64,000 nt of DNA from an uncultured Eubacteriales bacterium (GTDB taxonomy: Bacteria; Bacillota; Clostridia; Peptostreptococcales; Anaerovoracaceae), in NCBI GenBank assembly GCA_900315485.1, contig OMZI01000007.1:25464-89463 (forward strand), in the 5' to 3' direction. A model generated the notes under the pieces. It was given only the letters and a program-made list of their open reading frames with translations. It searched no databases and had not been told where the DNA came from. A program made the position numbers and the translations under genes. This document shows, one piece after another, positions 1 through 64,000 of this stretch. Positions within the stretch are counted from its first letter, which is position 1, and each line of letters opens with the position of its first letter.

Positions 1-1293
1 GCTTATCTTGTTGCTGGCATCCTCCCAGACCTCTCCGATGAGAAGGCCGTCAGGATCGCATTTCTTTATCCTGCTTCTCGTCTCAGCGATGAATGAGTCA
101 GGCAGCTCGTCAGCGACATCAAGTCTCCAGCCGCTCGCGCCCATCTTCATCCAGTGCTCGATCACGCCGTCCTCGCCGAGGATGAAATCCATGTAATCAT
201 CATTGGTCTCATTGACCTCAGGCAGATCGGTGACGCCCCACCATGAGCTGTAGCCGCACGCCTCGTTCTCATCGAACTTGTACCACGGCCTGTACGGCGA
301 ATCCTCACTCTGCCATGCGCCCTCAGCGTCATGCGGCAGCGTTTTGCCCTCAGCCTTGTAATTGCCGAACATATTGAAGTATATGCTGTCGGCACCGGTA
401 TGGCTGAAGACTCCGTCGAGTATAAGGCGGATGCCCTGCGCCCTGGCTTCCTCTGCAAGGTGTGCAAAATCCTCGTTGGTACCGAGGGTCGGGTCGATCG
501 TCATGTAATCGGCCGTGTCGTAGTGATGTGTCGATGCTGACTCGAATACAGGATTGAGGTAGATGGCAGTAACGCCAAGCGACTTAAGATAACCAAGTTT
601 CTCTTCAATGCCCTTGAGGCTGCCACCGTAGACAGGCCACTCAGTGACCCTGCCCTCATTGTCTCTTACGTAATAGGCTTTTCTGTTCCAGTCTTCCTGG
701 ATGACGCGCTTTATGTCCGTGCGCCTTTCGTTGACGCGCTTTACCGCTTCCCCGCACCTCTCGCGCCAGTCATCATCCCTTGCGAATCTGCCCGGGAAAA
801 TCTGATAGACGATGCCGTTCTTATACCATTCAGGAACAGCCGCTTCCTTATATACGGTTATCTGGAATGCCGGCACATCGTGCTCAGACATCTCATCTTC
901 GCCGTACATCCAGCCCTCGCCGCCGAGTCTCTCCGGATTGTTTCCGTACCACAGGATGCGGCGCTGATCATAGTCGTCAGTCAGCTCTATTCCGAATGTG
1001 TACCACAGGAGGCCTCCCTCATCAGGTGCTGTTATCTCAGCGCTGTAGGTGCCTCCGCGTGTCTCTTCGATGCATGCAGTCTGATGCATCTGAATATACT
1101 CAGGAGTCCTGTTCTCGCCGTGCCAGAGGAGCAAAGTGACATCCTCAGGCGTGAAGTCGACGGCATCGATGCTGATGCGCACCCTGCTGCCGGTCGTAAC
1201 GGCGCCGAACGGGCTCCTGTACTTCAGTTCTCTTGAATTATGGATTAATTTCAAATGCTGTTTCCCCCTTGCCGGAACGTTCAGATCCGGCAT
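1..1293 (-). CDS. GH13 alpha-amylase/neopullulanase-type glycoside hydrolase, 3' end outside window
   Basis: This is an alpha-glucan hydrolase of glycoside hydrolase family 13. It probably trims maltodextrins or glycogen in the cytoplasm, since no signal peptide is visible. The frame stays open to the left edge, so about 431 residues are seen and the C-terminus is missing. The N-terminal part resembles the starch-binding domain of neopullulanases (HNSRELKYRSPFGAV). Three GH13 regions are readable: DGVFSHTG (region I), GWRLDVADE (region II, with the nucleophile Asp) and GEVWED (region III, with the acid/base Glu). Region IV lies beyond the edge. The gene begins 6 bp after the glgA stop and should be translationally coupled to it. 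The ATG at 1293 has little Shine-Dalgarno sequence. A TTG at 1254, preceded by AAGGGGG, is a credible alternative start that gives a more typical N-terminus. The family is certain; the exact substrate is inferred from context. Confidence 0.9.
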   Translation of the reverse strand, partial: MPDLNVPARGKQHLKLIHNSRELKYRSPFGAVTTGSRVRISIDAVDFTPEDVTLLLWHGENRTPEYIQMHQTACIEETRGGTYSAEITAPDEGGLLWYTFGIELTDDYDQRRILWYGNNPERLGGEGWMYGEDEMSEHDVPAFQITVYKEAAVPEWYKNGIVYQIFPGRFARDDDWRERCGEAVKRVNERRTDIKRVIQEDWNRKAYYVRDNEGRVTEWPVYGGSLKGIEEKLGYLKSLGVTAIYLNPVFESASTHHYDTADYMTIDPTLGTNEDFAHLAEEARAQGIRLILDGVFSHTGADSIYFNMFGNYKAEGKTLPHDAEGAWQSEDSPYRPWYKFDENEACGYSSWWGVTDLPEVNETNDDYMDFILGEDGVIEHWMKMGASGWRLDVADELPDSFIAETRSRIKKCDPDGLLIGEVWEDASNKIS

Positions 1294-1299
1294 ATTGAA

Positions 1300-2751
1300 T
1301 TACCAGCCAAGCAGGCCGTCGTACAGCTCTCTGTACTTCTCAGCGGACTCTTCCCATCCGAAGTTGGCGTCGAATGCGTTCTGCTGGAGCTTTTCCCATA
1401 CATCATGGTGCTCGAACCACAGGTTGAGCGCGAGGTCAACAGTGCTTCTGAGGCCGTTGACATCAAAATCCTTGAAAGAGAATCCGTTGGCATTTTCACC
1501 GTAGTCCCAGTAACCTGCTACGGTATCCTTAAGTCCGCCTGTCTCTCTTACGAGCGGAAGTGTTCCGTATCTCATCGAGATCATCTGAGCAAGGCCGCAT
1601 GGCTCGAACTCTGAAGGCATCAGGAATACGTCAGCTGCAGCATAGAATCTTCTTGAGAGTTTCTCGTCGAAGGTGATCCTTGCAGCGAAGTTCTCAGGAT
1701 TGTGATATGCAAAATCGCCGATGGCGTTCTCGAATCCGAAGTCGCCCGTACCGAGAACTGCGACCTGCATGTATCTCTCGCGGAATTCAGGCAGGAGCTC
1801 TGCGATCAGGTTGGCACCCTTCTGCTGTGTCAGACGGCTTACCATTGCGAACAGCGGAACATCCGGGTCCTCTCTCAGGCCGAGCTCTCTCTGGAGCTCC
1901 AGCTTGGCCTCTGTCTTCTTCTCGAGATGGTATCTGTCAAAGTGTACAGGGATAGCAGGATCCTTCTCCGGATCATAGTTCTTCTTGTCGATTCCGTTGA
2001 TGATGCCGGAGAGCTTGTACTTTCTCGAAGTGAACAGTCCCTCAAGACCTTCGCCGTATCTTACGGTGCAGATCTCATCAGCGTATGTAGGGCTTACAGT
2101 CGTTACTGCATCTGAGTATATAACAGCTCCCTGCATGAAGTTGACAGCGTCATCGTGGATCATCTGTCCGTCAGCCGGTGTGCCTGTGAGACCGAGAACG
2201 TCGCCGACCATGGTTCTGCTGTACTGTCCCTGGAACTTCAGGTTGTGGATGGTGAATACAGTCTTGATGCGGTCATAGAGCTCATCACCGTTGTAGTACT
2301 CTCTGAGGTATACAGGTACGAGAGCTGTATGCCAGTCGTTGCAGTGGAGGATGTCCGGTGCAAAAGTCCTTGCGATGTGTCTGATCGTCTCAAGCACTGC
2401 TACCGAGAAGAAAGCGACTCTCTCGCCGTCATCAAACTCTCCGTATACTCCGCTTCTGCTGAAGTAGTACTCGTTGTCGAGGAAGTAGTATGTGACTCCG
2501 CCCTTTCTCAGGGTGAAGAGTCCGCAGTACAGGCTGCGCCATCCGAGCCTTACCTCATAATTCTCGACGTATTTCATCTTCTCTCTGTACTCCCATAGAA
2601 TGGAGCTCAGCAGAGGCAGGATTACTCTTGCATCGTAGTCATCATTCTTGATATATGCAGGCAGCGATCCTGCAACATCACCGAGACCTCCGGTCTTGAT
2701 GAACGGAGTAGCTTCGAATGCTGCGAATAAGACCTTCTTTTTCTCTCCCAT
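1300..2751 (-). CDS. glgA: Glycogen synthase (ADP-glucose type)
   Basis: GlgA transfers glucose from ADP-glucose to the non-reducing end of an alpha-1,4-glucan. The 483 residues match the usual bacterial GlgA length. The N-terminal ADP-glucose-binding motif KTGGLGDVAGSLP is at residues 20-32. The C-terminal GT5 motif is visible as EFEPCGLAQMISMRYG followed by ETGGLKDTV. The start ATG follows a good ribosome site (aaaggag). The gene sits downstream of glgC and glgD but is separated from them by a terminator (3060-3090) and a 220 bp foldback element, so it may be expressed independently of the glgCD transcript. The GH13 gene follows after 6 bp. GlgC/GlgD supply the ADP-glucose and GlgB adds branches, so the synthetic pathway in this cluster is complete. 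Confidence 0.97.
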   Translation of the reverse strand: MGEKKKVLFAAFEATPFIKTGGLGDVAGSLPAYIKNDDYDARVILPLLSSILWEYREKMKYVENYEVRLGWRSLYCGLFTLRKGGVTYYFLDNEYYFSRSGVYGEFDDGERVAFFSVAVLETIRHIARTFAPDILHCNDWHTALVPVYLREYYNGDELYDRIKTVFTIHNLKFQGQYSRTMVGDVLGLTGTPADGQMIHDDAVNFMQGAVIYSDAVTTVSPTYADEICTVRYGEGLEGLFTSRKYKLSGIINGIDKKNYDPEKDPAIPVHFDRYHLEKKTEAKLELQRELGLREDPDVPLFAMVSRLTQQKGANLIAELLPEFRERYMQVAVLGTGDFGFENAIGDFAYHNPENFAARITFDEKLSRRFYAAADVFLMPSEFEPCGLAQMISMRYGTLPLVRETGGLKDTVAGYWDYGENANGFSFKDFDVNGLRSTVDLALNLWFEHHDVWEKLQQNAFDANFGWEESAEKYRELYDGLLGW

Positions 2752-2799
2752 AATACCGTTTCTCCTTTTTTCTTAATCAGCTATATAGTTACATGTAGT

Positions 2800-3019
2800 G
2801 TTTGCGGGCGGAGTGCGTAAAAATTGTCGTCCTCGGAACAGGACAATTATCTCAATTTCTTCGGTCTTCACGGGACACTTGCAAAACTCGCTCTGCAGCT
2901 TCATTTCGCTCGGACAGTTGCAAGTGTCAGCCGTTCAGTCTGTCAGAAATTTCGTAATTGTCAGCAGCCCTGAAACTGTTCCTGCGGAATAACAATTTTT
3001 ACGTACCCCGACCGCAAAC
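2800..3019 (+). repeat. 220 bp foldback element between glgD and glgA (element C)
   Basis: The two ends form a 28 bp imperfect inverted repeat (2800-2827 against 2992-3019, about 3 mismatches). Inside it are the strand CGTCCTCGG next to AACAG, and on the far side CTGTT next to CCTGCGGAAT. A second nested hairpin lies at about 2874-2927, with arms ACACTTGCAA and TTGCAAGTGT. The short sequences TCCTCG and CTGCGGA at the internal loop also occur, in the same relative arrangement, in the hairpins at 22888-22976 and 36031-36146. No protein-coding signal is convincing here. It could be a miniature mobile element or a structured RNA. The plus orientation is antisense to the surrounding glg genes, which argues against a simple leader role. 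Confidence 0.7.
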
Positions 3020-3059
3020 TTATGAATTATTACTCTAATCACCTGTACTATTAAATCAG

Positions 3060-3090
3060 AAAAAAAGGCTTCCTGCAACTGCAGGAAGCC
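3060..3090 (-). terminator. Rho-independent terminator after glgD
   Basis: Read on the minus strand, GGCTTCCTGCA and TGCAGGAAGCC form an 11 bp perfect stem with a two-base loop, followed by seven T residues. It lies about 30 bp after the glgD stop and should end most glgC-glgD transcription before glgA. Confidence 0.9.
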
Positions 3091-3121
3091 ATGTTGAACA
3101 TATTGAGTTATCTGAGGATAA

Positions 3122-4225
3122 CTAGATCGTCATCTCCTTGCCGATTACTACCGGCTTGTCTTCTGAACCGAAGATCTTGACGCCGTCATTGATGGTGACG
3201 TACTTGTCGCAGATGACGTTGTCGAGGACTACGTCCTTTCCGATGTGGCAGTGCATCATGATGACACTGTTTCTTACAACTGCGCCCTCCTCGATGGTTA
3301 CACTTCTGAAGATCGTGCTGTTCTCGACCTTGCCCTCGATAGCGCAGCCTGCGGAGATCGTTGAGTTGCGGACGTCAGAGCCCGGCAGATAGAATACCGG
3401 AGCCTCGTCCTGTGTCTTGGTGTAGATGGTTCTCTCAGGATTGCAGAATACTTCGTTTCTGATGACGTAGTCTGTCATATCCTGATTGACCTTCAGAAGA
3501 TCGGAAGTGCTTCTTACTCTTCCGAAGTATCCTCTGAACTCGAATGCGCCTACATCGAATACGTCGAGGTGATCCTTGACTACATCGAAGAAGTCCATAT
3601 ATTCAAGAGCTCCGAACCACTTCAGGAACTCGAGCATGAATTCTCTGTTTACGATGCAGCAGTCGATGAAGTAGTTGCCCCATCCTTCAGCCGTTGTGTT
3701 GAACTTCTCTACTCTTCCGTCTTCATTGATGTCGATGAAGAATCCTTCGTAGTCCTCAGCTCTAGGAACCTTCTTGTAAACAACAGTCATCGCTCTGCCG
3801 GATTCGCTGTGCTGCTTGATCAGAGGCTTGTAGTCCATGTTGTATACGTCAGTGCTGCTCGAGATGATAACATAGTCAGCACCATCTCTCTCGAAGAACT
3901 TGATGTTCTTGAGCACGTCTCTGATCAGGAATCTTCTGCCCTCAGCCTGTACGCCGTATACCGAGCCAGGCATAAGGAAGAGTCCGCCGTTCTTGCGGCC
4001 GAGTGACCACGGGTTACCGATACCGATGTGGTCGATCAGTGATCCGGATGTGTACGGAGCAATGATGCCGATAGTGGTAATGCCCGAGTTGGCCATGTTG
4101 GAAAGCGCAAAATCTATGAGTCTGTATCTGCCGCCGTACGGAACGGATGCGAGTGTTCTCTCTTCAGTGAGCTCACCGAATCCCTTGCCCTGATAGTTAG
4201 CGGAAATAAGTCCGATTGTCTTCAT
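3122..4225 (-). CDS. glgD: Glucose-1-phosphate adenylyltransferase subunit GlgD
   Basis: GlgD is the partner subunit of ADP-glucose pyrophosphorylase in Firmicutes. Its 367 residues contain an N-terminal nucleotidyltransferase-like fold followed by a left-handed beta-helix region with hexapeptide-type repeats (about 270-350). The N-terminus reads SANYQGKGFGELTEERT instead of the GGxGxRLxxLT signature of GlgC. This is the usual reason for regarding GlgD as regulatory or weakly catalytic. The start is preceded by gagggaggcacgaaa. It follows glgC by 17 bp and is presumably cotranslated with it, the two forming a heterotetramer (known for the family, not shown by sequence). Confidence 0.94.
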   Translation of the reverse strand: MKTIGLISANYQGKGFGELTEERTLASVPYGGRYRLIDFALSNMANSGITTIGIIAPYTSGSLIDHIGIGNPWSLGRKNGGLFLMPGSVYGVQAEGRRFLIRDVLKNIKFFERDGADYVIISSSTDVYNMDYKPLIKQHSESGRAMTVVYKKVPRAEDYEGFFIDINEDGRVEKFNTTAEGWGNYFIDCCIVNREFMLEFLKWFGALEYMDFFDVVKDHLDVFDVGAFEFRGYFGRVRSTSDLLKVNQDMTDYVIRNEVFCNPERTIYTKTQDEAPVFYLPGSDVRNSTISAGCAIEGKVENSTIFRSVTIEEGAVVRNSVIMMHCHIGKDVVLDNVICDKYVTINDGVKIFGSEDKPVVIGKEMTI

Positions 4226-4242
4226 TTTCGTGCCTCCCTCTT

Positions 4243-5373
4243 CTATACCGACAGCTTGGATGTGCCGTAAACTACGATCTTGCCGTCAGCATCACCGATC
4301 TCTGTCCTGTCATCGACTACAACGCCCTCGTTTACGATAGACTTGTTGATCGTGCAGTTGCGGCCGATGATAGCGTTAGGAAGAATGATGGAATCCTTGA
4401 TAACAGATCCCTCTCCTATTACTACGCCGCTTCCGAGAATCGAGTGATCTACATCGCCGTATACCGTGCATCCGTTGCTGATAAGCGCCTTGCCGATATT
4501 TGCCTCAGGTCCGATGTACTGAGGAGGGTAGATGTTGGAGTTGGAGAATACTCTGGCATCCTTGGTAAATACGTTGATGCTCTCAACATCATCCATAAGA
4601 TCCATCTGGCTCTCATAGTAGCTGTCTACTGTTCCTACATCTCTCCAGTAGCCTTCGAATCTGTATACGATAAGCTTCTTCTTCTCTTCGAGCATCTTAG
4701 GAATGATGTTCTTTCCGAAGTCATGCTCTGAACCGGAATCTTCGTGATCCTCGAGAAGAGCCTTCCTGAGTGACGGCCATGAGAAGATATAGATACCCAT
4801 TGAAGCGAGGTTGCTGTCCGGTTCCTTCGGCTTTTCGGTAAACTTTACGATGTTGCCTTCATCATCGGCAGTCATGATACCGAATCTGCTTGCCTCTTCG
4901 ATCGGAACCTCGATTACTGAAACAGTGAGGTCTGCTTTGTTTGCCTCATGCACTTCAAGCATCTTGTTGTAATCAGTCTTGTAGATGTGGTCACCCGAGA
5001 GGATGAGCACATGCTCGGGGCTGTACAGATCGATAAAATCTATGTTGTGATATATAGCGTCTGCAGTACCCTCGTACCACTCACCACCTGTCTCACCTGC
5101 ATAAGGCGGAAGGATGTGGACGCCGCCGTCTGCTACAGCCATGTCCCAGGATTCGCCTGTGCCTACATACTTGTTGAGTATGAGCGGCTTGTACTGGACC
5201 AGAATGCCAACTGTATCAATACCTGAATTGACGCAGTTGGAAAGGCTGAAGTCGATGATACGGTACTTTCCTCCGAAAGAAACCGCAGGCTTTGCAATGC
5301 TCGAAGTCAGGCTTCCGAGTCTGCTGCCCTGTCCTCCGGCAAGCAGCATAGCAATGCATTTTTTCTTCTTCAT
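4243..5373 (-). CDS. glgC: Glucose-1-phosphate adenylyltransferase (ADP-glucose pyrophosphorylase), catalytic subunit
   Basis: GlgC makes ADP-glucose from ATP and glucose-1-phosphate, the committed step of glycogen synthesis. The 376 residues are of normal length. The nucleotide-binding motif [13 protein letters not shown] lies at residues 11-23. [19 protein letters not shown] and the beta-helix C-terminal domain (about 280-370) are also present. The start has an excellent ribosome site (aggaggcatcttaac). It lies 188 bp downstream of glgP. That gap contains a strong hairpin (5415-5451) but no clear terminator, so read-through from glgBP is possible. Confidence 0.96.
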
Positions 5374-5414
5374 GTTAAGATGCCTCCTGTTGTTGCCACA
5401 ATAACGTATGCTTA

Positions 5415-5451
5415 CCGGCCTGCCATTCCTGCCCGCAGGCTGGCAGACCGG
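5415..5451 (-). other. Stable hairpin in the glgP-glgC intergenic gap
   Basis: CCGGCCTGCCA and TGGCAGACCGG pair over 11 positions with one G-U on the minus-strand transcript, and CCTGC/GCAGG can pair inside the loop. No T-run follows on the minus strand, so it is not a canonical terminator for glgP. A role in mRNA processing or stabilisation is an inference only. Confidence 0.5.
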
Positions 5452-5561
5452 TATTTTAACTATTTATCTGTTATTATTGTAAACCTAATCAGCGCAAAAT
5501 GGGTAATTATCTGCTATTTTGTACAATGTCATACAATCGTCACAGCGTCCGTCACAGAATC

Positions 5562-7979
5562 CTACAGAGCGTGCCAGATCTCCTCAGCATACTCTCTGAT
5601 CGTTCTGTCGCTTGAAAAGAACGCGGAGTTTGCGATGTTGGCAAGAGACATTGCCTGCCACTTCTCCTTGTCTGAATAGATCTTGTCAAGATTCTCCCAT
5701 GCCTTGACGTAGGAATCAAAGTCTCCGAGAACGAAGTACTCGTCGTTTGCTCCGATGAGTGCATCGTGGATGCCCCAGAAGTTGTAATCGGACTTCGAGA
5801 AGAATCCGTTGACGAGCTGCTCTGTTATGCGTGCGAGTCTCGGGTCGCTGTTTATGCAGTTCTGTGCGGAGTATCCGCCGTGTCTGTAGAAGTTCTCGAC
5901 CTCATCTGATGAGTATCCGAAGATGCCCATGTTGTCGTCTCCTACGAGCTGGTTGATCTCAACGTTGGCTCCGTCCATTGTGCCGAGTGTAACAGCTCCG
6001 TTCATCATGAACTTCATGTTGCCCGTACCGCTGGCTTCCTTGCCGGCTGTCGAGATCTGCTCGCTGATGTCAGCTGCAGGATAGATGAGCTGAGCGTTGC
6101 TTACGCAGAAGTTCTCGATGAATACGACCTTGATCCTCTTGCTTACAACCGGATCTGAGTTGACCACGTCAGCGATGCTGTTGATGAACTTGATGACTTC
6201 CTTGGCGAACACATATCCCTGAGCGGCCTTGCCGGCAAAGATGAATGTGTAGTTGTTGATAGGAAGATCAGGGTTCTCCTTGAGTCTGTTGTAGAGGTCG
6301 AGGATCTTGAAGCAGTTCAGAAGCTGTCTCTTATATGCGTGAAGTCTCTTGACCTGTACGTCGAATACCGAGTCAGGATCGATCTCGATCTCCATATTCT
6401 TCTTGATGTATTCAGCAAGTCTGACCTTGTTCTCTCTCTTGGCCTCTGCGAGCTCTGCAAGGAAAAGGCTGTCCTTGCTGTATGCGTTGAGCTTGCTGAG
6501 CTGCTCAAGGTCGCTCTGCCACTTTGTTCCGATAGTCCTGTCGATCAGCCTGGTGAGAGGCTGATTGGCCTGGATCAGGAACCTTCTGTGGCTGATTCCG
6601 TTGGTCTTGTTGTTGAATCTCTCAGGATACAGCTTGAAGAACTCCCTGAATACTGTCTTGGTCAGGATATCCGAGTGAAGAGCGGATACGCCGTTGACCG
6701 AGTGGCTTCCGATAACTGACAGATTGGCCATCTTGACCTGTCCGTCCCACAGAGCCAAGGTCTCTCTCGACATGACATGGTAGTTCTCATCTTCTCCCGG
6801 AAGATGTGCCTGCCATCTTCTGTTGATCTCGTCGATGATCATATAGATCCTTGGCAGCAGCTCCTGGAATTCAGGGATGCTCCACTTCTCGAGAGCTTCA
6901 GGAAGTACTGTATGGTTGGTGAATGAGATGGTAGCCTTTACGATCTTCCATGCGTCGTCCCATTCAACGCCCTCTTCATCCATCAGGACTCTCATGAGTT
7001 CAGGGATGCACATTGTAGGGTGTGTATCGTTGATGTGGATCTGCACTCTGTCAGGCAGCTTGTCCCATTCATTCTTGCCGTATTTGGTCTTGTAGTCCCT
7101 GATGATCATGCCGATGCCGGCAGCGACGAGGAAGTACTCCTGTCTGAGTCTCAGCTTCTTGCCGATACCCTGTCTGTCATCAGGATAGAGGATGCTTGTG
7201 ATAGCCTCGATCTCACTTCTCTCCTTCATTGCCTTGCTGTAGTCGCCGGCATTGAAGGCTTCCATGTCGATGGTGTCGTGTACAGGCTGTGCATCCCACA
7301 GATGCAGTGTGTTGACTGTTGTTCCGCCAAAACCGAGTACCGGTACGTCGTAAGGTACCGCTCTTACGGTGTTGTAGTCAACGTGCTCGTACTCCATCTC
7401 ACCGTTTTTATAAGTTCTCTCTACTCTGCCCCCGAATCTTACGATAACAGACTCAAAAGGTTTTTCTCTTTCCCATGAATACCCTTCGTCAAGCCAAGCG
7501 TCCGGAAGCTCGATCTGATAGCCGCTCTCGATCTTCTGTCTGAAGAGTCCGAACTTGTATCTGAGGCCCATGCCGTCGCCTCTGATGCCGAGTGCTGCCA
7601 TGGAATCGATAAAGCATGCTGCCAGTCTTCCGAGACCGCCGTTTCCGAGACCCGGATCCGGCTCAACTGCGCAGACGCTGTCAAGGCTGGAGCCGAGCTC
7701 TTTGAGCCCTTCTGCTGCGTAATCCCTGATGCCGAGGTTGATGAGGTAGTTCTCCATCAGCTTTCCGATCAGGAACTCCATGGAGAAGTAGTATACCTTC
7801 TTGCCGGCAGGTGCCGACGGATCGGTGAATGCTTCTCTTCTCAGAGCAGTCTCATGCTGAACGAGCCTTACGAGGACCTCAAACTGATCCTTTTCACTCA
7901 GCTTCTCAGCGTGGATACCGTATAGCTCTTCTGCAATGCGTGTAAATTCTCTCTTGAAACCTTCTTTTGATTTGATCAT
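5562..7979 (-). CDS. glgP: Glycogen phosphorylase
   Basis: GlgP releases glucose-1-phosphate from glycogen non-reducing ends by phosphorolysis, using pyridoxal phosphate. The 805 residues are full length for the family. The N-terminal third has VEPDPGLGNGGLGRLAACF. The PLP-binding signature EASGTGNMKFMMNG, carrying the Schiff-base Lys, is near residue 650, followed by GTMDGANVEI. It lies 24 bp after glgB, so the two are one transcription unit, placing branching and degradation together. The start ATG is preceded by an A/G-rich site. Confidence 0.97.
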   Translation of the reverse strand: MIKSKEGFKREFTRIAEELYGIHAEKLSEKDQFEVLVRLVQHETALRREAFTDPSAPAGKKVYYFSMEFLIGKLMENYLINLGIRDYAAEGLKELGSSLDSVCAVEPDPGLGNGGLGRLAACFIDSMAALGIRGDGMGLRYKFGLFRQKIESGYQIELPDAWLDEGYSWEREKPFESVIVRFGGRVERTYKNGEMEYEHVDYNTVRAVPYDVPVLGFGGTTVNTLHLWDAQPVHDTIDMEAFNAGDYSKAMKERSEIEAITSILYPDDRQGIGKKLRLRQEYFLVAAGIGMIIRDYKTKYGKNEWDKLPDRVQIHINDTHPTMCIPELMRVLMDEEGVEWDDAWKIVKATISFTNHTVLPEALEKWSIPEFQELLPRIYMIIDEINRRWQAHLPGEDENYHVMSRETLALWDGQVKMANLSVIGSHSVNGVSALHSDILTKTVFREFFKLYPERFNNKTNGISHRRFLIQANQPLTRLIDRTIGTKWQSDLEQLSKLNAYSKDSLFLAELAEAKRENKVRLAEYIKKNMEIEIDPDSVFDVQVKRLHAYKRQLLNCFKILDLYNRLKENPDLPINNYTFIFAGKAAQGYVFAKEVIKFINSIADVVNSDPVVSKRIKVVFIENFCVSNAQLIYPAADISEQISTAGKEASGTGNMKFMMNGAVTLGTMDGANVEINQLVGDDNMGIFGYSSDEVENFYRHGGYSAQNCINSDPRLARITEQLVNGFFSKSDYNFWGIHDALIGANDEYFVLGDFDSYVKAWENLDKIYSDKEKWQAMSLANIANSAFFSSDRTIREYAEEIWHAL

Positions 7980-8003
7980 ACAGTCTCTCTATCCCTTCAT
8001 TTT

Positions 8004-9887
8004 TTATTTTCTTTTTAACTTAAATATGCAACCTCCGATGACCGGCAGTTTGACGGTGATCGAGTACGGCATGCCGTGCATAGGCTTTTTCTTAGCCCTG
8101 ACCTGGCGTGTGTTGACTCTGTTGCTGCCTGCGTACTTAGCCGCATCGGAACTGAATATTTCCTTGTAGAATCCCTTCTCCGGAACACCGATGGTGAACT
8201 CGTCGAAGGCCTGGACGCCTGTGTTGAGGATGACTATGAGGGTCTCCTCATCAGAGATCCTCATGTAGCTGTAGATGTTCTGGTCTCTGTTGTCAGCATC
8301 GATCCACTTAAAGCCATCCCAGCTCGTATCCTGCGCCCACAGTGCAGGATGTTCGAGATAGAGCTCGTTGAGCTCCTTTACGAACCTCTTGTGTTTCTCA
8401 TGGTTCTCATACTCAAGGAGGAACCATTCGAGCTGCTCATATTCTCTCCACTCGATGAACTGTGCTATCTCGTGGCCCATGAATCTGAGCTTCTTTCCCG
8501 GATGTGTCATCTGATACATCATCAGGAGCCTGCTGCCGGCGAACTGTCTCCATGTATCTCCCGGCATCCTTCCGATGAGGGACGCCTTGCCGTGGACGAC
8601 CTCGTCATGCGACAGAGGCAGTATGAAATTCTCGCTGTACGCATATGTCAGTGAGAATGTAAGCTTGTTGTGGTGATAGCTCCTGTACGGGAAGTCCTGC
8701 TTCATGTACTCGAGCGTATCGTTCATCCAGCCCATGTTCCACTTGTAGTGGAATCCAAGGCCTCCGTTTTCAGGCGGCCATGTGACCATAGGCCATGCGG
8801 TGCTCTCCTCGGCGACTGTGAAGACACCTGAGAATGCAGTACCGATCATATAGTTTAACTCCCTGAGGAACGAGATCGCCTCGAGATCTCCGTCTCCGCC
8901 TTCTCTGTTCTTCTTGAACTTTGACCTGTCTGAAATGCCGAAGTTCAGATAGAGCATGCTGCTGACGCCGTCGACTCTGATGCCGTCCGCATGATACTCA
9001 TCCACCCAGAACATCGCGTTGGACAGGAGGAAGCTCCTGACCTGATTTCTGCTGAAGTCGAACTTGTATGTTCCCCAGTCAGGGTGTATCTCTGTTTCGT
9101 ACAGCTTGCTGCCGTTGAAATTGCACAGTCCCTGCTCGTCAGGACAGAAGTGGCCCGGCACCCAGTCGAGGATGACTCCGATGCCCTCCTGATGGCAGCG
9201 GTCCATGAAATACTTGAAGTCAGCAGGGCTGCCGTATCTCGATGTAGGGGCATAGTATCCCGTTACCTGATATCCCCACGAAGCATCGAGAGGATGCTCC
9301 ATGACAGGCATCAGCTCAAGATGGGTGTATCCCATGTCCTTGACGTAAGGGATCAGCTTGTCTGCCACCTCACGGTAGTTGTAGAACTCTTCGCTTCCCG
9401 GCTCTCTGATCCATGCTCCGAGGTGGCACTCGTAGATGTTCATCGGCCCTGCGAAGGTGTTCTTCTTCTCTCTCTCAGCCAGCCATTCGTCATCATGCCA
9501 CTCATATGAGATGTCGCTGACCACTGATGTCGTTCCAGGTCTCAGCTCAGCTCCGAAGGCAAACGGATCCGCCTTGAAGATGTGCTCTCCAGAGAACGCC
9601 TCAATTTCATATTTATATTTGTCACCGGCAGCGGCGTTCTTTATGAATCCCGTATATATGCCGGTGTCTCCGAGCAGCTCAAGCGTGTCTTCTTCTCCCG
9701 GGTTCCATCCGTTGAAGTCTCCTGTGACCTTAACGCTGCGCACTCCCGGCACCCATACTGTGAACTGGACTCCGCCGCCGTCAATAAGATGCGCGCCGAA
9801 TGTTCTGTATGCGTGATACAGCTTGCCTGTATTGAAAAGATAGAGCAGTTCATCGCTCAGTTTTTCGCTGATAAAATTCTTGTTCAT
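8004..9887 (-). CDS. glgB: 1,4-alpha-glucan branching enzyme
   Basis: GlgB cuts an alpha-1,4 chain and rejoins it as an alpha-1,6 branch. The 627 residues contain an N-terminal CBM48-like domain (about 25-120, with VKVTGDFNGWNPGEE). The GH13 catalytic barrel carries DWVPGHFCPDE (region I), GIRVDGVSSMLY (nucleophile Asp), TVAEESTAW (acid/base Glu) and LPLSHDEVVHGK (region IV). A C-terminal all-beta domain follows. The ribosome site is aggggac, 5-6 bases before the ATG. It is the first gene of the compact glgB-glgP pair and starts 56 bp after the PrsW-type gene. Confidence 0.97.
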   Translation of the reverse strand: MNKNFISEKLSDELLYLFNTGKLYHAYRTFGAHLIDGGGVQFTVWVPGVRSVKVTGDFNGWNPGEEDTLELLGDTGIYTGFIKNAAAGDKYKYEIEAFSGEHIFKADPFAFGAELRPGTTSVVSDISYEWHDDEWLAEREKKNTFAGPMNIYECHLGAWIREPGSEEFYNYREVADKLIPYVKDMGYTHLELMPVMEHPLDASWGYQVTGYYAPTSRYGSPADFKYFMDRCHQEGIGVILDWVPGHFCPDEQGLCNFNGSKLYETEIHPDWGTYKFDFSRNQVRSFLLSNAMFWVDEYHADGIRVDGVSSMLYLNFGISDRSKFKKNREGGDGDLEAISFLRELNYMIGTAFSGVFTVAEESTAWPMVTWPPENGGLGFHYKWNMGWMNDTLEYMKQDFPYRSYHHNKLTFSLTYAYSENFILPLSHDEVVHGKASLIGRMPGDTWRQFAGSRLLMMYQMTHPGKKLRFMGHEIAQFIEWREYEQLEWFLLEYENHEKHKRFVKELNELYLEHPALWAQDTSWDGFKWIDADNRDQNIYSYMRISDEETLIVILNTGVQAFDEFTIGVPEKGFYKEIFSSDAAKYAGSNRVNTRQVRAKKKPMHGMPYSITVKLPVIGGCIFKLKRK

Positions 9888-9943
9888 AGTCTGTCCCCTA
9901 TAGCTGCGTGATACAGAATCTTTCCGGAATCAGCATGTCCGGA

Positions 9944-10690
9944 CTACTCTGTAAGTGTCGTATCGTATTCGATGACGCGTGCTTCCGGGTAGAAGCCGGC
10001 ATCTCTGTCCTCTGCAGACATCTTTCTGATCGTGCTTATAGCTGCAATATACAGCAGAACTACAAAGCCCAGCAGTATATATGTGAATGCCTGTGTTCCC
10101 ATGAATGCACAGGTGTCATAGACGCCGTGAATGATCATCGGAACTATCAGCGCGAGCAGTGTGCATGCCGCAGAAACGCCGCCCTCTCCGACGATGGCCG
10201 CTTTCTTGGAATACGAGTAGAACACGCCCATGAATACCCCACAGAAAGCATGCAGCGGAACTGCCAGGAACGCCCTTGTGATAGCTGTACCGATACCGTA
10301 CATCGCCACGTACTGGATGTTCTCAAATACAGCAAAGCCTACAGCTGAAGAAACAGCGTAAACGATGCCGTCGAATCTGTAGTTGAAGTAGCGGCTTCTC
10401 CATGATCCTATCCTGAGAGCAAGATACTTTACCGTCTCCTCGCAGAAGGCCGCCAGGCAGAATGATGTCTGCAGCGCGAACTGGATCGTTCCACGCTCAT
10501 ACTGCGGCAGTACCGACTGAAGAGCTCCTTCTGCAGCTCCTGCAACAAGGCATGATGCCGCCCCCATGAACACGATCTTCATTATCATACTCAGCGGCTC
10601 CTTTTCGACCTTGTCCTTACCGTATACGTATCCGAGGATAAGAAGTCCCGGAATTATGGCGAGTGCCATAAGATTATTGTCCATGTACAT
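9944..10690 (-). CDS. PrsW-family intramembrane metalloprotease
   Basis: This is a 248-residue polytopic membrane protein with about seven hydrophobic segments. It carries the PrsW signature motifs: FCEETVKYLA (EExxK) near residue 82, a conserved His in PLHAFCGVFMG near 148, and HGVYDTC near 190. PrsW of Bacillus subtilis performs site-1 cleavage of the anti-sigma factor RsiW. The substrate here is unknown and no anti-sigma gene is visible in the window. The start MYMDNN follows aaagggtgg. It is followed after 56 bp by glgB, so it may share a transcript with the glycogen genes. Family assignment is good; the function in this cell is inferred. Confidence 0.85.
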   Translation of the reverse strand: MYMDNNLMALAIIPGLLILGYVYGKDKVEKEPLSMIMKIVFMGAASCLVAGAAEGALQSVLPQYERGTIQFALQTSFCLAAFCEETVKYLALRIGSWRSRYFNYRFDGIVYAVSSAVGFAVFENIQYVAMYGIGTAITRAFLAVPLHAFCGVFMGVFYSYSKKAAIVGEGGVSAACTLLALIVPMIIHGVYDTCAFMGTQAFTYILLGFVVLLYIAAISTIRKMSAEDRDAGFYPEARVIEYDTTLTE

Positions 10691-10734
10691 TGATGTTCCA
10701 CCCTTTTCTTATCTGTTAAAAATCCTTGCTGCTG

Positions 10735-10824
10735 TTACAGTCTGTTTCTGTTGTTCTTGTACAGAAGGAGTATGTACCACAGGCAGAGCGCCACCAGTAC
10801 GGCTCCGAGTATTTTGGCTAACAT
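10735..10824 (-). CDS. Small single-pass membrane protein, 29 residues
   Basis: A short reading frame encodes MLAKILGAVLVALCLWYILL followed by a short basic tail (LYKNNRNRL). It has a good ribosome site (aaaggcgg, 6 bases before ATG) and fills the gap between fbp and the PrsW gene on the same strand. The composition is one transmembrane helix with a positively charged C-terminus. No family is recognised. The frame and ribosome site support translation, but such a short gene could still be chance. Confidence 0.5.
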   Translation of the reverse strand: MLAKILGAVLVALCLWYILLLYKNNRNRL

Positions 10825-10851
10825 AGCTTACCGCCTTTCTGTATATGTGTA

Positions 10852-12795
10852 TCAGTAGTTTTCCTTGATGAGACCGCTCTTGAATGCATCGAAGAGTGCC
10901 TCAAGGTTTCTTATCTGTTCACGCAGTTCCTCACCTGTGTCGGTGTCTCTGATCAGTATCCTCTCAGCGACTGAGTCGACAAGGTGCATGACAGGTCTGT
11001 GGAACACCTGTGTCCCGTCCTCACGGAGCGGCTCATAAGGCTGATGCTCTGCGAGGTACATGTGCTTGGATGTCATGATAGCAGTATATCCTGCTATGCC
11101 CGTTGTCTTGTGGTATGCCTTGGAGATACCGCCGTCGATTACGAACATCTTGCCGTTGGCCTTGATAGGGCTCTCACCCTTGCTCTGCTTGACAGGCACG
11201 TGTCCGTTCAGGATCCTTCCGATCTTAGGGTTGATTCCGAAGTCCTTGAGGATCTTGTCCGCCATCTCCTCGCTGTCCATATGCTTGTAGTAAGGGACCT
11301 TGTTCTCCTTGTGTGTTGCCTTGTCCTCGATGAAGTACCTCTCGAAGGTCGTCATCTTGTCCTTGCCGAACAGAGGTGAATCCTCGGAGAGCCACAGGAA
11401 CCACATGATGGCTGCCTCTTCAGGTCTGTCCTTCTCAGGGCTGAACCTTGCGGCTCTGATCATCTCGTCAAGCTTCTGGATATATGCGGCGCCTCTGTAT
11501 CTGCCTCCGTCAATCTGCACGGTCTTGAATGTGCCGTTCTCATTGAGCTGCATGCAGCCGTGATAGAGAAGGTTGTTGTTCATGATCTTGTAGAGGCCGC
11601 CGACCTCGAACATATAGTTGATGTGCTTCTGGAGCTTCTCGGAATTGATGATCGAGGACTCGAGAGCGACCATGACTTCTTCTTCCTCCGGAGTCAGCTT
11701 CAGCGGATCCGCAGGGTCGACTGTAGGGAGATTCATATCCCTCATCGGATACTCCTTGCCCTCGATGTTGACTGTTCCCTTATCGAAGTCGATGTTCAGC
11801 AGGAGGTTCCTCTTGTCGAGCTTGTATTCAGGATGCTTGATTATCTCCTGTCCCTCTATCTTGAACTGGATGATCGAGATCATCTTGTGCATCTTGGCTG
11901 CCAGTTCAGGCGGGATAGGGTCATACTTGTTCTGCTCGAGCAGATTAGGCCTGAAGTACTCGCACGGATCGTCTCCGTAGATCTTCTCGGCGAGCGATGC
12001 CAGCGGCCTCAGGTTGAAGCCGTAGCCTACCTCGAGCATGTCAAAGTTGTTGTACCTTACGTTGATACGGATGATGGTCGCGATGCAGGCTCTGTTGCCG
12101 CACGCTGCACCCATCCACAGGACATCGTGGTTGCCCCACTGGATGTCCACGCCGCGGTTGGACATAAGGTAGTCCATGATGACATGGGATTTTGCACCTC
12201 TGTCGAAGATATCTCCGATGATGTGGAGCCTGTCGACTGTGAGGTTGGCGATGGTCTCTGTGAGGTCTGTGATGAACACCTCAGCAGCGCCGTACTCGAT
12301 GAGTGTGTCGATGATCTCATCGTAGTATTTGTGTCTGTCCAGTACATCGTCAGCGAACAGGAGCTCGTCCATGATGTATGACGATGCCTTAGGAAGACGT
12401 TTCTTTACTTTCGATCTTGTGTATTTATTGGAGACTACGCGGCATACTGCGACAAGCCTTCTGATGGCAACTTTGCACCATGCGTCAAAGTCAGGCTCGC
12501 TCTTCTTTCTTCTCTTAAGCTCCGCTTCCGGATTGTAGATAAGAGAGGCGAGCTCATCGCACTCCTTCTCGGTCAGGATGTTGCCGAAGACCTCATCGAT
12601 CCTCATCCTGATCATTCCGGAGCCTGATCTTACGAAATACTGGAAAGCGTCGAACTCTCCGTGCAGGTCACTCAGAAAGAACTCCGTAGCCTTAGGAAGA
12701 GCCAGAATAGCTCTGAGGTTTATGATTTCTGTCCTTGCAGCTCTCGCATTAGGATATTTCTCCGCAAGCAGCTTGAGATACTGGATATCCGGCAT
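10852..12795 (-). CDS. fbp: Fructose-1,6-bisphosphatase, class III
   Basis: This is the Firmicutes-specific class III enzyme of gluconeogenesis, converting fructose-1,6-bisphosphate to fructose-6-phosphate. The 647 residues match the Bacillus Fbp length. Calcineurin-like metal-site motifs are visible: FLSDLHGEFDAF near residue 40, GDIFDRGAKS near 195, QWGNHDVLWMG near 220 and NGHVPVKQSKGE near 530. The ribosome site gtaaggaggtaag is strong. It lies 55 bp after murA and upstream of the glycogen cluster, which fits a flow from gluconeogenesis to glucose-phosphate and glycogen. Confidence 0.96.
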   Translation of the reverse strand: MPDIQYLKLLAEKYPNARAARTEIINLRAILALPKATEFFLSDLHGEFDAFQYFVRSGSGMIRMRIDEVFGNILTEKECDELASLIYNPEAELKRRKKSEPDFDAWCKVAIRRLVAVCRVVSNKYTRSKVKKRLPKASSYIMDELLFADDVLDRHKYYDEIIDTLIEYGAAEVFITDLTETIANLTVDRLHIIGDIFDRGAKSHVIMDYLMSNRGVDIQWGNHDVLWMGAACGNRACIATIIRINVRYNNFDMLEVGYGFNLRPLASLAEKIYGDDPCEYFRPNLLEQNKYDPIPPELAAKMHKMISIIQFKIEGQEIIKHPEYKLDKRNLLLNIDFDKGTVNIEGKEYPMRDMNLPTVDPADPLKLTPEEEEVMVALESSIINSEKLQKHINYMFEVGGLYKIMNNNLLYHGCMQLNENGTFKTVQIDGGRYRGAAYIQKLDEMIRAARFSPEKDRPEEAAIMWFLWLSEDSPLFGKDKMTTFERYFIEDKATHKENKVPYYKHMDSEEMADKILKDFGINPKIGRILNGHVPVKQSKGESPIKANGKMFVIDGGISKAYHKTTGIAGYTAIMTSKHMYLAEHQPYEPLREDGTQVFHRPVMHLVDSVAERILIRDTDTGEELREQIRNLEALFDAFKSGLIKENY

Positions 12796-12850
12796 AGTCT
12801 TACCTCCTTACACAGCGGATCATATCGCAGGCCTGTATGCCAGGGGCTTA

Positions 12851-14125
12851 TCAGTCCTGCTCGATCTTCATTATGTCAGCTCCGAGGCCCTTGAACTTAC
12901 CGACGAAGTTCTCATAGCCTCTCTCTATGTGATATATCTCGCTTATCTCTGTAGTCCCCTTTGCAACAAGTCCCGCGAGCACCATTGCGGCACCGGCTCT
13001 TAAATCCGTAGCTCTGACCTTGGCACCCTTCAGCTTCTTTCCGCCCGGAACTATGGCTTCTCTGTTTTCCGTGGAAATGTCAGCACCCATTCTGTTCAGC
13101 TCGACAACATGCATGAATCTGTTTTCGAAAACTGTCTCCCTGACGATGCTCTGGCCCTTTACGGTGGTCAGGAACGCCATGAACGGTGACTGGATGTCTG
13201 TCGGGAAGCCCGGATAAGGAAGTGTCTTGATGTCCGTGGCAACGAGCTCTCTGTCTCTTGCGTCCACGTAGATGCCTTCAGGCAGTACCTCAACGTCAAC
13301 GTTGCACTCCTTGAGCTTGGCGATTATAGGTCTTACGTGGCCCGGCAGAGCGTTCTTTACAAGAACGTCGCCTCTTGTTATAGCTGCAGCCAGCATGAAT
13401 GTGCCTGTTTCGATCCTGTCCGGGATGACAGCATGGATACAGCCGGAGAGCTTTTCGACTCCCTCGATCCTGATCATGTCTGTTCCGGCGTACTTGATCC
13501 TTGCGCCCATCTTGTTCAGAAGGTTGGCAAGGTCGATGATCTCAGGCTCCTTGGCCGCATTCTCTATGATGGTCGTTCCCTTTGAGAGGGTCGCTGCCAT
13601 CATGATGTTCTCTGTAGCACCTACGCTCGGGAAGTCGAGGTAGATGGCATCCCCTGCGAGTCCGTCCTCAGGAGCGGTGACGATGACTCTTCCGTTATCA
13701 TCATCTTCCACAACGTCAGCGCCGAGTGCCCTGAATCCCTTGAGGTGCAGGTCGATAGGCCTCTTGCCTATAGTGCAGCCTCCCGGCATAGGCATTACGA
13801 CCTTGCCGTGACGGGCAAGCATAGGACCCATAGTAAATACGGAAGCTCTCATCTCCTGGACAAGTTCAGCCTTGCCCTCGCAGCACCTGACTTCCTTCAT
13901 TGCCGCCTTTATGACTCCCTTCTCGCTGTCGTCGATAACAGAGCCGTAATTGGTCAGCATTTCCTTCATTACATTAACGTCAACAAGATCAGGCACGCCC
14001 TCGATGGTGCATGTCTGATCTGTGAGTATCGTAGCGGCAAGCAGCGGAAGGACTGAGTTCTTCGCGCCGCTTATTTCGACCTCTCCGTGAAGAGGTCCGC
14101 TGCTGTTGACAAGTATTTTTGCCAT
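12851..14125 (-). CDS. murA: UDP-N-acetylglucosamine 1-carboxyvinyltransferase
   Basis: MurA transfers enolpyruvate from PEP to UDP-GlcNAc, the first committed step of peptidoglycan synthesis. The 424 residues contain the N-terminal SGAKNSVLPLLAATIL motif and the catalytic loop MPMPGGCTIGKRPIDLH. The loop carries Cys117, the residue modified by fosfomycin in sensitive enzymes. The C-terminus has GAAMVLAGLVAKG. The ribosome site is ggggagataata. It follows the 245-residue Ala/Lys-rich membrane protein gene by 3 bp, so these are cotranscribed. Confidence 0.96.
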   Translation of the reverse strand: MAKILVNSSGPLHGEVEISGAKNSVLPLLAATILTDQTCTIEGVPDLVDVNVMKEMLTNYGSVIDDSEKGVIKAAMKEVRCCEGKAELVQEMRASVFTMGPMLARHGKVVMPMPGGCTIGKRPIDLHLKGFRALGADVVEDDDNGRVIVTAPEDGLAGDAIYLDFPSVGATENIMMAATLSKGTTIIENAAKEPEIIDLANLLNKMGARIKYAGTDMIRIEGVEKLSGCIHAVIPDRIETGTFMLAAAITRGDVLVKNALPGHVRPIIAKLKECNVDVEVLPEGIYVDARDRELVATDIKTLPYPGFPTDIQSPFMAFLTTVKGQSIVRETVFENRFMHVVELNRMGADISTENREAIVPGGKKLKGAKVRATDLRAGAAMVLAGLVAKGTTEISEIYHIERGYENFVGKFKGLGADIMKIEQD

Positions 14126-14128
14126 TTA

Positions 14129-14866
14129 TTATCTCCCCAGTAGTATTTTTTTAAATTTTGTCCAGACAGTGCTCAGGAAGCCTTTTCCCTTTGCTTTCTT
14201 TGCACTCTTTGCTGCCTTTGCTTCAGCCCTTAAGGACTCTTTTGCAGCCTTTGCCTCAGCCCTTAAAGCCTCTTTTGCAGCCGCTTTCGCAGCTTTTGCA
14301 TCAACGATCGCTGCCTTTTTTGCAACTCTTGCTTCTGCTTTTGCGACCCTTCTCATGGCTATTGCTTCGGCCTTTGCAGTATTCCTTAAGTTTCTTGCTT
14401 CTGCTTTTGCAGCCTTTTTGCTCATCTTCTTGGCCTTCAGCATGGCCTTTCTCTCGAGTTCAGTCTGCTTATTGACCTTTCTGATCATCTTCTGTGACCT
14501 TTTGAGTTCCTTGCGGGCCTGCTTGCGGGCTCTCCTTTCCGATCCGCTTCTTCCGGTCAGTTTTCTTCCGATCATCCCCAGAAGATTGATCACTGTAAGT
14601 CCGGCCGCTCCGGCGGCGATAGCCTTGATCGCAGGTGAAGTATCTGCAGCAATATTTGAAGCTGCAGAGATGATTGAATTCTCAGTCTCGGTTGCCTTTG
14701 TTTTGGTTTCCTCCAGCATCGTCTGTCCGTCGTCCACGAGCTTTTTGCTCTTCTTCAGAAGCTCGATGGCATGCTTTGCCATTATGGCCACGACGACCAC
14801 GAAAGCGATAAGAACGAGGATCAGGCATATCACAAGGATCTGATTAACTGATAAAGCACAAATCAT
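14129..14866 (-). CDS. Membrane-anchored Ala/Lys-rich protein with histone H1-like tail
   Basis: The function is not recognised. Of 245 residues, 7-30 form one transmembrane helix. Residues 31-75 are a predicted coiled coil with a DUF948-like look, and about 80-105 form a Gly/Ala-rich hydrophobic stretch. From about 110 to the end the protein is dominated by Ala, Lys, Arg and Glu. The tail contains near-repeats such as LRAEAKAAKESLRAEAKAAK and resembles histone H1 or other nucleic-acid-binding basic tails. The tail is also predicted to be helical. It starts 24 bp after the stop of the 91-residue membrane protein and ends 3 bp before murA. The 91-residue protein begins with a similar helix, suggesting a functional pair. 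A cell-envelope or nucleoid-tethering role is speculation. Confidence 0.7.
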   Translation of the reverse strand: MICALSVNQILVICLILVLIAFVVVVAIMAKHAIELLKKSKKLVDDGQTMLEETKTKATETENSIISAASNIAADTSPAIKAIAAGAAGLTVINLLGMIGRKLTGRSGSERRARKQARKELKRSQKMIRKVNKQTELERKAMLKAKKMSKKAAKAEARNLRNTAKAEAIAMRRVAKAEARVAKKAAIVDAKAAKAAAKEALRAEAKAAKESLRAEAKAAKSAKKAKGKGFLSTVWTKFKKILLGR

Positions 14867-14890
14867 TTTGTTTCTCCTTTTCCTCTGTTC

Positions 14891-15166
14891 CTATTTCCAG
14901 AATCTCTCAAGCGCATTGCTGGCGAGCGCAACGCCCTTAGCAACGACTCCGGCAATCTGTGATGCTTTTTCCCTGATGATCGAACCTACACCGTCTACCG
15001 TCTCCTTGACGCTCTTTGCAGCTCCGGTGCCACCGTCGAGGATGGCATTGGCCTTCTTGATGGTGTCTGTGACGTTGGCGACCATTACGATCAGGAATAC
15101 CACCAGCACGATCAGTGCGATCAGAAGAATACCGATCAGTACGCCTTTCACACTTACAGTAATCAT
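14891..15166 (-). CDS. Small DUF948-like membrane protein, 91 residues
   Basis: A transmembrane helix (about residues 8-30, rich in Ile, Leu and Val) is followed by an amphipathic stretch containing NVTDTIKKANAILDGG and SVKETVDGVGSIIREKASQI. This arrangement is typical of DUF948/YtxG-like proteins. It is the first gene of the unit that continues to the H1-like protein and murA. The ribosome site aaaggagag precedes the ATG. An AT-rich stretch at 15230-15250 with TATAAT-like sequence is a plausible promoter. The function is unknown. Confidence 0.7.
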   Translation of the reverse strand: MITVSVKGVLIGILLIALIVLVVFLIVMVANVTDTIKKANAILDGGTGAAKSVKETVDGVGSIIREKASQIAGVVAKGVALASNALERFWK

Positions 15167-15274
15167 ATCTGTTCTCTCCTTTTGTTCTTACTTTCCCCGC
15201 CCTGCAGGCAGGAAGAGGTGTTTTATTATTAACTCCTATTATAATATAAGTAGCATCTGATATGTTGAAGAATT

Positions 15275-16045
15275 TCACTGCCGCTCATATATTCTCATGA
15301 TGTCATCCGTGTATCCGCCGTCCGGTGTATGGACCGCTATCTGAGGCAGCATCCTGAGTTCGGCTCCCGCCCCTTTTACAGCGTGTATCAGGACGATGTT
15401 GGCCGCCTGAGCCTCCGCCGGGACGACCATCTGCATCTCCTTGGGCTCAAGTCCTGCCTCCCTCAGCGCACTGAATATGTCCGCCAGTCTGTCCGGTCTG
15501 TGCACCAGGTAGAAGCTGCCGCCGTCCCTGAGCATCGCTGCCGCCGCACGGGCAAAATCCCCGATGTCCGCGGTAGTCTCATGCCTCGCGATGTAACGGT
15601 CTCCGGATTCACTCGGTATCGCGGAGTTTCGCCTGAAGTACGGAGGGTTGGATACGACTGCGTCGAACGCTCCTCTGAGGCCGGATGTTTCCGCATCTGT
15701 TTCAGCGGTCCCGGTGCCGCCGGCAATACCGCTCACATCGGCCGTGATGATCCTGACTCTGTCCTCAAGGCCGTTGAGAGATACGGCCTCTCTCGCCCTG
15801 TCTGCCGCTTCTTCCCTCTTCTCGACTCCGGTGACACGGATGCCCGCCACCTTGTGCGTCAGTATGAATGCGACTATGCCGCAGTCCGTTCCGAGGTCTG
15901 CTGCAGTGCTCCCCTGAGGTATGCCGCGCGCACCGGTCTCTCCGGCCGCGAAGGCTGCGAGCAGAACGGCATCGACTCCGTAGCCGAATCCCTTCTTCTG
16001 GATGACCTTAATATTCCCGAATCCGGTGTCATCTGTTCTCAGCAT
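15275..16045 (-). CDS. tRNA1(Val) (adenine37-N6)-methyltransferase-like protein
   Basis: This 256-residue SAM-dependent methyltransferase belongs to the YfiC/TrmN6 (YabB in Bacillus) family. The N-terminus KVIQKKGFGYGVDAVLLAAFA and the catalytic NPPY motif (AVVSNPPYFRRNS, near residue 133) are diagnostic for N6-adenine methylation. The SAM-binding loop reads AADLGTDCGIVAFIL near residue 48. The likely target is A37 of a tRNA, as in characterised relatives. The gene follows ricT by 5 bp, the same neighbour order as in Bacillus (tmk-holB-yaaT-yabB). Confidence 0.88.
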   Translation of the reverse strand: MLRTDDTGFGNIKVIQKKGFGYGVDAVLLAAFAAGETGARGIPQGSTAADLGTDCGIVAFILTHKVAGIRVTGVEKREEAADRAREAVSLNGLEDRVRIITADVSGIAGGTGTAETDAETSGLRGAFDAVVSNPPYFRRNSAIPSESGDRYIARHETTADIGDFARAAAAMLRDGGSFYLVHRPDRLADIFSALREAGLEPKEMQMVVPAEAQAANIVLIHAVKGAGAELRMLPQIAVHTPDGGYTDDIMRIYERQ

Positions 16046-16050
16046 CGGGA

Positions 16051-17004
16051 TCAGAATTCGCGCATCAGTTCTTCGAGCTCACGGATCTCCTCATCGTCTG
16101 CAAGCTCTTCCTTTTCAGCATCAAGGTCGATCCCGATGTCGCTGTCAGCTGCCTGACCTCCCTTTTTGCCCTTCTTGCGCCTTCTTATATCCTCCTTCGC
16201 GTAGGACTTTATCTCCTGAGCGAAGATCTCCTCACCTGTGTCAGGGTCGATCTCGATGCCTCTAGTGTTGATCCTGCCGTTGAAGTAGTCAACGCTGATG
16301 ACCTTGGCAAGGCCGTCAGGTGTATCGACTCTCTCGTTGTCCTTAGGCATGCCCTTGCGGAGCTCCTTGTATGTCTTGTCCTCGAAGTTGAGGCAGCACA
16401 TGAGCCTTCCGCATGTCCCGGAGATCTTGGTCGGGTTCAGCGAGAGGTTCTGCTGTTTTGCCATCTTGATGGAGACCGGCTGGAAGTCGTGGAGCCACTT
16501 GCTGCAGCACAGCGGTCTTCCGCATATGCCGATGCCGCCGAGCATCTTGGCTTCGTCTCTGACTCCGATCTGTCTCAGCTCGATCCTGTTGTGGAAGTGG
16601 CCTGCCAGGTCCTTGGCGAGTTCTCTGAAGTCCACTCTGCCGTCTGCCGAGAAATAGAAGACTATCTTGGAGCCGTCGATCATGAACTCAACGTCGATCA
16701 GTTTCATGTCCAGTCCGTGCTTTGCTATCTTCTCAGCGCAGACCTTCATGGCCCCGTCTCTCTTTGCGAGGTTCTCCTTGTACTTCTTAAGGTCCTCATC
16801 TGTGGCCTTGCGCTCTACCGGCTTGAGTGCCGCGACGAGCTTGTCCTCTTCTATCATTCTGTTGGCGATCAGTATGTGGCCGAGCTCAAGACCTCTTGCG
16901 GTCTCGACTATGACCATGTCGCCCAGTTCGTACTTCTGACCTGCAGGGTCGAAGTAATATGTCTTGCCGGCCTTAAGGAAGCCGACGCCGACGATCTCTA
17001 CCAT
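16051..17004 (-). CDS. ricT: RicT/YaaT, PSP1-domain regulatory iron-sulfur protein
   Basis: The 317 residues carry a PSP1 C-terminal domain with the conserved cysteine-rich stretch GGIGICGRPLCCSKWL (about 155-170) and SGTCGRLMCCLNFE (about 193-206). In Bacillus subtilis this protein (YaaT) forms the Y-complex with YlbF and YmcA. That complex carries Fe-S clusters and influences RNase Y-dependent mRNA processing and phosphorelay activity. No ylbF or ymcA is present in the window. The C-terminus is highly charged (RRRKKGKKGG then an acidic tail). It lies 13 bp after holB. Confidence 0.92.
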   Translation of the reverse strand: MVEIVGVGFLKAGKTYYFDPAGQKYELGDMVIVETARGLELGHILIANRMIEEDKLVAALKPVERKATDEDLKKYKENLAKRDGAMKVCAEKIAKHGLDMKLIDVEFMIDGSKIVFYFSADGRVDFRELAKDLAGHFHNRIELRQIGVRDEAKMLGGIGICGRPLCCSKWLHDFQPVSIKMAKQQNLSLNPTKISGTCGRLMCCLNFEDKTYKELRKGMPKDNERVDTPDGLAKVISVDYFNGRINTRGIEIDPDTGEEIFAQEIKSYAKEDIRRRKKGKKGGQAADSDIGIDLDAEKEELADDEEIRELEELMREF

Positions 17005-17017
17005 ATATGTTTCCTTT

Positions 17018-17872
17018 CTATATATCCAGATACAGCCGCTTCAGCGCCTTGGTGTGCTGCATATCGCGGCGTATATCCATTCTTGCCTTGTTTATCTCTT
17101 CTATCGCATGGGCACATGCTGCCGGGCTGCCCTGACGCTCTCCGCGGGCTGCCGCTGTCATGCGCTCCCTGAATTCATCCTCTATAACGTTCAGAAGATA
17201 CAGTGCATCTTCTCTGCTCTTTATGTTCTTCTCGAGCGCGCTTCTGATCTCATGGAATGCGTGCTTTCTGTCCGCATACATTGCCGCGATGGTCTCTGAT
17301 GCAGACTGAAGCTTGGCATCCGCATCCACTTCATCCGCTCCTTCCGCCTCGGCATCGGATGCGGTGTAGCCTTCGTAGTCTGCAGTCCTGACAAAGCTCA
17401 GTCTCGACTGCACCGTGTCCAGCAGATTATCCCTGTTCGAGACTCCCAGCAGGATGATGGTGTCCGGCGCAGGCTCCTCGAGAGTCTTCAGGAGCTTGTT
17501 CTGGATGATCTCGCTTAATGTGTCAGCCTCGTCGACGATACCTATGAGATACCTTCCGTAAGAACCCATGCTGAGCCTCTCGATAAAAGCCGCGGCATCA
17601 TCGACTCTGTATGTCTCTCTTCCCGTCTTTGATGCGCCGGTGCTCCTGCTCATGCGGACGATGTCCAGGCTGGTACCTGCCGCTGCCTGAAGGCATGACG
17701 GGCATCTGCCGCAAGGGCGCGCACCCGCCTCCGGCGAGGTGCAGAGAAGGCCCGCAGCCAGGTCATTTATGAAGGCTCTGCGGGCTTCTCCCGCTCTGCC
17801 TTCGCAGGCGAAGGCATGAGCCGCCCTTGCCCCTTCAGTAATATTCATGACCAGTTCATTAATGCTTTGCAT
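17018..17872 (-). CDS. holB: DNA polymerase III delta' subunit
   Basis: HolB is the clamp-loader delta' subunit. The 284 residues contain a zinc-binding CGRCPSCLQAAAG motif near residue 53. They also contain the clamp-loader sequence YLIGIVDEADTLSEIIQNKLLKTLEEPAPDT, given here only as spanning residues 105-135. The P-loop position (HAFACEGRAGEARRAF) is degenerate, as expected for delta', which does not hydrolyse ATP. The start at 17872 has a weak ribosome site. It follows tmk by 6 bp and is probably coupled to it. Confidence 0.93.
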   Translation of the reverse strand: MQSINELVMNITEGARAAHAFACEGRAGEARRAFINDLAAGLLCTSPEAGARPCGRCPSCLQAAAGTSLDIVRMSRSTGASKTGRETYRVDDAAAFIERLSMGSYGRYLIGIVDEADTLSEIIQNKLLKTLEEPAPDTIILLGVSNRDNLLDTVQSRLSFVRTADYEGYTASDAEAEGADEVDADAKLQSASETIAAMYADRKHAFHEIRSALEKNIKSREDALYLLNVIEDEFRERMTAAARGERQGSPAACAHAIEEINKARMDIRRDMQHTKALKRLYLDI

Positions 17873-17878
17873 CAGGAA

Positions 17879-18508
17879 TCAGATACCCTTCTCAGCGCAC
17901 AGCTCTTCGAGACATGCGTATATATTGCTGCAGATCTCCTCAACAGTGTCAGCGGCATTGATGCGCTTTACCCTGTCAGGCTCTGCTTCTGCTATCTTCT
18001 TATATCCTTCGTAGACTCTGTAGTGGAAGTCCAGCTTTTCAAGCTCAAGCCTGTCGAGCTCGCCCGCCTTCTCAGCTCTCGCCCTGCCTGCCGCCGGGTC
18101 TATGTCGAGCCAGAAGGTGATGTCCGGTCTGAGCCCGCCGGTCGCATGCCTGTTGACCTCCGCGACCATGTCCCCGAGTCCGCGGCCGTATGCCTGATAG
18201 GCCACCGAGGAGTCCACGAACCTGTCGCAGATGACCACTTCGCCCCTCTCAAGGGCCGGGATGATCAGCTCCCTTACGTGCTGTGCCCTCGATGCTGCGT
18301 ATATCATCATCTCGGTAACATCGGTCATCTCGGTGTTGCGGTTGTCGAGGAGGATGTCTCTCAGCTTCTCACTTATCTGAGTCCCGCCCGGCTCTCTCGT
18401 ATGCACGACAACGAGGCCCTTCTCAGTGAAGAACCTCTCGATGTTTCTTATCTGTGTGGATTTGCCCGCACCGTCTCCGCCTTCAAGCGTAATGAACAGC
18501 CCTTTCAT
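17879..18508 (-). CDS. tmk: Thymidylate kinase
   Basis: Tmk phosphorylates dTMP to dTDP. Translation most likely starts at 18508 (MKGLFITLEGGDGAGKST), directly after the ribosome site aaggaggcggag, giving 209 residues. The frame is open 28 codons further upstream, but that extension lacks a ribosome site and overlaps a small membrane-protein gene. The P-loop is GGDGAGKST at residues 10-18, the DR(F/Y/H) motif is CDRFVDSSVAYQ near 96, and TREPGGT is near 40. The ATG overlaps the stop of the upstream small gene (ATGA), suggesting translational coupling. Confidence 0.96.
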   Translation of the reverse strand: MKGLFITLEGGDGAGKSTQIRNIERFFTEKGLVVVHTREPGGTQISEKLRDILLDNRNTEMTDVTEMMIYAASRAQHVRELIIPALERGEVVICDRFVDSSVAYQAYGRGLGDMVAEVNRHATGGLRPDITFWLDIDPAAGRARAEKAGELDRLELEKLDFHYRVYEGYKKIAEAEPDRVKRINAADTVEEICSNIYACLEELCAEKGI

Positions 18509-18660
18509 CTCCGCCTCCTTTTTCTGAGTGATGGATTCTCGAGGGCATCCTGGCGGTTTTTGCGTCTGACGTATTCTGCGACCTGGAGCCACAGGTAGAA
18601 CGCCAGTGCCAGCACCGGTGCAGCCACAAGTATTATCAGTAAAATCTTAAAGAAAATCAT
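18505..18660 (-). CDS. Small membrane protein upstream of tmk, 51 residues
   Basis: The frame runs from ATG at 18660 to a TGA that overlaps the tmk start by four bases. Residues 2-26 form one transmembrane helix (MIFFKILLIILVAAPVLALA and onward). The rest is polar and ends in a strongly basic cluster (LRKRRRR). The overlap and the shared strand support a genuine operon member. The ribosome site before 18660 is weak. No family is recognised. The basic C-terminus is partly dictated by the embedded tmk ribosome site (aaggaggcggag), so its protein-level importance is uncertain. Confidence 0.5.
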   Translation of the reverse strand: MIFFKILLIILVAAPVLALAFYLWLQVAEYVRRKNRQDALENPSLRKRRRR

Positions 18661-18690
18661 ACGCAGTTATTGTATCACATTATGCGTCCG

Positions 18691-19569
18691 TCAATCTACG
18701 AATCGCTTCTGGAAGTTGCCTGCTACTCTGGCGTGATCGGTGATTATCACGAAGGCGTTAGGGTCGATGCGCCCGATGATCTCGCGCAGGTGCGCCTCCT
18801 CGTACTTGGATATGACGGTCACGAGCACGTGTGAGTTTTCACCGGTGTACACGCCCTCGCCTTCCCAGGCAGTTACGCCGCGCCCGAGCTCCTCCATGAT
18901 CGCAGCCGCGATGCCTTCTTTCTTGGTGAAGATCATGCACTCGATCTTGATATTCTGGATGTGTACCCTGTCGATGACGAGGCCTGTCACCACTGCGAAA
19001 ATGATCGAATACAGAACTGTCTGGATGTCATAGAGGAACAGACATATCGTATAGATGCATACGCTGATGATGATCCCGATGGCTCCCACCTTGAAGTCCG
19101 GATGCGTCTTGGCGAGGCACACTCCGATCAGGTCCTGTCCTCCCTGCGAGCTTCCTGCTCTCAGCACGAGGCCCGCTCCGAATCCCGAGCCCAGTCCTCC
19201 GACCACTGATGCCAGGATGCGGTCATCCACTATCGGTGTGGAAGGCACAGGTATTATCGAAAGGAAGGCAGATGCCATAGCGATCGATATGAGTGTGGTG
19301 ATGCAGAACTTCCTGCCCATCACCCTGTACGCCATGATGAAGAACGGCACGTTGATGAGAAAATATATGATTCCCATGTAGTCAAGGCCGCCTATCTGCG
19401 GAATATGCAGAAAGTCCAGAAGGAATGTCCTTATGAGCTGGGCTATACCCGTAAAGCCTCCGCTGTACAGGTGGATCGGATTGATCATGAGATTGACGCC
19501 CGCTGCATATGTCAGATTTCCGAGAACAGTTATGCCGGCCTTGTACAGAGTTTTTTTGTTAAGTTCCAT
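18691..19569 (-). CDS. YitT family membrane protein (DUF161-DUF2179)
   Basis: The 292 residues have about five or six N-terminal transmembrane helices, with AAGVNLMINPIHLYSGGFTG and GLGSGFGAGLVLRAGSSQGG typical of DUF161. A cytoplasmic C-terminal DUF2179 domain (about 215-285) contains TKKEGIAAAIMEELGRG and ITDHARVAGNF. Family members are widespread in Firmicutes and generally uncharacterised; transport of an unknown small molecule is often supposed. A ribosome site aggagcatatagag precedes the ATG. It runs in the same direction as the neighbouring genes. Confidence 0.9.
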   Translation of the reverse strand: MELNKKTLYKAGITVLGNLTYAAGVNLMINPIHLYSGGFTGIAQLIRTFLLDFLHIPQIGGLDYMGIIYFLINVPFFIMAYRVMGRKFCITTLISIAMASAFLSIIPVPSTPIVDDRILASVVGGLGSGFGAGLVLRAGSSQGGQDLIGVCLAKTHPDFKVGAIGIIISVCIYTICLFLYDIQTVLYSIIFAVVTGLVIDRVHIQNIKIECMIFTKKEGIAAAIMEELGRGVTAWEGEGVYTGENSHVLVTVISKYEEAHLREIIGRIDPNAFVIITDHARVAGNFQKRFVD

Positions 19570-19592
19570 CTCTATATGCTCCTGTCCTCTTC

Positions 19593-19817
19593 CTATTCCC
19601 CAAGGTCGGATCTTATGGCCTTGCCCATGTTCCAGATGGCAGCAGCCTTTTTTGCCGCAGCCTCTCTGTCCTCAGCTCTTCTGTACTCAAACGATGCTGT
19701 CTGCGATCCGCAGTCCATGCATGTCACATACCAGCACCATCCGTTTTCTTCTTCGAGCAGTCCTGCTCCTCCGCAGTACGGGCAGTCTTCAAGAATGATT
19801 TTTTCAGCTATATCCAA
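19593..19817 (-). CDS. Lar-like (restriction alleviation protein-type) zinc-ribbon protein
   Basis: A small protein of about 74 residues carries two Cys pairs, CPYCGG and CMDCGS, around WCWYVTCMDC. It ends in EAAAKKAAAIWNMGK. This is the CPxCGG...C..C...F....EAI.AWN pattern of the Lar/restriction-alleviation family, which is mostly found in prophages. The ATG at 19838 has no ribosome site. The TTG at 19817, 8 bases after AGGAGG, is a better start. The gene sits directly after the ABC transporter stop. No other phage genes are nearby, so its role in this chromosome is open; a generic zinc-ribbon function is equally possible. Confidence 0.65.
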   Translation of the reverse strand: MDIAEKIILEDCPYCGGAGLLEEENGWCWYVTCMDCGSQTASFEYRRAEDREAAAKKAAAIWNMGKAIRSDLGE

Positions 19818-19842
19818 AGTATTATCCTCCTGATCCATGTTT

Positions 19843-21624
19843 TTACAGCGTTATATTGTTCATTGCGGCATATATGCCGTTTTTCTCCATCAGCTCGTCG
19901 TGAGTCCCCTCTTCCTCGATGCCGTTCTCGGTCAGGACTATGATGCGGTCGGCGTTCCTGATGGTCGACAGCCTGTGCGCGATGGTTATCGTGGTCCTTC
20001 CCTTGGACAGCTCCGCAAGGGACTTCTGTACAAAATATTCGCTCTCGTTGTCGAGGGCTGACGTAGCCTCGTCGAGTATCAGGACAGGCGGGTTCTTTAG
20101 GAAGACTCTCGCAATGCTTATCCTCTGCTTCTGTCCTCCCGAGAGCCTTGCGCCTCTCTCGCCGACGAAGGTGTCGTATCCGTCAGGCAGCTCGCGTATG
20201 AATGCATCGGCTCCGGCCATCTTCGCCGCTTCGATAACTTCCTCGCGGCTCGCTCCCGGTCTTCCGTACGCAATATTGTTCGCCACGGTATCCGAGAACA
20301 GATAGACCTCCTGCTGCACCATGCCGATCTTCGTCCTCAGGGACCTGACCTGCACGTCGCGGATATCTATTCCGTCGATGCGGATCGTTCCGCCTGTGAC
20401 ATCGTAGAACCTCGGGATGAGGTTGCAGAAGGTGGTTTTGCCCGCACCGCTCGGACCGACAAGAGCCACATTCTCGCCTTTTGCTATCTTCAGATTCAGG
20501 CCTGAGAGCACGCAGCTTTCAGCAGAGGCCTCCGGGTCCTCTTCATTCTGTGTTCTGTCATACGTGAAGGATACGTTGTCGAATTCTATCTCACCCTCCA
20601 CATCAGGCATCGGGCCTGCGCCCGGGGCATCGTCGACATCGATGTGAGCATCCATGACCTCGACGAATCTCTCTATGCCCGTGATTCCCTTCTGGAACTG
20701 CTCGGTGAACTCGACTATCCTCCTGATGGCCTCAAGAAGAACGCTCACGTACATGAGATACGCGATGAAGTCGCCAGCCTCGATGTGTCCGCCTATGAGC
20801 GCCAGCGATCCGAGCAAAACGATGGTTATGTACATCAGTCCGTCGAACAGCCTCGTGACGCTGCGGAAGCCCGCCATGTTGCGGTAGCTCACCTTCTTGG
20901 TCGTAAGGAACCTCTCGTTGCCCTCCTCGAATCTCTGCTGCTCTACATCCTCGTTGGCGAAAGACTTTGAAACTCTTATGCCGAGGAGACTGTCCTCGAC
21001 GTGCGAGTTGATCTCGCCGAGCTCGCTTCTCTGCCACTTGAACGCCTTTCTCAGCTTGACCCTGAACTTCAGAGCGAAGAAGAGCATCAGAGGTATCATG
21101 GCGAATACCACGACTGTGAGCACCACGTTGACTCTTATGAGTATGACGAAGGCCACGACTATCTTGACTGCCGCTATGAAGTACTCCTCAGGGCAGTGGT
21201 GTGCGAACTCGGCTATGTCGAACAGGTCCGTCGTTATACGGGATATGAGCTGGCCTGTCTTGTTCTCTGTATAGTACGCGTATGAGAGCCTCTGGAATTT
21301 CTCGAAGAGATCCCGCCTCATGTCGCTCTCGATCATGGCGCCCATCACATGGCCGGTGTTCTGCATATAGTAATTGGCCAGCACATCGATGACTCTGAAC
21401 AGGACATACAGCGCTGTGATTTTGAGAACTATCTCAACTGTCAGCGCGGCCGGTTCCTTCACGACTGTGTTTGTTATGAACCTAACCATGAGAGGCAGAA
21501 CCAGATCGCACGCACTCGTAAAGGCTGCACACACCAGGTCGAAGACCAGTATGTGCAGGTATGGTTTGAAATACGGATAGAACCTCTTCAGCAGATATTT
21601 TGTTGAAACAGGGGTTTCATTCAT
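19843..21624 (-). CDS. ABC exporter, fused membrane and ATPase domains
   Basis: This is a half-transporter of about 593 residues. Residues 1-320 hold the six-helix ABC membrane domain and 350-590 the ATPase. The ATPase shows Walker A GPSGAGKTTF, Q-loop GMVQQEVYLF, signature LSGGQKQRIS, Walker B VLILDEATSALD and the His switch TIAHRLST. The frame is open 39 codons upstream, but MNETPVSTKYLLKRFYPYFK at 21624 is the natural N-terminus and the extension overlaps the preceding gene. It resembles multidrug or lipid exporters (MsbA/Sav1866 type). The substrate cannot be told. It presumably works as a homodimer because no partner gene is adjacent. Confidence 0.93.
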   Translation of the reverse strand: MNETPVSTKYLLKRFYPYFKPYLHILVFDLVCAAFTSACDLVLPLMVRFITNTVVKEPAALTVEIVLKITALYVLFRVIDVLANYYMQNTGHVMGAMIESDMRRDLFEKFQRLSYAYYTENKTGQLISRITTDLFDIAEFAHHCPEEYFIAAVKIVVAFVILIRVNVVLTVVVFAMIPLMLFFALKFRVKLRKAFKWQRSELGEINSHVEDSLLGIRVSKSFANEDVEQQRFEEGNERFLTTKKVSYRNMAGFRSVTRLFDGLMYITIVLLGSLALIGGHIEAGDFIAYLMYVSVLLEAIRRIVEFTEQFQKGITGIERFVEVMDAHIDVDDAPGAGPMPDVEGEIEFDNVSFTYDRTQNEEDPEASAESCVLSGLNLKIAKGENVALVGPSGAGKTTFCNLIPRFYDVTGGTIRIDGIDIRDVQVRSLRTKIGMVQQEVYLFSDTVANNIAYGRPGASREEVIEAAKMAGADAFIRELPDGYDTFVGERGARLSGGQKQRISIARVFLKNPPVLILDEATSALDNESEYFVQKSLAELSKGRTTITIAHRLSTIRNADRIIVLTENGIEEEGTHDELMEKNGIYAAMNNITL

Positions 21625-21652
21625 ATATGTCTTGCCTGTCCCTTTTCCTTTT

Positions 21653-22792
21653 CTATATCTCCTTGATGAAGCATCTGCGCCTCTTGTGAGGCTCCACATC
21701 GAACATCTTCCACTGGTGATGCACCTTGGTATTGGTCTCAAGCTGCGGTCCGGTCTCTGCCTGACGGATGCCGTGCTTGACGCATCCGGTATACAGATGC
21801 TCCATGATGATGCCGTTGACTCCGGTCTTCTGGAGCTCAGGTCTTACCGCAATAAGGAAGAGGTCAAGTGTGTCGTTGAACTTGAGTGACTTCAGCACTC
21901 CTGCCCAGCCTACCGGGAAGAGGTGGCCGCGGCACTTCTTCATGGCTTCAGCCATGGAAGGCGCTCCGACTCCGAATCCCATCAGGTCGTCATTGTCATC
22001 GGCAATGAGGCAGCAGAAATCCGGGTCTATAAGAGGCAGGAATTTGTCAGTGTACTTGTCTATCTGTCTCTCTGTCAGCTCGACAACTCCGTACAGCGGC
22101 GCATACGCGATATTGATGAGCTCAAACGCTTTGCGCACATACGGCTTGACGTCGCTTCTTCTCTTTACAGTTACCTTGTGATATCCCGTACGCCTCAGCA
22201 TGGCATCGGATATCCTCTTGAGTCTGGCGTAGATCCTGTCATCCTCGCCGCCGTCGCCAACAGGGATCATGTGCTCGATCCAGTCGATGTCCTTGACATA
22301 GCCGAGTGCCTCGAGGTGATCCAGATAATACGGATGGTTGTAGTATGTGATGAACATGCTGCGCTTATCGAAGCCCTCTACCAGCATGCCCTCTCTGTCA
22401 AGATCGCAGAATCCAAGCGGTCCGTGGACCTCCTTCATGCCCTTCTCGCGGGCCCAGTTCTCGACAGTTTCGAAGAGCGCTGCGGACACTTCGCGGTCAT
22501 CTATGAAATCGACCTGAGAGAATCTCATGCGCTTTGTTCCCCATCTCTCATTCGCCCTGTGGCTGAGGATGGCTCCTATCCTTCCCACGACTTGGCCGTC
22601 GCGGTATGCGAGAAACGCTCTCGCTTCACAATATTCGAATGCGGGATTCTTCTCCCTGTCCCAGTCGGCCATATCGTCGCCGTAGAATGCAGGAACAAAA
22701 TTTTCCACATCACGATAAAGGCGGTTCGGATATTCCACGAAGGTCTTCCTGTCCGCCCTTGATAATACCTCTTTGATCAATACGCTGCTCAA
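21653..22792 (-). CDS. GNAT-like acyltransferase family protein
   Basis: About 380 residues resemble the large YghO-type GNAT-superfamily proteins. The sequence CEARAFLAYRDGQVVGRIGAI (N-terminal GNAT half) precedes HGPLGFCDLDREGMLVEGF. The C-terminal half has DLFLIAVRPELQKTGVNG, the acetyl-CoA-binding type strand. No substrate is known. The frame is open to 22963, but the extra N-terminal part lies over a hairpin element (22888-22976) and reads like non-coding DNA. A TTG at 22792, 10 bases after GGGAAAGG, is my preferred start (MSSVLIKEVLSRADRKTF). The start is uncertain; the body of the protein is not. Confidence 0.8.
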   Translation of the reverse strand: MSSVLIKEVLSRADRKTFVEYPNRLYRDVENFVPAFYGDDMADWDREKNPAFEYCEARAFLAYRDGQVVGRIGAILSHRANERWGTKRMRFSQVDFIDDREVSAALFETVENWAREKGMKEVHGPLGFCDLDREGMLVEGFDKRSMFITYYNHPYYLDHLEALGYVKDIDWIEHMIPVGDGGEDDRIYARLKRISDAMLRRTGYHKVTVKRRSDVKPYVRKAFELINIAYAPLYGVVELTERQIDKYTDKFLPLIDPDFCCLIADDNDDLMGFGVGAPSMAEAMKKCRGHLFPVGWAGVLKSLKFNDTLDLFLIAVRPELQKTGVNGIIMEHLYTGCVKHGIRQAETGPQLETNTKVHHQWKMFDVEPHKRRRCFIKEI

Positions 22793-22887
22793 TTGTCTAA
22801 AACCTTTCCCTGTTAAGTCAGAATGCCCCTCTGCATAATAACTCAAAGTGCAGTATATCACATCTTCAGTCATTTCTTCCACGAAAA

Positions 22888-22976
22888 GCAGGATAAAAGC
22901 GTATTCCGCTCGAGTCCTCGCTGCCGCAGTCATTACATGCACCTGCGGGTTCTCTCTCCACACGCTTTTATCCTGC
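22888..22976 (+). repeat. Intergenic hairpin element A
   Basis: A perfect 15 bp inverted repeat (GCAGGATAAAAGCGT at 22888-22902 against 22962-22976) encloses a 59-base core. The core contains GCTCGAGTCCTCG on the left and CTGCGGGTTCTC on the right, with CCGCAG/CTGCGG able to pair within. The core closely matches that of element B (36031-36146, opposite strand) and the key bases of element C (2800-3019), while the outer stems are unrelated. It lies between the pta terminator and the GNAT gene. Confidence 0.7.
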
Positions 22977-22987
22977 TCTCTTAAACA

Positions 22988-23020
22988 TAAAAAATAACCC
23001 GCAGACAGGATATCTGCGGG
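22988..23020 (-). terminator. Rho-independent terminator after pta
   Basis: On the minus strand CCCGCAGA and TCTGCGGG form an 8 bp stem with a 7-base loop, followed by TTATTTTTT. It lies about 20 bp after the pta stop. Confidence 0.9.
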
Positions 23021-23041
23021 CTTCGTACGAGCGTGCTGTTT

Positions 23042-24052
23042 TTACAGTGCTGCTGTGATGATCGCCATCTTGTAGACTTCTTCTGCGTCGCATCCGCGGG
23101 AGAGGTCATTGATAGGTGCATTGAGTCCGAGGAGGATAGGGCCGTAAGCTGCATATCCGCCGAGTCTCTGTGCGATCTTGTATCCGATGTTTCCTGCCTC
23201 GATGAGCGGGAATACGAATGTGTTGGCATATCCTGCTACCTTGGAGCCAGGGAACTTGAGCTGGCCTACTGTAGGGGATACAGCTGCGTCGAACTGCATC
23301 TCGCCGTCGATAGCCATGTCAGGGTTGAGCTCCTTAGCGATCTTTGTTGCCTCTGCGGAGAGTGCAACTGTGCCGCCCTTGCCGGATCCCTTGGTGGAGA
23401 AGCTCAGCATTGCAACCTTAGGGTCGATGCCGAATACTCTTGCGCACTTCTCGATCTCAACTGCTACTTCAGCAAGCTTCTGAGCTCCTGTGAATGTAAC
23501 GTTGCCTTCCTTGTCTACGCTGTCAGTGTAGTCGAGGTTGACTGCGCAGTCGCCCATAGCGATAGTTCTGAGGTTCTCGTCTCCACCCTCTCTTGTGAGG
23601 ATGAAGCATGAGCTTACGAGGTGAGCGCCCGGCTTGGTCTTTACGAGCTGGAGTGCAGGACGGATGGTGTCAGCTGTGGAATATGTTGCTCCGCCGAGGA
23701 GGCAGTCAGCCTTGCCCATCTTGACGAGCATGGTTCCGAAGTAGTTGCCCTTGAGGAGGTTAGCTCTGCACTCATCTGCAGTCATCTTGCCCTTGCGGAG
23801 CTCTACCATCTTCTCAACCATTTCTTCCATGCCTTCATATGTCTCAGGATCGAGGATCTCTGCTCCGTCGATATTGAAGCCGCCCTTAACTGCAGCAGCC
23901 TTTACCTCATCAACATTGCCTACGAGAACGACCTTCATCAGGCCCTCTGCGAGCAGCTTTGCAGTTGCTTCCTGGATACGGGCATCAGTACCCTCTGTGA
24001 AAACGATAGTCTTAGGCTGTGCCTTGACTTTTTCAATAAGTTTATCGAACAT
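23042..24052 (-). CDS. pta: Phosphate acetyltransferase
   Basis: Pta interconverts acetyl-CoA and acetyl phosphate, the first step of acetate-forming energy conservation. From ATG 24052 (MFDKLIEKVKAQPKTIVFTE), preceded by caggagacagaaa, the protein has 336 residues, normal for the short Pta form. The open frame extends 24 codons upstream but without a ribosome site. Motifs include VLVGNVDEVKAAAVKGGFN and the C-terminal AYGPILLGLNAPINDLSRGC, with the conserved Ser/Arg of the active site. Unusually, ackA is not adjacent; the gene is monocistronic with its own terminator. Confidence 0.95.
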   Translation of the reverse strand: MFDKLIEKVKAQPKTIVFTEGTDARIQEATAKLLAEGLMKVVLVGNVDEVKAAAVKGGFNIDGAEILDPETYEGMEEMVEKMVELRKGKMTADECRANLLKGNYFGTMLVKMGKADCLLGGATYSTADTIRPALQLVKTKPGAHLVSSCFILTREGGDENLRTIAMGDCAVNLDYTDSVDKEGNVTFTGAQKLAEVAVEIEKCARVFGIDPKVAMLSFSTKGSGKGGTVALSAEATKIAKELNPDMAIDGEMQFDAAVSPTVGQLKFPGSKVAGYANTFVFPLIEAGNIGYKIAQRLGGYAAYGPILLGLNAPINDLSRGCDAEEVYKMAIITAAL

Positions 24053-24166
24053 TTTCTGTCTCCTGTTTGTTCCTTTTACGTTATAAAATATGTGTTTCCA
24101 TCGCATGAACTTCAGTGAGCCCATACACAGAAATTATATCCTACAGGTCTCTGCAATTCAATAGAA

Positions 24167-25258
24167 TTACTCCCACTCTCCTAACCCTTTGCACAGGTTC
24201 ACTATGAAGTCCTGTACATTGGTTATGATGCCCTTGGCGCTGAGGCTGCCTCTGTCGGCAAGCTTGTTGACTGTGAACTCGGAGATGTCCACGCAGTAGA
24301 AGTATACCTGTCTGACTGTGCCGTCATCGAGCACTCTGTATGAAGGTGTCATGTTGCCTACTGCGATCGAGTGGAGCATGGTAGCCATACAGATAACGGT
24401 AGTTGCTCCTCTTACCTCTTTTCTCATCGCATCCTGAGCCTCATATACATTTCCGTATACCGGAGGAAGCGGACCGTCGTCTCTTATCGAGCCGCCGAGC
24501 ACATACGGGATGCCCTTCTTCTCGCAGGCAGCCATGATGCCGTCATCAAGTCCCTCTTCCTCGAGGAACTTGCCGATGCTTCCGTAGTATCTGACCTTGT
24601 TGATGGTCTCAAGGTGGTTGTAGTGTCCGTTAGGAACGCTCTCCTGAGTGTAGATATTCTGTCCGAGTCCGGTATTGAGATATGCGCCCTCAAGGTCATG
24701 TGTTGCAAGCGCATTTCCGGCTAGCAGTGCGTGTACGTATCCGCCCTCGATTATCTTCTGGAAAGCCTTTCTTGCATCGTGGTCGAATGCGAATGCAGGT
24801 CCCATTACCCATACGATCTTGCCGTGATCCTTCTCATACTTGAGGATCTCATACAGCTCATCATAATCTACGGAGAAAGCTGTCTCTCTTGATCTCGATG
24901 TCCTGAATGCGAAGATATCCTTGTCCTCAGGCTTTCCTTCGCTGAATCCGTACGGATAGACATAGATGCCGTCCTCGCAGTTCTCTGTTCTGCCGACACC
25001 TACAAGATCACCTTTGCTGAGATTTCTGAACTCAACTACATGGATCTTTCCGTCCTTAAGGACCGGCACGCAGTCCATCCTGCTCTCCTCTGCAAGGAGC
25101 CACTTTCCGTCGACCTTGAAGTATTCAGGGAAAATGCTCATCGCATGGAAGTTCTCAGGCGCTACGCCGTCCATCGGTGCAGGTACGAACACTGCCTCAG
25201 GGCAGTTTACGAACTTCTCTTCTGTAAAGTCCGGATGTGTGTATTCTCTAAGCTTCAT
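24167..25258 (-). CDS. COG1915/TIGR00300 family protein (ornithine cyclodeaminase-type domain)
   Basis: The 363 residues match the conserved LOR/SDH region family. Members include the archaeal ornithine cyclodeaminase and the C-terminal domain of cyanobacterial ArgZ/AgrE. Readable features are VMGPAFAFDHDARKAFQKII, LLAGNALATHDLEGAYLNTG and GGSIRDDGPLPPV (a nucleotide-binding Rossmann-like region). The expected reaction, ornithine to proline plus ammonia with bound NAD, is a family-level inference and is not demonstrated for Clostridia. The gene overlaps the 3' end of hslO by 11 bp and has the ribosome site ggagggaaggg inside hslO. Confidence 0.7.
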   Translation of the reverse strand: MKLREYTHPDFTEEKFVNCPEAVFVPAPMDGVAPENFHAMSIFPEYFKVDGKWLLAEESRMDCVPVLKDGKIHVVEFRNLSKGDLVGVGRTENCEDGIYVYPYGFSEGKPEDKDIFAFRTSRSRETAFSVDYDELYEILKYEKDHGKIVWVMGPAFAFDHDARKAFQKIIEGGYVHALLAGNALATHDLEGAYLNTGLGQNIYTQESVPNGHYNHLETINKVRYYGSIGKFLEEEGLDDGIMAACEKKGIPYVLGGSIRDDGPLPPVYGNVYEAQDAMRKEVRGATTVICMATMLHSIAVGNMTPSYRVLDDGTVRQVYFYCVDISEFTVNKLADRGSLSAKGIITNVQDFIVNLCKGLGEWE

Positions 25259-26138
25259 TGTCCCTTCCCTCCATTATCTTATTCAGTTCATCTATATCGA
25301 ACGTATATGCGGAGTTGCAGAAATAGCATTTTACCTCTATCTCCTCACCGTCATTGATGATCTCCTCGAGGTCACTTCTGCTGAGTGTCGCAAGAGCTCC
25401 CGCTACTCTCTCCTTGGAGCAGTCGCAGTGGAATCTGACAGCCTCCGTCTCATTTATGCTGAGATCCAGGTCTCCGAGATAGTACTCCAGGATGTCCTCA
25501 GGTGTCATTCCGTCCTCCATCATGGATGTGACAGACGGAGCACCGCTGACTTTGCTCTCTATAGCAGCGATGGTCTCCTCCGATGCGTCAGGCATTATCT
25601 GGATTATGAATCCGCCGGAGTGCTTTACAGAACTGTCTGTATCCACCATCACGCCGAGACCTACCGCAGAAGGAGTCTGCTCGGATACGGTGAAGTAGTA
25701 CGCAAGATCGTCGCCGATCTCTCCGGTCTGTATCTCGACCTGTCCGTTGTACGGCTCTCTGAGTCCGAGGTCCATTATTACGGTCAGGACTCCCTTGCCG
25801 ACCGCAGCTCCTACATCAAGCTTGCCTGCATATTTTCTCGGGATATCCACAGCCGGGTTGGCAGGAAAGCCCTTGACATTGCCGTGGCTGTCTGCTGTGA
25901 CCGTCAGCATTCCGATAGGACCGTCGCCTTTCATCTGCAGCGTCAGCTTGTCCTTCTCTCCCTTCATCATCGAGCCCATCATGGCTCCGGCCGAGAGAAG
26001 CCTTCCGAGAGCTGCAGTCACTACAGGCAGAGTCATGTGTTTCTCCCTGGCTGTTGCCGCCATCTCAGTTGATCTTACAGCAAAAGCTCTGACCGTCTCA
26101 CCGGCAGCCGTCGCTCTTACCAGATAATCTCCATTCAT
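25248..26138 (-). CDS. hslO: Hsp33 redox-regulated chaperonin
   Basis: Hsp33 is a holdase chaperone activated by oxidation. The 296 residues are of standard length. The zinc/redox switch is complete: Cys238 and Cys240 (FHCDCSK) plus Cys271 and Cys274 (KCYFCNSAY). The start has the ribosome site aaaaggagctgatcct. It is followed by the COG1915 gene with an 11 bp overlap, so the pair is cotranscribed. The reason for pairing a redox chaperone with that enzyme is not evident. Confidence 0.96.
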   Translation of the reverse strand: MNGDYLVRATAAGETVRAFAVRSTEMAATAREKHMTLPVVTAALGRLLSAGAMMGSMMKGEKDKLTLQMKGDGPIGMLTVTADSHGNVKGFPANPAVDIPRKYAGKLDVGAAVGKGVLTVIMDLGLREPYNGQVEIQTGEIGDDLAYYFTVSEQTPSAVGLGVMVDTDSSVKHSGGFIIQIMPDASEETIAAIESKVSGAPSVTSMMEDGMTPEDILEYYLGDLDLSINETEAVRFHCDCSKERVAGALATLSRSDLEEIINDGEEIEVKCYFCNSAYTFDIDELNKIMEGRDNEA

Positions 26139-26170
26139 AGGATCAGCTCCTTTTAATCGTAAAATTCCGC

Positions 26171-26205
26171 TAAAAGAGCTGCACTATCAGTCATGCAGCC
26201 CTTTT
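26171..26205 (-). terminator. Terminator between the macrodomain gene and hslO
   Basis: GGCTGCA and TGCAGCT pair around a 10-base loop, with CTTTT on the minus strand and AAAAG on the other side, so it could work in both directions. It lies about 70-100 bp after the macrodomain gene stop. hslO therefore probably has its own promoter in the AT-rich stretch that precedes it. Confidence 0.65.
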
Positions 26206-26271
26206 ACAACAATTATTTTATACCACTAATCAAAAATCTCAAGTAATTATTGATTAAGGAGCCGTTAAGGC

Positions 26272-27126
26272 TCATTTCTCCAGGATGTTTTCGTATATCT
26301 GACGGTCACGGTCCGAGAATACATTGAAGATGACCTTCTCTATACCTTTATATGTGTCCCCGCCTGCAGCCTGCCCGGCTCCTGAACCGATATACGATGA
26401 CACCTCGCTGTACCTTCTGTCCTGCTCATCAAGATAGTCCCTTACGGTTTCCACTGCTATGTGTGCAGCCTCCTCTGCCGGGAACATGAACACGCCGGTG
26501 GATATACAGCAGAATGCGACGCTGCGAAGTCCGTTCTTCTCTGCCAGTTCAAGGCATGACCTGTATGATGATCTGAGGAGGTCTCTGTGCTCATCTGTGA
26601 GCGGGCCCTGAACAATAGGGCCGACTGTATGCAGTACATAACGGGCCGGAAGGCAGTATCCCGGTGTGATCTTGGCCTGACCTGTCGGCTCATCGTGCCC
26701 CTGCAGGTTCATGATACGGGCGCACTCGTTTCTCAGCTCGATGCCGGCCGCGCTGTGTATGCAGTTGTCGATGCAGTTGTGCAGCGGCTGATAGCATCCC
26801 GTCATCCCTGAGTTGGCGGCATTGGTTATCGCGTCGACTCCAAGTCTTGTGATATCGCCCTGCCATATGCACAGTCTCGGGTCAAGGCTGCACGGCTCTA
26901 TCATCTTCTCATTCACGATGCCCTTCATGAAGTTTTCCTTCTTAAGATAGGCATCCTGTATCTCGCGGAACTCAGCGCTGATCGGATGCGGCATCCTCAC
27001 GTTCATAAGCATGCGGAGAAAATCCTTCTGCGTCTGTTCATCCGCAGGCACCGGGATCTTCCTGTATCCCGGGTTCTCCGCCTTGAGTTTTTCAATAAGC
27101 CATACGCGTTCTTCTTCGTGTGTCAT
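26272..27126 (-). CDS. Zinc-type macrodomain protein (protein-ADP-ribose hydrolase)
   Basis: The 284 residues resemble the Zn-containing macrodomains of Firmicutes that remove ADP-ribose from proteins. The ADP-ribose-binding motifs are WQGDITRLGVDAITNAANSG (about residues 92-111) and CCISTGVFMFPAEEAA. The zinc-ligand motif is GCYQPLHNCIDNCIHSAAG. The best start is ATG 27126, ten bases after aaggag; an in-frame TTG 8 codons upstream lacks such a site. In staphylococci and streptococci these enzymes sit with a SirTM and lipoate genes; here no sirtuin or lipoyl protein is next to it, so its target is open. Confidence 0.88.
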   Translation of the reverse strand: MTHEEERVWLIEKLKAENPGYRKIPVPADEQTQKDFLRMLMNVRMPHPISAEFREIQDAYLKKENFMKGIVNEKMIEPCSLDPRLCIWQGDITRLGVDAITNAANSGMTGCYQPLHNCIDNCIHSAAGIELRNECARIMNLQGHDEPTGQAKITPGYCLPARYVLHTVGPIVQGPLTDEHRDLLRSSYRSCLELAEKNGLRSVAFCCISTGVFMFPAEEAAHIAVETVRDYLDEQDRRYSEVSSYIGSGAGQAAGGDTYKGIEKVIFNVFSDRDRQIYENILEK

Positions 27127-27216
27127 GGCAGCAAGCTCCTTACATTTCAATTGACTGTTCCGGTTTCTGAATGAAAAAGCAGCGCGGGCTGTATGCCTGC
27201 GCTGTATGAAGTACGG

Positions 27217-28464
27217 TTACTTTCTCTTCTTCTTCATTGTGAGGTGTGTCGGAAGTCCTCCTGCTGTGTACGGCTGGATGGATCCGATGATGAACGGTCT
27301 TGCATACTCAAGATATTCATCACTTACATATGTTCCGTCATTGATGATCCACTTCTTAGGGACCTTACGCTCGATGTTGGCTACCTCGTGGATGTCAAAG
27401 CTGTTGTATGTCTCAACATACGGCTCTCTTGACTTGACTTCGATGGTGATCATCTTTCCTGTCTCGCCGTTGAAGGCAGCCTCTGCAGCGAGGTAACCTA
27501 CGTTGTATGCTTCGTCAGCATCAACACGGGAAGCGAGGTGGGATGCGCATCTCTGAAGCGATGAGAACTCGATATATCTTGACTTGAGGCCTGTCTCAGC
27601 AGTAACTCTGTTTGCCAGATATGATGCTGTACCTGCAAGCTGCTTGTGACCGAATGCGTCAACATGATCGTTTACTGTTCCGAGTTCGCATACGAACTTT
27701 CCGTCAGCAGTCTTGAGACCTTCAGAAACAGCTACTACTATGGACTTCTTGGTCTCTGCGAGCTTCTTGATCCTTGCGATGAAGTCGTCGATGTCGAATG
27801 TGACCTCAGGCAGATAGATCAGGTCCGGTCCGCTGCAGTCGATGTCCTTGGACAGAGCTGCTGTAGCTGTGAGCCATCCTGCGTGACGTCCCATGATCTC
27901 AACGATGCAGATAGTCGGCTTGGATACTCCGTAGCTCTCGTTGTCCCTGATGATCTCCTTCATCGAAGTAGCGATGTACTTAGCGGATGAACCGTATCCC
28001 GGGCAGTGGTCTGTCATAGGCAGATCGTTGTCGATGGTCTTAGGGATACCCATGAACTTCTGCTTCTTATTATGTGTAATAGCGTAGTCGGAAAGCATCT
28101 TGATGGTATCCATCGAGTCATTTCCGCCGTTGTACAGGAAGAACTCGATGTTCTTCTTGTCAAGGATGTCGAAGATCTTCTCATATACATCTTCGTGTCC
28201 CTCAACAGGCGGCAGCTTGTATCTGCATGTGCCGAGGAAAGCAGACGGTGTTCTCTTGAGCAGAGACAGGTCCTGTCCGCTTGTGATGTAATCCTCGATA
28301 TCTACGATGTCCTCCTGAAGGAGACCTTCGATACCGTAGTGCATTCCGTATATCCTTCTGATCCCTGCCTTCCAGGATGCCTTGATGACACCTGCAAGAC
28401 TGGAGTTGATAACTGCTGTCGGACCCCCTGACTGTCCTACAATAAGATTTCCCTTCATTGCCAT
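27217..28464 (-). CDS. pfp: Phosphofructokinase, predicted pyrophosphate-dependent
   Basis: The 415 residues belong to the phosphofructokinase family, which interconverts fructose-6-phosphate and fructose-1,6-bisphosphate. The N-terminal donor loop is GQSGGPTAVINSS. The donor-selectivity motif reads GGNDS in place of the ATP-type GGDGS, and the second site is GIPKTIDNDL with Lys. Asp at the fourth position plus that Lys are the hallmarks of PPi use. MGRHAGWLTA is the sugar-phosphate site. A strong ribosome site (aaggaggg) and a consensus promoter (28549-28578) precede it. Together with the class III FBPase this gives a PPi-linked, reversible step. PPi dependence is inferred from motifs only. 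Confidence 0.88.
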   Translation of the reverse strand: MAMKGNLIVGQSGGPTAVINSSLAGVIKASWKAGIRRIYGMHYGIEGLLQEDIVDIEDYITSGQDLSLLKRTPSAFLGTCRYKLPPVEGHEDVYEKIFDILDKKNIEFFLYNGGNDSMDTIKMLSDYAITHNKKQKFMGIPKTIDNDLPMTDHCPGYGSSAKYIATSMKEIIRDNESYGVSKPTICIVEIMGRHAGWLTATAALSKDIDCSGPDLIYLPEVTFDIDDFIARIKKLAETKKSIVVAVSEGLKTADGKFVCELGTVNDHVDAFGHKQLAGTASYLANRVTAETGLKSRYIEFSSLQRCASHLASRVDADEAYNVGYLAAEAAFNGETGKMITIEVKSREPYVETYNSFDIHEVANIERKVPKKWIINDGTYVSDEYLEYARPFIIGSIQPYTAGGLPTHLTMKKKRK

Positions 28465-28548
28465 TATATGTCCCTCCTTCTGATCGCTGACACCGCGCTT
28501 ATGCGGTTACTGATCAAAGCAAAACTTTAATTAACCGAAATCGCGTCT

Positions 28549-28578
28549 ATTATATGCGCGCAGGTTATCCCGAGTCAA
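28549..28578 (-). promoter_or_regulatory. Promoter of pfp
   Basis: On the minus strand TTGACT (28573-28578) and TATAAT (28549-28554) are 18 bp apart, about 85 bp before the pfp start. The -35 box lies inside the hairpin annotated at 28569-28598. Confidence 0.8.
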
Positions 28579-28598
28579 TTGCACTCGGGAACTTTTTT
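28569..28598 (+). terminator. Intrinsic terminator-like hairpin upstream of gltX
   Basis: CCCGAGT and ACTCGGG form a 7 bp stem with a 7-base loop, followed on the plus strand by AACTTTTTT. It precedes the gltX promoter, so it is not a gltX attenuator. It would stop plus-strand transcripts entering from the pfp promoter region. It overlaps the -35 box of the opposing pfp promoter. Confidence 0.6.
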
Positions 28599-28632
28599 GA
28601 AGTTTTCGGTGGTTTCGCTCCTTTCGTCCAAA

Positions 28633-28661
28633 TTGCAAAAGGCAGCCTCATAAGCTATAAT
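28633..28661 (+). promoter_or_regulatory. Promoter of gltX
   Basis: TTGCAA (28633-28638) and TATAAT (28656-28661) are 17 bp apart and lie about 50 bp before the chosen gltX start. This supports starting translation at 28710 and not at the upstream ATG at 28554, which would lie before the promoter. Confidence 0.85.
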
Positions 28662-28709
28662 AGAGCAGCTGAAACAAGAAACAACTCAGACAGCAAGGAG
28701 TTTTACACA

Positions 28710-30380
28710 ATGACCAATCATGAATTAGCCGATCTGATATATCCTTCCCTTCCTCATACACCTGAGGATTACGAAGCGATGTATCCTGAAAGAGATCTGC
28801 CGGAAGGCGCCATGGTCACAAGACTCGGCCCGAGCCCGACAGGTTTCATACATCTCGGAAACCTCTACGGAGCATTCGTCGATGAGAGGCTCGCCCACCA
28901 GAGCGGCGGCACTTTCTTCCTCAGGATCGAGGACACCGACGACAAGAGATTCGTGGAGAACGCAGTCGAGACCATAATCACATCACTCGCATTCTTCGAC
29001 ATCAGGTTCGACGAGGGCGTCACCCAGAGCGGAGACATCGGGTCCTACGGCGACTACACACAGAGCCACCGCGGCGAGATATACCGCACATTCGCGAAGA
29101 AGATGCTGGAGCAGGGCGATGCCTACCCGTGCTTCCTCTCAGAGGATGAGATCACTGAGATCAGGGAAAAGCAGGAAGCGGCAAAACTGTCACCGGGCAT
29201 CTATGCAGGATGGTCGAAGTACAGAGACTGGGACAGGGACGAGGCTGTCGCTGCCGAAGTAGAGCAGCGCATCAAGGCCGGCGACCCGTTCGTCATCAGG
29301 CTCAAGTCCAGAGGCGTTCCTAATGCGAGCGCAGAGGAGACCGCAAGACACACCGTCGTTGACGCGATCAGAGGCGAGCTGTCAGTACCTGACAACTTCC
29401 TCGACATCGTCATCATCAAGCAGTCGGGCATCCCGACATATCATTTTGCACACGTCGTCGACGACCACCTCATGAGGACCACTCACGTAGTAAGAGGCGA
29501 GGAATGGCTTCCTTCCCTTCCGATCCACGTCGAGCTCTTCGAGGACCTCGGCTGGGAACTGCCGGTATACTGCCACACAGCACAGCTGATGAAGATCGGT
29601 GAAGACGGCAACAAGCGCAAGCTGTCCAAGAGAAAGGACCCTGAGCTCTCACTCGACTATTACAGGAGCCAGGGCTATCACCCTGCAGCTGTCAGGGAAT
29701 ATCTCCTGACCATCCTCAACTCCAACTACGAGGAGTGGAGAGCAGAGAATCCTGACGCATCATCCGATGATTTTGCATTCACAACAGAAAAGATGTCCAG
29801 CAGCGGAGCTCTCTTCGATCTCGACAAGCTGAACGACGTCAGCAAGAGCACTCTTCTGAGAATAGATGCACACGAGCTCGCAGAGTGGCTCAAGTCATGG
29901 TCCGATGAGTTCGCACCCGAGTACGGCTATGTATTCAGCGACATGGATCACCTTGCAGCTATCCTCGATCTCGGAAGACATGATGCGCGCCCGAGAGCCG
30001 ATCTCATATATGCAAAGCAGATCATGGAATACATCGGATATTTCTTCGATGAGTCATTCAGGATCGAGGATGAATATCCTGCAGAGGCAGCCGCTGATGC
30101 AGAGGCTATCCTCAGGGCATATCTTGACTCGTACGATCACAGCGACGACAACGGGACCTGGTTCGATAAGATCAGACAGATCGCTGTAGACCTCGGATAC
30201 GCAGCCAAGCCTAAGGATTTCAAGAAGCATCCTGAAGAATACAAGGGACATGTCGGACATGTCAGCACCGTGATCCGTATCGCACTGATGGGAAGAGCGA
30301 CTTCACCTGACGTATGGGCGATCCAGCAGATCATGGGAGAGGACAAGGTCCGCGAGAGGATCGGTGCCGGAATAGGCTAA
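28710..30380 (+). CDS. gltX: Glutamyl-tRNA synthetase
   Basis: GltX charges tRNA-Glu with glutamate. From ATG 28710 (ribosome site aaggag at 28695-28700) it has 556 residues. The class I signatures are LGPSPTGFIHLGNLYGAF (HIGH equivalent) and KLSKRKDPELS (KMSKS equivalent). YHFAHVVDDHLMRTTHVVRG is the adjacent catalytic region. A long upstream extension of the frame lies across the promoter and is not coding. The next gene follows after 51 bp on the same strand. Confidence 0.95.
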   Translation: MTNHELADLIYPSLPHTPEDYEAMYPERDLPEGAMVTRLGPSPTGFIHLGNLYGAFVDERLAHQSGGTFFLRIEDTDDKRFVENAVETIITSLAFFDIRFDEGVTQSGDIGSYGDYTQSHRGEIYRTFAKKMLEQGDAYPCFLSEDEITEIREKQEAAKLSPGIYAGWSKYRDWDRDEAVAAEVEQRIKAGDPFVIRLKSRGVPNASAEETARHTVVDAIRGELSVPDNFLDIVIIKQSGIPTYHFAHVVDDHLMRTTHVVRGEEWLPSLPIHVELFEDLGWELPVYCHTAQLMKIGEDGNKRKLSKRKDPELSLDYYRSQGYHPAAVREYLLTILNSNYEEWRAENPDASSDDFAFTTEKMSSSGALFDLDKLNDVSKSTLLRIDAHELAEWLKSWSDEFAPEYGYVFSDMDHLAAILDLGRHDARPRADLIYAKQIMEYIGYFFDESFRIEDEYPAEAAADAEAILRAYLDSYDHSDDNGTWFDKIRQIAVDLGYAAKPKDFKKHPEEYKGHVGHVSTVIRIALMGRATSPDVWAIQQIMGEDKVRERIGAGIG

Positions 30381-30431
30381 CCGGTACAGTAAATCTTTCA
30401 ATAATACAAGGCACTGGAGGAACAATTCAAA

Positions 30432-31373
30432 ATGGAACCGATTCTGGTAATCATGGCTGCAGGAATGGGCAGCAGATATGGCGGCAACAAGCAGCTCGAC
30501 AAGATCACCGAACAGGGTGACATCATCATGGACTTCAGCCTCTACGATGCATGGGAGGCAGGATTCAGAAGAGTATGCTTTATCATCAAGCATGATTTTG
30601 AAGAAGTCTTCAAAGAGCACATAGAGAACGGCGCAGGCAGGAAGTACGAAACATACTACGCTTTTCAGGAGGGAACCGACCTTCCTGAGGGCTTCACCCT
30701 TCCTGAAGGCAGGACCAAGCCATGGGGCACAGGTCAGGCTGTTCTTGCAGCAAGAGATATCATCGACGCACCTTTTGCCGTCATCAACGCTGATGACTAT
30801 TACGGCAAGGAAGGCTTCGTCAAGATCTACGACTTCCTGACAACCAGGGCAGATGCATCGCACAACTGCATGGTCGGATTCGAGATCGAGAACACCCTGT
30901 CCGAGAACGGAACAGTTTCCCGCGGAATATGCAGGGCATCGGACGGAAAGCTCACTGATATAGTTGAGCACCTCAAGGTCGCCAAGGAGCCTGAGCTGAA
31001 TGAAGACGGAACACCTAACCCGCTCGCAGGCAAGGTGACCGATACTCACGAGGACGGCACCAAGGAGGTTATCCCGAACGATTCGCCGGTATCGATGAAC
31101 CTGTGGGGATTCTCCGCAGAGTACATGGATCTCCTGAAAGAGGGATTCGCTGAAGCTCTTGTCACAATAATGAAGGAAAACCCTATGAAGGGCGAGTACT
31201 ACATCCAGACTCCGATCAACAGGCAGATCGCAGAGGGGACCGCGACTTATGAAGTGCTGACCTCTTCCGACAAGTGGTTCGGAGTTACATACAAGGAAGA
31301 CAAGCCTGAGGTAGTTGCAAAATTCGCATCGCTCAAGGCGGAAGGCTTCTATCCGGTCAACCTGTGGGGCTAA
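30432..31373 (+). CDS. Sugar-phosphate nucleotidyltransferase family protein
   Basis: The 313 residues have an N-terminal NTP-transferase fold beginning VIMAAGMGSRYGGNKQLDKI, the nucleotide-binding glycine-rich loop. NADDYYG supplies the metal-binding Asp. It probably activates a sugar or sugar-alcohol phosphate with a nucleotide, but the substrate cannot be read and no partner gene is adjacent. The ribosome site is ctggagg, 12 bases before the ATG. It is downstream of gltX and ends before a strong bidirectional terminator. Confidence 0.8.
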   Translation: MEPILVIMAAGMGSRYGGNKQLDKITEQGDIIMDFSLYDAWEAGFRRVCFIIKHDFEEVFKEHIENGAGRKYETYYAFQEGTDLPEGFTLPEGRTKPWGTGQAVLAARDIIDAPFAVINADDYYGKEGFVKIYDFLTTRADASHNCMVGFEIENTLSENGTVSRGICRASDGKLTDIVEHLKVAKEPELNEDGTPNPLAGKVTDTHEDGTKEVIPNDSPVSMNLWGFSAEYMDLLKEGFAEALVTIMKENPMKGEYYIQTPINRQIAEGTATYEVLTSSDKWFGVTYKEDKPEVVAKFASLKAEGFYPVNLWG

Positions 31374-31420
31374 CCGGAGCCCGCGCCGGCATCAGTCCGG
31401 CAGACATATGAGTACAGAGG

Positions 31421-31466
31421 AAAAGACGCCGCGCATCATCACGATGCCGGCGTCTTTGATTTTGCC
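31421..31466. terminator. Bidirectional terminator between the nucleotidyltransferase gene and cdaR
   Basis: AAAAGACGCCG and CGGCGTCTTT form the stem, with CATC/GATG pairing closer to the loop. T-rich sequence follows on the plus strand and A-rich sequence precedes it, so it serves the convergent genes on both sides. Confidence 0.9.
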
Positions 31467-31487
31467 TTATTCAGTCCGCTGCTGATA

Positions 31488-32456
31488 TCAGTGGACCGTT
31501 TCCGATTCGTTTTTGGTTACTTTCACCTTCATGACGAGCCCCTCGGATTCGTATGCGAGATGCACTCCTTCAGGCAGGTCATAAGTCAGTTCCACTTCCT
31601 GGCTCTCATACATATTGTTTATGTCGATCAGCTCGGTGGATATCGAATCGATCTTGCTGACTACATCTTCCGAGCCCTTGATCACGATTGTATCAGGAGC
31701 AGAATAGGTTCTTGTGTAGCCGTCGCTTTCCTCTTCATCCGTATCCTCTGAGGATTTCTTCTCTTCCGTTACGACATTGAGCTGAACGGTCTTTTTTACA
31801 CCTGTGTAAGCCTTGAAGTTGATCTCGTCCGGATATATGACAAGATGATCTATCTTATCTCCGTCTTCATCGAGAGCAGTCAGGCCTGTTGTAAAGTTCC
31901 AGACCCTGTTGCTCGTGTCGCTGTGTGAGATCAGTGCCACGACCTTATCAACGCGCTCGACCTCTGACGCTGCGCCCATGACAGTGGCCCTGGTGGAGGT
32001 CATGTTGGAGGTCACAGGCTCAAGCCCTTCAGGGTCATCCCTGTATTCCACAAAGATCTGCTTCTCTACGGTATCCGACTCTTCAACATCAACAGATATG
32101 GCACGTCTCTCTGCCTCAGCGACCTGTGTTCCTGACGGCCCGCTGATCTGAAGGCTGATCCCGTTTTCGCCCTCGGCTGCGTCGCTGACATCAGCGATGA
32201 CTGTGATATCATCCGCAGTGATCTGGCTGGTTTCTATCCTCTTCTGATTGAGCGTGACATCTATCGTTTCCGTGCTTATCTGTGAGATACCGAGCCCTCT
32301 GTTGGCAAGATCATGCTCCCCGACGAAGGAGATCGGAATGTCCTTGTATCTGACTTCGGTCATAGGGTCGTTATTGTATACCACGTATATCCAGCCGCCG
32401 ATCGCAACTACGATAGCGATGATGATATTAAGAAACTTACGTCCTCTTTCACTCAT
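31488..32456 (-). CDS. cdaR: CdaR, YbbR-domain regulator of diadenylate cyclase
   Basis: The 322 residues have one N-terminal transmembrane helix (about 8-26) and then extracytoplasmic YbbR repeats, for example ISTETIDVTLNQKRIETSQI. CdaR binds CdaA in the membrane and modulates c-di-AMP synthesis. The gene overlaps cdaA by 8 bp. The usual downstream glmM is not present; a terminator follows instead. Confidence 0.93.
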   Translation of the reverse strand: MSERGRKFLNIIIAIVVAIGGWIYVVYNNDPMTEVRYKDIPISFVGEHDLANRGLGISQISTETIDVTLNQKRIETSQITADDITVIADVSDAAEGENGISLQISGPSGTQVAEAERRAISVDVEESDTVEKQIFVEYRDDPEGLEPVTSNMTSTRATVMGAASEVERVDKVVALISHSDTSNRVWNFTTGLTALDEDGDKIDHLVIYPDEINFKAYTGVKKTVQLNVVTEEKKSSEDTDEEESDGYTRTYSAPDTIVIKGSEDVVSKIDSISTELIDINNMYESQEVELTYDLPEGVHLAYESEGLVMKVKVTKNESETVH

Positions 32457-33285
32457 CCTTCTTACCTCCCTTCAGCAGTCTGGAAATGAAGGATTCATTA
32501 GCATCTCCTGACGGCAGGTATATATCGAGAAGCATCTTCTCGAGTGTCTTGAGGTCAAGGAATCTCCTGAGAGTTCCGTTGCGGGCAACCGAGATAGCGC
32601 CGGTTTCCTCAGACACGATGATTATGAAAGCATCCGAGACCTCACTGAGTCCGACTCCGGCTCTGTGTCTCGTTCCGAGGTTCTTGCCGATGCTGGTCCT
32701 GTTAGTCAGAGGCAGGACGCAGCTTGCAGCATGTATCCTTACTCCTCTTATGATAACAGCCCCGTCATGCAGCGGTGATCCCTCGTAGAAGAGGTTGCCG
32801 AGCAGTCTTACGGATATCTCTGCATCGACTATAACGCCGGTCTCGATGATATCGTTCAGCGTGGTCTCACGCTCGATAGCGATAAGAGCTCCGGTCCTTG
32901 TGGATGAGAAGTCATCGACAGCATCCACTATTTTGTGCACCGTAGCATACAGTTCTTCCTTGCCGATGTCCCTGAACTGGCTGGTAAGCGCTCCCCTGCG
33001 GCCGATCTGCTCAAGAGCACGCCGTATCTCAGGCTGGAACAGTATCATTACTCCGATAAGACCTACGGTGATAAGTCTTGTCAGGAGCCAGTTGAGAAGA
33101 CTCAGGTCAAAGAGTTCCGAAGCGAGGAAAACGCCGACAATCAAAAGTACTCCCCTGAACAGCTGCTGTGCTCTGGTCTCCTTGATCATTCCGAGCACTC
33201 TGTACAGGATGTATGCAACGATAAGGATATCAATGATATCCGTTATCTTGATACTAAGAAGTAACCCCGTAAGATTGTCTATCAT
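32449..33285 (-). CDS. cdaA: Diadenylate cyclase CdaA
   Basis: CdaA makes c-di-AMP from two ATP at the membrane. The 278 residues contain three N-terminal transmembrane helices (to about residue 85). The DisA_N catalytic domain follows, with DGAVIIRG (metal-binding Asp) and LGTRHRAGVGLSE (ATP-binding). Both motifs are intact. It overlaps the LCP gene by 4 bp (ATGA) upstream and cdaR by 8 bp downstream, so the three proteins are cotranslated. Confidence 0.96.
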   Translation of the reverse strand: MIDNLTGLLLSIKITDIIDILIVAYILYRVLGMIKETRAQQLFRGVLLIVGVFLASELFDLSLLNWLLTRLITVGLIGVMILFQPEIRRALEQIGRRGALTSQFRDIGKEELYATVHKIVDAVDDFSSTRTGALIAIERETTLNDIIETGVIVDAEISVRLLGNLFYEGSPLHDGAVIIRGVRIHAASCVLPLTNRTSIGKNLGTRHRAGVGLSEVSDAFIIIVSEETGAISVARNGTLRRFLDLKTLEKMLLDIYLPSGDANESFISRLLKGGKKDE

Positions 33286-35315
33286 TCTCCTTCAGATTCT
33301 CCGCTTTCTCCGGCTTCTTCGCCGCTTACTACATAAACGTTGTCATCATCGTCCTTATCAAGCATCTGTCCTGCTAGGACTGCATTGATAAGTGTCTTGG
33401 CATTTTCTATGCTGTCAGGATCCTGCGTCATTACGTACGCATACGCATTGCCTGTGGAATATGTAGGCATGGATCCGTTTCCGCCTATTATTGTATTCTT
33501 GTAGATCTTCCACTGAGGATTTCTGGCAAGCTGCAGTTTCATGAGTGATCTCAGTTCAGCCGAACTGAAACTCATCTTGAAGTAGTCTCTCAGATTGGAA
33601 AGAATCTTGTTGTAGCTCAGCAACATTGTCTTGCTGCTTGTGGCTTTTTTGATGACAGCCTCAAAGACAGCCTGCTGATTTTTGATTCTCTGGTTATCTC
33701 CGTCGATGAAGGCCTTACGCTCTCTTGCAAAAGCAAGTGCCTGATTACCATTCATATGGTTCCAGCCCTTCTTAACAGTCCAATAACTCCTTTTTACCGG
33801 CTGGAATTCATATTCTGAGTAAACATCTATCCCGCCAATTGACTCAATGAATACTTTGACAGTTGTAAAGTTTACCTTTACATAGTAGTTGATATTTGTA
33901 TCAAGCAGGTTTTCCTCCGCTCCGATCGTCGTATCGATGCTGTAGAACCCTGTGTGCGTCAGCTTATCCATCGCCATGTCCTTGTCAGGCATGTAGATCT
34001 CATAGTCCCTCGGAATGGAGGTCATGAGTATCTGCTGAGTCTGAGGATTGACAGTTACTATCATGTTTACATCCGAACGTCCCTGCTCATCGATTGTCCC
34101 GTAAACATCCATTCCTGAAATACAGACGTTGAAAGGTTCTTTCGTGATAGCTGCAACCTTCTTCTCATTCTCAACAGATGTAAAGTCGAGGAATGAGAGC
34201 GTTCCCATCGCATAGGCAGTTCCAACGCCGAATCCGCAGATAAGGAGTATCGCCGTCACAGAGGCCAGCCCCCTCACCCATTTCTTTACATTCGGTTTGC
34301 GAAGCTGCACGACTATTATCAGACTCAGAAGTCCGAGAATCACATAGAAGGCGATGAGCATTCCGAATGGCAGGACGTTCATTATCGTCATTATTCCTGC
34401 AAATGCTGCAAACGCAAGGACGTAGATCCTTGAAAGCCATCTCGGGAAAGGGCCAGCCTTTCCGGTGCTCATTTTCTTCTTCACGCCCTTCATGTAGTTG
34501 CCGCGGTATCTGTCATAAGCTTCTTCCTGAGCCTGTCTGAGCGCTTCATTGTCATCACTGGTCAGAGGCTCTGCCCCGGTCTCTCCGAGTTCGGCAAAGA
34601 GTTCCGCAAGCTGGTCTCTCTCCTCAGCCGGCTCTGCAGCAGGTTCAGCATAGCTGCTCTTATTGCTGCCTGAAGATGTAAGATCTTCTATGTCCGTAAG
34701 GCTTGCAGCCGCAGCGGACGGGATCTCCTCCGGAGGAACATCCTCATCAGATGCAACGAACTTTTTCGCAGCTCCCAGAGCTTCGTTGGCAAGTTCTGAA
34801 GCGCGTACATGTCTGCGTTTTCCGAACAGTTTTCCTTTCAGACCGGATTCAGCAGGAGCAGGCTCTGCTTCCACAGGAGGTTCTGCCTTTGCAGGGATCT
34901 CCTCCTTCGCTGCAGCTGCCTGTACGGCAGGTTCCGGTGTTTTCTTCTCATGCAAAACCGGCGCGGCCGGCTCTGCTGTGCGCTCAGCAGTCCTGCCCGC
35001 ATGTTTTGCCGACAGCGGTTCGAGTATTTCCGGCTGGAAGGCATCCGAAGAACGCAGGTCATGCGTTCCGGCTTCCGCTGATGCATGTTTTCCCGCGTCT
35101 CCGTCCTTTCCATGTCTCAGTGCTTCATACGCCTTGTAGTCGTCGAAGTCCTTTCCGAGACCGAAACTCTTATTCTCTTGTTTAGACTTAGTTACTTCTT
35201 CTGCGGGAAGACCCCTTGAATGCTTTCCCTCAGCGTGATCCGGTACAGGCTTCCTGTAGTCGAAATCAAGAAACTCGTCTAGGAAATCATCGGTCTCCCA
35301 CTCTTTGTGGCCCAT
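33282..35315 (-). CDS. LytR-CpsA-Psr (LCP) family protein with long cytoplasmic N-terminus
   Basis: LCP proteins attach anionic polymers to peptidoglycan outside the membrane. This one is long at 677 residues. Residues 1-290 are hydrophilic, rich in Ala, Glu and Pro, and low in complexity. About 292-368 hold three hydrophobic segments, and 390-645 form the LCP domain (SIPRDYEIYMP, then a conserved Arg in LAFARERKAFIDGDNQRIKNQ, seen near 555). Most LCP proteins have a short N-terminus and a single helix, so the large cytoplasmic region and extra helices are unusual. They could receive a signal, perhaps from the c-di-AMP proteins encoded directly downstream. Confidence 0.88.
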   Translation of the reverse strand: MGHKEWETDDFLDEFLDFDYRKPVPDHAEGKHSRGLPAEEVTKSKQENKSFGLGKDFDDYKAYEALRHGKDGDAGKHASAEAGTHDLRSSDAFQPEILEPLSAKHAGRTAERTAEPAAPVLHEKKTPEPAVQAAAAKEEIPAKAEPPVEAEPAPAESGLKGKLFGKRRHVRASELANEALGAAKKFVASDEDVPPEEIPSAAAASLTDIEDLTSSGSNKSSYAEPAAEPAEERDQLAELFAELGETGAEPLTSDDNEALRQAQEEAYDRYRGNYMKGVKKKMSTGKAGPFPRWLSRIYVLAFAAFAGIMTIMNVLPFGMLIAFYVILGLLSLIIVVQLRKPNVKKWVRGLASVTAILLICGFGVGTAYAMGTLSFLDFTSVENEKKVAAITKEPFNVCISGMDVYGTIDEQGRSDVNMIVTVNPQTQQILMTSIPRDYEIYMPDKDMAMDKLTHTGFYSIDTTIGAEENLLDTNINYYVKVNFTTVKVFIESIGGIDVYSEYEFQPVKRSYWTVKKGWNHMNGNQALAFARERKAFIDGDNQRIKNQQAVFEAVIKKATSSKTMLLSYNKILSNLRDYFKMSFSSAELRSLMKLQLARNPQWKIYKNTIIGGNGSMPTYSTGNAYAYVMTQDPDSIENAKTLINAVLAGQMLDKDDDDNVYVVSGEEAGESGESEGE

Positions 35316-35366
35316 AGGCTTAGTTCCCTTTCAGTCAGGTTTTTTATATATTCAGTCTGCCTGCGT

Positions 35367-35903
35367 CTATCTTCTGTCTGTCTCGATAAGGCCGTACTCA
35401 CCGCCCTTACGCTTGTAGACTACGCTGACAGCATCTGTGTCCATATCCAGGAACACGAAGAAATCGTGTCCGAGCATCTCCATCTGGAGGATTGCTTCTT
35501 CAGCTACCATAGGATCAAGTTCAACTTCCTTTCTTCTTACGATAGCCATTTCTTCTTCATAGTCTTCATTCTCAGGTTCCGGAACGAATTCCAGCTTGAG
35601 AGCCTTGTTGTCTTTATATCTTGCCTCAAGCTTACCCTTGAGCTTGGACATCTGATTAGCGAGTTTATCCGTTGCCATGTCAACTGCATCATAGATGCTG
35701 TCGTTGACCATCTCAGCTCTGAATACAGCCTGCTTTGCATTGATCGTAGCCTCAAACTTCGGAGTCTCTCTGAGCTTGGATACTACTATGTTAGCGGTGA
35801 CATCCTCATTGAAGTACTTGTCAAGTTTGCCAAGCTTCTTTTCGATATAGGTGCCGAGCTTGTCACTCATAGGATAATTCTTAGCTGAAATCTGAATCTT
35901 CAT
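35367..35903 (-). CDS. hpf: Ribosome hibernation promoting factor, long form
   Basis: The 178 residues comprise an N-terminal S30AE domain (about 1-100, beginning MKIQISAKNYPMSDKLGTYI) and a C-terminal dimerisation domain (EAILQMEMLGHDFFVFLDMD). Long HPF dimerises 70S ribosomes into inactive 100S particles in stationary phase. The ribosome site aaggaggatccgatt is very strong. The 250 bp upstream contain AT-rich promoter-like DNA and the hairpin element B. Confidence 0.95.
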   Translation of the reverse strand: MKIQISAKNYPMSDKLGTYIEKKLGKLDKYFNEDVTANIVVSKLRETPKFEATINAKQAVFRAEMVNDSIYDAVDMATDKLANQMSKLKGKLEARYKDNKALKLEFVPEPENEDYEEEMAIVRRKEVELDPMVAEEAILQMEMLGHDFFVFLDMDTDAVSVVYKRKGGEYGLIETDRR

Positions 35904-36030
35904 AATCGGATCCTCCTTATACTATATATTTAATGACACAAAGTTTATAGAACTCCCTTGTATCATCTTAGACAAAGTATACCATACATTTTGTGCTATT
36001 TGTGTAGCACGAGTGCAAAATCTGCGAAAT

Positions 36031-36146
36031 AAAACAAAGCAAAAACTAAAGCATGCCCGTGCGAGAATCCGCAGAACGTGCCATGAAGATATGCGGCACG
36101 TTCGAGGACTCGAGCAAAGGGCATGCTTTGTTTTCGTTTTGCTTTT
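36031..36146 (-). repeat. Intergenic hairpin element B
   Basis: The arms are 36031-36058 and 36119-36146. GCATGCCC/GGGCATGC pair perfectly and the A/T-rich flanks continue the pairing imperfectly. On the minus strand the core reads GCTCGAGTCCTCG, then AACGTGCC and GGCACGTT as an inner perfect stem, then CTGCGGATTCTCGC. This matches the core of element A almost base for base, with a different outer stem. T-rich sequence after the stem on both strands means it could also terminate hypD transcription. Confidence 0.7.
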
Positions 36147-36154
36147 AAAGAATA

Positions 36155-38527
36155 CTAGAAGCTCTGAGCTGTTCTGTTGATGATCTCATCCTGCAGCTCT
36201 TTGTCCAGATTCCTGAAGTAATCAGAGTATCCTGCAACACGGACGATCAGATCCTTGTAATCATCAGGGTTCTGCTGTGCCTTGAGCAGAGTCTCCTTAT
36301 CGAATACGTTGAACTGTATGTGGTGACCGTCCATAGCGAAGTATGATCTGATAAGGCTTGCCAGGTTGTCAAGGCCGGTCTCGCCTGCGATAGCGCTCGG
36401 TGTGAACTTCTGGTTCAGAAGTGTTCCGCCTGTTGAGCAGTGGTCCATCTTAGCGCAGGACTTGATAACAGCTGTAGGGCCGTTTGTATCAGCGAACTTC
36501 TCAGGTGAGATACCCTCGGATACAGGCTTGTTTGCAAGTCTGCCGTTTGCTGTAGCACCGATAACTTCACCGAAGTAGATGTGGCATGTTGTCGGCAGCA
36601 TGTCAACGTGATACTGTCCGCCGCTCATTGTAGGACGTCCTGTTACCTCGTCTCTGTACTGCTTGAATACATCCTGCATGATGTCATCAGCATAGTCGTC
36701 ATCGTTTCCGTACTTAGGAGTCTTGTTCGTGACCATGTTGAAGATCTCTTCGTGGCCGACGAAGTTGTCATCCATAGCCTGGATCAGCTCTTCCATTGTG
36801 AAGTTGTGGTTATCAAATACGTTGTACTTGATAGCTGACAGGCAGTCTGTGATAGTTCCGATACCAACACCCTGGATGTATCTTGTGTTGTATCTTGCAC
36901 CGCCGTTGTTGTAATCCTTGCCCTTTTTGATGCAGTCGTTGGTTACGATCGACAGGCATGGTGCAGGCATGTAGTTAGCGTAAAGCTTCTCGATAACGTT
37001 GTTTCCGCGTACCTTGACATCTACCATGTGGTGGAGCTGCTTTTTGAAAGCATCCCAGAGATCATCATAGCTCTTGAAGTCCTTGGCATATCCTGTCTCG
37101 AGTCCGAGCTGCATTCCGGACTGGTTGTCGAATCCGTTGTAAAGTGTGAGCTGGAAGATCTTAGGGATGTTGAGGTATCCTGTCAGGATGTAAGCCTCGT
37201 TGCCCCATGAACCTGTCTCTACGCAGCCGGATGATCCGCCCTGTCTTGCGTCATCAAGAGTTTTGCCTGCATTGAGGAGCTCCTGAACGATCTCGTCTGT
37301 GTTGTAGAATGCCGGCTGGCCCCAGCCCTTTCTTGAGATCTCGCATGCTCTCTTGAGGAATCTCTGCGGAGTCTTCTTGCTGATCTGAACATTGGAGTTA
37401 GGCTGAACGAGCTTCATCTCGTCCATGCAGTCGAGGATCAGATAGCTGACGGCGTTGACGCCGTTGGTTCCGTCTTCCTTGATTCCGCCTGTGTTGATGT
37501 TTGCAAAATCTGTATATGTGCCGCTCTCCTTGAGAGTAACGCCTACCTTTACAGGTGCAGGCTGGTTGTTGAACTTGACCCAGAGGCACTCGAGGAGTTC
37601 GAGAGCTCTCTCGTCATCGAGGATGCCGTCCTCAACGTCCTTCTCATAGTAAGGGATGAGGTGCTGGTCGAGTCTTCCCGGGCTGAATGCGTCCCAAGGG
37701 TTCAGCTCTGTAGTAACTGCGAGGTGTGTGAACCAGTACAGCTGGATAGCCTGCCAGTAAGTCTGAGGCTTGTGAGCCGGAATTACCTCGAGGTTAGCTG
37801 CCATCTGCTCGAGCTCTGCCTTACGTACAGGGTCTGTGCACTTTGCAGCCTCTTCCTTGATGAGGTCATGATATCTCTGGCCGAGGATAATAACTGCATC
37901 GCAGTCGATAGCCATAGCTTCAAGTTCGTCCTTCTTAGCGAGAGCTTCAGGATCGTTCATGAAGTCCAGATTGTTGATAGCTTCCTGGATCTCTTCCTTA
38001 TATTCAGCGTATCCCTTTGTGAATACGTTCTTGCCGCCACATGTGTGTCCCGGACCTCTCTGCTCCATGAACTCTGTGAACATTCCTGCTGCATAGCAGT
38101 CTCTCCACTCCTGAGTCATGCTTGAGAGCAGCTTGTCTCTCATCGACTTACCCTTCCAGTAAGGGATGATGATCTCTTCCTGATCCCTGAGGTCCTGCTC
38201 AGTAACGGAATAGTTAACGACCTTTCTGTCGTTCATGATGTGCATATCCTCAAGGGTATGGCATGTGAGCTCAGGGAATGTCGGTGAGGACTGTGGGTCC
38301 TTACCCTTTTCGCCTACGATCAGTTCGCCTTCTCCGAGGTAGAGAGTCTTCCTGCTGAAGTACTCTTTGAGCACGAGAGCTCTGAGTACAGGGAGGGAGA
38401 CCTTGTCTTCCCATTCCTTGTAGACTTCAGTCTCGATAAGTGCTCTTTCGAGATCGATGTGCGGCTGAGTCTCCATACTTACTTTTCTGAGAGCCTTGAT
38501 CCTTGCATTCATTCCGCGTTCTTCCAT
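36155..38527 (-). CDS. hypD: Trans-4-hydroxy-L-proline dehydratase (glycyl radical enzyme)
   Basis: This glycyl radical enzyme removes water from hydroxyproline to give pyrroline-5-carboxylate. The 790 residues match HypD of Clostridioides difficile in length and, as far as I recall that sequence, closely in motif content. The thiyl-radical Cys435 and base Glu437 lie in SSGCVETGSWG. The glycyl radical site is Gly766 in VRVAGYSDYF. Pyruvate formate-lyase would have two adjacent cysteines at the first site, so the common label formate acetyltransferase does not fit. The ribosome site is cggaggatcaaa. The gene follows its activase by 21 bp. The proC gene that often accompanies hypD is not in the window. 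The enzyme is oxygen-sensitive, implying strict anaerobiosis. Confidence 0.9.
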   Translation of the reverse strand: MEERGMNARIKALRKVSMETQPHIDLERALIETEVYKEWEDKVSLPVLRALVLKEYFSRKTLYLGEGELIVGEKGKDPQSSPTFPELTCHTLEDMHIMNDRKVVNYSVTEQDLRDQEEIIIPYWKGKSMRDKLLSSMTQEWRDCYAAGMFTEFMEQRGPGHTCGGKNVFTKGYAEYKEEIQEAINNLDFMNDPEALAKKDELEAMAIDCDAVIILGQRYHDLIKEEAAKCTDPVRKAELEQMAANLEVIPAHKPQTYWQAIQLYWFTHLAVTTELNPWDAFSPGRLDQHLIPYYEKDVEDGILDDERALELLECLWVKFNNQPAPVKVGVTLKESGTYTDFANINTGGIKEDGTNGVNAVSYLILDCMDEMKLVQPNSNVQISKKTPQRFLKRACEISRKGWGQPAFYNTDEIVQELLNAGKTLDDARQGGSSGCVETGSWGNEAYILTGYLNIPKIFQLTLYNGFDNQSGMQLGLETGYAKDFKSYDDLWDAFKKQLHHMVDVKVRGNNVIEKLYANYMPAPCLSIVTNDCIKKGKDYNNGGARYNTRYIQGVGIGTITDCLSAIKYNVFDNHNFTMEELIQAMDDNFVGHEEIFNMVTNKTPKYGNDDDYADDIMQDVFKQYRDEVTGRPTMSGGQYHVDMLPTTCHIYFGEVIGATANGRLANKPVSEGISPEKFADTNGPTAVIKSCAKMDHCSTGGTLLNQKFTPSAIAGETGLDNLASLIRSYFAMDGHHIQFNVFDKETLLKAQQNPDDYKDLIVRVAGYSDYFRNLDKELQDEIINRTAQSF

Positions 38528-38548
38528 TTTGATCCTCCGCTTTTTCTC

Positions 38549-39460
38549 CTAGCCGCCGATCTTTACGTTGGCAAAGCCGGCATCATTCCACTGTTTTACG
38601 AACGACTGCATCTCTTCGTCAGTCGGTGTTGTCATCTCCTCGGCGAGGTATTCCCTTCCGAGTTTTCCGTACTTGTGTGATCCTGTGCTGTGGTAAGGCA
38701 GCAGGTTGACCTGAGGCGGTCTCACATCGTTCTCCTTGAGGAAGTCGATGATAGCCTGCATGGACTCATGGTCTCCGTTGACCTCTTTTACAGTCGGTAT
38801 ACGGATGTATATCCTGGCGCCGCCTTTTGCAAGGCCCTTAAGGTTGTCCAGGATCACCTTGTTGCTCATTCCGATATACTTCTTATGCTTCTCTTCGTCC
38901 ATCACCTTGACGTCGTAGAGCCAGGTATGTACATACGGCATGATTGCTTCGTAGTTCGACCATGGAGCCTGTCCGCATGTATCTATGGTCACGTCCACGC
39001 CTTCGCGGTGCAGAGCCTTGACAACGCCCTGGATGTATTCGGTGTCCATTGCCATGACTTCGCCGCCTGAGAGTGTAACTCCGCCGCCGGACTCCTCATA
39101 GAACATCTGGTCCTGCATGCATATCTTCACCAGCTCCCTGACTGAATACATTTTGCCCACTACTGTACGGTAGTTGCCGAGGCATGCATTCTCGCATGTG
39201 CCGCACACGGTGCACTTTTCTCTGTCAGTGACAGCCTTTCCTTCCGGTGAGATCGTGATCGCTCCCTGCGGACATACCGAGGCGCATCTGCCGCATCCCG
39301 TGCACTTCTGGGTGTCCACCTGCAGTTCAGGCTCGAACCTCTGAGTCTCCGGGTTATGGCACCACCAGCATCTGAGGTGGCATCCCTTGAAAAAAACCGT
39401 TGTGCGGATACCGTCTCCGTCATGGATCGAGTATTTCTGTATGTTGGTTACAGCATGCAT
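38549..39460 (-). CDS. Glycyl radical enzyme activase for HypD (radical SAM)
   Basis: This enzyme uses a [4Fe-4S] cluster and SAM to install the glycyl radical on HypD. The 303 residues contain the radical SAM CxxxCxxC motif in KGCHLRCWWCHNPE (about residues 29-42). Two ferredoxin-type clusters follow (CTGCGRCASVCPQG and CTVCGTCENACLG), as is usual in activases of the non-PFL glycyl radical enzymes. GGGVTLSGGEVMA is the SAM-binding GGE motif. It is encoded upstream of hypD, the reverse of the common order, from a consensus promoter at 39519-39548. Confidence 0.92.
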   Translation of the reverse strand: MHAVTNIQKYSIHDGDGIRTTVFFKGCHLRCWWCHNPETQRFEPELQVDTQKCTGCGRCASVCPQGAITISPEGKAVTDREKCTVCGTCENACLGNYRTVVGKMYSVRELVKICMQDQMFYEESGGGVTLSGGEVMAMDTEYIQGVVKALHREGVDVTIDTCGQAPWSNYEAIMPYVHTWLYDVKVMDEEKHKKYIGMSNKVILDNLKGLAKGGARIYIRIPTVKEVNGDHESMQAIIDFLKENDVRPPQVNLLPYHSTGSHKYGKLGREYLAEEMTTPTDEEMQSFVKQWNDAGFANVKIGG

Positions 39461-39488
39461 TACTGTCTATTCCCTCTTTGAACTAAAT

Positions 39489-39548
39489 TTTAGACCGCAG
39501 TCTAGTTTTTGTAAGAAGATTATATCCAATGTGATAATTCTTTGTCAA
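39489..39548 (-). promoter_or_regulatory. Promoter of the hypD activase-hypD operon, with downstream palindrome
   Basis: TTGACA (39543-39548) and TATAAT (39519-39524) match consensus perfectly with an 18 bp spacer on the minus strand. About 12-30 bp after the -10 box, at 39491-39504, TAGAC and GTCTA form a short palindrome (TAGACTGCGGTCTA) that could be an operator near the transcription start. Such a perfect promoter normally needs repression, which makes the palindrome a reasonable regulator site. The regulator is unknown. Confidence 0.8.
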
Positions 39549-39587
39549 TAAATATAGATATGTTTGTCCATGTTTTTCACTGCACGA

Positions 39588-39806
39588 CAAAAGGCAGCCG
39601 CGATAGCAGCTGCCTGTATTTTCAGTGAATACGCGGATCACTCGACCTGGTCTTTGACCCCACACTTGCCTTTACCCGGTTTCCGGAGGACTTACTTCTA
39701 AGATACGCCATGATCACAGCCTACATTTTCTCATCAGCTGCTTACGTGGATCCCTTTGCCCGTATCTGGCCTGGACTTTCAACCACGAACATGACCCGCA
39801 GAATTC
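39588..39806 (-). ncRNA. Putative structured non-coding RNA, about 220 nt
   Basis: This 436 bp gap has no coding frame but looks like a self-contained RNA gene. It has a promoter (39813-39842) and a terminator (stem AGGCAGC/GCTGCCT at 39592-39615 followed by TTTTG on the minus strand). The 5' segment GAATTCTGCGGGTCA can pair with a distal segment TGATCCGCGTATTC, closing the molecule as in 6S, RNase P or SRP RNA. Inner pairings include AGATACG/CGTATCT. I looked for the diagnostic strings of RNase P, SRP RNA, tmRNA and common riboswitches and found none. A 6S-type RNA is possible but not shown. It could also act as a leader for the activase gene downstream, though the terminator and the separate activase promoter make this less likely. 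Confidence 0.5.
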
Positions 39807-39812
39807 CCAAGT

Positions 39813-39842
39813 ATTGTAGCACATCCCCCTGCCGTGTGTCAT
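39813..39842 (-). promoter_or_regulatory. Promoter of the putative ncRNA
   Basis: On the minus strand an extended -10 box TGCTACAAT (TACAAT at 39813-39818) lies 18 bp from ATGACA (39837-39842). The -35 hexamer falls inside the palindromic repeat R1, so the repeat may have supplied or altered this promoter. Confidence 0.55.
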
Positions 39843-39865
39843 CGGGGACGGTCCTTTTTGACACA
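39835..39865 (+). repeat. REP-like palindromic repeat R1
   Basis: This 31 bp unit has the form TGTGTCAT...TTTTTGACACA with an inner GGACGGTCC. The same unit occurs at 41651-41681 (same strand) and at 42555-42585 and 44838-44869 (opposite strand). It sits 31 bp after the transglutaminase gene end. Confidence 0.9.
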
Positions 39866-39896
39866 TTTTATAACAGAGACGGTTTTTGTCAGTTTT

Positions 39897-40862
39897 TCAC
39901 AGCACCTCGATCAGTCTCTGGATCAGCTTTCTGAATTCAAGCGCGGCAGCATTTATGTGGTCGAGAATGCTGATGCCTGTTTTTCCGTAATCCGTCTTCG
40001 AGATCTCATATGCAGAAGTGAACTCTTCTCTCAGGTATTCTTCCGACCTGATGTGGTCTTCGCTGAACGGGTCCTCCGCCTTGAGAAAGTACCTGTCTTC
40101 TCCAAGCTCGTCATCCCTGGTCACATCGGTATTGTAGTAAGCATCTCCGATGCGGACGATATTCCATGTATGGTCCTCACTCTCGCCGCTGCTGTTTATC
40201 CCGGTCCCGAAAATGATGCGGTTGTCCACGCCGGCAGCAAGAAGAAGCCTGTAGAATGCTGCAGAATAACCCTGACACACAGCCTTGCCGTCGATGAGAG
40301 CCGCATATGCCGTCCGTTTCAGAGTGTAGTCCTCGTCAGCCAGATTATCGTAGTCGTATTCAACGTTATCGATAAGATAGTTGTAGACCGCCCTGGTCTT
40401 TTCAGCATCATCCATGCCGTCCAGGTCAAGCGATCCGATTATCTCTCCGGCCTTCTCATCCACAGCCGCCTCCTGCTCCGCATCATCATAATACGAGAGC
40501 GTGTATGTCAGCAGCACTGCTCTCTCTCCGTTCTCAGTGACAGGCTTTGCGGATGCGTTGCAGCTTTCATACTGGAATCTGAGGTAGTCCCCTTCTTCAG
40601 GATCCCCCGTATGCCCGAGCGCACGCTCGAATATTTCGCCTATTATCCCCTCAGAGTCTTCAGCGGCTGTATCCGTTATGAGGCATATGCCCGCAGAGCC
40701 CTCCCTGTTCTTCATGGCCTCCCGCAGAACTGCAGCAGCCTCATCCTGAGTCCTGCAGACCTCAGCGGTTTTGTCAGCAGCAAAACACCCCGCACCTGCG
40801 CTGATCACCAGCAGTGCGGCGAGGATCACCGGTATTATTCTGCGGATCACTCTGCTCGTCAT
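39897..40862 (-). CDS. Exported transglutaminase-like protein
   Basis: The 321 residues begin with a signal peptide (basic MTSRVIRR, then a hydrophobic core, ending near SAGAGCFAAD; a lipobox-like Cys is present at about 26). The transglutaminase-core triad is visible: Cys in DGKAVCQGYSAAFYRLL (near 214), His in EDHTWNIVRIG (near 246) and Asp in YYNTDVTRDD. Such proteins act outside the membrane as proteases or crosslinkers, and the substrate is unknown. The ATG lies 1 bp after the comF stop, so the pair is translationally coupled. Confidence 0.8.
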   Translation of the reverse strand: MTSRVIRRIIPVILAALLVISAGAGCFAADKTAEVCRTQDEAAAVLREAMKNREGSAGICLITDTAAEDSEGIIGEIFERALGHTGDPEEGDYLRFQYESCNASAKPVTENGERAVLLTYTLSYYDDAEQEAAVDEKAGEIIGSLDLDGMDDAEKTRAVYNYLIDNVEYDYDNLADEDYTLKRTAYAALIDGKAVCQGYSAAFYRLLLAAGVDNRIIFGTGINSSGESEDHTWNIVRIGDAYYNTDVTRDDELGEDRYFLKAEDPFSEDHIRSEEYLREEFTSAYEISKTDYGKTGISILDHINAAALEFRKLIQRLIEVL

Positions 40863-40863
40863 A

Positions 40864-41637
40864 TCAGAATTTTACCATGTCCGCGCCTGAAGCAAAAGTA
40901 AGAAAGTCCACACGCGCAGCTCCGGCGTCTCTGAGGACGACCGCAAGCTCATCGATGGTGGCACCCGTTGTGTAGATATCGTCTATGAGCAAAATGCTCT
41001 TTCCGGCTATTCCCGGCATACGCCGCGGCCTTATGCCGAATGCGCCGCGTATGTTTTCGCGCCTCTGCTCAGGCCCGAGCGACCTCATGATATGCGTCTC
41101 CCTCGTTCTGATCAGAACATCATCAGCGGCAGTGAAACCGGTCCTGCGGGAGAACTCCTCAGCAATCAGCGCCGCCTGGTTGTATCCGCGCCGGCTCTTT
41201 TTGGCCGGGTGGACCGGGACCGGCAGGATCAGGTCATACATCCCGTGAAGTTCATCTTCGCCGAATTCCGCCAGCATACGGTCAGCAAGCATCTCCCCTA
41301 TGGCCACAGAAATATCCGGGCGCCCGTCATATTTCATAGCGAACACCATGGCCCTCTCATGCGTTCCATACTCAGTACAGGTGAATCCGCGGTCAAAAGA
41401 GTGCGGATGCTCCCTGCAGTTGAAGCAGACCGAGCCGGGGTTCGCAGTTCCGAGCTGTCTCCCGCATTTCGCGCACGTCCTGCCGTCGATCCACTTTATG
41501 TTTTGCATGCAGTCATTGCACAGTCTGTACGTCCTGGTCTCATCAATTATCTTGCCGCAGCATACGCAGTACAGCGCCGGTGGGTATATAAGATCGAGCA
41601 CCGCACAGGCTGCTGTTTTGGTTATTCTCCTTAACAT
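40864..41637 (-). CDS. ComF-family phosphoribosyltransferase-like protein
   Basis: The 257 residues have an N-terminal zinc finger with CxxC pairs (YCVCCGKII, LCNDCMQN, CAKCGRQ, CFNCREH). A phosphoribosyltransferase-type C-terminus carries the PRPP motif SILLIDDIYTTGATIDEL. Family members take part in uptake of transforming DNA in competent bacteria. The frame runs 15 codons further upstream, but those codons are the repeat R2. ATG 41637, just after aggaggga, is the likely start, although the spacing is very short. No other competence genes are adjacent. Confidence 0.88.
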   Translation of the reverse strand: MLRRITKTAACAVLDLIYPPALYCVCCGKIIDETRTYRLCNDCMQNIKWIDGRTCAKCGRQLGTANPGSVCFNCREHPHSFDRGFTCTEYGTHERAMVFAMKYDGRPDISVAIGEMLADRMLAEFGEDELHGMYDLILPVPVHPAKKSRRGYNQAALIAEEFSRRTGFTAADDVLIRTRETHIMRSLGPEQRRENIRGAFGIRPRRMPGIAGKSILLIDDIYTTGATIDELAVVLRDAGAARVDFLTFASGADMVKF

Positions 41638-41650
41638 TCCTCCCTCCTGG

Positions 41651-41681
41651 TGTGTCATTAGGGACGGTCCTTTTTGACACA
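41651..41681 (+). repeat. REP-like palindromic repeat R2
   Basis: This copy of the 31 bp unit has ATTAGGGACGG in the centre where R1 has ATCGGGGACGG. It lies 3 bp after the transposase stop and 13 bp before the comF start. Together with R3, in inverted orientation, it brackets the transposase gene. Confidence 0.9.
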
Positions 41682-41683
41682 TT

Positions 41684-42421
41684 CTATGCCCTCTGTACTA
41701 TCCCTCGGTTTATGCCTGTCAGTCTTTCAATTTGTCTTACGCTCAATCCGTATTTCTTCAGTTTATGCAATGCTTCATCCCGGTCTTTCCGACTGTACTT
41801 CTGAAGCTCTACCCCTTTGCCAGTCCCAATACAATCTCTCATCACATCAACTGCCCACTCGTCTGAAAACAATTTCTTGGATACTGATCCGTCATCAGCA
41901 ATTGTCTGATCATCCAAGATGTCTCTGAAGCATTCTTCGCAACCGAAAAGAGATTCTGCAACTGACGCATCCACAAAAGAGCCTTTCCCCCAGTATTCGT
42001 GAAAGCTGCTCCATTTATATTCTGCAGCACTGCAGATACCCGCCTTTGCCGGATTATTCATAATATATCTGAATGTAGCCACCAGCTGTCTTTCACTTAA
42101 AATGGGCTCATTATGATATCTGTTTTGCAACAGACATCCGGTACGATCGTACTTACGATTGAAATATGACGTGTACGCAACGCCAATTTTTTTCATCATC
42201 AGTGGAATGCCTGCCGATTCATCAAACAGCAGCATATGAACATGATTGTCCATCAGACAGTATGCACAAATTGCAACATATTGTTCGCGGCCGTATTTTT
42301 CAAGGCACGTCAGATACTTCCTGTAATCACTTTCCTCCACAAACATTACCTGTCTGTTTATACCTCTAACCACTATGTGCTCGTAGCCACTCTCTCCAAA
42401 TAGTCTTGCATGTCTTGGCAT
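41684..42421 (-). CDS. REP-associated tyrosine transposase (Y1/IS200-like RAYT)
   Basis: The 245 residues (from ATG 42421 with ribosome site ggaggtgagaata) begin MPRHARLFGESGYEHIVVRG, typical of this family. The HUH metal motif is NHVHMLLF, near residue 60. The likely catalytic Tyr lies in FRYIMNNPAKAG, near residue 119. A C-terminal helix-turn-helix-like segment (LSVRQIERLTGINRG) is added. RAYTs nick single-stranded DNA and are thought to move short palindromic REP units. Here four matching palindromes lie within 5 kb and two flank the gene in inverted orientation. All catalytic motifs are intact, so it may be active. Confidence 0.9.
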   Translation of the reverse strand: MPRHARLFGESGYEHIVVRGINRQVMFVEESDYRKYLTCLEKYGREQYVAICAYCLMDNHVHMLLFDESAGIPLMMKKIGVAYTSYFNRKYDRTGCLLQNRYHNEPILSERQLVATFRYIMNNPAKAGICSAAEYKWSSFHEYWGKGSFVDASVAESLFGCEECFRDILDDQTIADDGSVSKKLFSDEWAVDVMRDCIGTGKGVELQKYSRKDRDEALHKLKKYGLSVRQIERLTGINRGIVQRA

Positions 42422-42451
42422 TATTCTCACCTCCGGAATCTTATGTTATGC

Positions 42452-42490
42452 AAAAGAAAAAAGAAAAAGCACCGGGTCAATGCCCAGTGC
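42452..42490 (-). terminator. Rho-independent terminator downstream of recD2
   Basis: GCACTGGG and CCCGGTGC pair on the minus strand, followed by a long T-rich run (TTTTTCTTTTTTC). A second hairpin, GGGACCA/TGGTCCC at 42505-42525, stands just before it. These lie between recD2 and the transposase gene and would isolate the two. Confidence 0.8.
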
Positions 42491-42554
42491 CTGCCATGTT
42501 CGCGGGGACCACGGCTGATGGTCCCGGCCCGCCTCATGTTATTCATTTAGAAAA

Positions 42555-42585
42555 TGTGTCAAAAAGGACCGTCCCCGATGACACA
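42555..42585 (-). repeat. REP-like palindromic repeat R3
   Basis: This copy of the 31 bp unit is inverted relative to R1 and R2. Its edge abuts the recD2 stop codon: the TGA at 42586-42588 is immediately followed by TGTGTCAT. Confidence 0.9.
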
Positions 42586-44820
42586 TCAGAAGTCAAATTT
42601 CGAGATTCCGGTCTCCTGCTCCAGCCTGTATCTGAGGCCGGTATATCTTCCGTCTGCGCGGTTGTTGTCGATCATGTACTTGATGCAGCGGGGGTCTCCT
42701 ATGAGCAGAACGAGTTTCTTGCCTCTCGTTACTGCTGTGTACAGGAGATTTCTCGCCATCAGCATCGGAGGGAATCTCCACGCAGGTATGATAACAGCCG
42801 GGAATTCTGAGCCCTGACTCTTGTGGACCGTTACGGCGTAGGCGAGATCCACCTCTTCGAACATATCGCCCGCGTATGTTATGAGCCTGTCGTCAGACTT
42901 TACGACCATGGACTTGTCGAAGATGTCGACACTCTCGACGGTCCCCATGTCGCCGTTGAATATGCCCTCACCTTCAGTCCAGCTGTCTGCGCTCCTCCAC
43001 TCTGCATTGTAGTTGTTCCTGAGCTGCATCACCTTGTCGCCCGGCCTGAAGGTCTTGCCGCCGATCTTGAGTTCAGGCGTCTCATCGTCGCCCGGATTGA
43101 TGACTTCCTGCAGCACGGTATTCAGGCTCGGAGCTCCGAGCACACCTCTCTTAGTCGGTGTCAGTATCTGTATATCATCAGCAGAATTAATAAAGTCAAA
43201 ACCCCGTTCAAGTCTGCCGCCTGCCATCTCCTTGATGGTCTCGAGGATCTCTGTTTCGCTGTTTCTCTGTATTATGAAAAAGTCACTGTCCCTGCCGCCG
43301 TGCTCAGGAAATTCCCCGTTGTTTATAAGGTGCGAGTTGGTGACGATGCGGCTGTCTTCAGCCTGCCTGAATATCTCTCTGAGTCTTGTTGTGTGTATCC
43401 TCTCGCTGGCGATCATGTCACGCAGAACATTGCCCGCTCCGACCGACGGCAGCTGGTCAGCGTCACCCGTGAATATGAGTCTGGTGCCGGTCTTCACTGC
43501 CTCGAGAAGCCCGTCCATCAGCATTATATCTATCATCGAAGCCTCATCAACGATGATGACATCCTGCTCGAGCGGATTCTCATCATTCCTGCCGAAGTTG
43601 AGCATGTCCTCATCTTCAGAATACACATACTCCAGAAGACGGTGGATGGTCATGGCCGGGCTTCCGGTCGCTTCCTCCATGCGCTTTGCTGCGCGGCCCG
43701 TCGGAGCGGCAAGCGCCACGCTGAGCCCGAGCCTCGCGAATATCCTTACAAGAATATTGAGGATCGTTGTTTTGCCCGTACCCGGTCCGCCTGTGATTAT
43801 TGAAACATTGTTGGCCAGCGCCGCATATACGGCATCCATCTGGTCGCCGGACAGAGAGATCCTGATCCCGTCAGCCTCCATGCCCGACTCAGCATCAGTT
43901 ATGAGATTGTCAGGTGATGCCGCAAGAGGCGCAGCCTCCGCACTGCGGATCCTAGAGAGGTTATACGCTACCCGCTGCTCTGCCTGATAGTAACCGTACA
44001 GGTACACCACCGGCACATCATCAATGCTGTCCTCCTCGAGCTCGCCGTTGAACACCATCTCGCTGACAGAGTCCCTGACATTTTCTCGCGAGGTGTCGAG
44101 AAGCTCCGCCACCTTCTCCACTAGTAGCTCCTCAGGCATCAGAGTGCTGCCGCTGACAGCCCACGTCCTGAGAGCATGCCTTATGCCGCTCTCTATCCTG
44201 TACGGACTGTCCGGTTCAAATCCGAGCTTCGCGGCTATCCTGTCAGCTCTCTGGAATGTGATGCCGCGTATGTCCTCCACCAGTATGTACGGATTGTCGC
44301 TTACTACCTCCATGGAGTCAGGGCCATAGCATTTATATATCCTGATGGCATCTGTCATCTCGATGCCCAGTTCCCTGAGCTCGATCGATATGTTGGCGAA
44401 CTCCCGCGACTCCGCATAGGAATCCGAGATCCTTGCAAGAGACTTCGGCCCGATACCGTTTATGCTCAGGAGCCTTTCCGGAGTCTTTTCGATAATATCC
44501 AGCGTCTCAGCGCCGAAGGCATCGACGATGGTCCTGGCCATCTTAGGCCCGATACCGCGGATGTTGCCTGCAGCAAGGAACTCAAAAATGGCATCCTCCC
44601 CTTCAGGTACGAGCTCTTCATATCCTGTGAAGCTGAACTGCTCCCCGTACTTGGGATGGATGGTGAACTTCCCCTCAAGGCGGTATCTGGCGCCTTCTTT
44701 AGGCTCAGCAACAGAACCGGCTATTCTGACCGCGCCCTCATCTGTATCGAGGACCGCGACAGTATAGCCGTTTCCCGCGTTGTTGAATATTATCTTAGTG
44801 ATCGTGCCTTCCTTCTGCAT
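42586..44820 (-). CDS. recD2: RecD2-type ATP-dependent DNA helicase
   Basis: RecD2 is a 5'-3' SF1B helicase found without RecBC. The 744 residues include N-terminal helix-hairpin-helix segments (AAGNIRGIGPKMARTIVDAF, LLSINGIGPKSLARI). The P-loop is ITGGPGTGKTTIL, near residue 340. Motif II is VIIVDEASMID, and the C-terminal UvrD-type motif is YAVTVHKSQGSEFPAVI. The length is typical. The start has aggagata close to the ATG. It is preceded by repeat R4 and followed by R3, so it is bracketed by the same REP family as the transposase. Confidence 0.95.
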   Translation of the reverse strand: MQKEGTITKIIFNNAGNGYTVAVLDTDEGAVRIAGSVAEPKEGARYRLEGKFTIHPKYGEQFSFTGYEELVPEGEDAIFEFLAAGNIRGIGPKMARTIVDAFGAETLDIIEKTPERLLSINGIGPKSLARISDSYAESREFANISIELRELGIEMTDAIRIYKCYGPDSMEVVSDNPYILVEDIRGITFQRADRIAAKLGFEPDSPYRIESGIRHALRTWAVSGSTLMPEELLVEKVAELLDTSRENVRDSVSEMVFNGELEEDSIDDVPVVYLYGYYQAEQRVAYNLSRIRSAEAAPLAASPDNLITDAESGMEADGIRISLSGDQMDAVYAALANNVSIITGGPGTGKTTILNILVRIFARLGLSVALAAPTGRAAKRMEEATGSPAMTIHRLLEYVYSEDEDMLNFGRNDENPLEQDVIIVDEASMIDIMLMDGLLEAVKTGTRLIFTGDADQLPSVGAGNVLRDMIASERIHTTRLREIFRQAEDSRIVTNSHLINNGEFPEHGGRDSDFFIIQRNSETEILETIKEMAGGRLERGFDFINSADDIQILTPTKRGVLGAPSLNTVLQEVINPGDDETPELKIGGKTFRPGDKVMQLRNNYNAEWRSADSWTEGEGIFNGDMGTVESVDIFDKSMVVKSDDRLITYAGDMFEEVDLAYAVTVHKSQGSEFPAVIIPAWRFPPMLMARNLLYTAVTRGKKLVLLIGDPRCIKYMIDNNRADGRYTGLRYRLEQETGISKFDF

Positions 44821-44837
44821 TATCTCCTGTCAGTACG

Positions 44838-44869
44838 TGTGTCAAAAAGGACCGTCCCCCAATGACACA
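44838..44869 (-). repeat. REP-like palindromic repeat R4
   Basis: A 32 bp copy with one extra base in the centre (CCCCCAAT). Like R3, its edge abuts the upstream gene's stop: the TGA at 44870-44872 runs straight into TGTGTCAT. It lies 17 bp before the recD2 start. Confidence 0.88.
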
Positions 44870-45835
44870 TCAGAATGTACTCTTATATATTTTCCTGTTG
44901 TCGAGCGTGAATACCTTGTCGCTGAATCCGCCCGGCTCGACGTTCTTCACGGCATCTTCCATGTCAAACATCTTGGCGTCTGTCATGTCGAGGTAGTGGA
45001 GCATCTCAGCCTCAGGGAAAAGCGGCTTCTTAGGGCTGCCGTATTCCGGCTCGTAGTGATGAGATATAGCCATGTGCTGCATCATGACCGTCTTCTCTTC
45101 TCCTATGCCGAGCTCTCTGCAGCGCGCTCCGATCGAAGCGGCACCCATCACAAGATGTCCGAGCATTTTGCCCTCGAAGGTGTACTCAGGGACTACGCCG
45201 TTCTCATCTGAATTCAGCTCGTTCAGTTTCTCGATATCGTGAAGGGCAACGCCTGCAAGCAGCAGATCCCTGTTCAGGTTGGTATACACCTCGCACGCGC
45301 GCTCACCCATCATCATCATTCTCTTGACGTGATACAGGAGGCCCGCATACTCAGCATGGTGATTGCTCATAGCCGCCGGCCAAAACATAAGCCTGTCCTT
45401 CTCGTCCTCATAGAAACTGAGGCACAGCTTCTTAAGATCCTCATCCTCGAATCCGTTTATCCTGCTCAGGATGTACTCGTACATAGCCTCAGGCGACTCC
45501 GGCGCAGCCTTGAAGAAGTCCGACCTGTCGATGGTATTATCCTTGGCGCGGCCCCTGATCGCATCGAGCACGAGCTGGTTCTTGCCCTGATACTCCTTGC
45601 ATCTTGCAACTACTGAGATAATCATTCCCGCTTTGATCCTGCTGAAGCTCTCCACCTCATCATGTGACAGAGACCACTTCACCGCCTGGATGTCTCCCGT
45701 CGCGTCAGCAAGCGTCATGTACAGATGCCTCTTGCCGTTGTTTCCGTCGCGGATGTCGGCGTTTTTTACAAGATACCTGTCTTCGAGCCTTCCGGCTTCG
45801 TCAGGCTTAAGGTCTTTTATATAGTAAGGTTTCAT
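44870..45835 (-). CDS. YhaM-type 3'-5' exoribonuclease (OB-fold plus HD domain)
   Basis: The 321 residues from ATG 45835 (ribosome site aaggagcagaat) carry an N-terminal OB-fold (about 15-90, MTLADATGDIQAVKWSLS). The HD phosphohydrolase domain shows NHHAEYAGLLYHV and GVALHDIEKLNEL, the metal-binding His/Asp pair. This arrangement is that of YhaM/Cbf1, a 3'-5' exonuclease acting on RNA ends. The open frame runs 19 codons further upstream without a ribosome site. It shares orientation with recD2. Confidence 0.88.
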   Translation of the reverse strand: MKPYYIKDLKPDEAGRLEDRYLVKNADIRDGNNGKRHLYMTLADATGDIQAVKWSLSHDEVESFSRIKAGMIISVVARCKEYQGKNQLVLDAIRGRAKDNTIDRSDFFKAAPESPEAMYEYILSRINGFEDEDLKKLCLSFYEDEKDRLMFWPAAMSNHHAEYAGLLYHVKRMMMMGERACEVYTNLNRDLLLAGVALHDIEKLNELNSDENGVVPEYTFEGKMLGHLVMGAASIGARCRELGIGEEKTVMMQHMAISHHYEPEYGSPKKPLFPEAEMLHYLDMTDAKMFDMEDAVKNVEPGGFSDKVFTLDNRKIYKSTF

Positions 45836-46002
45836 ATTCTGCTCCTTATCCTCATTTATATAATAAGGACCGGCATGCCTCCCGCCATACACGATCCGTC
45901 ATGTCTTCCATACTCACAGGATTATATCATATCTGCTGAAGCTGTGTTATAATCCTCTTGTGAATTATTGATACCGCTTAAGCGACAGGAACGGAGGGCA
46001 AA

Positions 46003-46740
46003 ATGGAATTTGATGCTGTCAAAGCGACAAACGCTACAGTCGAATGGATACGCCAGTGGTTCGAGAAGAACGGACCGGGCTGCAACGCTATTATAGGAAT
46101 CAGCGGAGGAAAGGACAGCTCCATCGCTGCCGCCCTCTGTGCAGAAGCTCTCGGCAAGGACAGAGTAATCGGAGTCCTGATGCCTAACGACAAGCAGTCG
46201 GACATCGACATGGCACAGCTGCTTGTAAAACACCTCGGCATCCAGAGCTATACAGTAAACATCGGCACAACATTCAACGCTCTGTGCAAGGAACTCACCG
46301 AAGCCGGCATCGAGCTCAGCAAGGACTCGATCATCAACCTCCCGCCAAGGCTCAGGATGTCCACTCTCTACGCCGTAGGACAGAGCCGCAACGGCAGAGT
46401 CGTCAACACCTGCAACCTCTCTGAGGACTGGGTGGGCTACTCGACAAGATACGGTGATTCCGCAGGCGACTTCAGCCCGATGTCATTCTTCACCACAGCA
46501 GAGATCAGAGCAATCGGCCGTGTTCTCGGCCTGCCATCAGTGCTGATCGAGAAGGTCCCTACCGACGGCCTTTCAGGCATGTCTGATGAGGACAAGCTCG
46601 GCTTCACATACGAAGTCCTCGACAGATATATCCGCACAGGTGAGATCGATGACCCTGAGACCAAGAAGCGCATCGACTACCTGCACGAGAAGAATCTCTT
46701 CAAGCTGAGATTCATGGACTGCTTCAAGTACGAAGGATAG
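46003..46740 (+). CDS. nadE: NAD+ synthetase, ammonia-dependent
   Basis: NadE amidates nicotinic acid adenine dinucleotide to NAD. The 245 residues have the PP-loop GISGGKDSSIAAAL at about 30. There is no glutaminase domain, so free ammonia is expected to be the nitrogen source. YSTRYGDSAGDFSPM is the substrate loop. The ribosome site is cggagggcaaa. A TATAAT box at 45948-45953, about 50 bp upstream, is the likely -10 element. A strong terminator follows. Confidence 0.95.
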   Translation: MEFDAVKATNATVEWIRQWFEKNGPGCNAIIGISGGKDSSIAAALCAEALGKDRVIGVLMPNDKQSDIDMAQLLVKHLGIQSYTVNIGTTFNALCKELTEAGIELSKDSIINLPPRLRMSTLYAVGQSRNGRVVNTCNLSEDWVGYSTRYGDSAGDFSPMSFFTTAEIRAIGRVLGLPSVLIEKVPTDGLSGMSDEDKLGFTYEVLDRYIRTGEIDDPETKKRIDYLHEKNLFKLRFMDCFKYEG

Positions 46741-46792
46741 TACTGATTGTATCCCCGCCGGGATATGAATGCAGTACAGATTATGAGATAGC

Positions 46793-46835
46793 AAAAGCGC
46801 CGTAAATCATACGATTTACGGCGTTTGTCATTCTT
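46793..46835. terminator. Bidirectional terminator between nadE and the yerC-like gene
   Basis: CGCCGTAAATC and GATTTACGGCG form a perfect 11 bp stem with a 4-base loop. TTTGTCATTCTTT follows on the plus strand and CTTTTGC on the minus strand. It serves the two convergent genes. Confidence 0.92.
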
Positions 46836-46874
46836 TCTCAGAGGCGCTCCGGTGTGTGCGAATCAGTATCTTCC

Positions 46875-47180
46875 TTACTTGTCTTTACCGTTTCCGCCTG
46901 CTATTCTCCCGAGAACGGTCCTGTATCCGCCCTCGCCATAGGTCAGGCACTTGTTGACGCGGCTGATGGTCGCAGAGCTCGCACCGGTCGCTTTGCTTAT
47001 CTCACTGAAAACCACGCCCTCGTCAAGGAGTCTTGCCACCTCGAGCCTTGCGGACAGGTCAAGCGCTTCCTTGATCGTTGCAACGTCATCGAAAAACTTC
47101 CTGCACTCCTCTTCATCCTCGAGTGCAAGTATCGCTCTGTAGAACTGCTTCAGATTTTTCTTTTCCTTTTCAGTGATCAT
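46875..47180 (-). CDS. YerC/YecD family TrpR-like regulator
   Basis: The 101 residues form an all-helical TrpR-superfamily domain. The DNA-binding helix-turn-helix is VVFSEISKATGASSATISRV. It differs from TrpR in lacking obvious tryptophan-pocket conservation, and its effector is unknown. The ribosome site is acaggagcaggacg. A palindrome, GCACTTTA...TAAAGTGC at 47276-47297, overlaps its own -35 box, suggesting autoregulation. Confidence 0.88.
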   Translation of the reverse strand: MITEKEKKNLKQFYRAILALEDEEECRKFFDDVATIKEALDLSARLEVARLLDEGVVFSEISKATGASSATISRVNKCLTYGEGGYRTVLGRIAGGNGKDK

Positions 47181-47256
47181 CGTCCTGCTCCTGTTTTACT
47201 GTCAGTATCCGTCATCTTCCGGGCACAGCATCGTCCCCGGAGCGAAACGCACCCCT

Positions 47257-47297
47257 ATTGTATCACTATTTGTTCGCACTTTAAAGCGCTAAAGTGC
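47257..47297 (-). promoter_or_regulatory. Promoter and palindromic operator of the yerC-like gene
   Basis: TACAAT (47257-47262) and TTTAAA (47280-47285) are 17 bp apart on the minus strand. The inverted repeat GCACTTTA / TAAAGTGC with a 6 bp centre (47276-47297) covers the -35 box. Its half-site spacing is compatible with a TrpR-like dimer. Confidence 0.6.
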
Positions 47298-47339
47298 ATT
47301 TTCTCTGTTCTTTTCCCCGCTCATAGATGCCGGCTCTCC

Positions 47340-47369
47340 TTGACCGCTGCTCGGAGAGTGCAATATAAT
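47340..47369 (+). promoter_or_regulatory. Promoter of the Lit-like gene
   Basis: TTGACC (47340-47345) and TATAAT (47364-47369) are 18 bp apart and end 30 bp before the start codon. The leader is short. Confidence 0.82.
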
Positions 47370-47399
47370 GTTACGGATATCTGAAAGGAACGCAGGGAC

Positions 47400-48158
47400 A
47401 TGGAAGATTTCAAATCCAGGAACAAAGGAAGACTCAACGAGCGCATCGCCGCTGTCATATGCGGACTCCTGCTGCTCGTAGTGATCCTCATAACATCAAC
47501 GCAGGCGCTCTGCTACTGGATACCTGACTGGTGGCGCAATGAGTATGCAAAATACAATACACCGCAGTACGTGACCGGTGAGATGTCTCTCGACGACGCG
47601 GTCTACATCACCGAGCAGATGCTCGAGTACTGTATCGGCAGGATCGACACACTCGACGATACGGAGGCGACTATCGACGGAGTCAAGGCGCCGTTTTTCA
47701 CAGAGCGCGAAAAGCTCCACCTCGCAGACTGCAGGAACATCTTCCTCGGAGCCGTGCAGTTCCGCATCATATCGGTTATGGTCATCGTCGGTCTGCTGCT
47801 TGCAATATGGTTCTCAGTGAAAAACCGCTGTGATGCATCGAGGGTCAAAGTCGAGTACGCGCGCGTTCTTGCGGGAGGTTATCTGACCGCGCTCGCGATC
47901 CTGGTCGTATTCGCGCTCTTCCTCATCATAGTCGGAATGAACAATTTCACATTCCTCTTCACCAAGTTCCACCACGTCTTCTTTGATAATGACCTGTGGA
48001 TACTCGACCCGAGGCACGACAACCTCGTCAACGTGATGCAGGAAGCTGTATTCAGGGACGCGGCCGTAACGATTGGAGGCATGTGGGCTGCAGTATCTGC
48101 AGTGCTTGCCGTCATAAGCGCATCCATATTAAGGAAGACAGCTGCAGTCTCACGGTAA
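47400..48158 (+). CDS. TIGR01906/DUF1461 membrane protein, Lit-like
   Basis: The 252 residues have four or five transmembrane helices (about 18-40, 120-142, 160-185, 215-242) and an extracytoplasmic loop. The family signature FHHVFFDNDLWILDPRHDNL is at about 180-199. Family members include Lit, the lipoprotein intramolecular transacylase that makes lyso-form lipoproteins and thereby weakens TLR2 recognition and lysozyme sensitivity. Whether every family member has that activity is not known. Start ATG follows gcagggac. The gene is monocistronic, with its own promoter and a terminator. Confidence 0.82.
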   Translation: MEDFKSRNKGRLNERIAAVICGLLLLVVILITSTQALCYWIPDWWRNEYAKYNTPQYVTGEMSLDDAVYITEQMLEYCIGRIDTLDDTEATIDGVKAPFFTEREKLHLADCRNIFLGAVQFRIISVMVIVGLLLAIWFSVKNRCDASRVKVEYARVLAGGYLTALAILVVFALFLIIVGMNNFTFLFTKFHHVFFDNDLWILDPRHDNLVNVMQEAVFRDAAVTIGGMWAAVSAVLAVISASILRKTAAVSR

Positions 48159-48194
48159 CCGCCGTTCAGTCACTGCACACACATTTATACAAGC

Positions 48195-48233
48195 AAAACG
48201 CTGCCGCACTTCTCAGTGTGACAGCGTTTTTTT
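48195..48233 (+). terminator. Rho-independent terminator after the Lit-like gene
   Basis: AAACGCTG and CAGCGTTT form the stem, with an 18-base loop containing further pairing (CACT/AGTG), followed by a run of seven or more T residues on the plus strand. Confidence 0.9.
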
Positions 48234-48278
48234 CATACAGTGTTTTCCAGTGTGATCCTTCTCAGTGCTGCAGGATCA

Positions 48279-48749
48279 TCAGTCCTCCTCACAGCCTGTG
48301 GTGCTGCTGAAGAAAGGCATCACCAGCGCTCTCGCTTCGGCTATGTTTATACCCTGAGCCTCTGCGATCCCGGCAAGGTCATCATATTCCGCCTTGACCC
48401 TGTCCGTGCCGTATCCTGAGACATGCTTATACCTTACAGTCCCGTATGGGGTCTCCACCGAACCTTCCGTGCGGTCAAGCACACACCGCTCGGATATGAC
48501 CTCCCTTATTCCTATGGTCGTGGTATATCTGAACAGGAGGCGTGCAAAACGCTCTTTCTCCTCTTCGTCGTCAGCGCACATTACAGTGATCATATGCGCA
48601 GGTCTCCCCTTCTTCATGACGATAGGCATTATCTGCACATCCCTGGCACCTGCCTTCATCAGCTGCTCAGCGGCAAAGGCCAGTTCTTCCGGAGTCATGT
48701 CATCTATATTGCATTCGAGCTCGCATACCCTGTCTTTTCTGTCTGCCAT
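48279..48749 (-). CDS. LarC C-terminal domain (LarC2-like), nickel insertion
   Basis: The 156 residues correspond only to the C-terminal half of LarC. LarC is the CTP-dependent nickel insertase that completes the nickel-pincer nucleotide cofactor. Diagnostic segments are LECNIDDMTPEELAFAAEQL and IVMKKGRPAHMITVM, and TTTIGIRE and VETPYGTVRYK follow. In lactobacilli LarC is made from larC1 and larC2 by a programmed frameshift. Here no LarC1 half precedes it, because larE is directly upstream (21 bp). It has its own ribosome site (cggaggacctgat), so it is a genuine stand-alone gene. Confidence 0.85.
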   Translation of the reverse strand: MADRKDRVCELECNIDDMTPEELAFAAEQLMKAGARDVQIMPIVMKKGRPAHMITVMCADDEEEKERFARLLFRYTTTIGIREVISERCVLDRTEGSVETPYGTVRYKHVSGYGTDRVKAEYDDLAGIAEAQGINIAEARALVMPFFSSTTGCEED

Positions 48750-48770
48750 ATCAGGTCCTCCGTGCTTTTT

Positions 48771-49514
48771 CTAACGGGTCTCTTCATCTATTATGACCGA
48801 TCCGTACATATCTCCGATCAGCCTGTCTATCTCATCTTTTCTCTCAAGCGCCATATCATGCTGAGCGGAAGTCACCTGCAGAAGAGCGTTTCCGTCCCTC
48901 AGCCTTACGCGGAAATCCCTGAACCCCATGCCGGAGATCTCAGCCTCAGCCTTCTCGGTCCTCGCAAGGTCCTCTTCCGTGATCTCCTCACCGGTCTGTA
49001 TCCTTGTGGCGAGGCACGCATAGGCAGGCTTGTTCCACACAGGCAGGCCCGCTTCCCTCGACCTCTCTCTTACCTCAGCCTTGGTTATCCCGCACTCTCT
49101 CAGCGGCGACCTTATACCGAACTCCTTAAGAGCTCTCATGCCGGGCCTGTCGTCAGCCGGATCCGAGGCATTCGTACCGTCTATAACAAGGGCAAAACCG
49201 TCATCTGCAGCGGCACGGGTTATCGCGCCCATGATGTTTTTCTTGCACCAGTAACAGCGGTCTGCCGGATTGGCTCTGACGCGCGGATCGGACAGTGCAT
49301 CGACCCTCAGCACCTTCATCTCAGCGCCCGTTAGCTCTGCGATCTTCTTCGCATCCTCAAATTCGAAATCAGGCTGGAACTGCGACTTCACATAATAAGC
49401 CGTTACATCCGCGCCGCACTGCTTCGCTGCATACAGAAGGTATGATGAATCCACACCGCCTGAAAAAGCCACAGCTATTCTGTTATTCTCTTCAAAAAAA
49501 TCTCTAATATCCAT
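48771..49514 (-). CDS. larE: LarE-type ATP-dependent sacrificial sulfur transferase
   Basis: LarE adenylates and thiolates the pyridinium biscarboxylate precursor of the nickel-pincer cofactor, donating its own cysteine sulfur in the sacrificial type. The 247 residues have the PP-loop AVAFSGGVDSSYLLYA (about 14-29). A PADRCYWCKKNIMGAI segment contains the region of the sulfur-donating cysteine. It is cotranscribed with the LarC2-like gene. larB, larC1 and lactate racemase larA are not in the window. The ribosome site is agaggagtatt. Confidence 0.9.
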   Translation of the reverse strand: MDIRDFFEENNRIAVAFSGGVDSSYLLYAAKQCGADVTAYYVKSQFQPDFEFEDAKKIAELTGAEMKVLRVDALSDPRVRANPADRCYWCKKNIMGAITRAAADDGFALVIDGTNASDPADDRPGMRALKEFGIRSPLRECGITKAEVRERSREAGLPVWNKPAYACLATRIQTGEEITEEDLARTEKAEAEISGMGFRDFRVRLRDGNALLQVTSAQHDMALERKDEIDRLIGDMYGSVIIDEETR

Positions 49515-49581
49515 AATACTCCTCTCTGTCCCATACCGGTTACCGAATTATACCATATGTGCCGCCTTTCCGGCATGCAAC

Positions 49582-49722
49582 AAAAGACGCCGGGATCGCC
49601 GGCGTCTTTTGCTTGTAGATATTGTAAGAGGGATGAAAGTATTATGGTGTAGTAATCACCGGTCGCGTGACAACCGGCGAGTAATACCTTGGTTGTATAA
49701 GTTAGTGGTTTCTAACTCATTG
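49582..49722 (-). ncRNA. Candidate small RNA upstream of larE
   Basis: Reading the minus strand from a promoter at 49730-49758, three hairpins can form: AGTTAG/CTAACT (about 49702-49717), a long one at 49646-49688 with ACCGGTGATTAC pairing with GTATTACTCGCCGGT, and a perfect 12 bp terminator stem at 49582-49610 followed by a T run that starts within the stem. Between the last two lies the unpaired C-rich stretch TCATCCCTCTTAC, able to pair with Shine-Dalgarno sequences. This is the build of a trans-acting small RNA of about 140 nt. Alternatively it is a terminating leader of larE (start at 49514), for example a riboswitch. No known riboswitch core was recognised. Confidence 0.5.
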
Positions 49723-49729
49723 CAGCATT

Positions 49730-49758
49730 ATAATAGCATTCCTATTTCCCATTGTCAA
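49730..49758 (-). promoter_or_regulatory. Promoter of the candidate small RNA/larE leader
   Basis: TTGACA (49753-49758) and TATTAT (49730-49735) are 17 bp apart on the minus strand. A TATAAT at 49727-49732 would give a 20 bp spacer. The remaining part of this gap (49759-49854) is AT-rich and shows nothing else I can name. Confidence 0.65.
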
Positions 49759-49854
49759 GGTAGGAATTAAACTTTTTTAAAATAATATTTTTACCCTGTT
49801 TTCAGGATGTATCTTCCCCGTTCTTTTATGGCCTGCCTCCGGCTGCAGCTATCA

Positions 49855-49880
49855 AGAAAAGCGGCACTTCCGGGCGCCGC
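49855..49880 (-). terminator. Terminator after the 50 kb operon
   Basis: GCGGC and GCCGC pair around CCCGGAAGT-type sequence on the minus strand, followed by TTTTC. It lies about 35 bp after the small membrane protein gene and is the likely end of the operon starting at 56.8 kb. Confidence 0.7.
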
Positions 49881-49915
49881 CTGTTCCTTTTACCTTATGC
49901 AATTCCTGTAATCTT

Positions 49916-50086
49916 CTACAGATGCTGGTTCCTTGGGATCCTGTCGTACCACTTGAGCAGGAACGGCTCGATCGCTGAGGTCAGCTTCATGTCCAGGTTA
50001 AAGAAATAAACCGTGAATGTAACTACGAAGAATGCAAGTCCTCCGGTCAGAATGTACAGAAGTGCTTTAAGTGCTATCTTTTTCAT
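49916..50086 (-). CDS. Small membrane protein at the end of the 50 kb operon, 56 residues
   Basis: From ATG 50086, 8 bases after ggagg, the protein is MKKIALKALLYILTGGLAFF followed by more hydrophobic residues. This makes one transmembrane helix (about 7-27) plus a 28-residue tail containing FLLKWYDRIPRNQHL. The open frame extends 10 codons upstream without a ribosome site. It follows the dehydratase-like alpha gene by about 37 bp on the same strand, so it is probably cotranscribed. No family is recognised. It could anchor the cytoplasmic complex to the membrane, which is speculation. Confidence 0.65.
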   Translation of the reverse strand: MKKIALKALLYILTGGLAFFVVTFTVYFFNLDMKLTSAIEPFLLKWYDRIPRNQHL

Positions 50087-50123
50087 TATTATGCCTCCGG
50101 TTAATTCAGTCTGCATTTATATT

Positions 50124-51722
50124 TTACCACGAATTCTCGTCGTCGAGTACCTCGAGTGTCGGGTCAAGAGGTTCTTCCTGCATGACTGTTCTCATGTAGC
50201 TGTTGACCTGATCTCTTACTCCCTGTCTTGAAACGACACGAGGGTCGAAGAGCTGGTGATCTACCCAGATCAGAGGAACTCCGAGCTCTCTTGCTCTGTC
50301 CTCGAACATTCCGTGCATGCCATCCAGAGCCTTGCATGTGATGTGCTCCCAGAGGATGATCATGTCTGCGTTGTACTGTTCAACGAACTCGAAGAGGTCG
50401 TCGAGGAGTACCTTGTAACCGCCGTGTGTACGGTTACGCATGATCATCTCTTCAGTCAGCATAGCCATATCGTAGTATGCCTGCTCTCTGTTCTCAGGAG
50501 TATCTGTCTCTGCGATCATCTCTGTGTTGATGCATGAAAGCATGTCTGTCAGAGGAACGATTCCCCAGCAGTTCAGAAGCCATACGAGGAAGTCCATGTA
50601 GTAGTGCGACTGAACGCCCCATACGATCGCTCTGTGGCGGTACTCAGGAGCAGCCATTTTGCGCTTCTTATATGCCTTCTCTGCCAGCTTCATCAGACGT
50701 CTGTCAGCTCTCTCGAATTCTGGAACCTTGCCGCAGATAGCCATGTAGTTGGTCTCTGTGTAAAGAGCGAGGTTTCCGCCGAAGATCTGCGGATAGTCCG
50801 TCTTGTTCATGTCGAGCCACTCGTTACGGCACTTTGTCGCAAAGTTTACTCTCTTAGCGCATTCGAAGTAGTAATCCCAGTCCCACTTGTGGCCTGTGTG
50901 CTCTTCGATGAATGCGATAGCTCTTCTGATTTCCTCTGCAGCGTATTCCTGAACGTCGTCTTCCTTATGACGGAGCGGAGCCGGCAGCTGGAATACAGGA
51001 ATACCGTCTTCCTTCTCGAGTCTCTCAGAGATTACACCGTTGCCGAGGAGTGAACCGTCACATGTGGTGTTGCACTGTACAGCGCACGCACCGAAGATCG
51101 GAGCGTCGTCATCGATCGATACGCCGGCTTCTGCCTCAGGCATCGGGCAGACGTCGCCAGGGAGTCCGTATTCCTGAGCTACATCGATGTAGTGCTCCAT
51201 AGCGTGCTGGTTCAGGAGTACTGATACGTATGTCGAAGGAGTCTCACGGGATGTGCACTTCAGGTTAGGGAATCCCATCATGACTGCTGTCATCTCGTTC
51301 TCATCAACGAGTACGTTGATCTTGGAGAACTCCTCATCGTTACCTGTCCTGCGGTCGGCACGTGCCATGGTGTTAAGAAGCTTCGCAACGTCGATGATGA
51401 TAAGATCCTGCTCCTCGTGGGTCATTCTGAGATATTCGCCTCTGAGGCCCTGAGTGAATCTGTCTACCATCATAGGTACTGCCAGATAGTTAGCCATCCA
51501 ACGGTATCTGAAGAAGAATTTGATGTTGCGAGGCTTGGACATGAATTTGCCGAGTGTGAGCATGATTCCCAGCCATCTGCTGTAATCGTAAAGAGTATCT
51601 CCTACTCCTCTCCACTCACGGCGCTTTCTTACCTTGCCATGTGGCTTATAAAGGTCGCCGTATCTGGTATCACCCTTGATCTTCTCAGGGTTTACCATCT
51701 TGTTGAATTTCTTTACAGCCAT
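50124..51722 (-). CDS. 2-hydroxyacyl-CoA dehydratase-family subunit, alpha-like
   Basis: The 532 residues belong to the HgdA/HgdB-BcrB/BcrC superfamily of [4Fe-4S] proteins. These dehydrate 2-hydroxyacyl-CoA esters or reduce aromatic CoA esters after ATP-driven electron injection. Cysteines available as ligands are in NLKCTSRE (156), GDVCPMPE (192) and GACAVQCNTTCDGS (213, 217, 221). The N-terminal 100 residues are basic and longer than in typical HgdA. The start is ATG 51722, overlapping the stop of the beta-like gene (GTGATG context), 6-7 bases after ggaggagc. The usual activator ATPase (HgdC type) is absent from the window. The substrate is unknown, and a CoA substrate should not be assumed. 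Confidence 0.82.
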   Translation of the reverse strand: MAVKKFNKMVNPEKIKGDTRYGDLYKPHGKVRKRREWRGVGDTLYDYSRWLGIMLTLGKFMSKPRNIKFFFRYRWMANYLAVPMMVDRFTQGLRGEYLRMTHEEQDLIIIDVAKLLNTMARADRRTGNDEEFSKINVLVDENEMTAVMMGFPNLKCTSRETPSTYVSVLLNQHAMEHYIDVAQEYGLPGDVCPMPEAEAGVSIDDDAPIFGACAVQCNTTCDGSLLGNGVISERLEKEDGIPVFQLPAPLRHKEDDVQEYAAEEIRRAIAFIEEHTGHKWDWDYYFECAKRVNFATKCRNEWLDMNKTDYPQIFGGNLALYTETNYMAICGKVPEFERADRRLMKLAEKAYKKRKMAAPEYRHRAIVWGVQSHYYMDFLVWLLNCWGIVPLTDMLSCINTEMIAETDTPENREQAYYDMAMLTEEMIMRNRTHGGYKVLLDDLFEFVEQYNADMIILWEHITCKALDGMHGMFEDRARELGVPLIWVDHQLFDPRVVSRQGVRDQVNSYMRTVMQEEPLDPTLEVLDDENSW

Positions 51723-52918
51723 CACTGCTCCTCCTTCTGAATCTTCTTGATATCGATGCTCTCCATGAACGCCTGTACACGGGTACGCATCTGTCCGGAG
51801 GAGCCGATAGTGTACGGTCTGTCGACTGCCAGAACCGGCCAGTCATATCTGTTCCTGAGGATGTGTGATCCCATCATCTTCTCATAAGCCCATGGGTCAC
51901 AGAACTTCATCTGCTGATAGATGATACCGTCAGCCTTGTATTTCTTAGCCAGCTTGTCAACGTATTCACGTCTTCCGTCCATCTTCTCTGTGTTCATGTA
52001 TCTCGGGCACTCGCCTCTGTACATGTACTGTCTGCAGATCTGAGTCAGAGCGTCCTCATCGTCAGTGAGCTCGATCGGATCTCTGCCAGGCAGTGAGCCG
52101 TAGCAGAATCTGTCAGCACATACGAATGCGCCGCTGTCCTCAATGAGCTTGATAAAGTCTGTGTCATCGACTTCAGATCCTACAACGAGAACTCTTGCCT
52201 TGAACCATGGCTTGTCGTCAGGTTCTCTTGTCTTCAGTTCCTCAAGTGTCTCCTCGAGCTTGTCAACGATGAGATACTTAGGAGCTACATATGAAGCAAG
52301 GCAAAGCACGTTGTACTCATATCCTGTGATCGTAGGGTTATCGAGTTTGCGGAAGTCTCCGATCTGTCTCAGGAGTTCGCAGATGTGATTGTGCTCTGCG
52401 ACTGCCTTGCGGATAGCTTCATCGCTTACATCGATGCCGTACTTCTCAGCCAGCGGCTTGAGTATATGATTTTTACACTGAAGCACATAGAGGTTGAGGC
52501 CGTTGTAGTCAGCCTTCATAGGGATCTCCATATAGTCCCAGAAGAAGTTTTCCTTATCCTTGCCGGCAGCCTTGAGAAGCTCCATGTTCTCAACGCATCT
52601 GTTGAGCATGGTGCATCCGTCAGGTGTTACCATTCCGTCAAGGAAGTTGTATCCTCCCTCAAGAGCTCTCTCAAGGATAGCTCTCGAATATTCGCAGAGG
52701 AAGCTTGTAAGGTAATATGTTCCTACATCTATAGAACCTGTTCTCGGTGCGCGAAGTCTTGCCGAGAAGCATCCCGGCAGATTGAGAAGCGGTTCAGGAA
52801 CGTTTTCGCACATATATCCTATGCACTTCTTCCCTTCCTCCTGAGCCTGTCTGATGAGGTCATTGTGTGCCTCCTGCAGCAGGTCCTCGAAGTATATTAA
52901 ATGTTTAAGGTCTTTCAC
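51722..52918 (-). CDS. 2-hydroxyacyl-CoA dehydratase-family subunit, beta-like
   Basis: The 398 residues start at a GTG (ribosome site aggagggatact). The superfamily pattern is clear: GYMCENVPEPLLNLPGCFSA near residue 34 (cluster and substrate region), DGMVTPDGCTMLNRCVE near 93, and KADGIIYQQMKFCDPWAYEK near 338. These supply the three cysteine positions of the [4Fe-4S] site. It is translationally coupled to the alpha-like gene by a 4 bp overlap, implying a 1:1 heterodimer. Upstream in the operon are two small proteins, a HypA-like protein and an Fe-S flavoprotein that could provide electrons. Confidence 0.86.
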   Translation of the reverse strand: MKDLKHLIYFEDLLQEAHNDLIRQAQEEGKKCIGYMCENVPEPLLNLPGCFSARLRAPRTGSIDVGTYYLTSFLCEYSRAILERALEGGYNFLDGMVTPDGCTMLNRCVENMELLKAAGKDKENFFWDYMEIPMKADYNGLNLYVLQCKNHILKPLAEKYGIDVSDEAIRKAVAEHNHICELLRQIGDFRKLDNPTITGYEYNVLCLASYVAPKYLIVDKLEETLEELKTREPDDKPWFKARVLVVGSEVDDTDFIKLIEDSGAFVCADRFCYGSLPGRDPIELTDDEDALTQICRQYMYRGECPRYMNTEKMDGRREYVDKLAKKYKADGIIYQQMKFCDPWAYEKMMGSHILRNRYDWPVLAVDRPYTIGSSGQMRTRVQAFMESIDIKKIQKEEQ

Positions 52919-52969
52919 AGTATCCCTCCTGTGTTTATCAGTCCTGTCTGTAAAACCAAGCTCAGTGTA

Positions 52970-53185
52970 TTACCACAGCTTAGCCACTACATCAGCAACA
53001 GCCTTGCCCTGCTCGCCGTTCAGCTTGCATCTGAGCTGTCTCTTGACTTCACCGATAAGCAGTTCTTCCGACTTGCCTTCTGCTATTGCAGCAAGGATCA
53101 TCTCTTCTGCTTCTTTGCTGACTTTGCCGTCAGCAGAAATTCCGTTGTAAATACGGAGCTGTTCTTCTTTAGTGAATTCTTTCAT
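52970..53185 (-). CDS. Small acidic/basic helical protein, 71 residues
   Basis: The function is not recognised. The sequence is mixed-charge and probably all helical (KEFTKEEQLRIYNGISADGK, with GEVKRQLRCKLNGEQGKAV near 44-62). It has one Cys and no membrane segment. The ribosome site aagggaggaattatca is strong. It lies 51 bp before the beta-like dehydratase gene, and a stable hairpin separates it from the 63-residue gene upstream. Its position suggests a small subunit or assembly factor of the dehydratase-like complex. Confidence 0.7.
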   Translation of the reverse strand: MKEFTKEEQLRIYNGISADGKVSKEAEEMILAAIAEGKSEELLIGEVKRQLRCKLNGEQGKAVADVVAKLW

Positions 53186-53225
53186 TGATAATTCCTCCCT
53201 TGCCTGTTATTGCATGAAACCGGTT

Positions 53226-53261
53226 CCGCAGCCATGCAGCCTTCTGAGAGCACGGCTGCGG
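53226..53261 (-). other. Intercistronic hairpin within the 50 kb operon
   Basis: CCGCAGCC (53226-53233) and GGCTGCGG (53254-53261) form a perfect 8 bp stem between the 63- and 71-residue genes. No T-run follows, so it is more likely an mRNA processing or stability element that sets unequal expression of the upstream and downstream genes. Confidence 0.55.
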
Positions 53262-53291
53262 TCCCTTAATGAAGAGTTATTTCAAGCAAAA

Positions 53292-53483
53292 CTACTTGCT
53301 GCTTTTCTTGACTTCGGCTTCGAGCACCTTTTCAAGTCTCTCTTTTGCCTTTGCATCGAGAGCCCCGTCGTCACCTGCAAAAAAGGCTTCAAGGTCAGGG
53401 AGTCTGACGCCGGCTTTGTAGTTCATCTTGAACATCTCAACACCGAGTGACTCCTTAATATTTCTCATTTCCTGATTGGTCAT
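53292..53483 (-). CDS. Small helical protein, 63 residues
   Basis: The function is not recognised. It has no cysteine, a central AGVRLPDLEAFFAGDDG, and a charged helical C-terminus (DAKAKERLEKVLEAEVKKSSK without the first residue). The ribosome site acaggaggttcaa is strong. It follows the HypA-like gene by 26 bp. Like the 71-residue protein, it is probably specific to this operon. Confidence 0.7.
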   Translation of the reverse strand: MTNQEMRNIKESLGVEMFKMNYKAGVRLPDLEAFFAGDDGALDAKAKERLEKVLEAEVKKSSK

Positions 53484-53509
53484 TTGAACCTCCTGTATTT
53501 AAGCAGTTA

Positions 53510-53947
53510 TCACTGAGGTCTGTATTCGCCTGATGCTTCAAGCTTCCCTCCGGCCCCGTCTGATGGTTTTGCACCTGAGTCTGCATCAGCCTCCGCATCA
53601 ACATCCTCTACCTCGACTTCCTTGATCATCATCTCATTGCCGCGAAGCAGCCATGTATTGCCGCTTCCGCAGTGAGGACATGTCTTGCCGTACTGTACGG
53701 TGGAATACGTGATCTTGCAGTCATCACACCATGTAACGGCAGGGATCTCTTCAGTCTTCAGTTCAGCGCCCTCAAACATCGGGAATTTCTTGGTATACCA
53801 GAGCCAGTAATCGTGCAGATATGACGTTACTATGCCGGATACTTCCCCGAACTGGAGAGTAACAGAATGTATCTTCTTTACGTTCTGCTCCTCAGCGATC
53901 TTGCTTACCTGTTCAACTACATAATTAACAAGTCCTAATTCGTGCAT
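53510..53947 (-). CDS. HypA/HybF-like nickel metallochaperone
   Basis: The 145 residues begin MHELGLVNYVVEQV, with the conserved N-terminal His-Glu of the HypA nickel site. They contain the zinc site as two CxxC pairs (WCDDCK and CPHCGS, about residues 73-98). HypA delivers nickel to [NiFe] hydrogenase or urease maturation. No hydrogenase, urease or hypB lies in this window. An extra acidic C-terminal tail (about 108-145, VEVEDVDAEADADSGAK) is not usual. It starts 18 bp after the flavoprotein stop. It may have been recruited to metal delivery for this operon's enzyme, or may be a domain-level homologue used as an Fe-S or redox partner. Confidence 0.85.
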   Translation of the reverse strand: MHELGLVNYVVEQVSKIAEEQNVKKIHSVTLQFGEVSGIVTSYLHDYWLWYTKKFPMFEGAELKTEEIPAVTWCDDCKITYSTVQYGKTCPHCGSGNTWLLRGNEMMIKEVEVEDVDAEADADSGAKPSDGAGGKLEASGEYRPQ

Positions 53948-53965
53948 ATGCTTAAAATGTCCTTA

Positions 53966-56749
53966 TTACTTGCCAGCTACTTTCTTCTTGATGATGCCTG
54001 CTACACGGCTCGGGATATGCTTGCCCATTCCGAGGAACTTCTGCTCTGCAGGGATCATGTTGGAGTACTTGTCTCCGTCAGGCAGACGGAACAGATGGAT
54101 AGCATCGAACTTGCACTGTACAGTACACATACCGCAGCCGATACACTTGTTGGTATCTACTACGCTGCGTCCGCACTTGAGGCATCTCTCTGCTTCCTTC
54201 TTGATCTGCTCTTCGCTGAACTGCCTGATTTCGTAATCCATTGTGAGCTTCTTGCTCTCGTCGATCTCTCTGATCTGGCGAGGAGGTCTCTTGAAGTCTG
54301 CAGGTGGGATAACGATGTCATCCTTGTCGAGCATTGCGAACTGACGTGTATTCCTGTGGATCATCAGATGCTGACCCTTATTGACGAATCTGTGCAGTGA
54401 TACTGCGCCTTCACGGCCCATTGCGAGAGCGTCAACCACGAACTTCTGTCCGCTTACGCTGTCTCCGCCTGCAAAGATGTCAGGCTCTGCAGTCTGCAGT
54501 GTAGCAGGGTCTGCGATGATCATGCCTCTCGGGCTGAACTCTACCTTGGTTCCCTCGAACAGTGTGCCGTAGTCAGGCTTCTGACCGATGCTGAAGAGAA
54601 CTGTTGAGCATGCCTGCTCTGTTGTCTCATTGTCATCGAACTTAGGATCGAATCTTCCGTCAGCGTTCTTGACCTGTGTGCACTTATGGAACTTGATGCC
54701 TGCAACCTTGCCGTCCTTTGTAACGACTTCTGTCTGACCCCATCCGTCATGGATCACGATGCCCTCGTTCTCGAGGAATTCCTGATCCTCAGCGCCCATC
54801 GGCATCTCATCATATGATTCGAGGCAGTACAGGTGTACGTTCTTGGCGCCCTGTCTGATAGCTGTTCTTGCTACGTCAGCTCCGATGTTTCCGCCGCCGA
54901 TGACTACTACATCGCCGGAGAGCTTCTTTGCTTTGCCCAGAGTCACGCTCTTGACATAGTCAACACCGCCGATAACTCCTTCAGCGTCATCGCCCGGGAT
55001 TCCGAGTCTTCCGCATGCCTGGAGACCTGTTCCTACGAAGAAGCCCTTGAAGCCTTCTTCTCTCAGGGACTGGAATGTTACGTCCTTGCCGACCTCTACG
55101 CCGCATCTGATCTCAACGCCCATCTCCTTGAGGATGTCGATCTCAGCATTGACGACCTTCTTGTCGAGTCTGAAGTTAGGAATGCCGAGTGTCATCATTC
55201 CGCCAGGCATCTCCTGCTTTTCGAATACTACAGGCTTGTAGCCCTCGATAGCGAGGAAGTATGCGCAGGAAAGTCCTGCAGGACCGGATCCGATGATACC
55301 GATCTTCTGGTCGAAGTGCTCTCTTGTTGTGGATACCATTGGCGGGATGTACTTGTGATCATCCTCAAGATCCTTGGCTGCGATGAATGCCTTGATGTCA
55401 TCGATAGCAAGAGCCTCATCAACGGTTCCTCTTGTACATTCAAGCTCGCAGTACTTGTGGCAGATAGCTCCGCATACTGCAGGGAACGGGTTGTCTCTCT
55501 TGATCAGCTCGAGAGCCTGTCTGTATTCGCCTCTGCTTGCCATGTCGATGTAGCCCTGGATAGCGATGTGGAGCGGGCATGCAGACTTACAAGGTGCAGT
55601 ACCTGTAGGCCATGTCTGGATGACACCGTTCTCATTCTTGTAGTTCCAGTTCCACTTGTCCTCAGGCCAGAAGTTGCTGTCAGGCAGCTCCTGCTTAGGA
55701 TATTCAACCGGTCCGCTCTTGGTGCACAGTTTCTGTCCGAGTCTGACAGCACCTGCAGGGCAGACCTCAACGCACTTGCCGCATGCAACGCACTTCTCAG
55801 GATCTACCTCTGAACGGTATGGAGAAGCGGACATGTTAGGTGTGTTGAAGAGCTGTGATGTACGGAGAGCGTTGCAGACACCTACAGCGCAGTTACAGAT
55901 AGCGAAGATCTTGTTCTTTCCGTCGATATTTGTAACCTGATGTACATAGCCCTTTTCTTCAGCCTTTTCGAGGACTTCGATCGCTTCTTCATAAGTGATG
56001 TCATAGCCCATGCCTGTCTCACGGCAGTAGTCAGCGAAATCACCGAGTCCCATGCACCAGTACTGTGCGATGTCTCCGGAGCCCTCGCCTCTGATCGTCT
56101 GCTGCTTACGGCAGGAGCAGATTCCGAGTCCGATCTGTCCCTCATACTTCTTGAGCCAGTATGAAATGTGTTCGATGTCGAGCGACTCGCTCTCTGCAGG
56201 GATAGCCTTCTCTACAGGGATTACGTGCATTCCGATTCCGGATCCGCCAGGAGCTACCATCTGGGTGATACCTGCGAGCGGCAGATAAGTCATTCTTTCG
56301 AAGAAGTCTGCGATCTCAGGTGTCTCAGGGGAGATCTGGTCTCTCATTACCATGATCTCGGCACTTCCAGGTACGTACTGGTCAAGGACCCATCTTCTCT
56401 CATGATTAGGATTCTTGCCGTCAAGGTTCTCGTTGTGGAACTCTACAAGGCCATACTGGCATGCAGCCTCGAGGACTGTCTCCAGACGGGCATCGTCAAG
56501 TCCGCTCATCTTCTTAAGATCTGCGAAGAATCTAGGCTTACGCTTGCCCATCTTCAGGCAGACATCGAGAACATCTTCAGCAATGTCTTTGCCGTATCTT
56601 CTTACGACATACTGGTAACCGCAGTCCATGCCCCAGTACTCAGGAGAATCCTTGGAAGGCTTCTCGAGTCCGAGGAGGATTTCCTTGCGGTCGGTGATGA
56701 TCTTTATAAGCTTAAAGATCTTCTCATCGTGTGTCAGTGTTTTTGCCAT
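53966..56749 (-). CDS. Multi-cluster Fe-S flavoprotein, GltD-like FAD/NAD(P) oxidoreductase
   Basis: This 927-residue electron-transfer protein has four parts. Residues 1-140 look like a winged-helix-type domain. Residues 205-295 hold a cysteine-rich segment (GICSCRK, YWCMG, AICNCAVGVCNAL). Residues 320-331 form a ferredoxin motif (CVACGKCVEVCPAG). Residues 387-800 are a glutamate-synthase small-subunit-like core with Fe-S ligands CKSACPLH and CGAICHKYCELECTRG, an FAD site GIIGSGPAGLSCAY and an NAD(P) site VVIGGGNIGADVARTA. Two further clusters lie at 856-879 (CLKCGR, CIGCGMCTVQC). It should pass electrons from NAD(P)H, possibly by bifurcation, to the dehydratase-like subunits encoded downstream. 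It is first in the operon, after a promoter with a palindromic operator. The ribosome site is ggagaggtgg. Confidence 0.85.
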   Translation of the reverse strand: MAKTLTHDEKIFKLIKIITDRKEILLGLEKPSKDSPEYWGMDCGYQYVVRRYGKDIAEDVLDVCLKMGKRKPRFFADLKKMSGLDDARLETVLEAACQYGLVEFHNENLDGKNPNHERRWVLDQYVPGSAEIMVMRDQISPETPEIADFFERMTYLPLAGITQMVAPGGSGIGMHVIPVEKAIPAESESLDIEHISYWLKKYEGQIGLGICSCRKQQTIRGEGSGDIAQYWCMGLGDFADYCRETGMGYDITYEEAIEVLEKAEEKGYVHQVTNIDGKNKIFAICNCAVGVCNALRTSQLFNTPNMSASPYRSEVDPEKCVACGKCVEVCPAGAVRLGQKLCTKSGPVEYPKQELPDSNFWPEDKWNWNYKNENGVIQTWPTGTAPCKSACPLHIAIQGYIDMASRGEYRQALELIKRDNPFPAVCGAICHKYCELECTRGTVDEALAIDDIKAFIAAKDLEDDHKYIPPMVSTTREHFDQKIGIIGSGPAGLSCAYFLAIEGYKPVVFEKQEMPGGMMTLGIPNFRLDKKVVNAEIDILKEMGVEIRCGVEVGKDVTFQSLREEGFKGFFVGTGLQACGRLGIPGDDAEGVIGGVDYVKSVTLGKAKKLSGDVVVIGGGNIGADVARTAIRQGAKNVHLYCLESYDEMPMGAEDQEFLENEGIVIHDGWGQTEVVTKDGKVAGIKFHKCTQVKNADGRFDPKFDDNETTEQACSTVLFSIGQKPDYGTLFEGTKVEFSPRGMIIADPATLQTAEPDIFAGGDSVSGQKFVVDALAMGREGAVSLHRFVNKGQHLMIHRNTRQFAMLDKDDIVIPPADFKRPPRQIREIDESKKLTMDYEIRQFSEEQIKKEAERCLKCGRSVVDTNKCIGCGMCTVQCKFDAIHLFRLPDGDKYSNMIPAEQKFLGMGKHIPSRVAGIIKKKVAGK

Positions 56750-56836
56750 ATACTAACCACCTCTCCATTAAACATTTCAATATCTTCAATATTTGATTCC
56801 GCGCGGCCATGCGCACTTCCTCATACTATTGACAGA

Positions 56837-56866
56837 ATTTTATCATGACCAATTGGTAACTTTCAA
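56837..56866 (-). promoter_or_regulatory. Promoter and palindromic operator of the flavoprotein/dehydratase-like operon
   Basis: TTGAAA (56861-56866) and TAAAAT (56837-56842) are 18 bp apart on the minus strand. Centred in the spacer is the perfect palindrome ACCAATTGGT (56848-56857), extended imperfectly to TGACCAATTGGTAA. Occupancy there would block RNA polymerase, so a TetR- or MarR-type repressor is likely. No regulator gene is adjacent. Confidence 0.7.
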
Positions 56867-57205
56867 TAAATCAAACGCAAATCCGCCATATATTAAGAAG
56901 AAAAAACAAAACAGTACAGAGCAGAACCGCCTCATTGACACCAAACGCGGAACAAATAGGTCAATGTATCGCAGTCATTCTACATGTAGTGCCGCATCCC
57001 CCGCCGGGGCATATTTTCAGCTGCTAATCCGCAGCTTTTTTCCCTTCAGAAACACCTTTCAGGACCACCCTCAGGACCAATTCTGCAGCAAATTGCCGGA
57101 ATAAGTGGCAGCGAGGACCTCAGAGAGGACCAGATCAGCAGCAAATCAAGCGCAAAACTGCCGGCGGGGACCACGCACAGGACCAACACCCCTTTCGCGC
57201 AGGGC
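56867..57205. other. Non-coding gap with GGACC repeats and a plus-strand terminator-like hairpin
   Basis: No convincing gene is seen here. At 57019-57041 AGCTGC and GCAGCT pair with a 6-base loop followed by TTTTTT on the plus strand, an orphan terminator. From 57062 to 57186 the hexamer-like word GGACC recurs six times, and two longer stretches look like diverged copies (57073-57100 and 57127-57173, sharing AGGACCA, GCAGCAAAT and TGCCGG). On the minus strand part of this region (near 57085-57120) also contains TCCTCGCTGCC, as in element A, but no outer stem was found. Confidence 0.45.
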
Positions 57206-57261
57206 TTGACCCATACCCTGCGGGGGTATATAATCGCATTGCCGGATACCCCACGAGGGTA
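57206..57261 (+). promoter_or_regulatory. csoR-copA promoter with two CsoR-type operators
   Basis: TTGACC (57206-57211) and TATAAT (57229-57234) are 17 bp apart. The spacer holds TACCCTGCGGGGGTA (57214-57228). A second palindrome, TACCCCACGAGGGTA (57247-57261), lies just after the transcription start, 33 bp centre to centre, about three helical turns. TACCC-N5-GGGTA is the known style of CsoR sites, so copper relieves repression by the regulator encoded next. Confidence 0.88.
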
Positions 57262-57397
57262 TACCGATGTTCACAATGTGGCGCCGCATCCACAGCATGA
57301 CCACCGTCCTGTTCTGTTCACGGATGCCGGTTACTGCAGCCACAAAAATGTCTTTTCATTAGGCAGAGAACCGCATAACCAGATAATGGAGTTATAT

Positions 57398-57709
57398 ATG
57401 GCAGAGAAGAAAGAATGCTGCGCGTGCAGCGAGAAGAAAAAAGAACGCAGTCCTGAAGAGTACAAGGATCTGATCAACAGGCTGAGCCGCATAGAGGGAC
57501 AGGTCCGCGGCATCAAGACCATGGTCGAGAAAGGCGCATACTGCCCTGACATCCTCATCCAGACATCGGCAGTAAACGCGGCTCTCAACAGTTTCAGCAA
57601 GGTGCTCCTGTCCAACCACATCCGCACCTGCGTCAGGAATGACATACGCGAAGGCAATGATGAGGTCGTCGAAGAGCTCGTCACCACCCTTCAGAAGATG
57701 ATGAAATAA
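57398..57709 (+). CDS. csoR: CsoR-family copper-sensing repressor
   Basis: From ATG 57398, six bases after ggag, the protein has 103 residues. An upstream frame extension lies across the promoter and is rejected. The four-helix DUF156 fold is evident (NRLSRIEGQVRGIKTMVE). The Cu(I)-binding triad is Cys49 (AYCPD), His74 and Cys78 (SNHIRTC), the C-H-C pattern of copper sensors and not that of nickel or formaldehyde sensors. Two extra cysteine groups near the N-terminus (ECCAC) are unusual. copA follows after 27 bp. Confidence 0.92.
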   Translation: MAEKKECCACSEKKKERSPEEYKDLINRLSRIEGQVRGIKTMVEKGAYCPDILIQTSAVNAALNSFSKVLLSNHIRTCVRNDIREGNDEVVEELVTTLQKMMK

Positions 57710-57736
57710 ACCTGTTGCATTTAAGAGGTAAACAGA

Positions 57737-60331
<2,595 letters not shown>

Positions 60332-60386
60332 CTGCTGCCGGAGCAAAGCTGCCGGTATCAGACAGATACCGAGATACCGCAACAAT

Positions 60387-60440
60387 AAAAAGAAGCTGGC
60401 GTAAGCAGGCATCATCCGCCTGGTATTACGCCGGCTTTTT
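60387..60440. terminator. Bidirectional terminator between copA and the metallopeptidase gene
   Basis: GCTGGCGTAA (60395-60404) pairs with TTACGCCGGC (60426-60435), with inner pairing GCAGGC/GCCTG. AAAAAG and CTTTTT flank the stem, so it acts for both convergent genes. Confidence 0.9.
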
Positions 60441-60448
60441 GCTTTTAT

Positions 60449-60826
60449 TCAGTCATGCTGAGCAAGATATTCATGAAGGCTGACCTTGTCTTCATACTCG
60501 AGCGAGTCCCTTCCGTACATCCCTCCGAGGTTCTCCATGTGATGCCTGAACTCGTGACGCACCACCTCGCGCAGCTTGTTTCTGATGAATTCGCGGTCGG
60601 AGTACGGGAACGATTTTGCAAATGAGCCATAGTAAATCGTGATCTGATTCCCGTAGCGCGCTCTTCTGTACTCGCCCAGGATTATCAGGTCATCACTCTT
60701 CGCATGCGGGGATATCTTGACACCCTCTTCAAGTATCACTCCCTGATGCAGCTCCCTGAAGAAATCCTCAGGCAGCTCATCGCACACCTCATTCAGCAAT
60801 TCATGGAATTCATCTATGTCTATCAT
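60449..60826 (-). CDS. Zincin-like metallopeptidase family protein
   Basis: The 125 residues contain the zinc motif HExxH in REVVRHEFRHHMENLGG (near 92), matching the small metallopeptidase family formerly DUF1025 (PF06262). The N-terminus is DIDEFHELLNEVCDELPEDF. The family is mostly uncharacterised. Its ATG overlaps the stop of the upstream hydrolase gene by 4 bp, so the two are translationally coupled. Confidence 0.82.
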   Translation of the reverse strand: MIDIDEFHELLNEVCDELPEDFFRELHQGVILEEGVKISPHAKSDDLIILGEYRRARYGNQITIYYGSFAKSFPYSDREFIRNKLREVVRHEFRHHMENLGGMYGRDSLEYEDKVSLHEYLAQHD

Positions 60827-61650
60827 ATCTGCTTATTTGCTTCTGCGGATCCAGGATGTTTTATGCTGCGGCTGTCGATATGGAGTCTGAGTTCTGCGAG
60901 GAAAATGATCATCTTCTGTATGGCCTTATTCTTGACCCATGGAGCCCTGAACATATGGCCGGCGTGAGGAAATCTGAAGAACTTCACATTCTCATAAACA
61001 CCTGCCGCCATTTCCGAATAGATCAGCGGTACGACCCTGTCGCTCTCTCCATGCATCAGAAGAACAGGCCCTTTGTATTTCCCGATCCTGTCCAGCCAGT
61101 CCTCAACGGCGAAAGCATCTTCGATGAACCTTCTGCCCAGAACTACCGGCGGCTTTTTTGTGCTGAATTCGTCAGGCAAATCGTGCGGATCAAATTTTCC
61201 GCCGAGCGCTTTGCCCATGCGCGCATCATCCGGTGCGGAGAAAGCCGGATATACGAGGATCAGTCCCGCTATCTCATCTCCAAGTTCTGCTGCGGCAAGT
61301 GCAGACACCATGCCGCCCATCGAGAACCCGGCAAGCACGAGAGCTCTGCCTCTGAGCCTCTGTTTCAGATATCTGACGACAGCCTTCAGATCCCCGACCT
61401 CAGTCAGGATGCTCATCTCGCGGGTATCTCTTCCCGTACTGCAGCCATTCCCGGAGCCCGGAAAGTCATATGTGAACACAGGATACGATCTTTTGGCCAG
61501 CTCGGTCGCATACCTGGTCTCCCAGTTCTGATCTACACCGAATTCATGGCTGATGATTACGCACGGACGGTCTGATTCACCGTCCGGAATATACAGATGC
61601 CCTACGATCAGCGCATCGCCGTCTCTGATTTCAACCCTGTGCTTGTACAT
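60823..61650 (-). CDS. Alpha/beta hydrolase
   Basis: From ATG 61650, 7 bases after ggagg, the protein has 275 residues. The upstream frame extension runs through a terminator and is not used. The nucleophile elbow is GFSMGG (near 107). The acid is in HGESDRVVP and the catalytic His in PHAGHMF. An N-terminal ISHEFGVDQNWETRYATELA holds the oxyanion region. It resembles serine esterases and acyl-hydrolases of the DLH/BAAT-like type. The substrate is not predictable. It is paired with the metallopeptidase gene. Confidence 0.85.
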   Translation of the reverse strand: MYKHRVEIRDGDALIVGHLYIPDGESDRPCVIISHEFGVDQNWETRYATELAKRSYPVFTYDFPGSGNGCSTGRDTREMSILTEVGDLKAVVRYLKQRLRGRALVLAGFSMGGMVSALAAAELGDEIAGLILVYPAFSAPDDARMGKALGGKFDPHDLPDEFSTKKPPVVLGRRFIEDAFAVEDWLDRIGKYKGPVLLMHGESDRVVPLIYSEMAAGVYENVKFFRFPHAGHMFRAPWVKNKAIQKMIIFLAELRLHIDSRSIKHPGSAEANKQI

Positions 61651-61683
61651 TTCTATCCTCCGAGCACAATGATACATCAAAAG

Positions 61684-61716
61684 AAAAAAGGTGACAACGA
61701 TTCCCGCGCCACCTTT
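61684..61716 (-). terminator. Terminator downstream of the broken regulator/dehydrogenase region
   Basis: On the minus strand AAAGGTG and CACCTTT pair around a 16-base loop, followed by TTTTTTC. It would have ended transcription of the former dehydrogenase gene at 61723. Confidence 0.75.
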
Positions 61717-61722
61717 CATCCA

Positions 61723-61917
61723 TCACAGTCCGTTGACTATGTTATTCGGTCTCTCGCCGTTCTCCATCTTCTTCATGCTGGCGATCGCCCATTCAAGCAT
61801 CCTCTTGAATGCCTGGTCTGTTCTTCCGGCAGAATGAGTCGTGAACAGCACTCTTGCATCAGCATCAGGTCTGAGATTTCTCAGAGGATGATCATCCGGC
61901 ATCGGTTCAGGTGCTAC
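61723..61917 (-). pseudogene. C-terminal remnant of a D-isomer-specific 2-hydroxyacid dehydrogenase
   Basis: Only about 63 codons remain: PEPMPDDHPLRNL, then LFTTHSAGRTDQAFKRM and NGERPNNIVNGL. This is the typical end of phosphoglycerate or hydroxyacid dehydrogenases (EPLPxDHPLR...TPHIAGRT). There is no start, no nucleotide-binding domain and no ribosome site. At its 5' end it is fused, in a different reading frame, to the truncated LytTR domain of the response regulator, near 61914-61917. The junction marks a deletion. Confidence 0.8.
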
Positions 61918-62570
61918 TGTGTCAAGATATTGCCGTCCTTGAGCAGGATCTCGTTTTGCCTTATCTCCTGTATGGCCTCTGCGGCGACAAGATAGCTGGC
62001 ATGGCACCTGAAGAAACCATATCCGCTCAGCTGTTCTTCAAGCTCACGGATCGGGCATCTGTACTCTCTGACCTCGCCGTCAACGCACAGGCTCACATAG
62101 TGTCCCCTTACCTAGCAGTAGCTGATGCGTGACACAGGTATCCTGAAGGATTTGCCGGAAGATCTGATATTAAGATAATGGTCTTTCTCTCTGGATCGCT
62201 CTATATTCTTAATTGCGTCCCCCAGCTCGTGTGAGAATTCTTCATAGCTGACCGGCTTACGGATAAAGCCAAAGGCTCTGACCTTGTACCCTTCAATAGC
62301 CCGCTGATACATCGTTGTAATGAAAATGATACATACCTCCGTATCAAATTCTCTTATCGCTTTAGCAGCCTCCATGCCATCCATTCCCGGCATATAGATA
62401 TCCAGTAATATAAGATCAAGTCCTGACGGATAGCTCGTCAGCAGAGTTTCCGCATCAGAGAACTCCAGCACCTCTATGTCAGTGCCGGTCTCTGTTTTGT
62501 ATTTCCCAAGAGCTTTGACTATGGATTCCCTTACAGGTCTCTCGTCATCGCAAACAGCAATACGGATCAT
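61914..62570 (-). pseudogene. LytTR-family response regulator, interrupted by a stop and truncated
   Basis: From ATG 62570 (ribosome site aaggagttaactgt) the receiver domain is intact: CDDERPVRESI, the phosphorylated Asp in LILLDIYMPGMDGMEA, and the Lys in FGFIRKPVS. After RISYC an in-frame TAG (62112-62114) interrupts the LytTR DNA-binding domain. It then continues in the same frame with VRGHYVSLCVDGEV and GFFRCHASYLVAAEAI. A single G-to-T change (GAG to TAG) would explain it. The LytTR domain is also cut short at DGNILTQ by the deletion junction, and the partner kinase is missing. Both defects suggest a dead regulator. Readthrough of TAG is possible but would still leave the domain incomplete. 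Confidence 0.85.
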
Positions 62571-62647
62571 ACAGTTAACTCCTTGTAAAAAAAAACAAGC
62601 TCCCCTTGAATTGTAATTTTTCACGGTAAGCAAAACAACCCTTATGT

Positions 62648-62700
62648 CCTAAGTGCAGTTATTCTGCCCTAAGCGCTATTCAGCTGTCATATGCTATAAT
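62648..62700 (+). promoter_or_regulatory. Promoter of the BaiN-type gene with a direct repeat
   Basis: An extended -10 box TGCTATAAT (TATAAT at 62695-62700) lies 34 bp before the start codon, with no clear -35 box. Upstream, CCTAAGTGC (62648-62656) and CCTAAGCGC (62668-62676) form a direct repeat with a 20 bp period. Direct repeats about two helical turns apart are typical sites for LytTR regulators, such as the broken one encoded divergently. Confidence 0.5.
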
Positions 62701-62733
62701 TGCATCAGCAAATTACCTACAGAGGTGGCAATC

Positions 62734-63900
62734 ATGTATTACGACTGCATCATTATCGGCGGCGGCGCTTCGGCTCTCATGCTGGCGGCCCGTCTCGATG
62801 TCAGGAATATGCCCGGCGGCGGGCTCATTATCGAGAAGACCGGCAGGTGCGGCACTAAGCTTCTCATGAGCGGAGGCGGCAGATGCAACATAACACACGG
62901 CGGGTCCATCAAGGACTTTGTCAGCTGTTACGGCAATTCCGGTCCGCGCCTGAGAAAGTGCCTGTACAGGCACAGCAACATGGATCTTGCTTCCTGGCTC
63001 GAGGAGAACGGCATAAGCCTTGCCGATGAGAAAGGCAATCCGGTTTACGCCTGGGATCTTGAGGATGCCGGGAGAGTATTTCCGTCTTCTCACAAGGCAT
63101 CAGATGTTCTCGATCTCCTTCTTGAAAAATCGGGATCAAACGGATGGGAGATCCGGACAGATACGGAGATCTACGGCCTCTGCCGGTGTGATGACGGCTG
63201 GGTTGTCAAGGTCTCCCCTTCCGCAGAGATCACATCCAGAAATGTCATCGTCGCATCCGGCGGTATCACATTCCCGGAGACGGGCTCGGACGGTTCAGTT
63301 TTCGGAATACTTGAGGATCTCGGAGTCAGCATCATACATCCAAGATCTGCCCTTGCACCAGTTTATCCGGAAGGCTATCCATACGGGGAACTGAGCGGAA
63401 TAACTCTTGAAGATGTGACCGTTACAGTGTTCGCTCCTTCGGAAACAGGAGACCACGGAAAGATGTCAGCCCGTATGACCGGCGACCTTCTGTTTACACA
63501 CCGCGGATTCTCGGGACCGGTCATCCTGAACATCTCGAGACACGCTGAGCCCGGCGGCACCCTGTCCATCAGCTACGGGAGGGCCCTGGAAGACCTGCCG
63601 AAACGGATGCAGAAAGTCCTCGAATCACGCTCCAGAGGTCCTTCAGGTGACGTGCGCACTTCCGTGCTCGCAGGCCTCCTCATTTCAGATGATTTCATCA
63701 TCTCATCCGTTGACGGGAACGGCATGGTCACAGCCGGCGGCATCTCTCTCGATGAGATCGATACAGTCACCATGCAGCTTAAGAGGTTTCCGGGGCTTTA
63801 TGCCATAGGCGAAGCCATCGATGCAGACGGCATCACAGGAGGTTACAATCTCCAGATGTGCTGGTCTACTGCATCCGCCGCAGCCGGGGCTCTGATCTGA
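62734..63900 (+). CDS. BaiN/HI0933-family NAD(P)/FAD-dependent oxidoreductase
   Basis: From ATG 62734 (agaggtggcaatc) the protein has 388 residues. The FAD-binding motif is CIIIGGGASALMLAARL at the N-terminus, followed by KLLMSGGGRCNITHGG, a hallmark of this family. The C-terminus reads GLYAIGEAIDADGITGGYNL. One member, BaiN, has been linked to bile-acid dehydroxylation, but most members are uncharacterised housekeeping flavoproteins. The gene ends only 3-4 bp before the 3' end of a group II intron on the opposite strand. Confidence 0.9.
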   Translation: MYYDCIIIGGGASALMLAARLDVRNMPGGGLIIEKTGRCGTKLLMSGGGRCNITHGGSIKDFVSCYGNSGPRLRKCLYRHSNMDLASWLEENGISLADEKGNPVYAWDLEDAGRVFPSSHKASDVLDLLLEKSGSNGWEIRTDTEIYGLCRCDDGWVVKVSPSAEITSRNVIVASGGITFPETGSDGSVFGILEDLGVSIIHPRSALAPVYPEGYPYGELSGITLEDVTVTVFAPSETGDHGKMSARMTGDLLFTHRGFSGPVILNISRHAEPGGTLSISYGRALEDLPKRMQKVLESRSRGPSGDVRTSVLAGLLISDDFIISSVDGNGMVTAGGISLDEIDTVTMQLKRFPGLYAIGEAIDADGITGGYNLQMCWSTASAAAGALI

Positions 63901-63903
63901 ACA

Positions 63904-64000
63904 ATCGAATAGGGGCTAACCCGTAGCCCCTTTCACACCACCGTACGTGCCGTTCGGCATACGGCGGTTCAACCCAATAAATAATAATCTACACAGCTGA
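63904..64000 (-). mobile_element. 3' end of a group II intron, remainder outside window
   Basis: Read on the minus strand, the sequence contains a domain V hairpin (CCGCCGTATGCCG, loop GAAC within, CGGCACGTACGGTGG at about 63940-63966). A short linker GTGTGAAAG follows, then a domain VI-like hairpin GGGGCTACGGGTTAGCCCC, and the typical 3' terminus CTATTCGAT at about 63904-63912. This is the usual 3' end of clostridial group II introns. The intron-encoded reverse transcriptase would lie beyond 64000. The hairpin GGGGCTAACCCGTAGCCCC followed by TTTC on the plus strand might also terminate the upstream gene. Confidence 0.8.

Follow-up and report, generated by a model that had tools for sequence, protein, structure and literature searches.

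Enzymes of the 2-hydroxyacyl-CoA dehydratase/benzoyl-CoA reductase superfamily are the described systems most like the locus reported here. Class I benzoyl-CoA reductase BzdNO consists of two HGD-D subunits and is served by the activator BzdPQ. According to an excerpt of PMC11971306, six cysteines of BzdN are the ligands of an [8Fe-9S] double-cubane cluster, the active site of BzdO has His131 beside Cys128, and neither double-cubane cluster is retained in the dehydratases. A double-cubane subunit is also found in DCCP, which is accompanied by DCCP-R. (R)-2-hydroxyisocaproyl-CoA dehydratase HadBC, with its activator HadI, resembles our locus in fold, heterodimeric composition and activator family; to our knowledge it has no membrane protein and no CooC- or acetyl-CoA synthase (ACS)-like partner. 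Two further systems are related to partners of the unit described below. In acetyl-CoA synthase (CdhC/AcsB) the C-G-C cysteines are nickel ligands. In CooC1, the nickel ATPase of CODH maturation, Cys112 and Cys114 are the metal-binding residues (excerpt of PMC6006190). Among the matches listed by our literature search, and as judged by their titles, no publication describing an operon like the present one was found.

The window, i.e. the whole stretch of 64,000 nucleotides that was analysed, carries an operon for which the earlier note had claimed seven same-strand genes, and the ORF list contains all seven. The features are as follows:

56837..56866, minus strand: promoter-like site, 10/12 match, with a 10-bp palindrome (56848-56857) in its spacer
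53966..56749, minus strand: 927-aa Fe-S flavoprotein (ORF and Pfam)
53510..53947, minus strand: HypA-like nickel metallochaperone, 145 aa, starting MHEL (PF01155, E 2.6e-31)
53292..53483, minus strand: 63-aa protein (ORF; without significant family match)
52970..53185, minus strand: 71-aa protein of unplaced family (ORF; without significant family match)
51722..52918, minus strand: HGDb, BzdN-like subunit, 398 aa (PF06050, HGD-D, E 1.1e-87)
50124..51725, minus strand: HGDa, BzdO/HadB-like subunit, 533 aa, with an N-terminal extension (PF06050, E 1.4e-35)
49916..50116, minus strand: TM66, 66 aa, a single hydrophobic stretch and a conserved C-terminal tail (ORF and hydrophobicity)
49859..49882, minus strand: terminator-like hairpin
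48771..49514, minus strand: LarE, neighbour (family match)
48279..48749, minus strand: LarC2, neighbour (family match)

The distances between successive genes, with the flavoprotein first and TM66 last, are 18, 26, 106, 51, -4 and 7 bp. The TM66 gene (50116-49916) lies just beyond the range 50124-56866 that the earlier note had assigned to the operon. Promoter-like matches are not enriched in the region (7, against 8.7, sd 2.8, in shuffles); terminator-like matches number 12, against 5.7 (sd 2.7). The palindrome that had been singled out in the promoter spacer is present, yet it is weak evidence because 76 perfect palindromes of 10 bp occur in the window, and its candidacy as an operator was dropped for this reason. 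The terminator placed at the operon end corresponds to the hairpin at 49882-49859. LarE and LarC2, genes of the nickel-pincer cofactor, follow 401 bp downstream of the operon, past this hairpin, and are probably on a separate transcript.

The assignment of the 398- and 533-residue proteins to the superfamily was borne out by PF06050, which scores 295 bits for HGDb and 124 bits for HGDa (gathering cut-off 28.4). In a fold search with the HGDa model, all 20 PDB matches at E<=0.001 were chains of BzdNO, HadBC, Mbd or DCCP. Sequence identity to BzdNO is low. C37, C75, C102, C272, C304 and C340 of HGDb align one to one with the double-cubane ligands C36, C73, C100, C263, C293 and C327 of BzdN, and all six positions are occupied by Cys in 23/23 aligned sequences. 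C193, C222 and C464 of HGDa, whose positions resemble those of the [4Fe-4S] ligands in the O-type subunit, are invariant in 23/23 aligned sequences, and C386 is also invariant in the alignment. Aligned in this way, HadC carries Cys at 4/6 of the double-cubane ligand positions; the count depends on the alignment, since cysteines of HadC also lie three residues before and three residues after the first of these positions. HGDa differs from BzdO in carrying Ser in place of His131, three residues past the matching Cys, in 23/23 sequences; the active-site His of a benzoyl-CoA reductase is therefore absent, and the reaction is not a plain reduction of benzoyl-CoA. The best-scoring NCBIfam model for HGDb is the double-cubane model NF040772, at 135.3 bits against an equivalog cut-off of 350; in contrast to DCCP, the present enzyme would be a heterodimer with only one predicted double-cubane subunit, and it has additional operon partners. 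Scores against the HadB/HadC equivalog models fell well short of their cut-offs (HGDb, 93.6 bits for a cut-off of 700; HGDa, 25.2 bits for a cut-off of 750). HGDb and HGDa are predicted to form an ATP-activated reductase and not a dehydratase.

Gene order was compared in the best 80 of 182 HGDa loci, a taxonomically clumped set, and in 38 wide loci flanked by 6 kb or more on each side. Record titles of these best 80 of 182 loci name Butyrivibrio 18 times and Mogibacterium 14 times, and many refer to ruminant or other gut samples. A membrane gene lies 3' of HGDa in 72/74 testable loci, and the 66-residue product in the window has one strongly hydrophobic stretch, as expected for the small membrane protein described earlier. 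The genes that stay together as a stable unit are HGDb, HGDa and the one for the small membrane protein. A larger, six-gene core has the order CooC-HGDb-HGDa-activator-TM-CdhC-like and was found whole in eight loci (L111, L112, L115, L118, L142, L144, L146 and L148). One of these, L118, is a paralogous operon of the window's own genome on a different contig (C21); this genome encodes four HGD pairs. Within 5 kb of the HGD pair, the activator, CooC-like and CdhC-like genes each occur in only 2/38 wide loci. At thresholds set by us (E<=1e-40 for HGDa, E<=1e-10 for the CdhC-like protein) and among related genomes that are not independent, HGDa and the CdhC-like protein mark the same 6/291 genomes of the class. 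At genus level, 33/36 genomes have HGDa at E<=1e-40 and 29 of these 33 have the CdhC-like protein (one match being a 54-residue fragment), while the three genomes devoid of HGDa are also devoid of the CdhC-like protein. The HGDa-bearing genus genomes with no CdhC-like match are G002, G009, G010 and G026, three of them less than 90% complete.

The earlier note had stated that no activator stands beside the dehydratase-like genes. Locally this holds: activator, CooC-like and CdhC-like genes are all missing from the window's operon, and because of this we can only infer their use by the window's pair. For the genome as a whole it does not hold, as it contains six matches to BcrAD/BadFG, of which five pass the cut-off, two of these five in one ORF; two activator-family matches are near other HGD-D proteins (L119, L120). 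In six of the best 80 of 182 loci (L088, L099, L105, L111, L112 and L115), the gene immediately after window-type HGDa (75-78% identical) encodes an activator, and in two more (L080 and L109) an activator gene is near it. A gene of the BcrAD/HgdC type is thus linked to this type of HGDa and present in the window's own genome, where the paralogous operon encodes an activator elsewhere in the genome, one part of what the earlier note had named as speaking against its own reading. A locally complete complex devoid of activator was rejected on the same grounds. In relation to BzdNO/BzdPQ, the activator family is the same, but the relatives studied here have a single activator gene beside the pair, a membrane helix protein and CooC-like and ACS-like partners.

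The CooC-like ATPase matches CooC1 over nearly its whole length, and Cys112/Cys114 of CooC1 (3kje) align with its invariant C-Y-C; a C-x-C motif stands at this position in 11/11 CooC-like sequences. By NCBIfam, MinD models score best, all under their cut-offs. The CdhC-like protein is small and carries the acetyl-CoA synthase middle domain. This assignment rests on Pfam, PDB-sequence and fold matches because HMM-HMM comparison of the family with four synthases covered the middle domain only, at a probability of 26.9% (E 0.00068). The protein ends soon after the middle domain with an invariant C-x2-C-x5-C (pLDDT about 44-62 in the model around C213/C216/C222); in contrast to CdhC/AcsB, the rest of the A-cluster domain with the later C-G-C cysteines is missing, and we rejected it as a working acetyl-CoA synthase. 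The CODH family (PF03063) had no match in 8/10 genomes searched, the window's own among them, and [NiFe]-hydrogenase (PF00374) had none in the own genome or four congeners (94-97% complete); these absences are not proof because the own genome is 85.6% complete. Given that neither family was detected there, CooC serving CODH and HypA serving a [NiFe]-hydrogenase were set aside. Unlikely in our view, but worth stating, is a nickel-dependent, membrane-bound reductase system of the double-cubane kind. In it, the CooC-like ATPase together with HypA (and HypB where it occurs) would insert nickel at a site built on the CdhC-like protein with its C-x2-C-x5-C, or on HGDab, and a single activator/ATPase/CdhC-like core would work for several HGD pairs that differ in substrate; if true, the system would add to CODH, acetyl-CoA synthase, hydrogenase and urease a further class of nickel enzyme.

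At the other end of the operon, the flavoprotein has the size originally given (927 residues, 56749-53966). Its N-terminal ~300 aa have no Pfam family; then come Fer4, Fer4_20, a GltD/NfnL-type FAD/NAD(P) module and a C-terminal Fer4-like motif. In the whole protein, Pfam supports two Fer4 stretches and one Fer4_20 domain. The second gene is HypA-like as claimed, passing the Pfam cut-off and scoring 74.4 bits against TIGR00100 (equivalog cut-off 88.1). The description of an uncharacterised redox enzyme of this superfamily, encoded next to a HypA-like protein and an FAD/Fe-S flavoprotein of the NAD(P) type, is supported, and the two small proteins that could not be placed before remain without a significant family match. 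The 63-aa protein looks, by eye only, like a small helix-turn-helix protein and occurs in 9 records including the window, every one with flavoprotein and HypA; the 71-aa protein occurs in 7 records including the window. In 17/20 fetched flavoprotein loci, HypA and HypB accompany the flavoprotein and the fetched stretch has no HGD gene, and in the class the flavoprotein is present in 29/291 genomes versus 6/291 for HGDa. The flavoprotein-HypA pair is a module separate from the HGD unit. As to whether all these genes are conserved as a unit, the evidence is mixed. On the same strand and within 5 kb of the HGD pair, the flavoprotein was found in 9/38 and HypA in 7/38 wide loci. In 28 genus genomes, the best flavoprotein match (55-100% identical) shares contig and strand with HGDa in 16, being adjacent in 7 and 9-25 kb away in 9, and is on a different contig in 12.

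These distributions bear on how the flavoprotein relates to the HGD pair. If it fed low-potential electrons directly to the pair in an NAD(P)H-driven complex, perhaps by bifurcation and with no ATP-dependent activator, the tight same-strand packing in the window, its adjacency to HGD pairs in several lineages, and the similarity of its GltD-type half to chains annotated as molybdopterin oxidoreductase/formate dehydrogenase, NfnA and NfnI alpha would be in keeping. This proposal of the earlier note fails in its denial of an activator, because the core loci, including that of the own genome, have one of the BcrAD/HgdC type; together with the small fraction of wide loci that contain the flavoprotein and its frequent occurrence in HypA-HypB modules apart from HGD genes, this makes a direct NAD(P)H-driven complex quite improbable. 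The same HypA-HypB modules would suit a chance neighbourhood, in which a separate nickel-linked redox module, usually with HypB, moved beside an HGD pair to whose reaction it is unrelated. In a congener (L039), moreover, copper-type ATPase genes border the HGD unit just as they do in the window, with no flavoprotein or HypA between. The shared contig and strand in over half of the genus genomes compared, and adjacency elsewhere in other gene orders (e.g. L112, L115, L068 and L116), argue against chance, which we regard as rather unlikely.

Other readings concern the reaction itself. HGD-D membership and the activators near other HGD-D proteins would fit a 2-hydroxyacyl-CoA dehydratase of the usual kind, active in amino-acid fermentation, with activator and CoA-transferase encoded elsewhere. 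The complete ligand set of HGDb, of which HadC aligns with four, and the low scores against dehydratase models point the other way; we also know of no dehydratase with a conserved membrane helix or CooC/ACS-like partners, and consider this reading very improbable. Compatible with a reductase, the substrate could be a lipid or fatty acyl chain, e.g. a gut unsaturated fatty acid, which would account for the membrane tether and the rumen bias. The near-constant TM66 gene and the ruminant and gut titles agree with this, and the own genome encodes a 1442-aa activase-family protein, which we take to resemble PlsA. No conserved lipid genes, however, were seen beside the unit at the loci whose neighbours were inspected, and at E<=1e-40 HGDa is without a match in G084 and G225, two congeners of Butyrivibrio genome G264. 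PlsA/PlsR reductases are known to form plasmalogen from acyl lipids (excerpt of PMC9702350), but our literature search found no publication joining biohydrogenation, Butyrivibrio and this dehydratase. A lipid substrate thus seems a long shot, and a role in biohydrogenation is a guess. At L142 and L144 the core has sigma-54 activators and aldehyde ferredoxin oxidoreductases as neighbours, a hint that the substrate at those two loci may be linked to an alcohol or aldehyde.

On balance, we consider it probable that the window encodes a TM66-tethered, BzdNO-type reductase HGDab that is driven by an ATP-dependent activator acting in trans from C21 and supported by the flavoprotein-HypA module. HGDa and HGDb would form a heterodimeric low-potential enzyme, held at the membrane by TM66, in which a putative [8Fe-9S] double-cubane cluster of HGDb stores electrons and a putative [4Fe-4S] cluster of HGDa, with an open site, is the place of substrate reduction. 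The BcrAD/HgdC-type activator, encoded in the core operon, would deliver electrons to HGDab upon ATP hydrolysis. The core set, including the CooC-like ATPase with its C-x-C metal-binding motif and the acetyl-CoA-synthase-domain protein, may be shared by the four HGD pairs of the genome. The most likely role of the flavoprotein-HypA module would be to provide or regenerate electrons of low potential at the expense of NAD(P)H, while HypA would take care of metal supply.

Together, these comparisons describe a conserved system of gut bacteria that combines a predicted double-cubane subunit and a membrane tether with a CooC-type ATPase and an acetyl-CoA-synthase-derived protein. They make testable which reductions at low potential the bacteria carry out, and what job nickel-type maturation proteins have in genomes with no CODH or [NiFe]-hydrogenase matches.

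All seven same-strand genes described in the earlier note were found, on the minus strand from 56749 to 49916, and the spacing between neighbours ranges from -4 to 106 bp. Family searches identified a GltD/NfnL-type Fe-S flavoprotein, HypA and two HGD-D proteins (HGDa, 533 aa; HGDb, 398 aa), and assigned no family to the two small soluble proteins; the last gene encodes a small protein with a single hydrophobic stretch. Promoter-like and terminator-like sites flank the operon as claimed, but promoter-like matches were no commoner than in shuffled sequences; the palindrome in the promoter spacer exists, but 76 perfect palindromes of equal length occur across the window. The next genes downstream, past a gap of 401 bp (window 48279-49514), are those for LarE and LarC2 of the nickel-pincer cofactor. 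In L037 and L072, two of the loci fetched from relatives, LarE likewise comes after the HGD unit; in a congener (L039), the place of the window's LarE is taken by a radical SAM protein that looks HydE-like by eye (L039:12036-13106). A CsoR-like regulator and a copper-type P-ATPase (by eye; window 57206-60331) are divergent from the operon, and this pair also flanks the HGD unit in L039.

The claim of a conserved unit was evaluated in the best 80 of 182 relatives (L037-L116). Titles of the closest loci name uncultured Clostridia, uncultured Clostridiales or Mogibacterium sp., and across all 80 there are 14 Mogibacterium and 18 Butyrivibrio. It held for HGDb, HGDa and the small membrane gene: the latter lay downstream of HGDa in 72 of the 74 loci with at least 600 bp there, and in 63 of the 70 loci with room for it HGDb lay upstream with its end no more than 100 bp from HGDa. 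An HGDb match was present somewhere in 77/80 loci, the other three having the HGDa start at locus position 1 to 86. The claim did not extend to the flavoprotein and HypA: where each flank spanned at least 6 kb (38 loci), the flavoprotein (9/38) and HypA (7/38) were within 5 kb on the strand of HGDa in a minority, and genes for HypB, the activator, the CooC-like and the CdhC-like protein in 2/38 each. The window's seven-gene set is therefore one of several arrangements.

A second arrangement, in the order CooC-like protein, HGDb, HGDa, BcrAD/HgdC-type activator, small membrane protein and CdhC-like protein, was found in eight loci (L111, L112, L115, L142, L144, L146, L148 and L118) and is called the core operon here. 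L118 comes from the window's own genome (85.6% complete; 59 contigs totalling 2.52 Mb), where this operon occupies L118:4261-10259. Identity to the HGDa of the window is 77-78% in L111, L112 and L115, and 35-50% in the other five. The window-type enzyme itself therefore occurs with an adjoining activator, which argues against the activator-free electron route proposed earlier; the HgdC-type activator suggested as a search target in the full genome is present in L118, and shares 78% identity with its L112 counterpart. In L112, flavoprotein and HypA follow the core operon on the same strand. At E ≤ 1e-40, four HGDa-type genes were found in the own genome, of which one is the window copy and the other three lie on contig C21. 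The genomes with HGDa (E ≤ 1e-40) and those with the CdhC-like protein (E ≤ 1e-10) were the same six of 291 in the class, from four families, at thresholds set by us and with related genomes being non-independent draws. Within the genus, 33/36 genomes had HGDa at E ≤ 1e-40; 29 of these 33 had the CdhC-like protein (one only a 54-residue fragment), which was absent from all three of the 36 without HGDa.

The CooC-like profile (10 sequences) matched CooC1 (3kje) at E 1.2e-19, the next best match being 1.2e-9, while NCBIfam gave top scores with MinD models, below their cut-offs. According to PMC6006190, CooC1 Cys112 and Cys114 bind metal between two monomers; a C-Y-C motif aligned to them in 11/11 CooC-like sequences. 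In the CdhC-like protein only the acetyl-CoA synthase middle domain was matched (PF03598, E 1.2e-9; profile against PDB 3git, E 7.5e-8, residues 24-177), and the 22 PDB fold matches (E ≤ 0.001) of the L112 AlphaFold2 model (pLDDT 85) were exclusively acetyl-CoA synthases. The family closes with an invariant D-C-x2-C-x5-C (12/12) and, in contrast to the acetyl-CoA synthases of genomes G228 and G330, lacks their later cysteines. These were the only two of six genomes searched with full-length synthases above the family cut-off, and the only two of ten with CODH-family matches; one [NiFe]-hydrogenase-family match, 70 residues long, was found in the ten (G264). The own genome (85.6% complete) and the four congeners searched gave neither a CODH- nor a [NiFe]-hydrogenase-family match.

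HGDb cysteines 37, 75, 102, 272, 304 and 340, invariant in 23/23 sequences, align with BzdN 36, 73, 100, 263, 293 and 327, the [8Fe-9S] ligands reported in PMC11971306. HadC has cysteine at only four of these six positions, a count that depends on the alignment since HadC cysteines occur a few residues off the first. HGDa C193, C222, C464 and C386 are kept in 23/23 sequences, and judged by match ranges and spacing the first three probably correspond to BzdO Cys95, 128 and 380. All 20 fold matches (E ≤ 0.001) of the predicted HGDa model (pLDDT 83) were BzdNO, HadBC, Mbd or DCCP chains. BzdO His131, three residues after Cys128, is replaced by serine in 23/23 HGDa sequences. These features point to a BzdNO-like layout and hence to a reductase, though one whose acid-base chemistry differs.

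The flavoprotein N-terminal 380 residues matched in 29/291 class genomes; among the six with HGDa, matches were strong in G000, G228 and G264, weaker in G330, marginal in G246 and absent in G065. In 20 fetched of 37 listed flavoprotein places, HypA and HypB adjoined in 17 and neither in three, and no HGD genes were detected. This module, free of HGD genes in the stretches fetched, recurs across Clostridia (L180-L184, L186-L192, L195-L199); a membrane protein follows it in L187 (DUF5692, tested), L195 and L198 (both by eye), and a glycyl radical enzyme with, judged by eye, a probable activating enzyme in G228 (L189:8686-12212). Three flavoprotein places were found in the own genome: those in the window and on C32 come with HypA, and the one on C45 stands alone. 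HypA begins with a nickel-binding MHE, whose H-E was present in the proteins inspected. Among 28 genus genomes with window-type HGDa, the best flavoprotein match shared contig and strand with HGDa in 16 (adjacent in 7, 9 to 25 kb apart in 9) and lay on a different contig in 12. The flavoprotein-HGDa link is real but loose.

We favour a reading in which HGDa/HGDb would be a membrane-tethered double-cubane reductase driven by the activator, presumably at the expense of ATP, with several HGD pairs sharing one activator and one accessory set in trans. The gene content, the match of cluster ligands, the folds and the co-occurrence behind this reading come directly from computation, whereas the cluster types, ATP use, sharing in trans, membrane tether and role of the flavoprotein are inferred. 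Some neighbours give no more than hints of the substrate: sigma-54 activators and aldehyde ferredoxin oxidoreductases lie close to the core in L142 and L144, L144 has an alcohol dehydrogenase, and in L148 the core is followed by an NADH:flavin-oxidoreductase-family protein. The own genome also encodes a 1442-aa protein that combines BcrAD and DUF2229 domains (L121:5577-9905), possibly a PlsA-type plasmalogen synthase. A literature search covering few subscription papers found no paper joining these elements, and no description of the accessory set was found in the literature searched; the HGDa/HGDb system would be a new form within the HGD-D superfamily.
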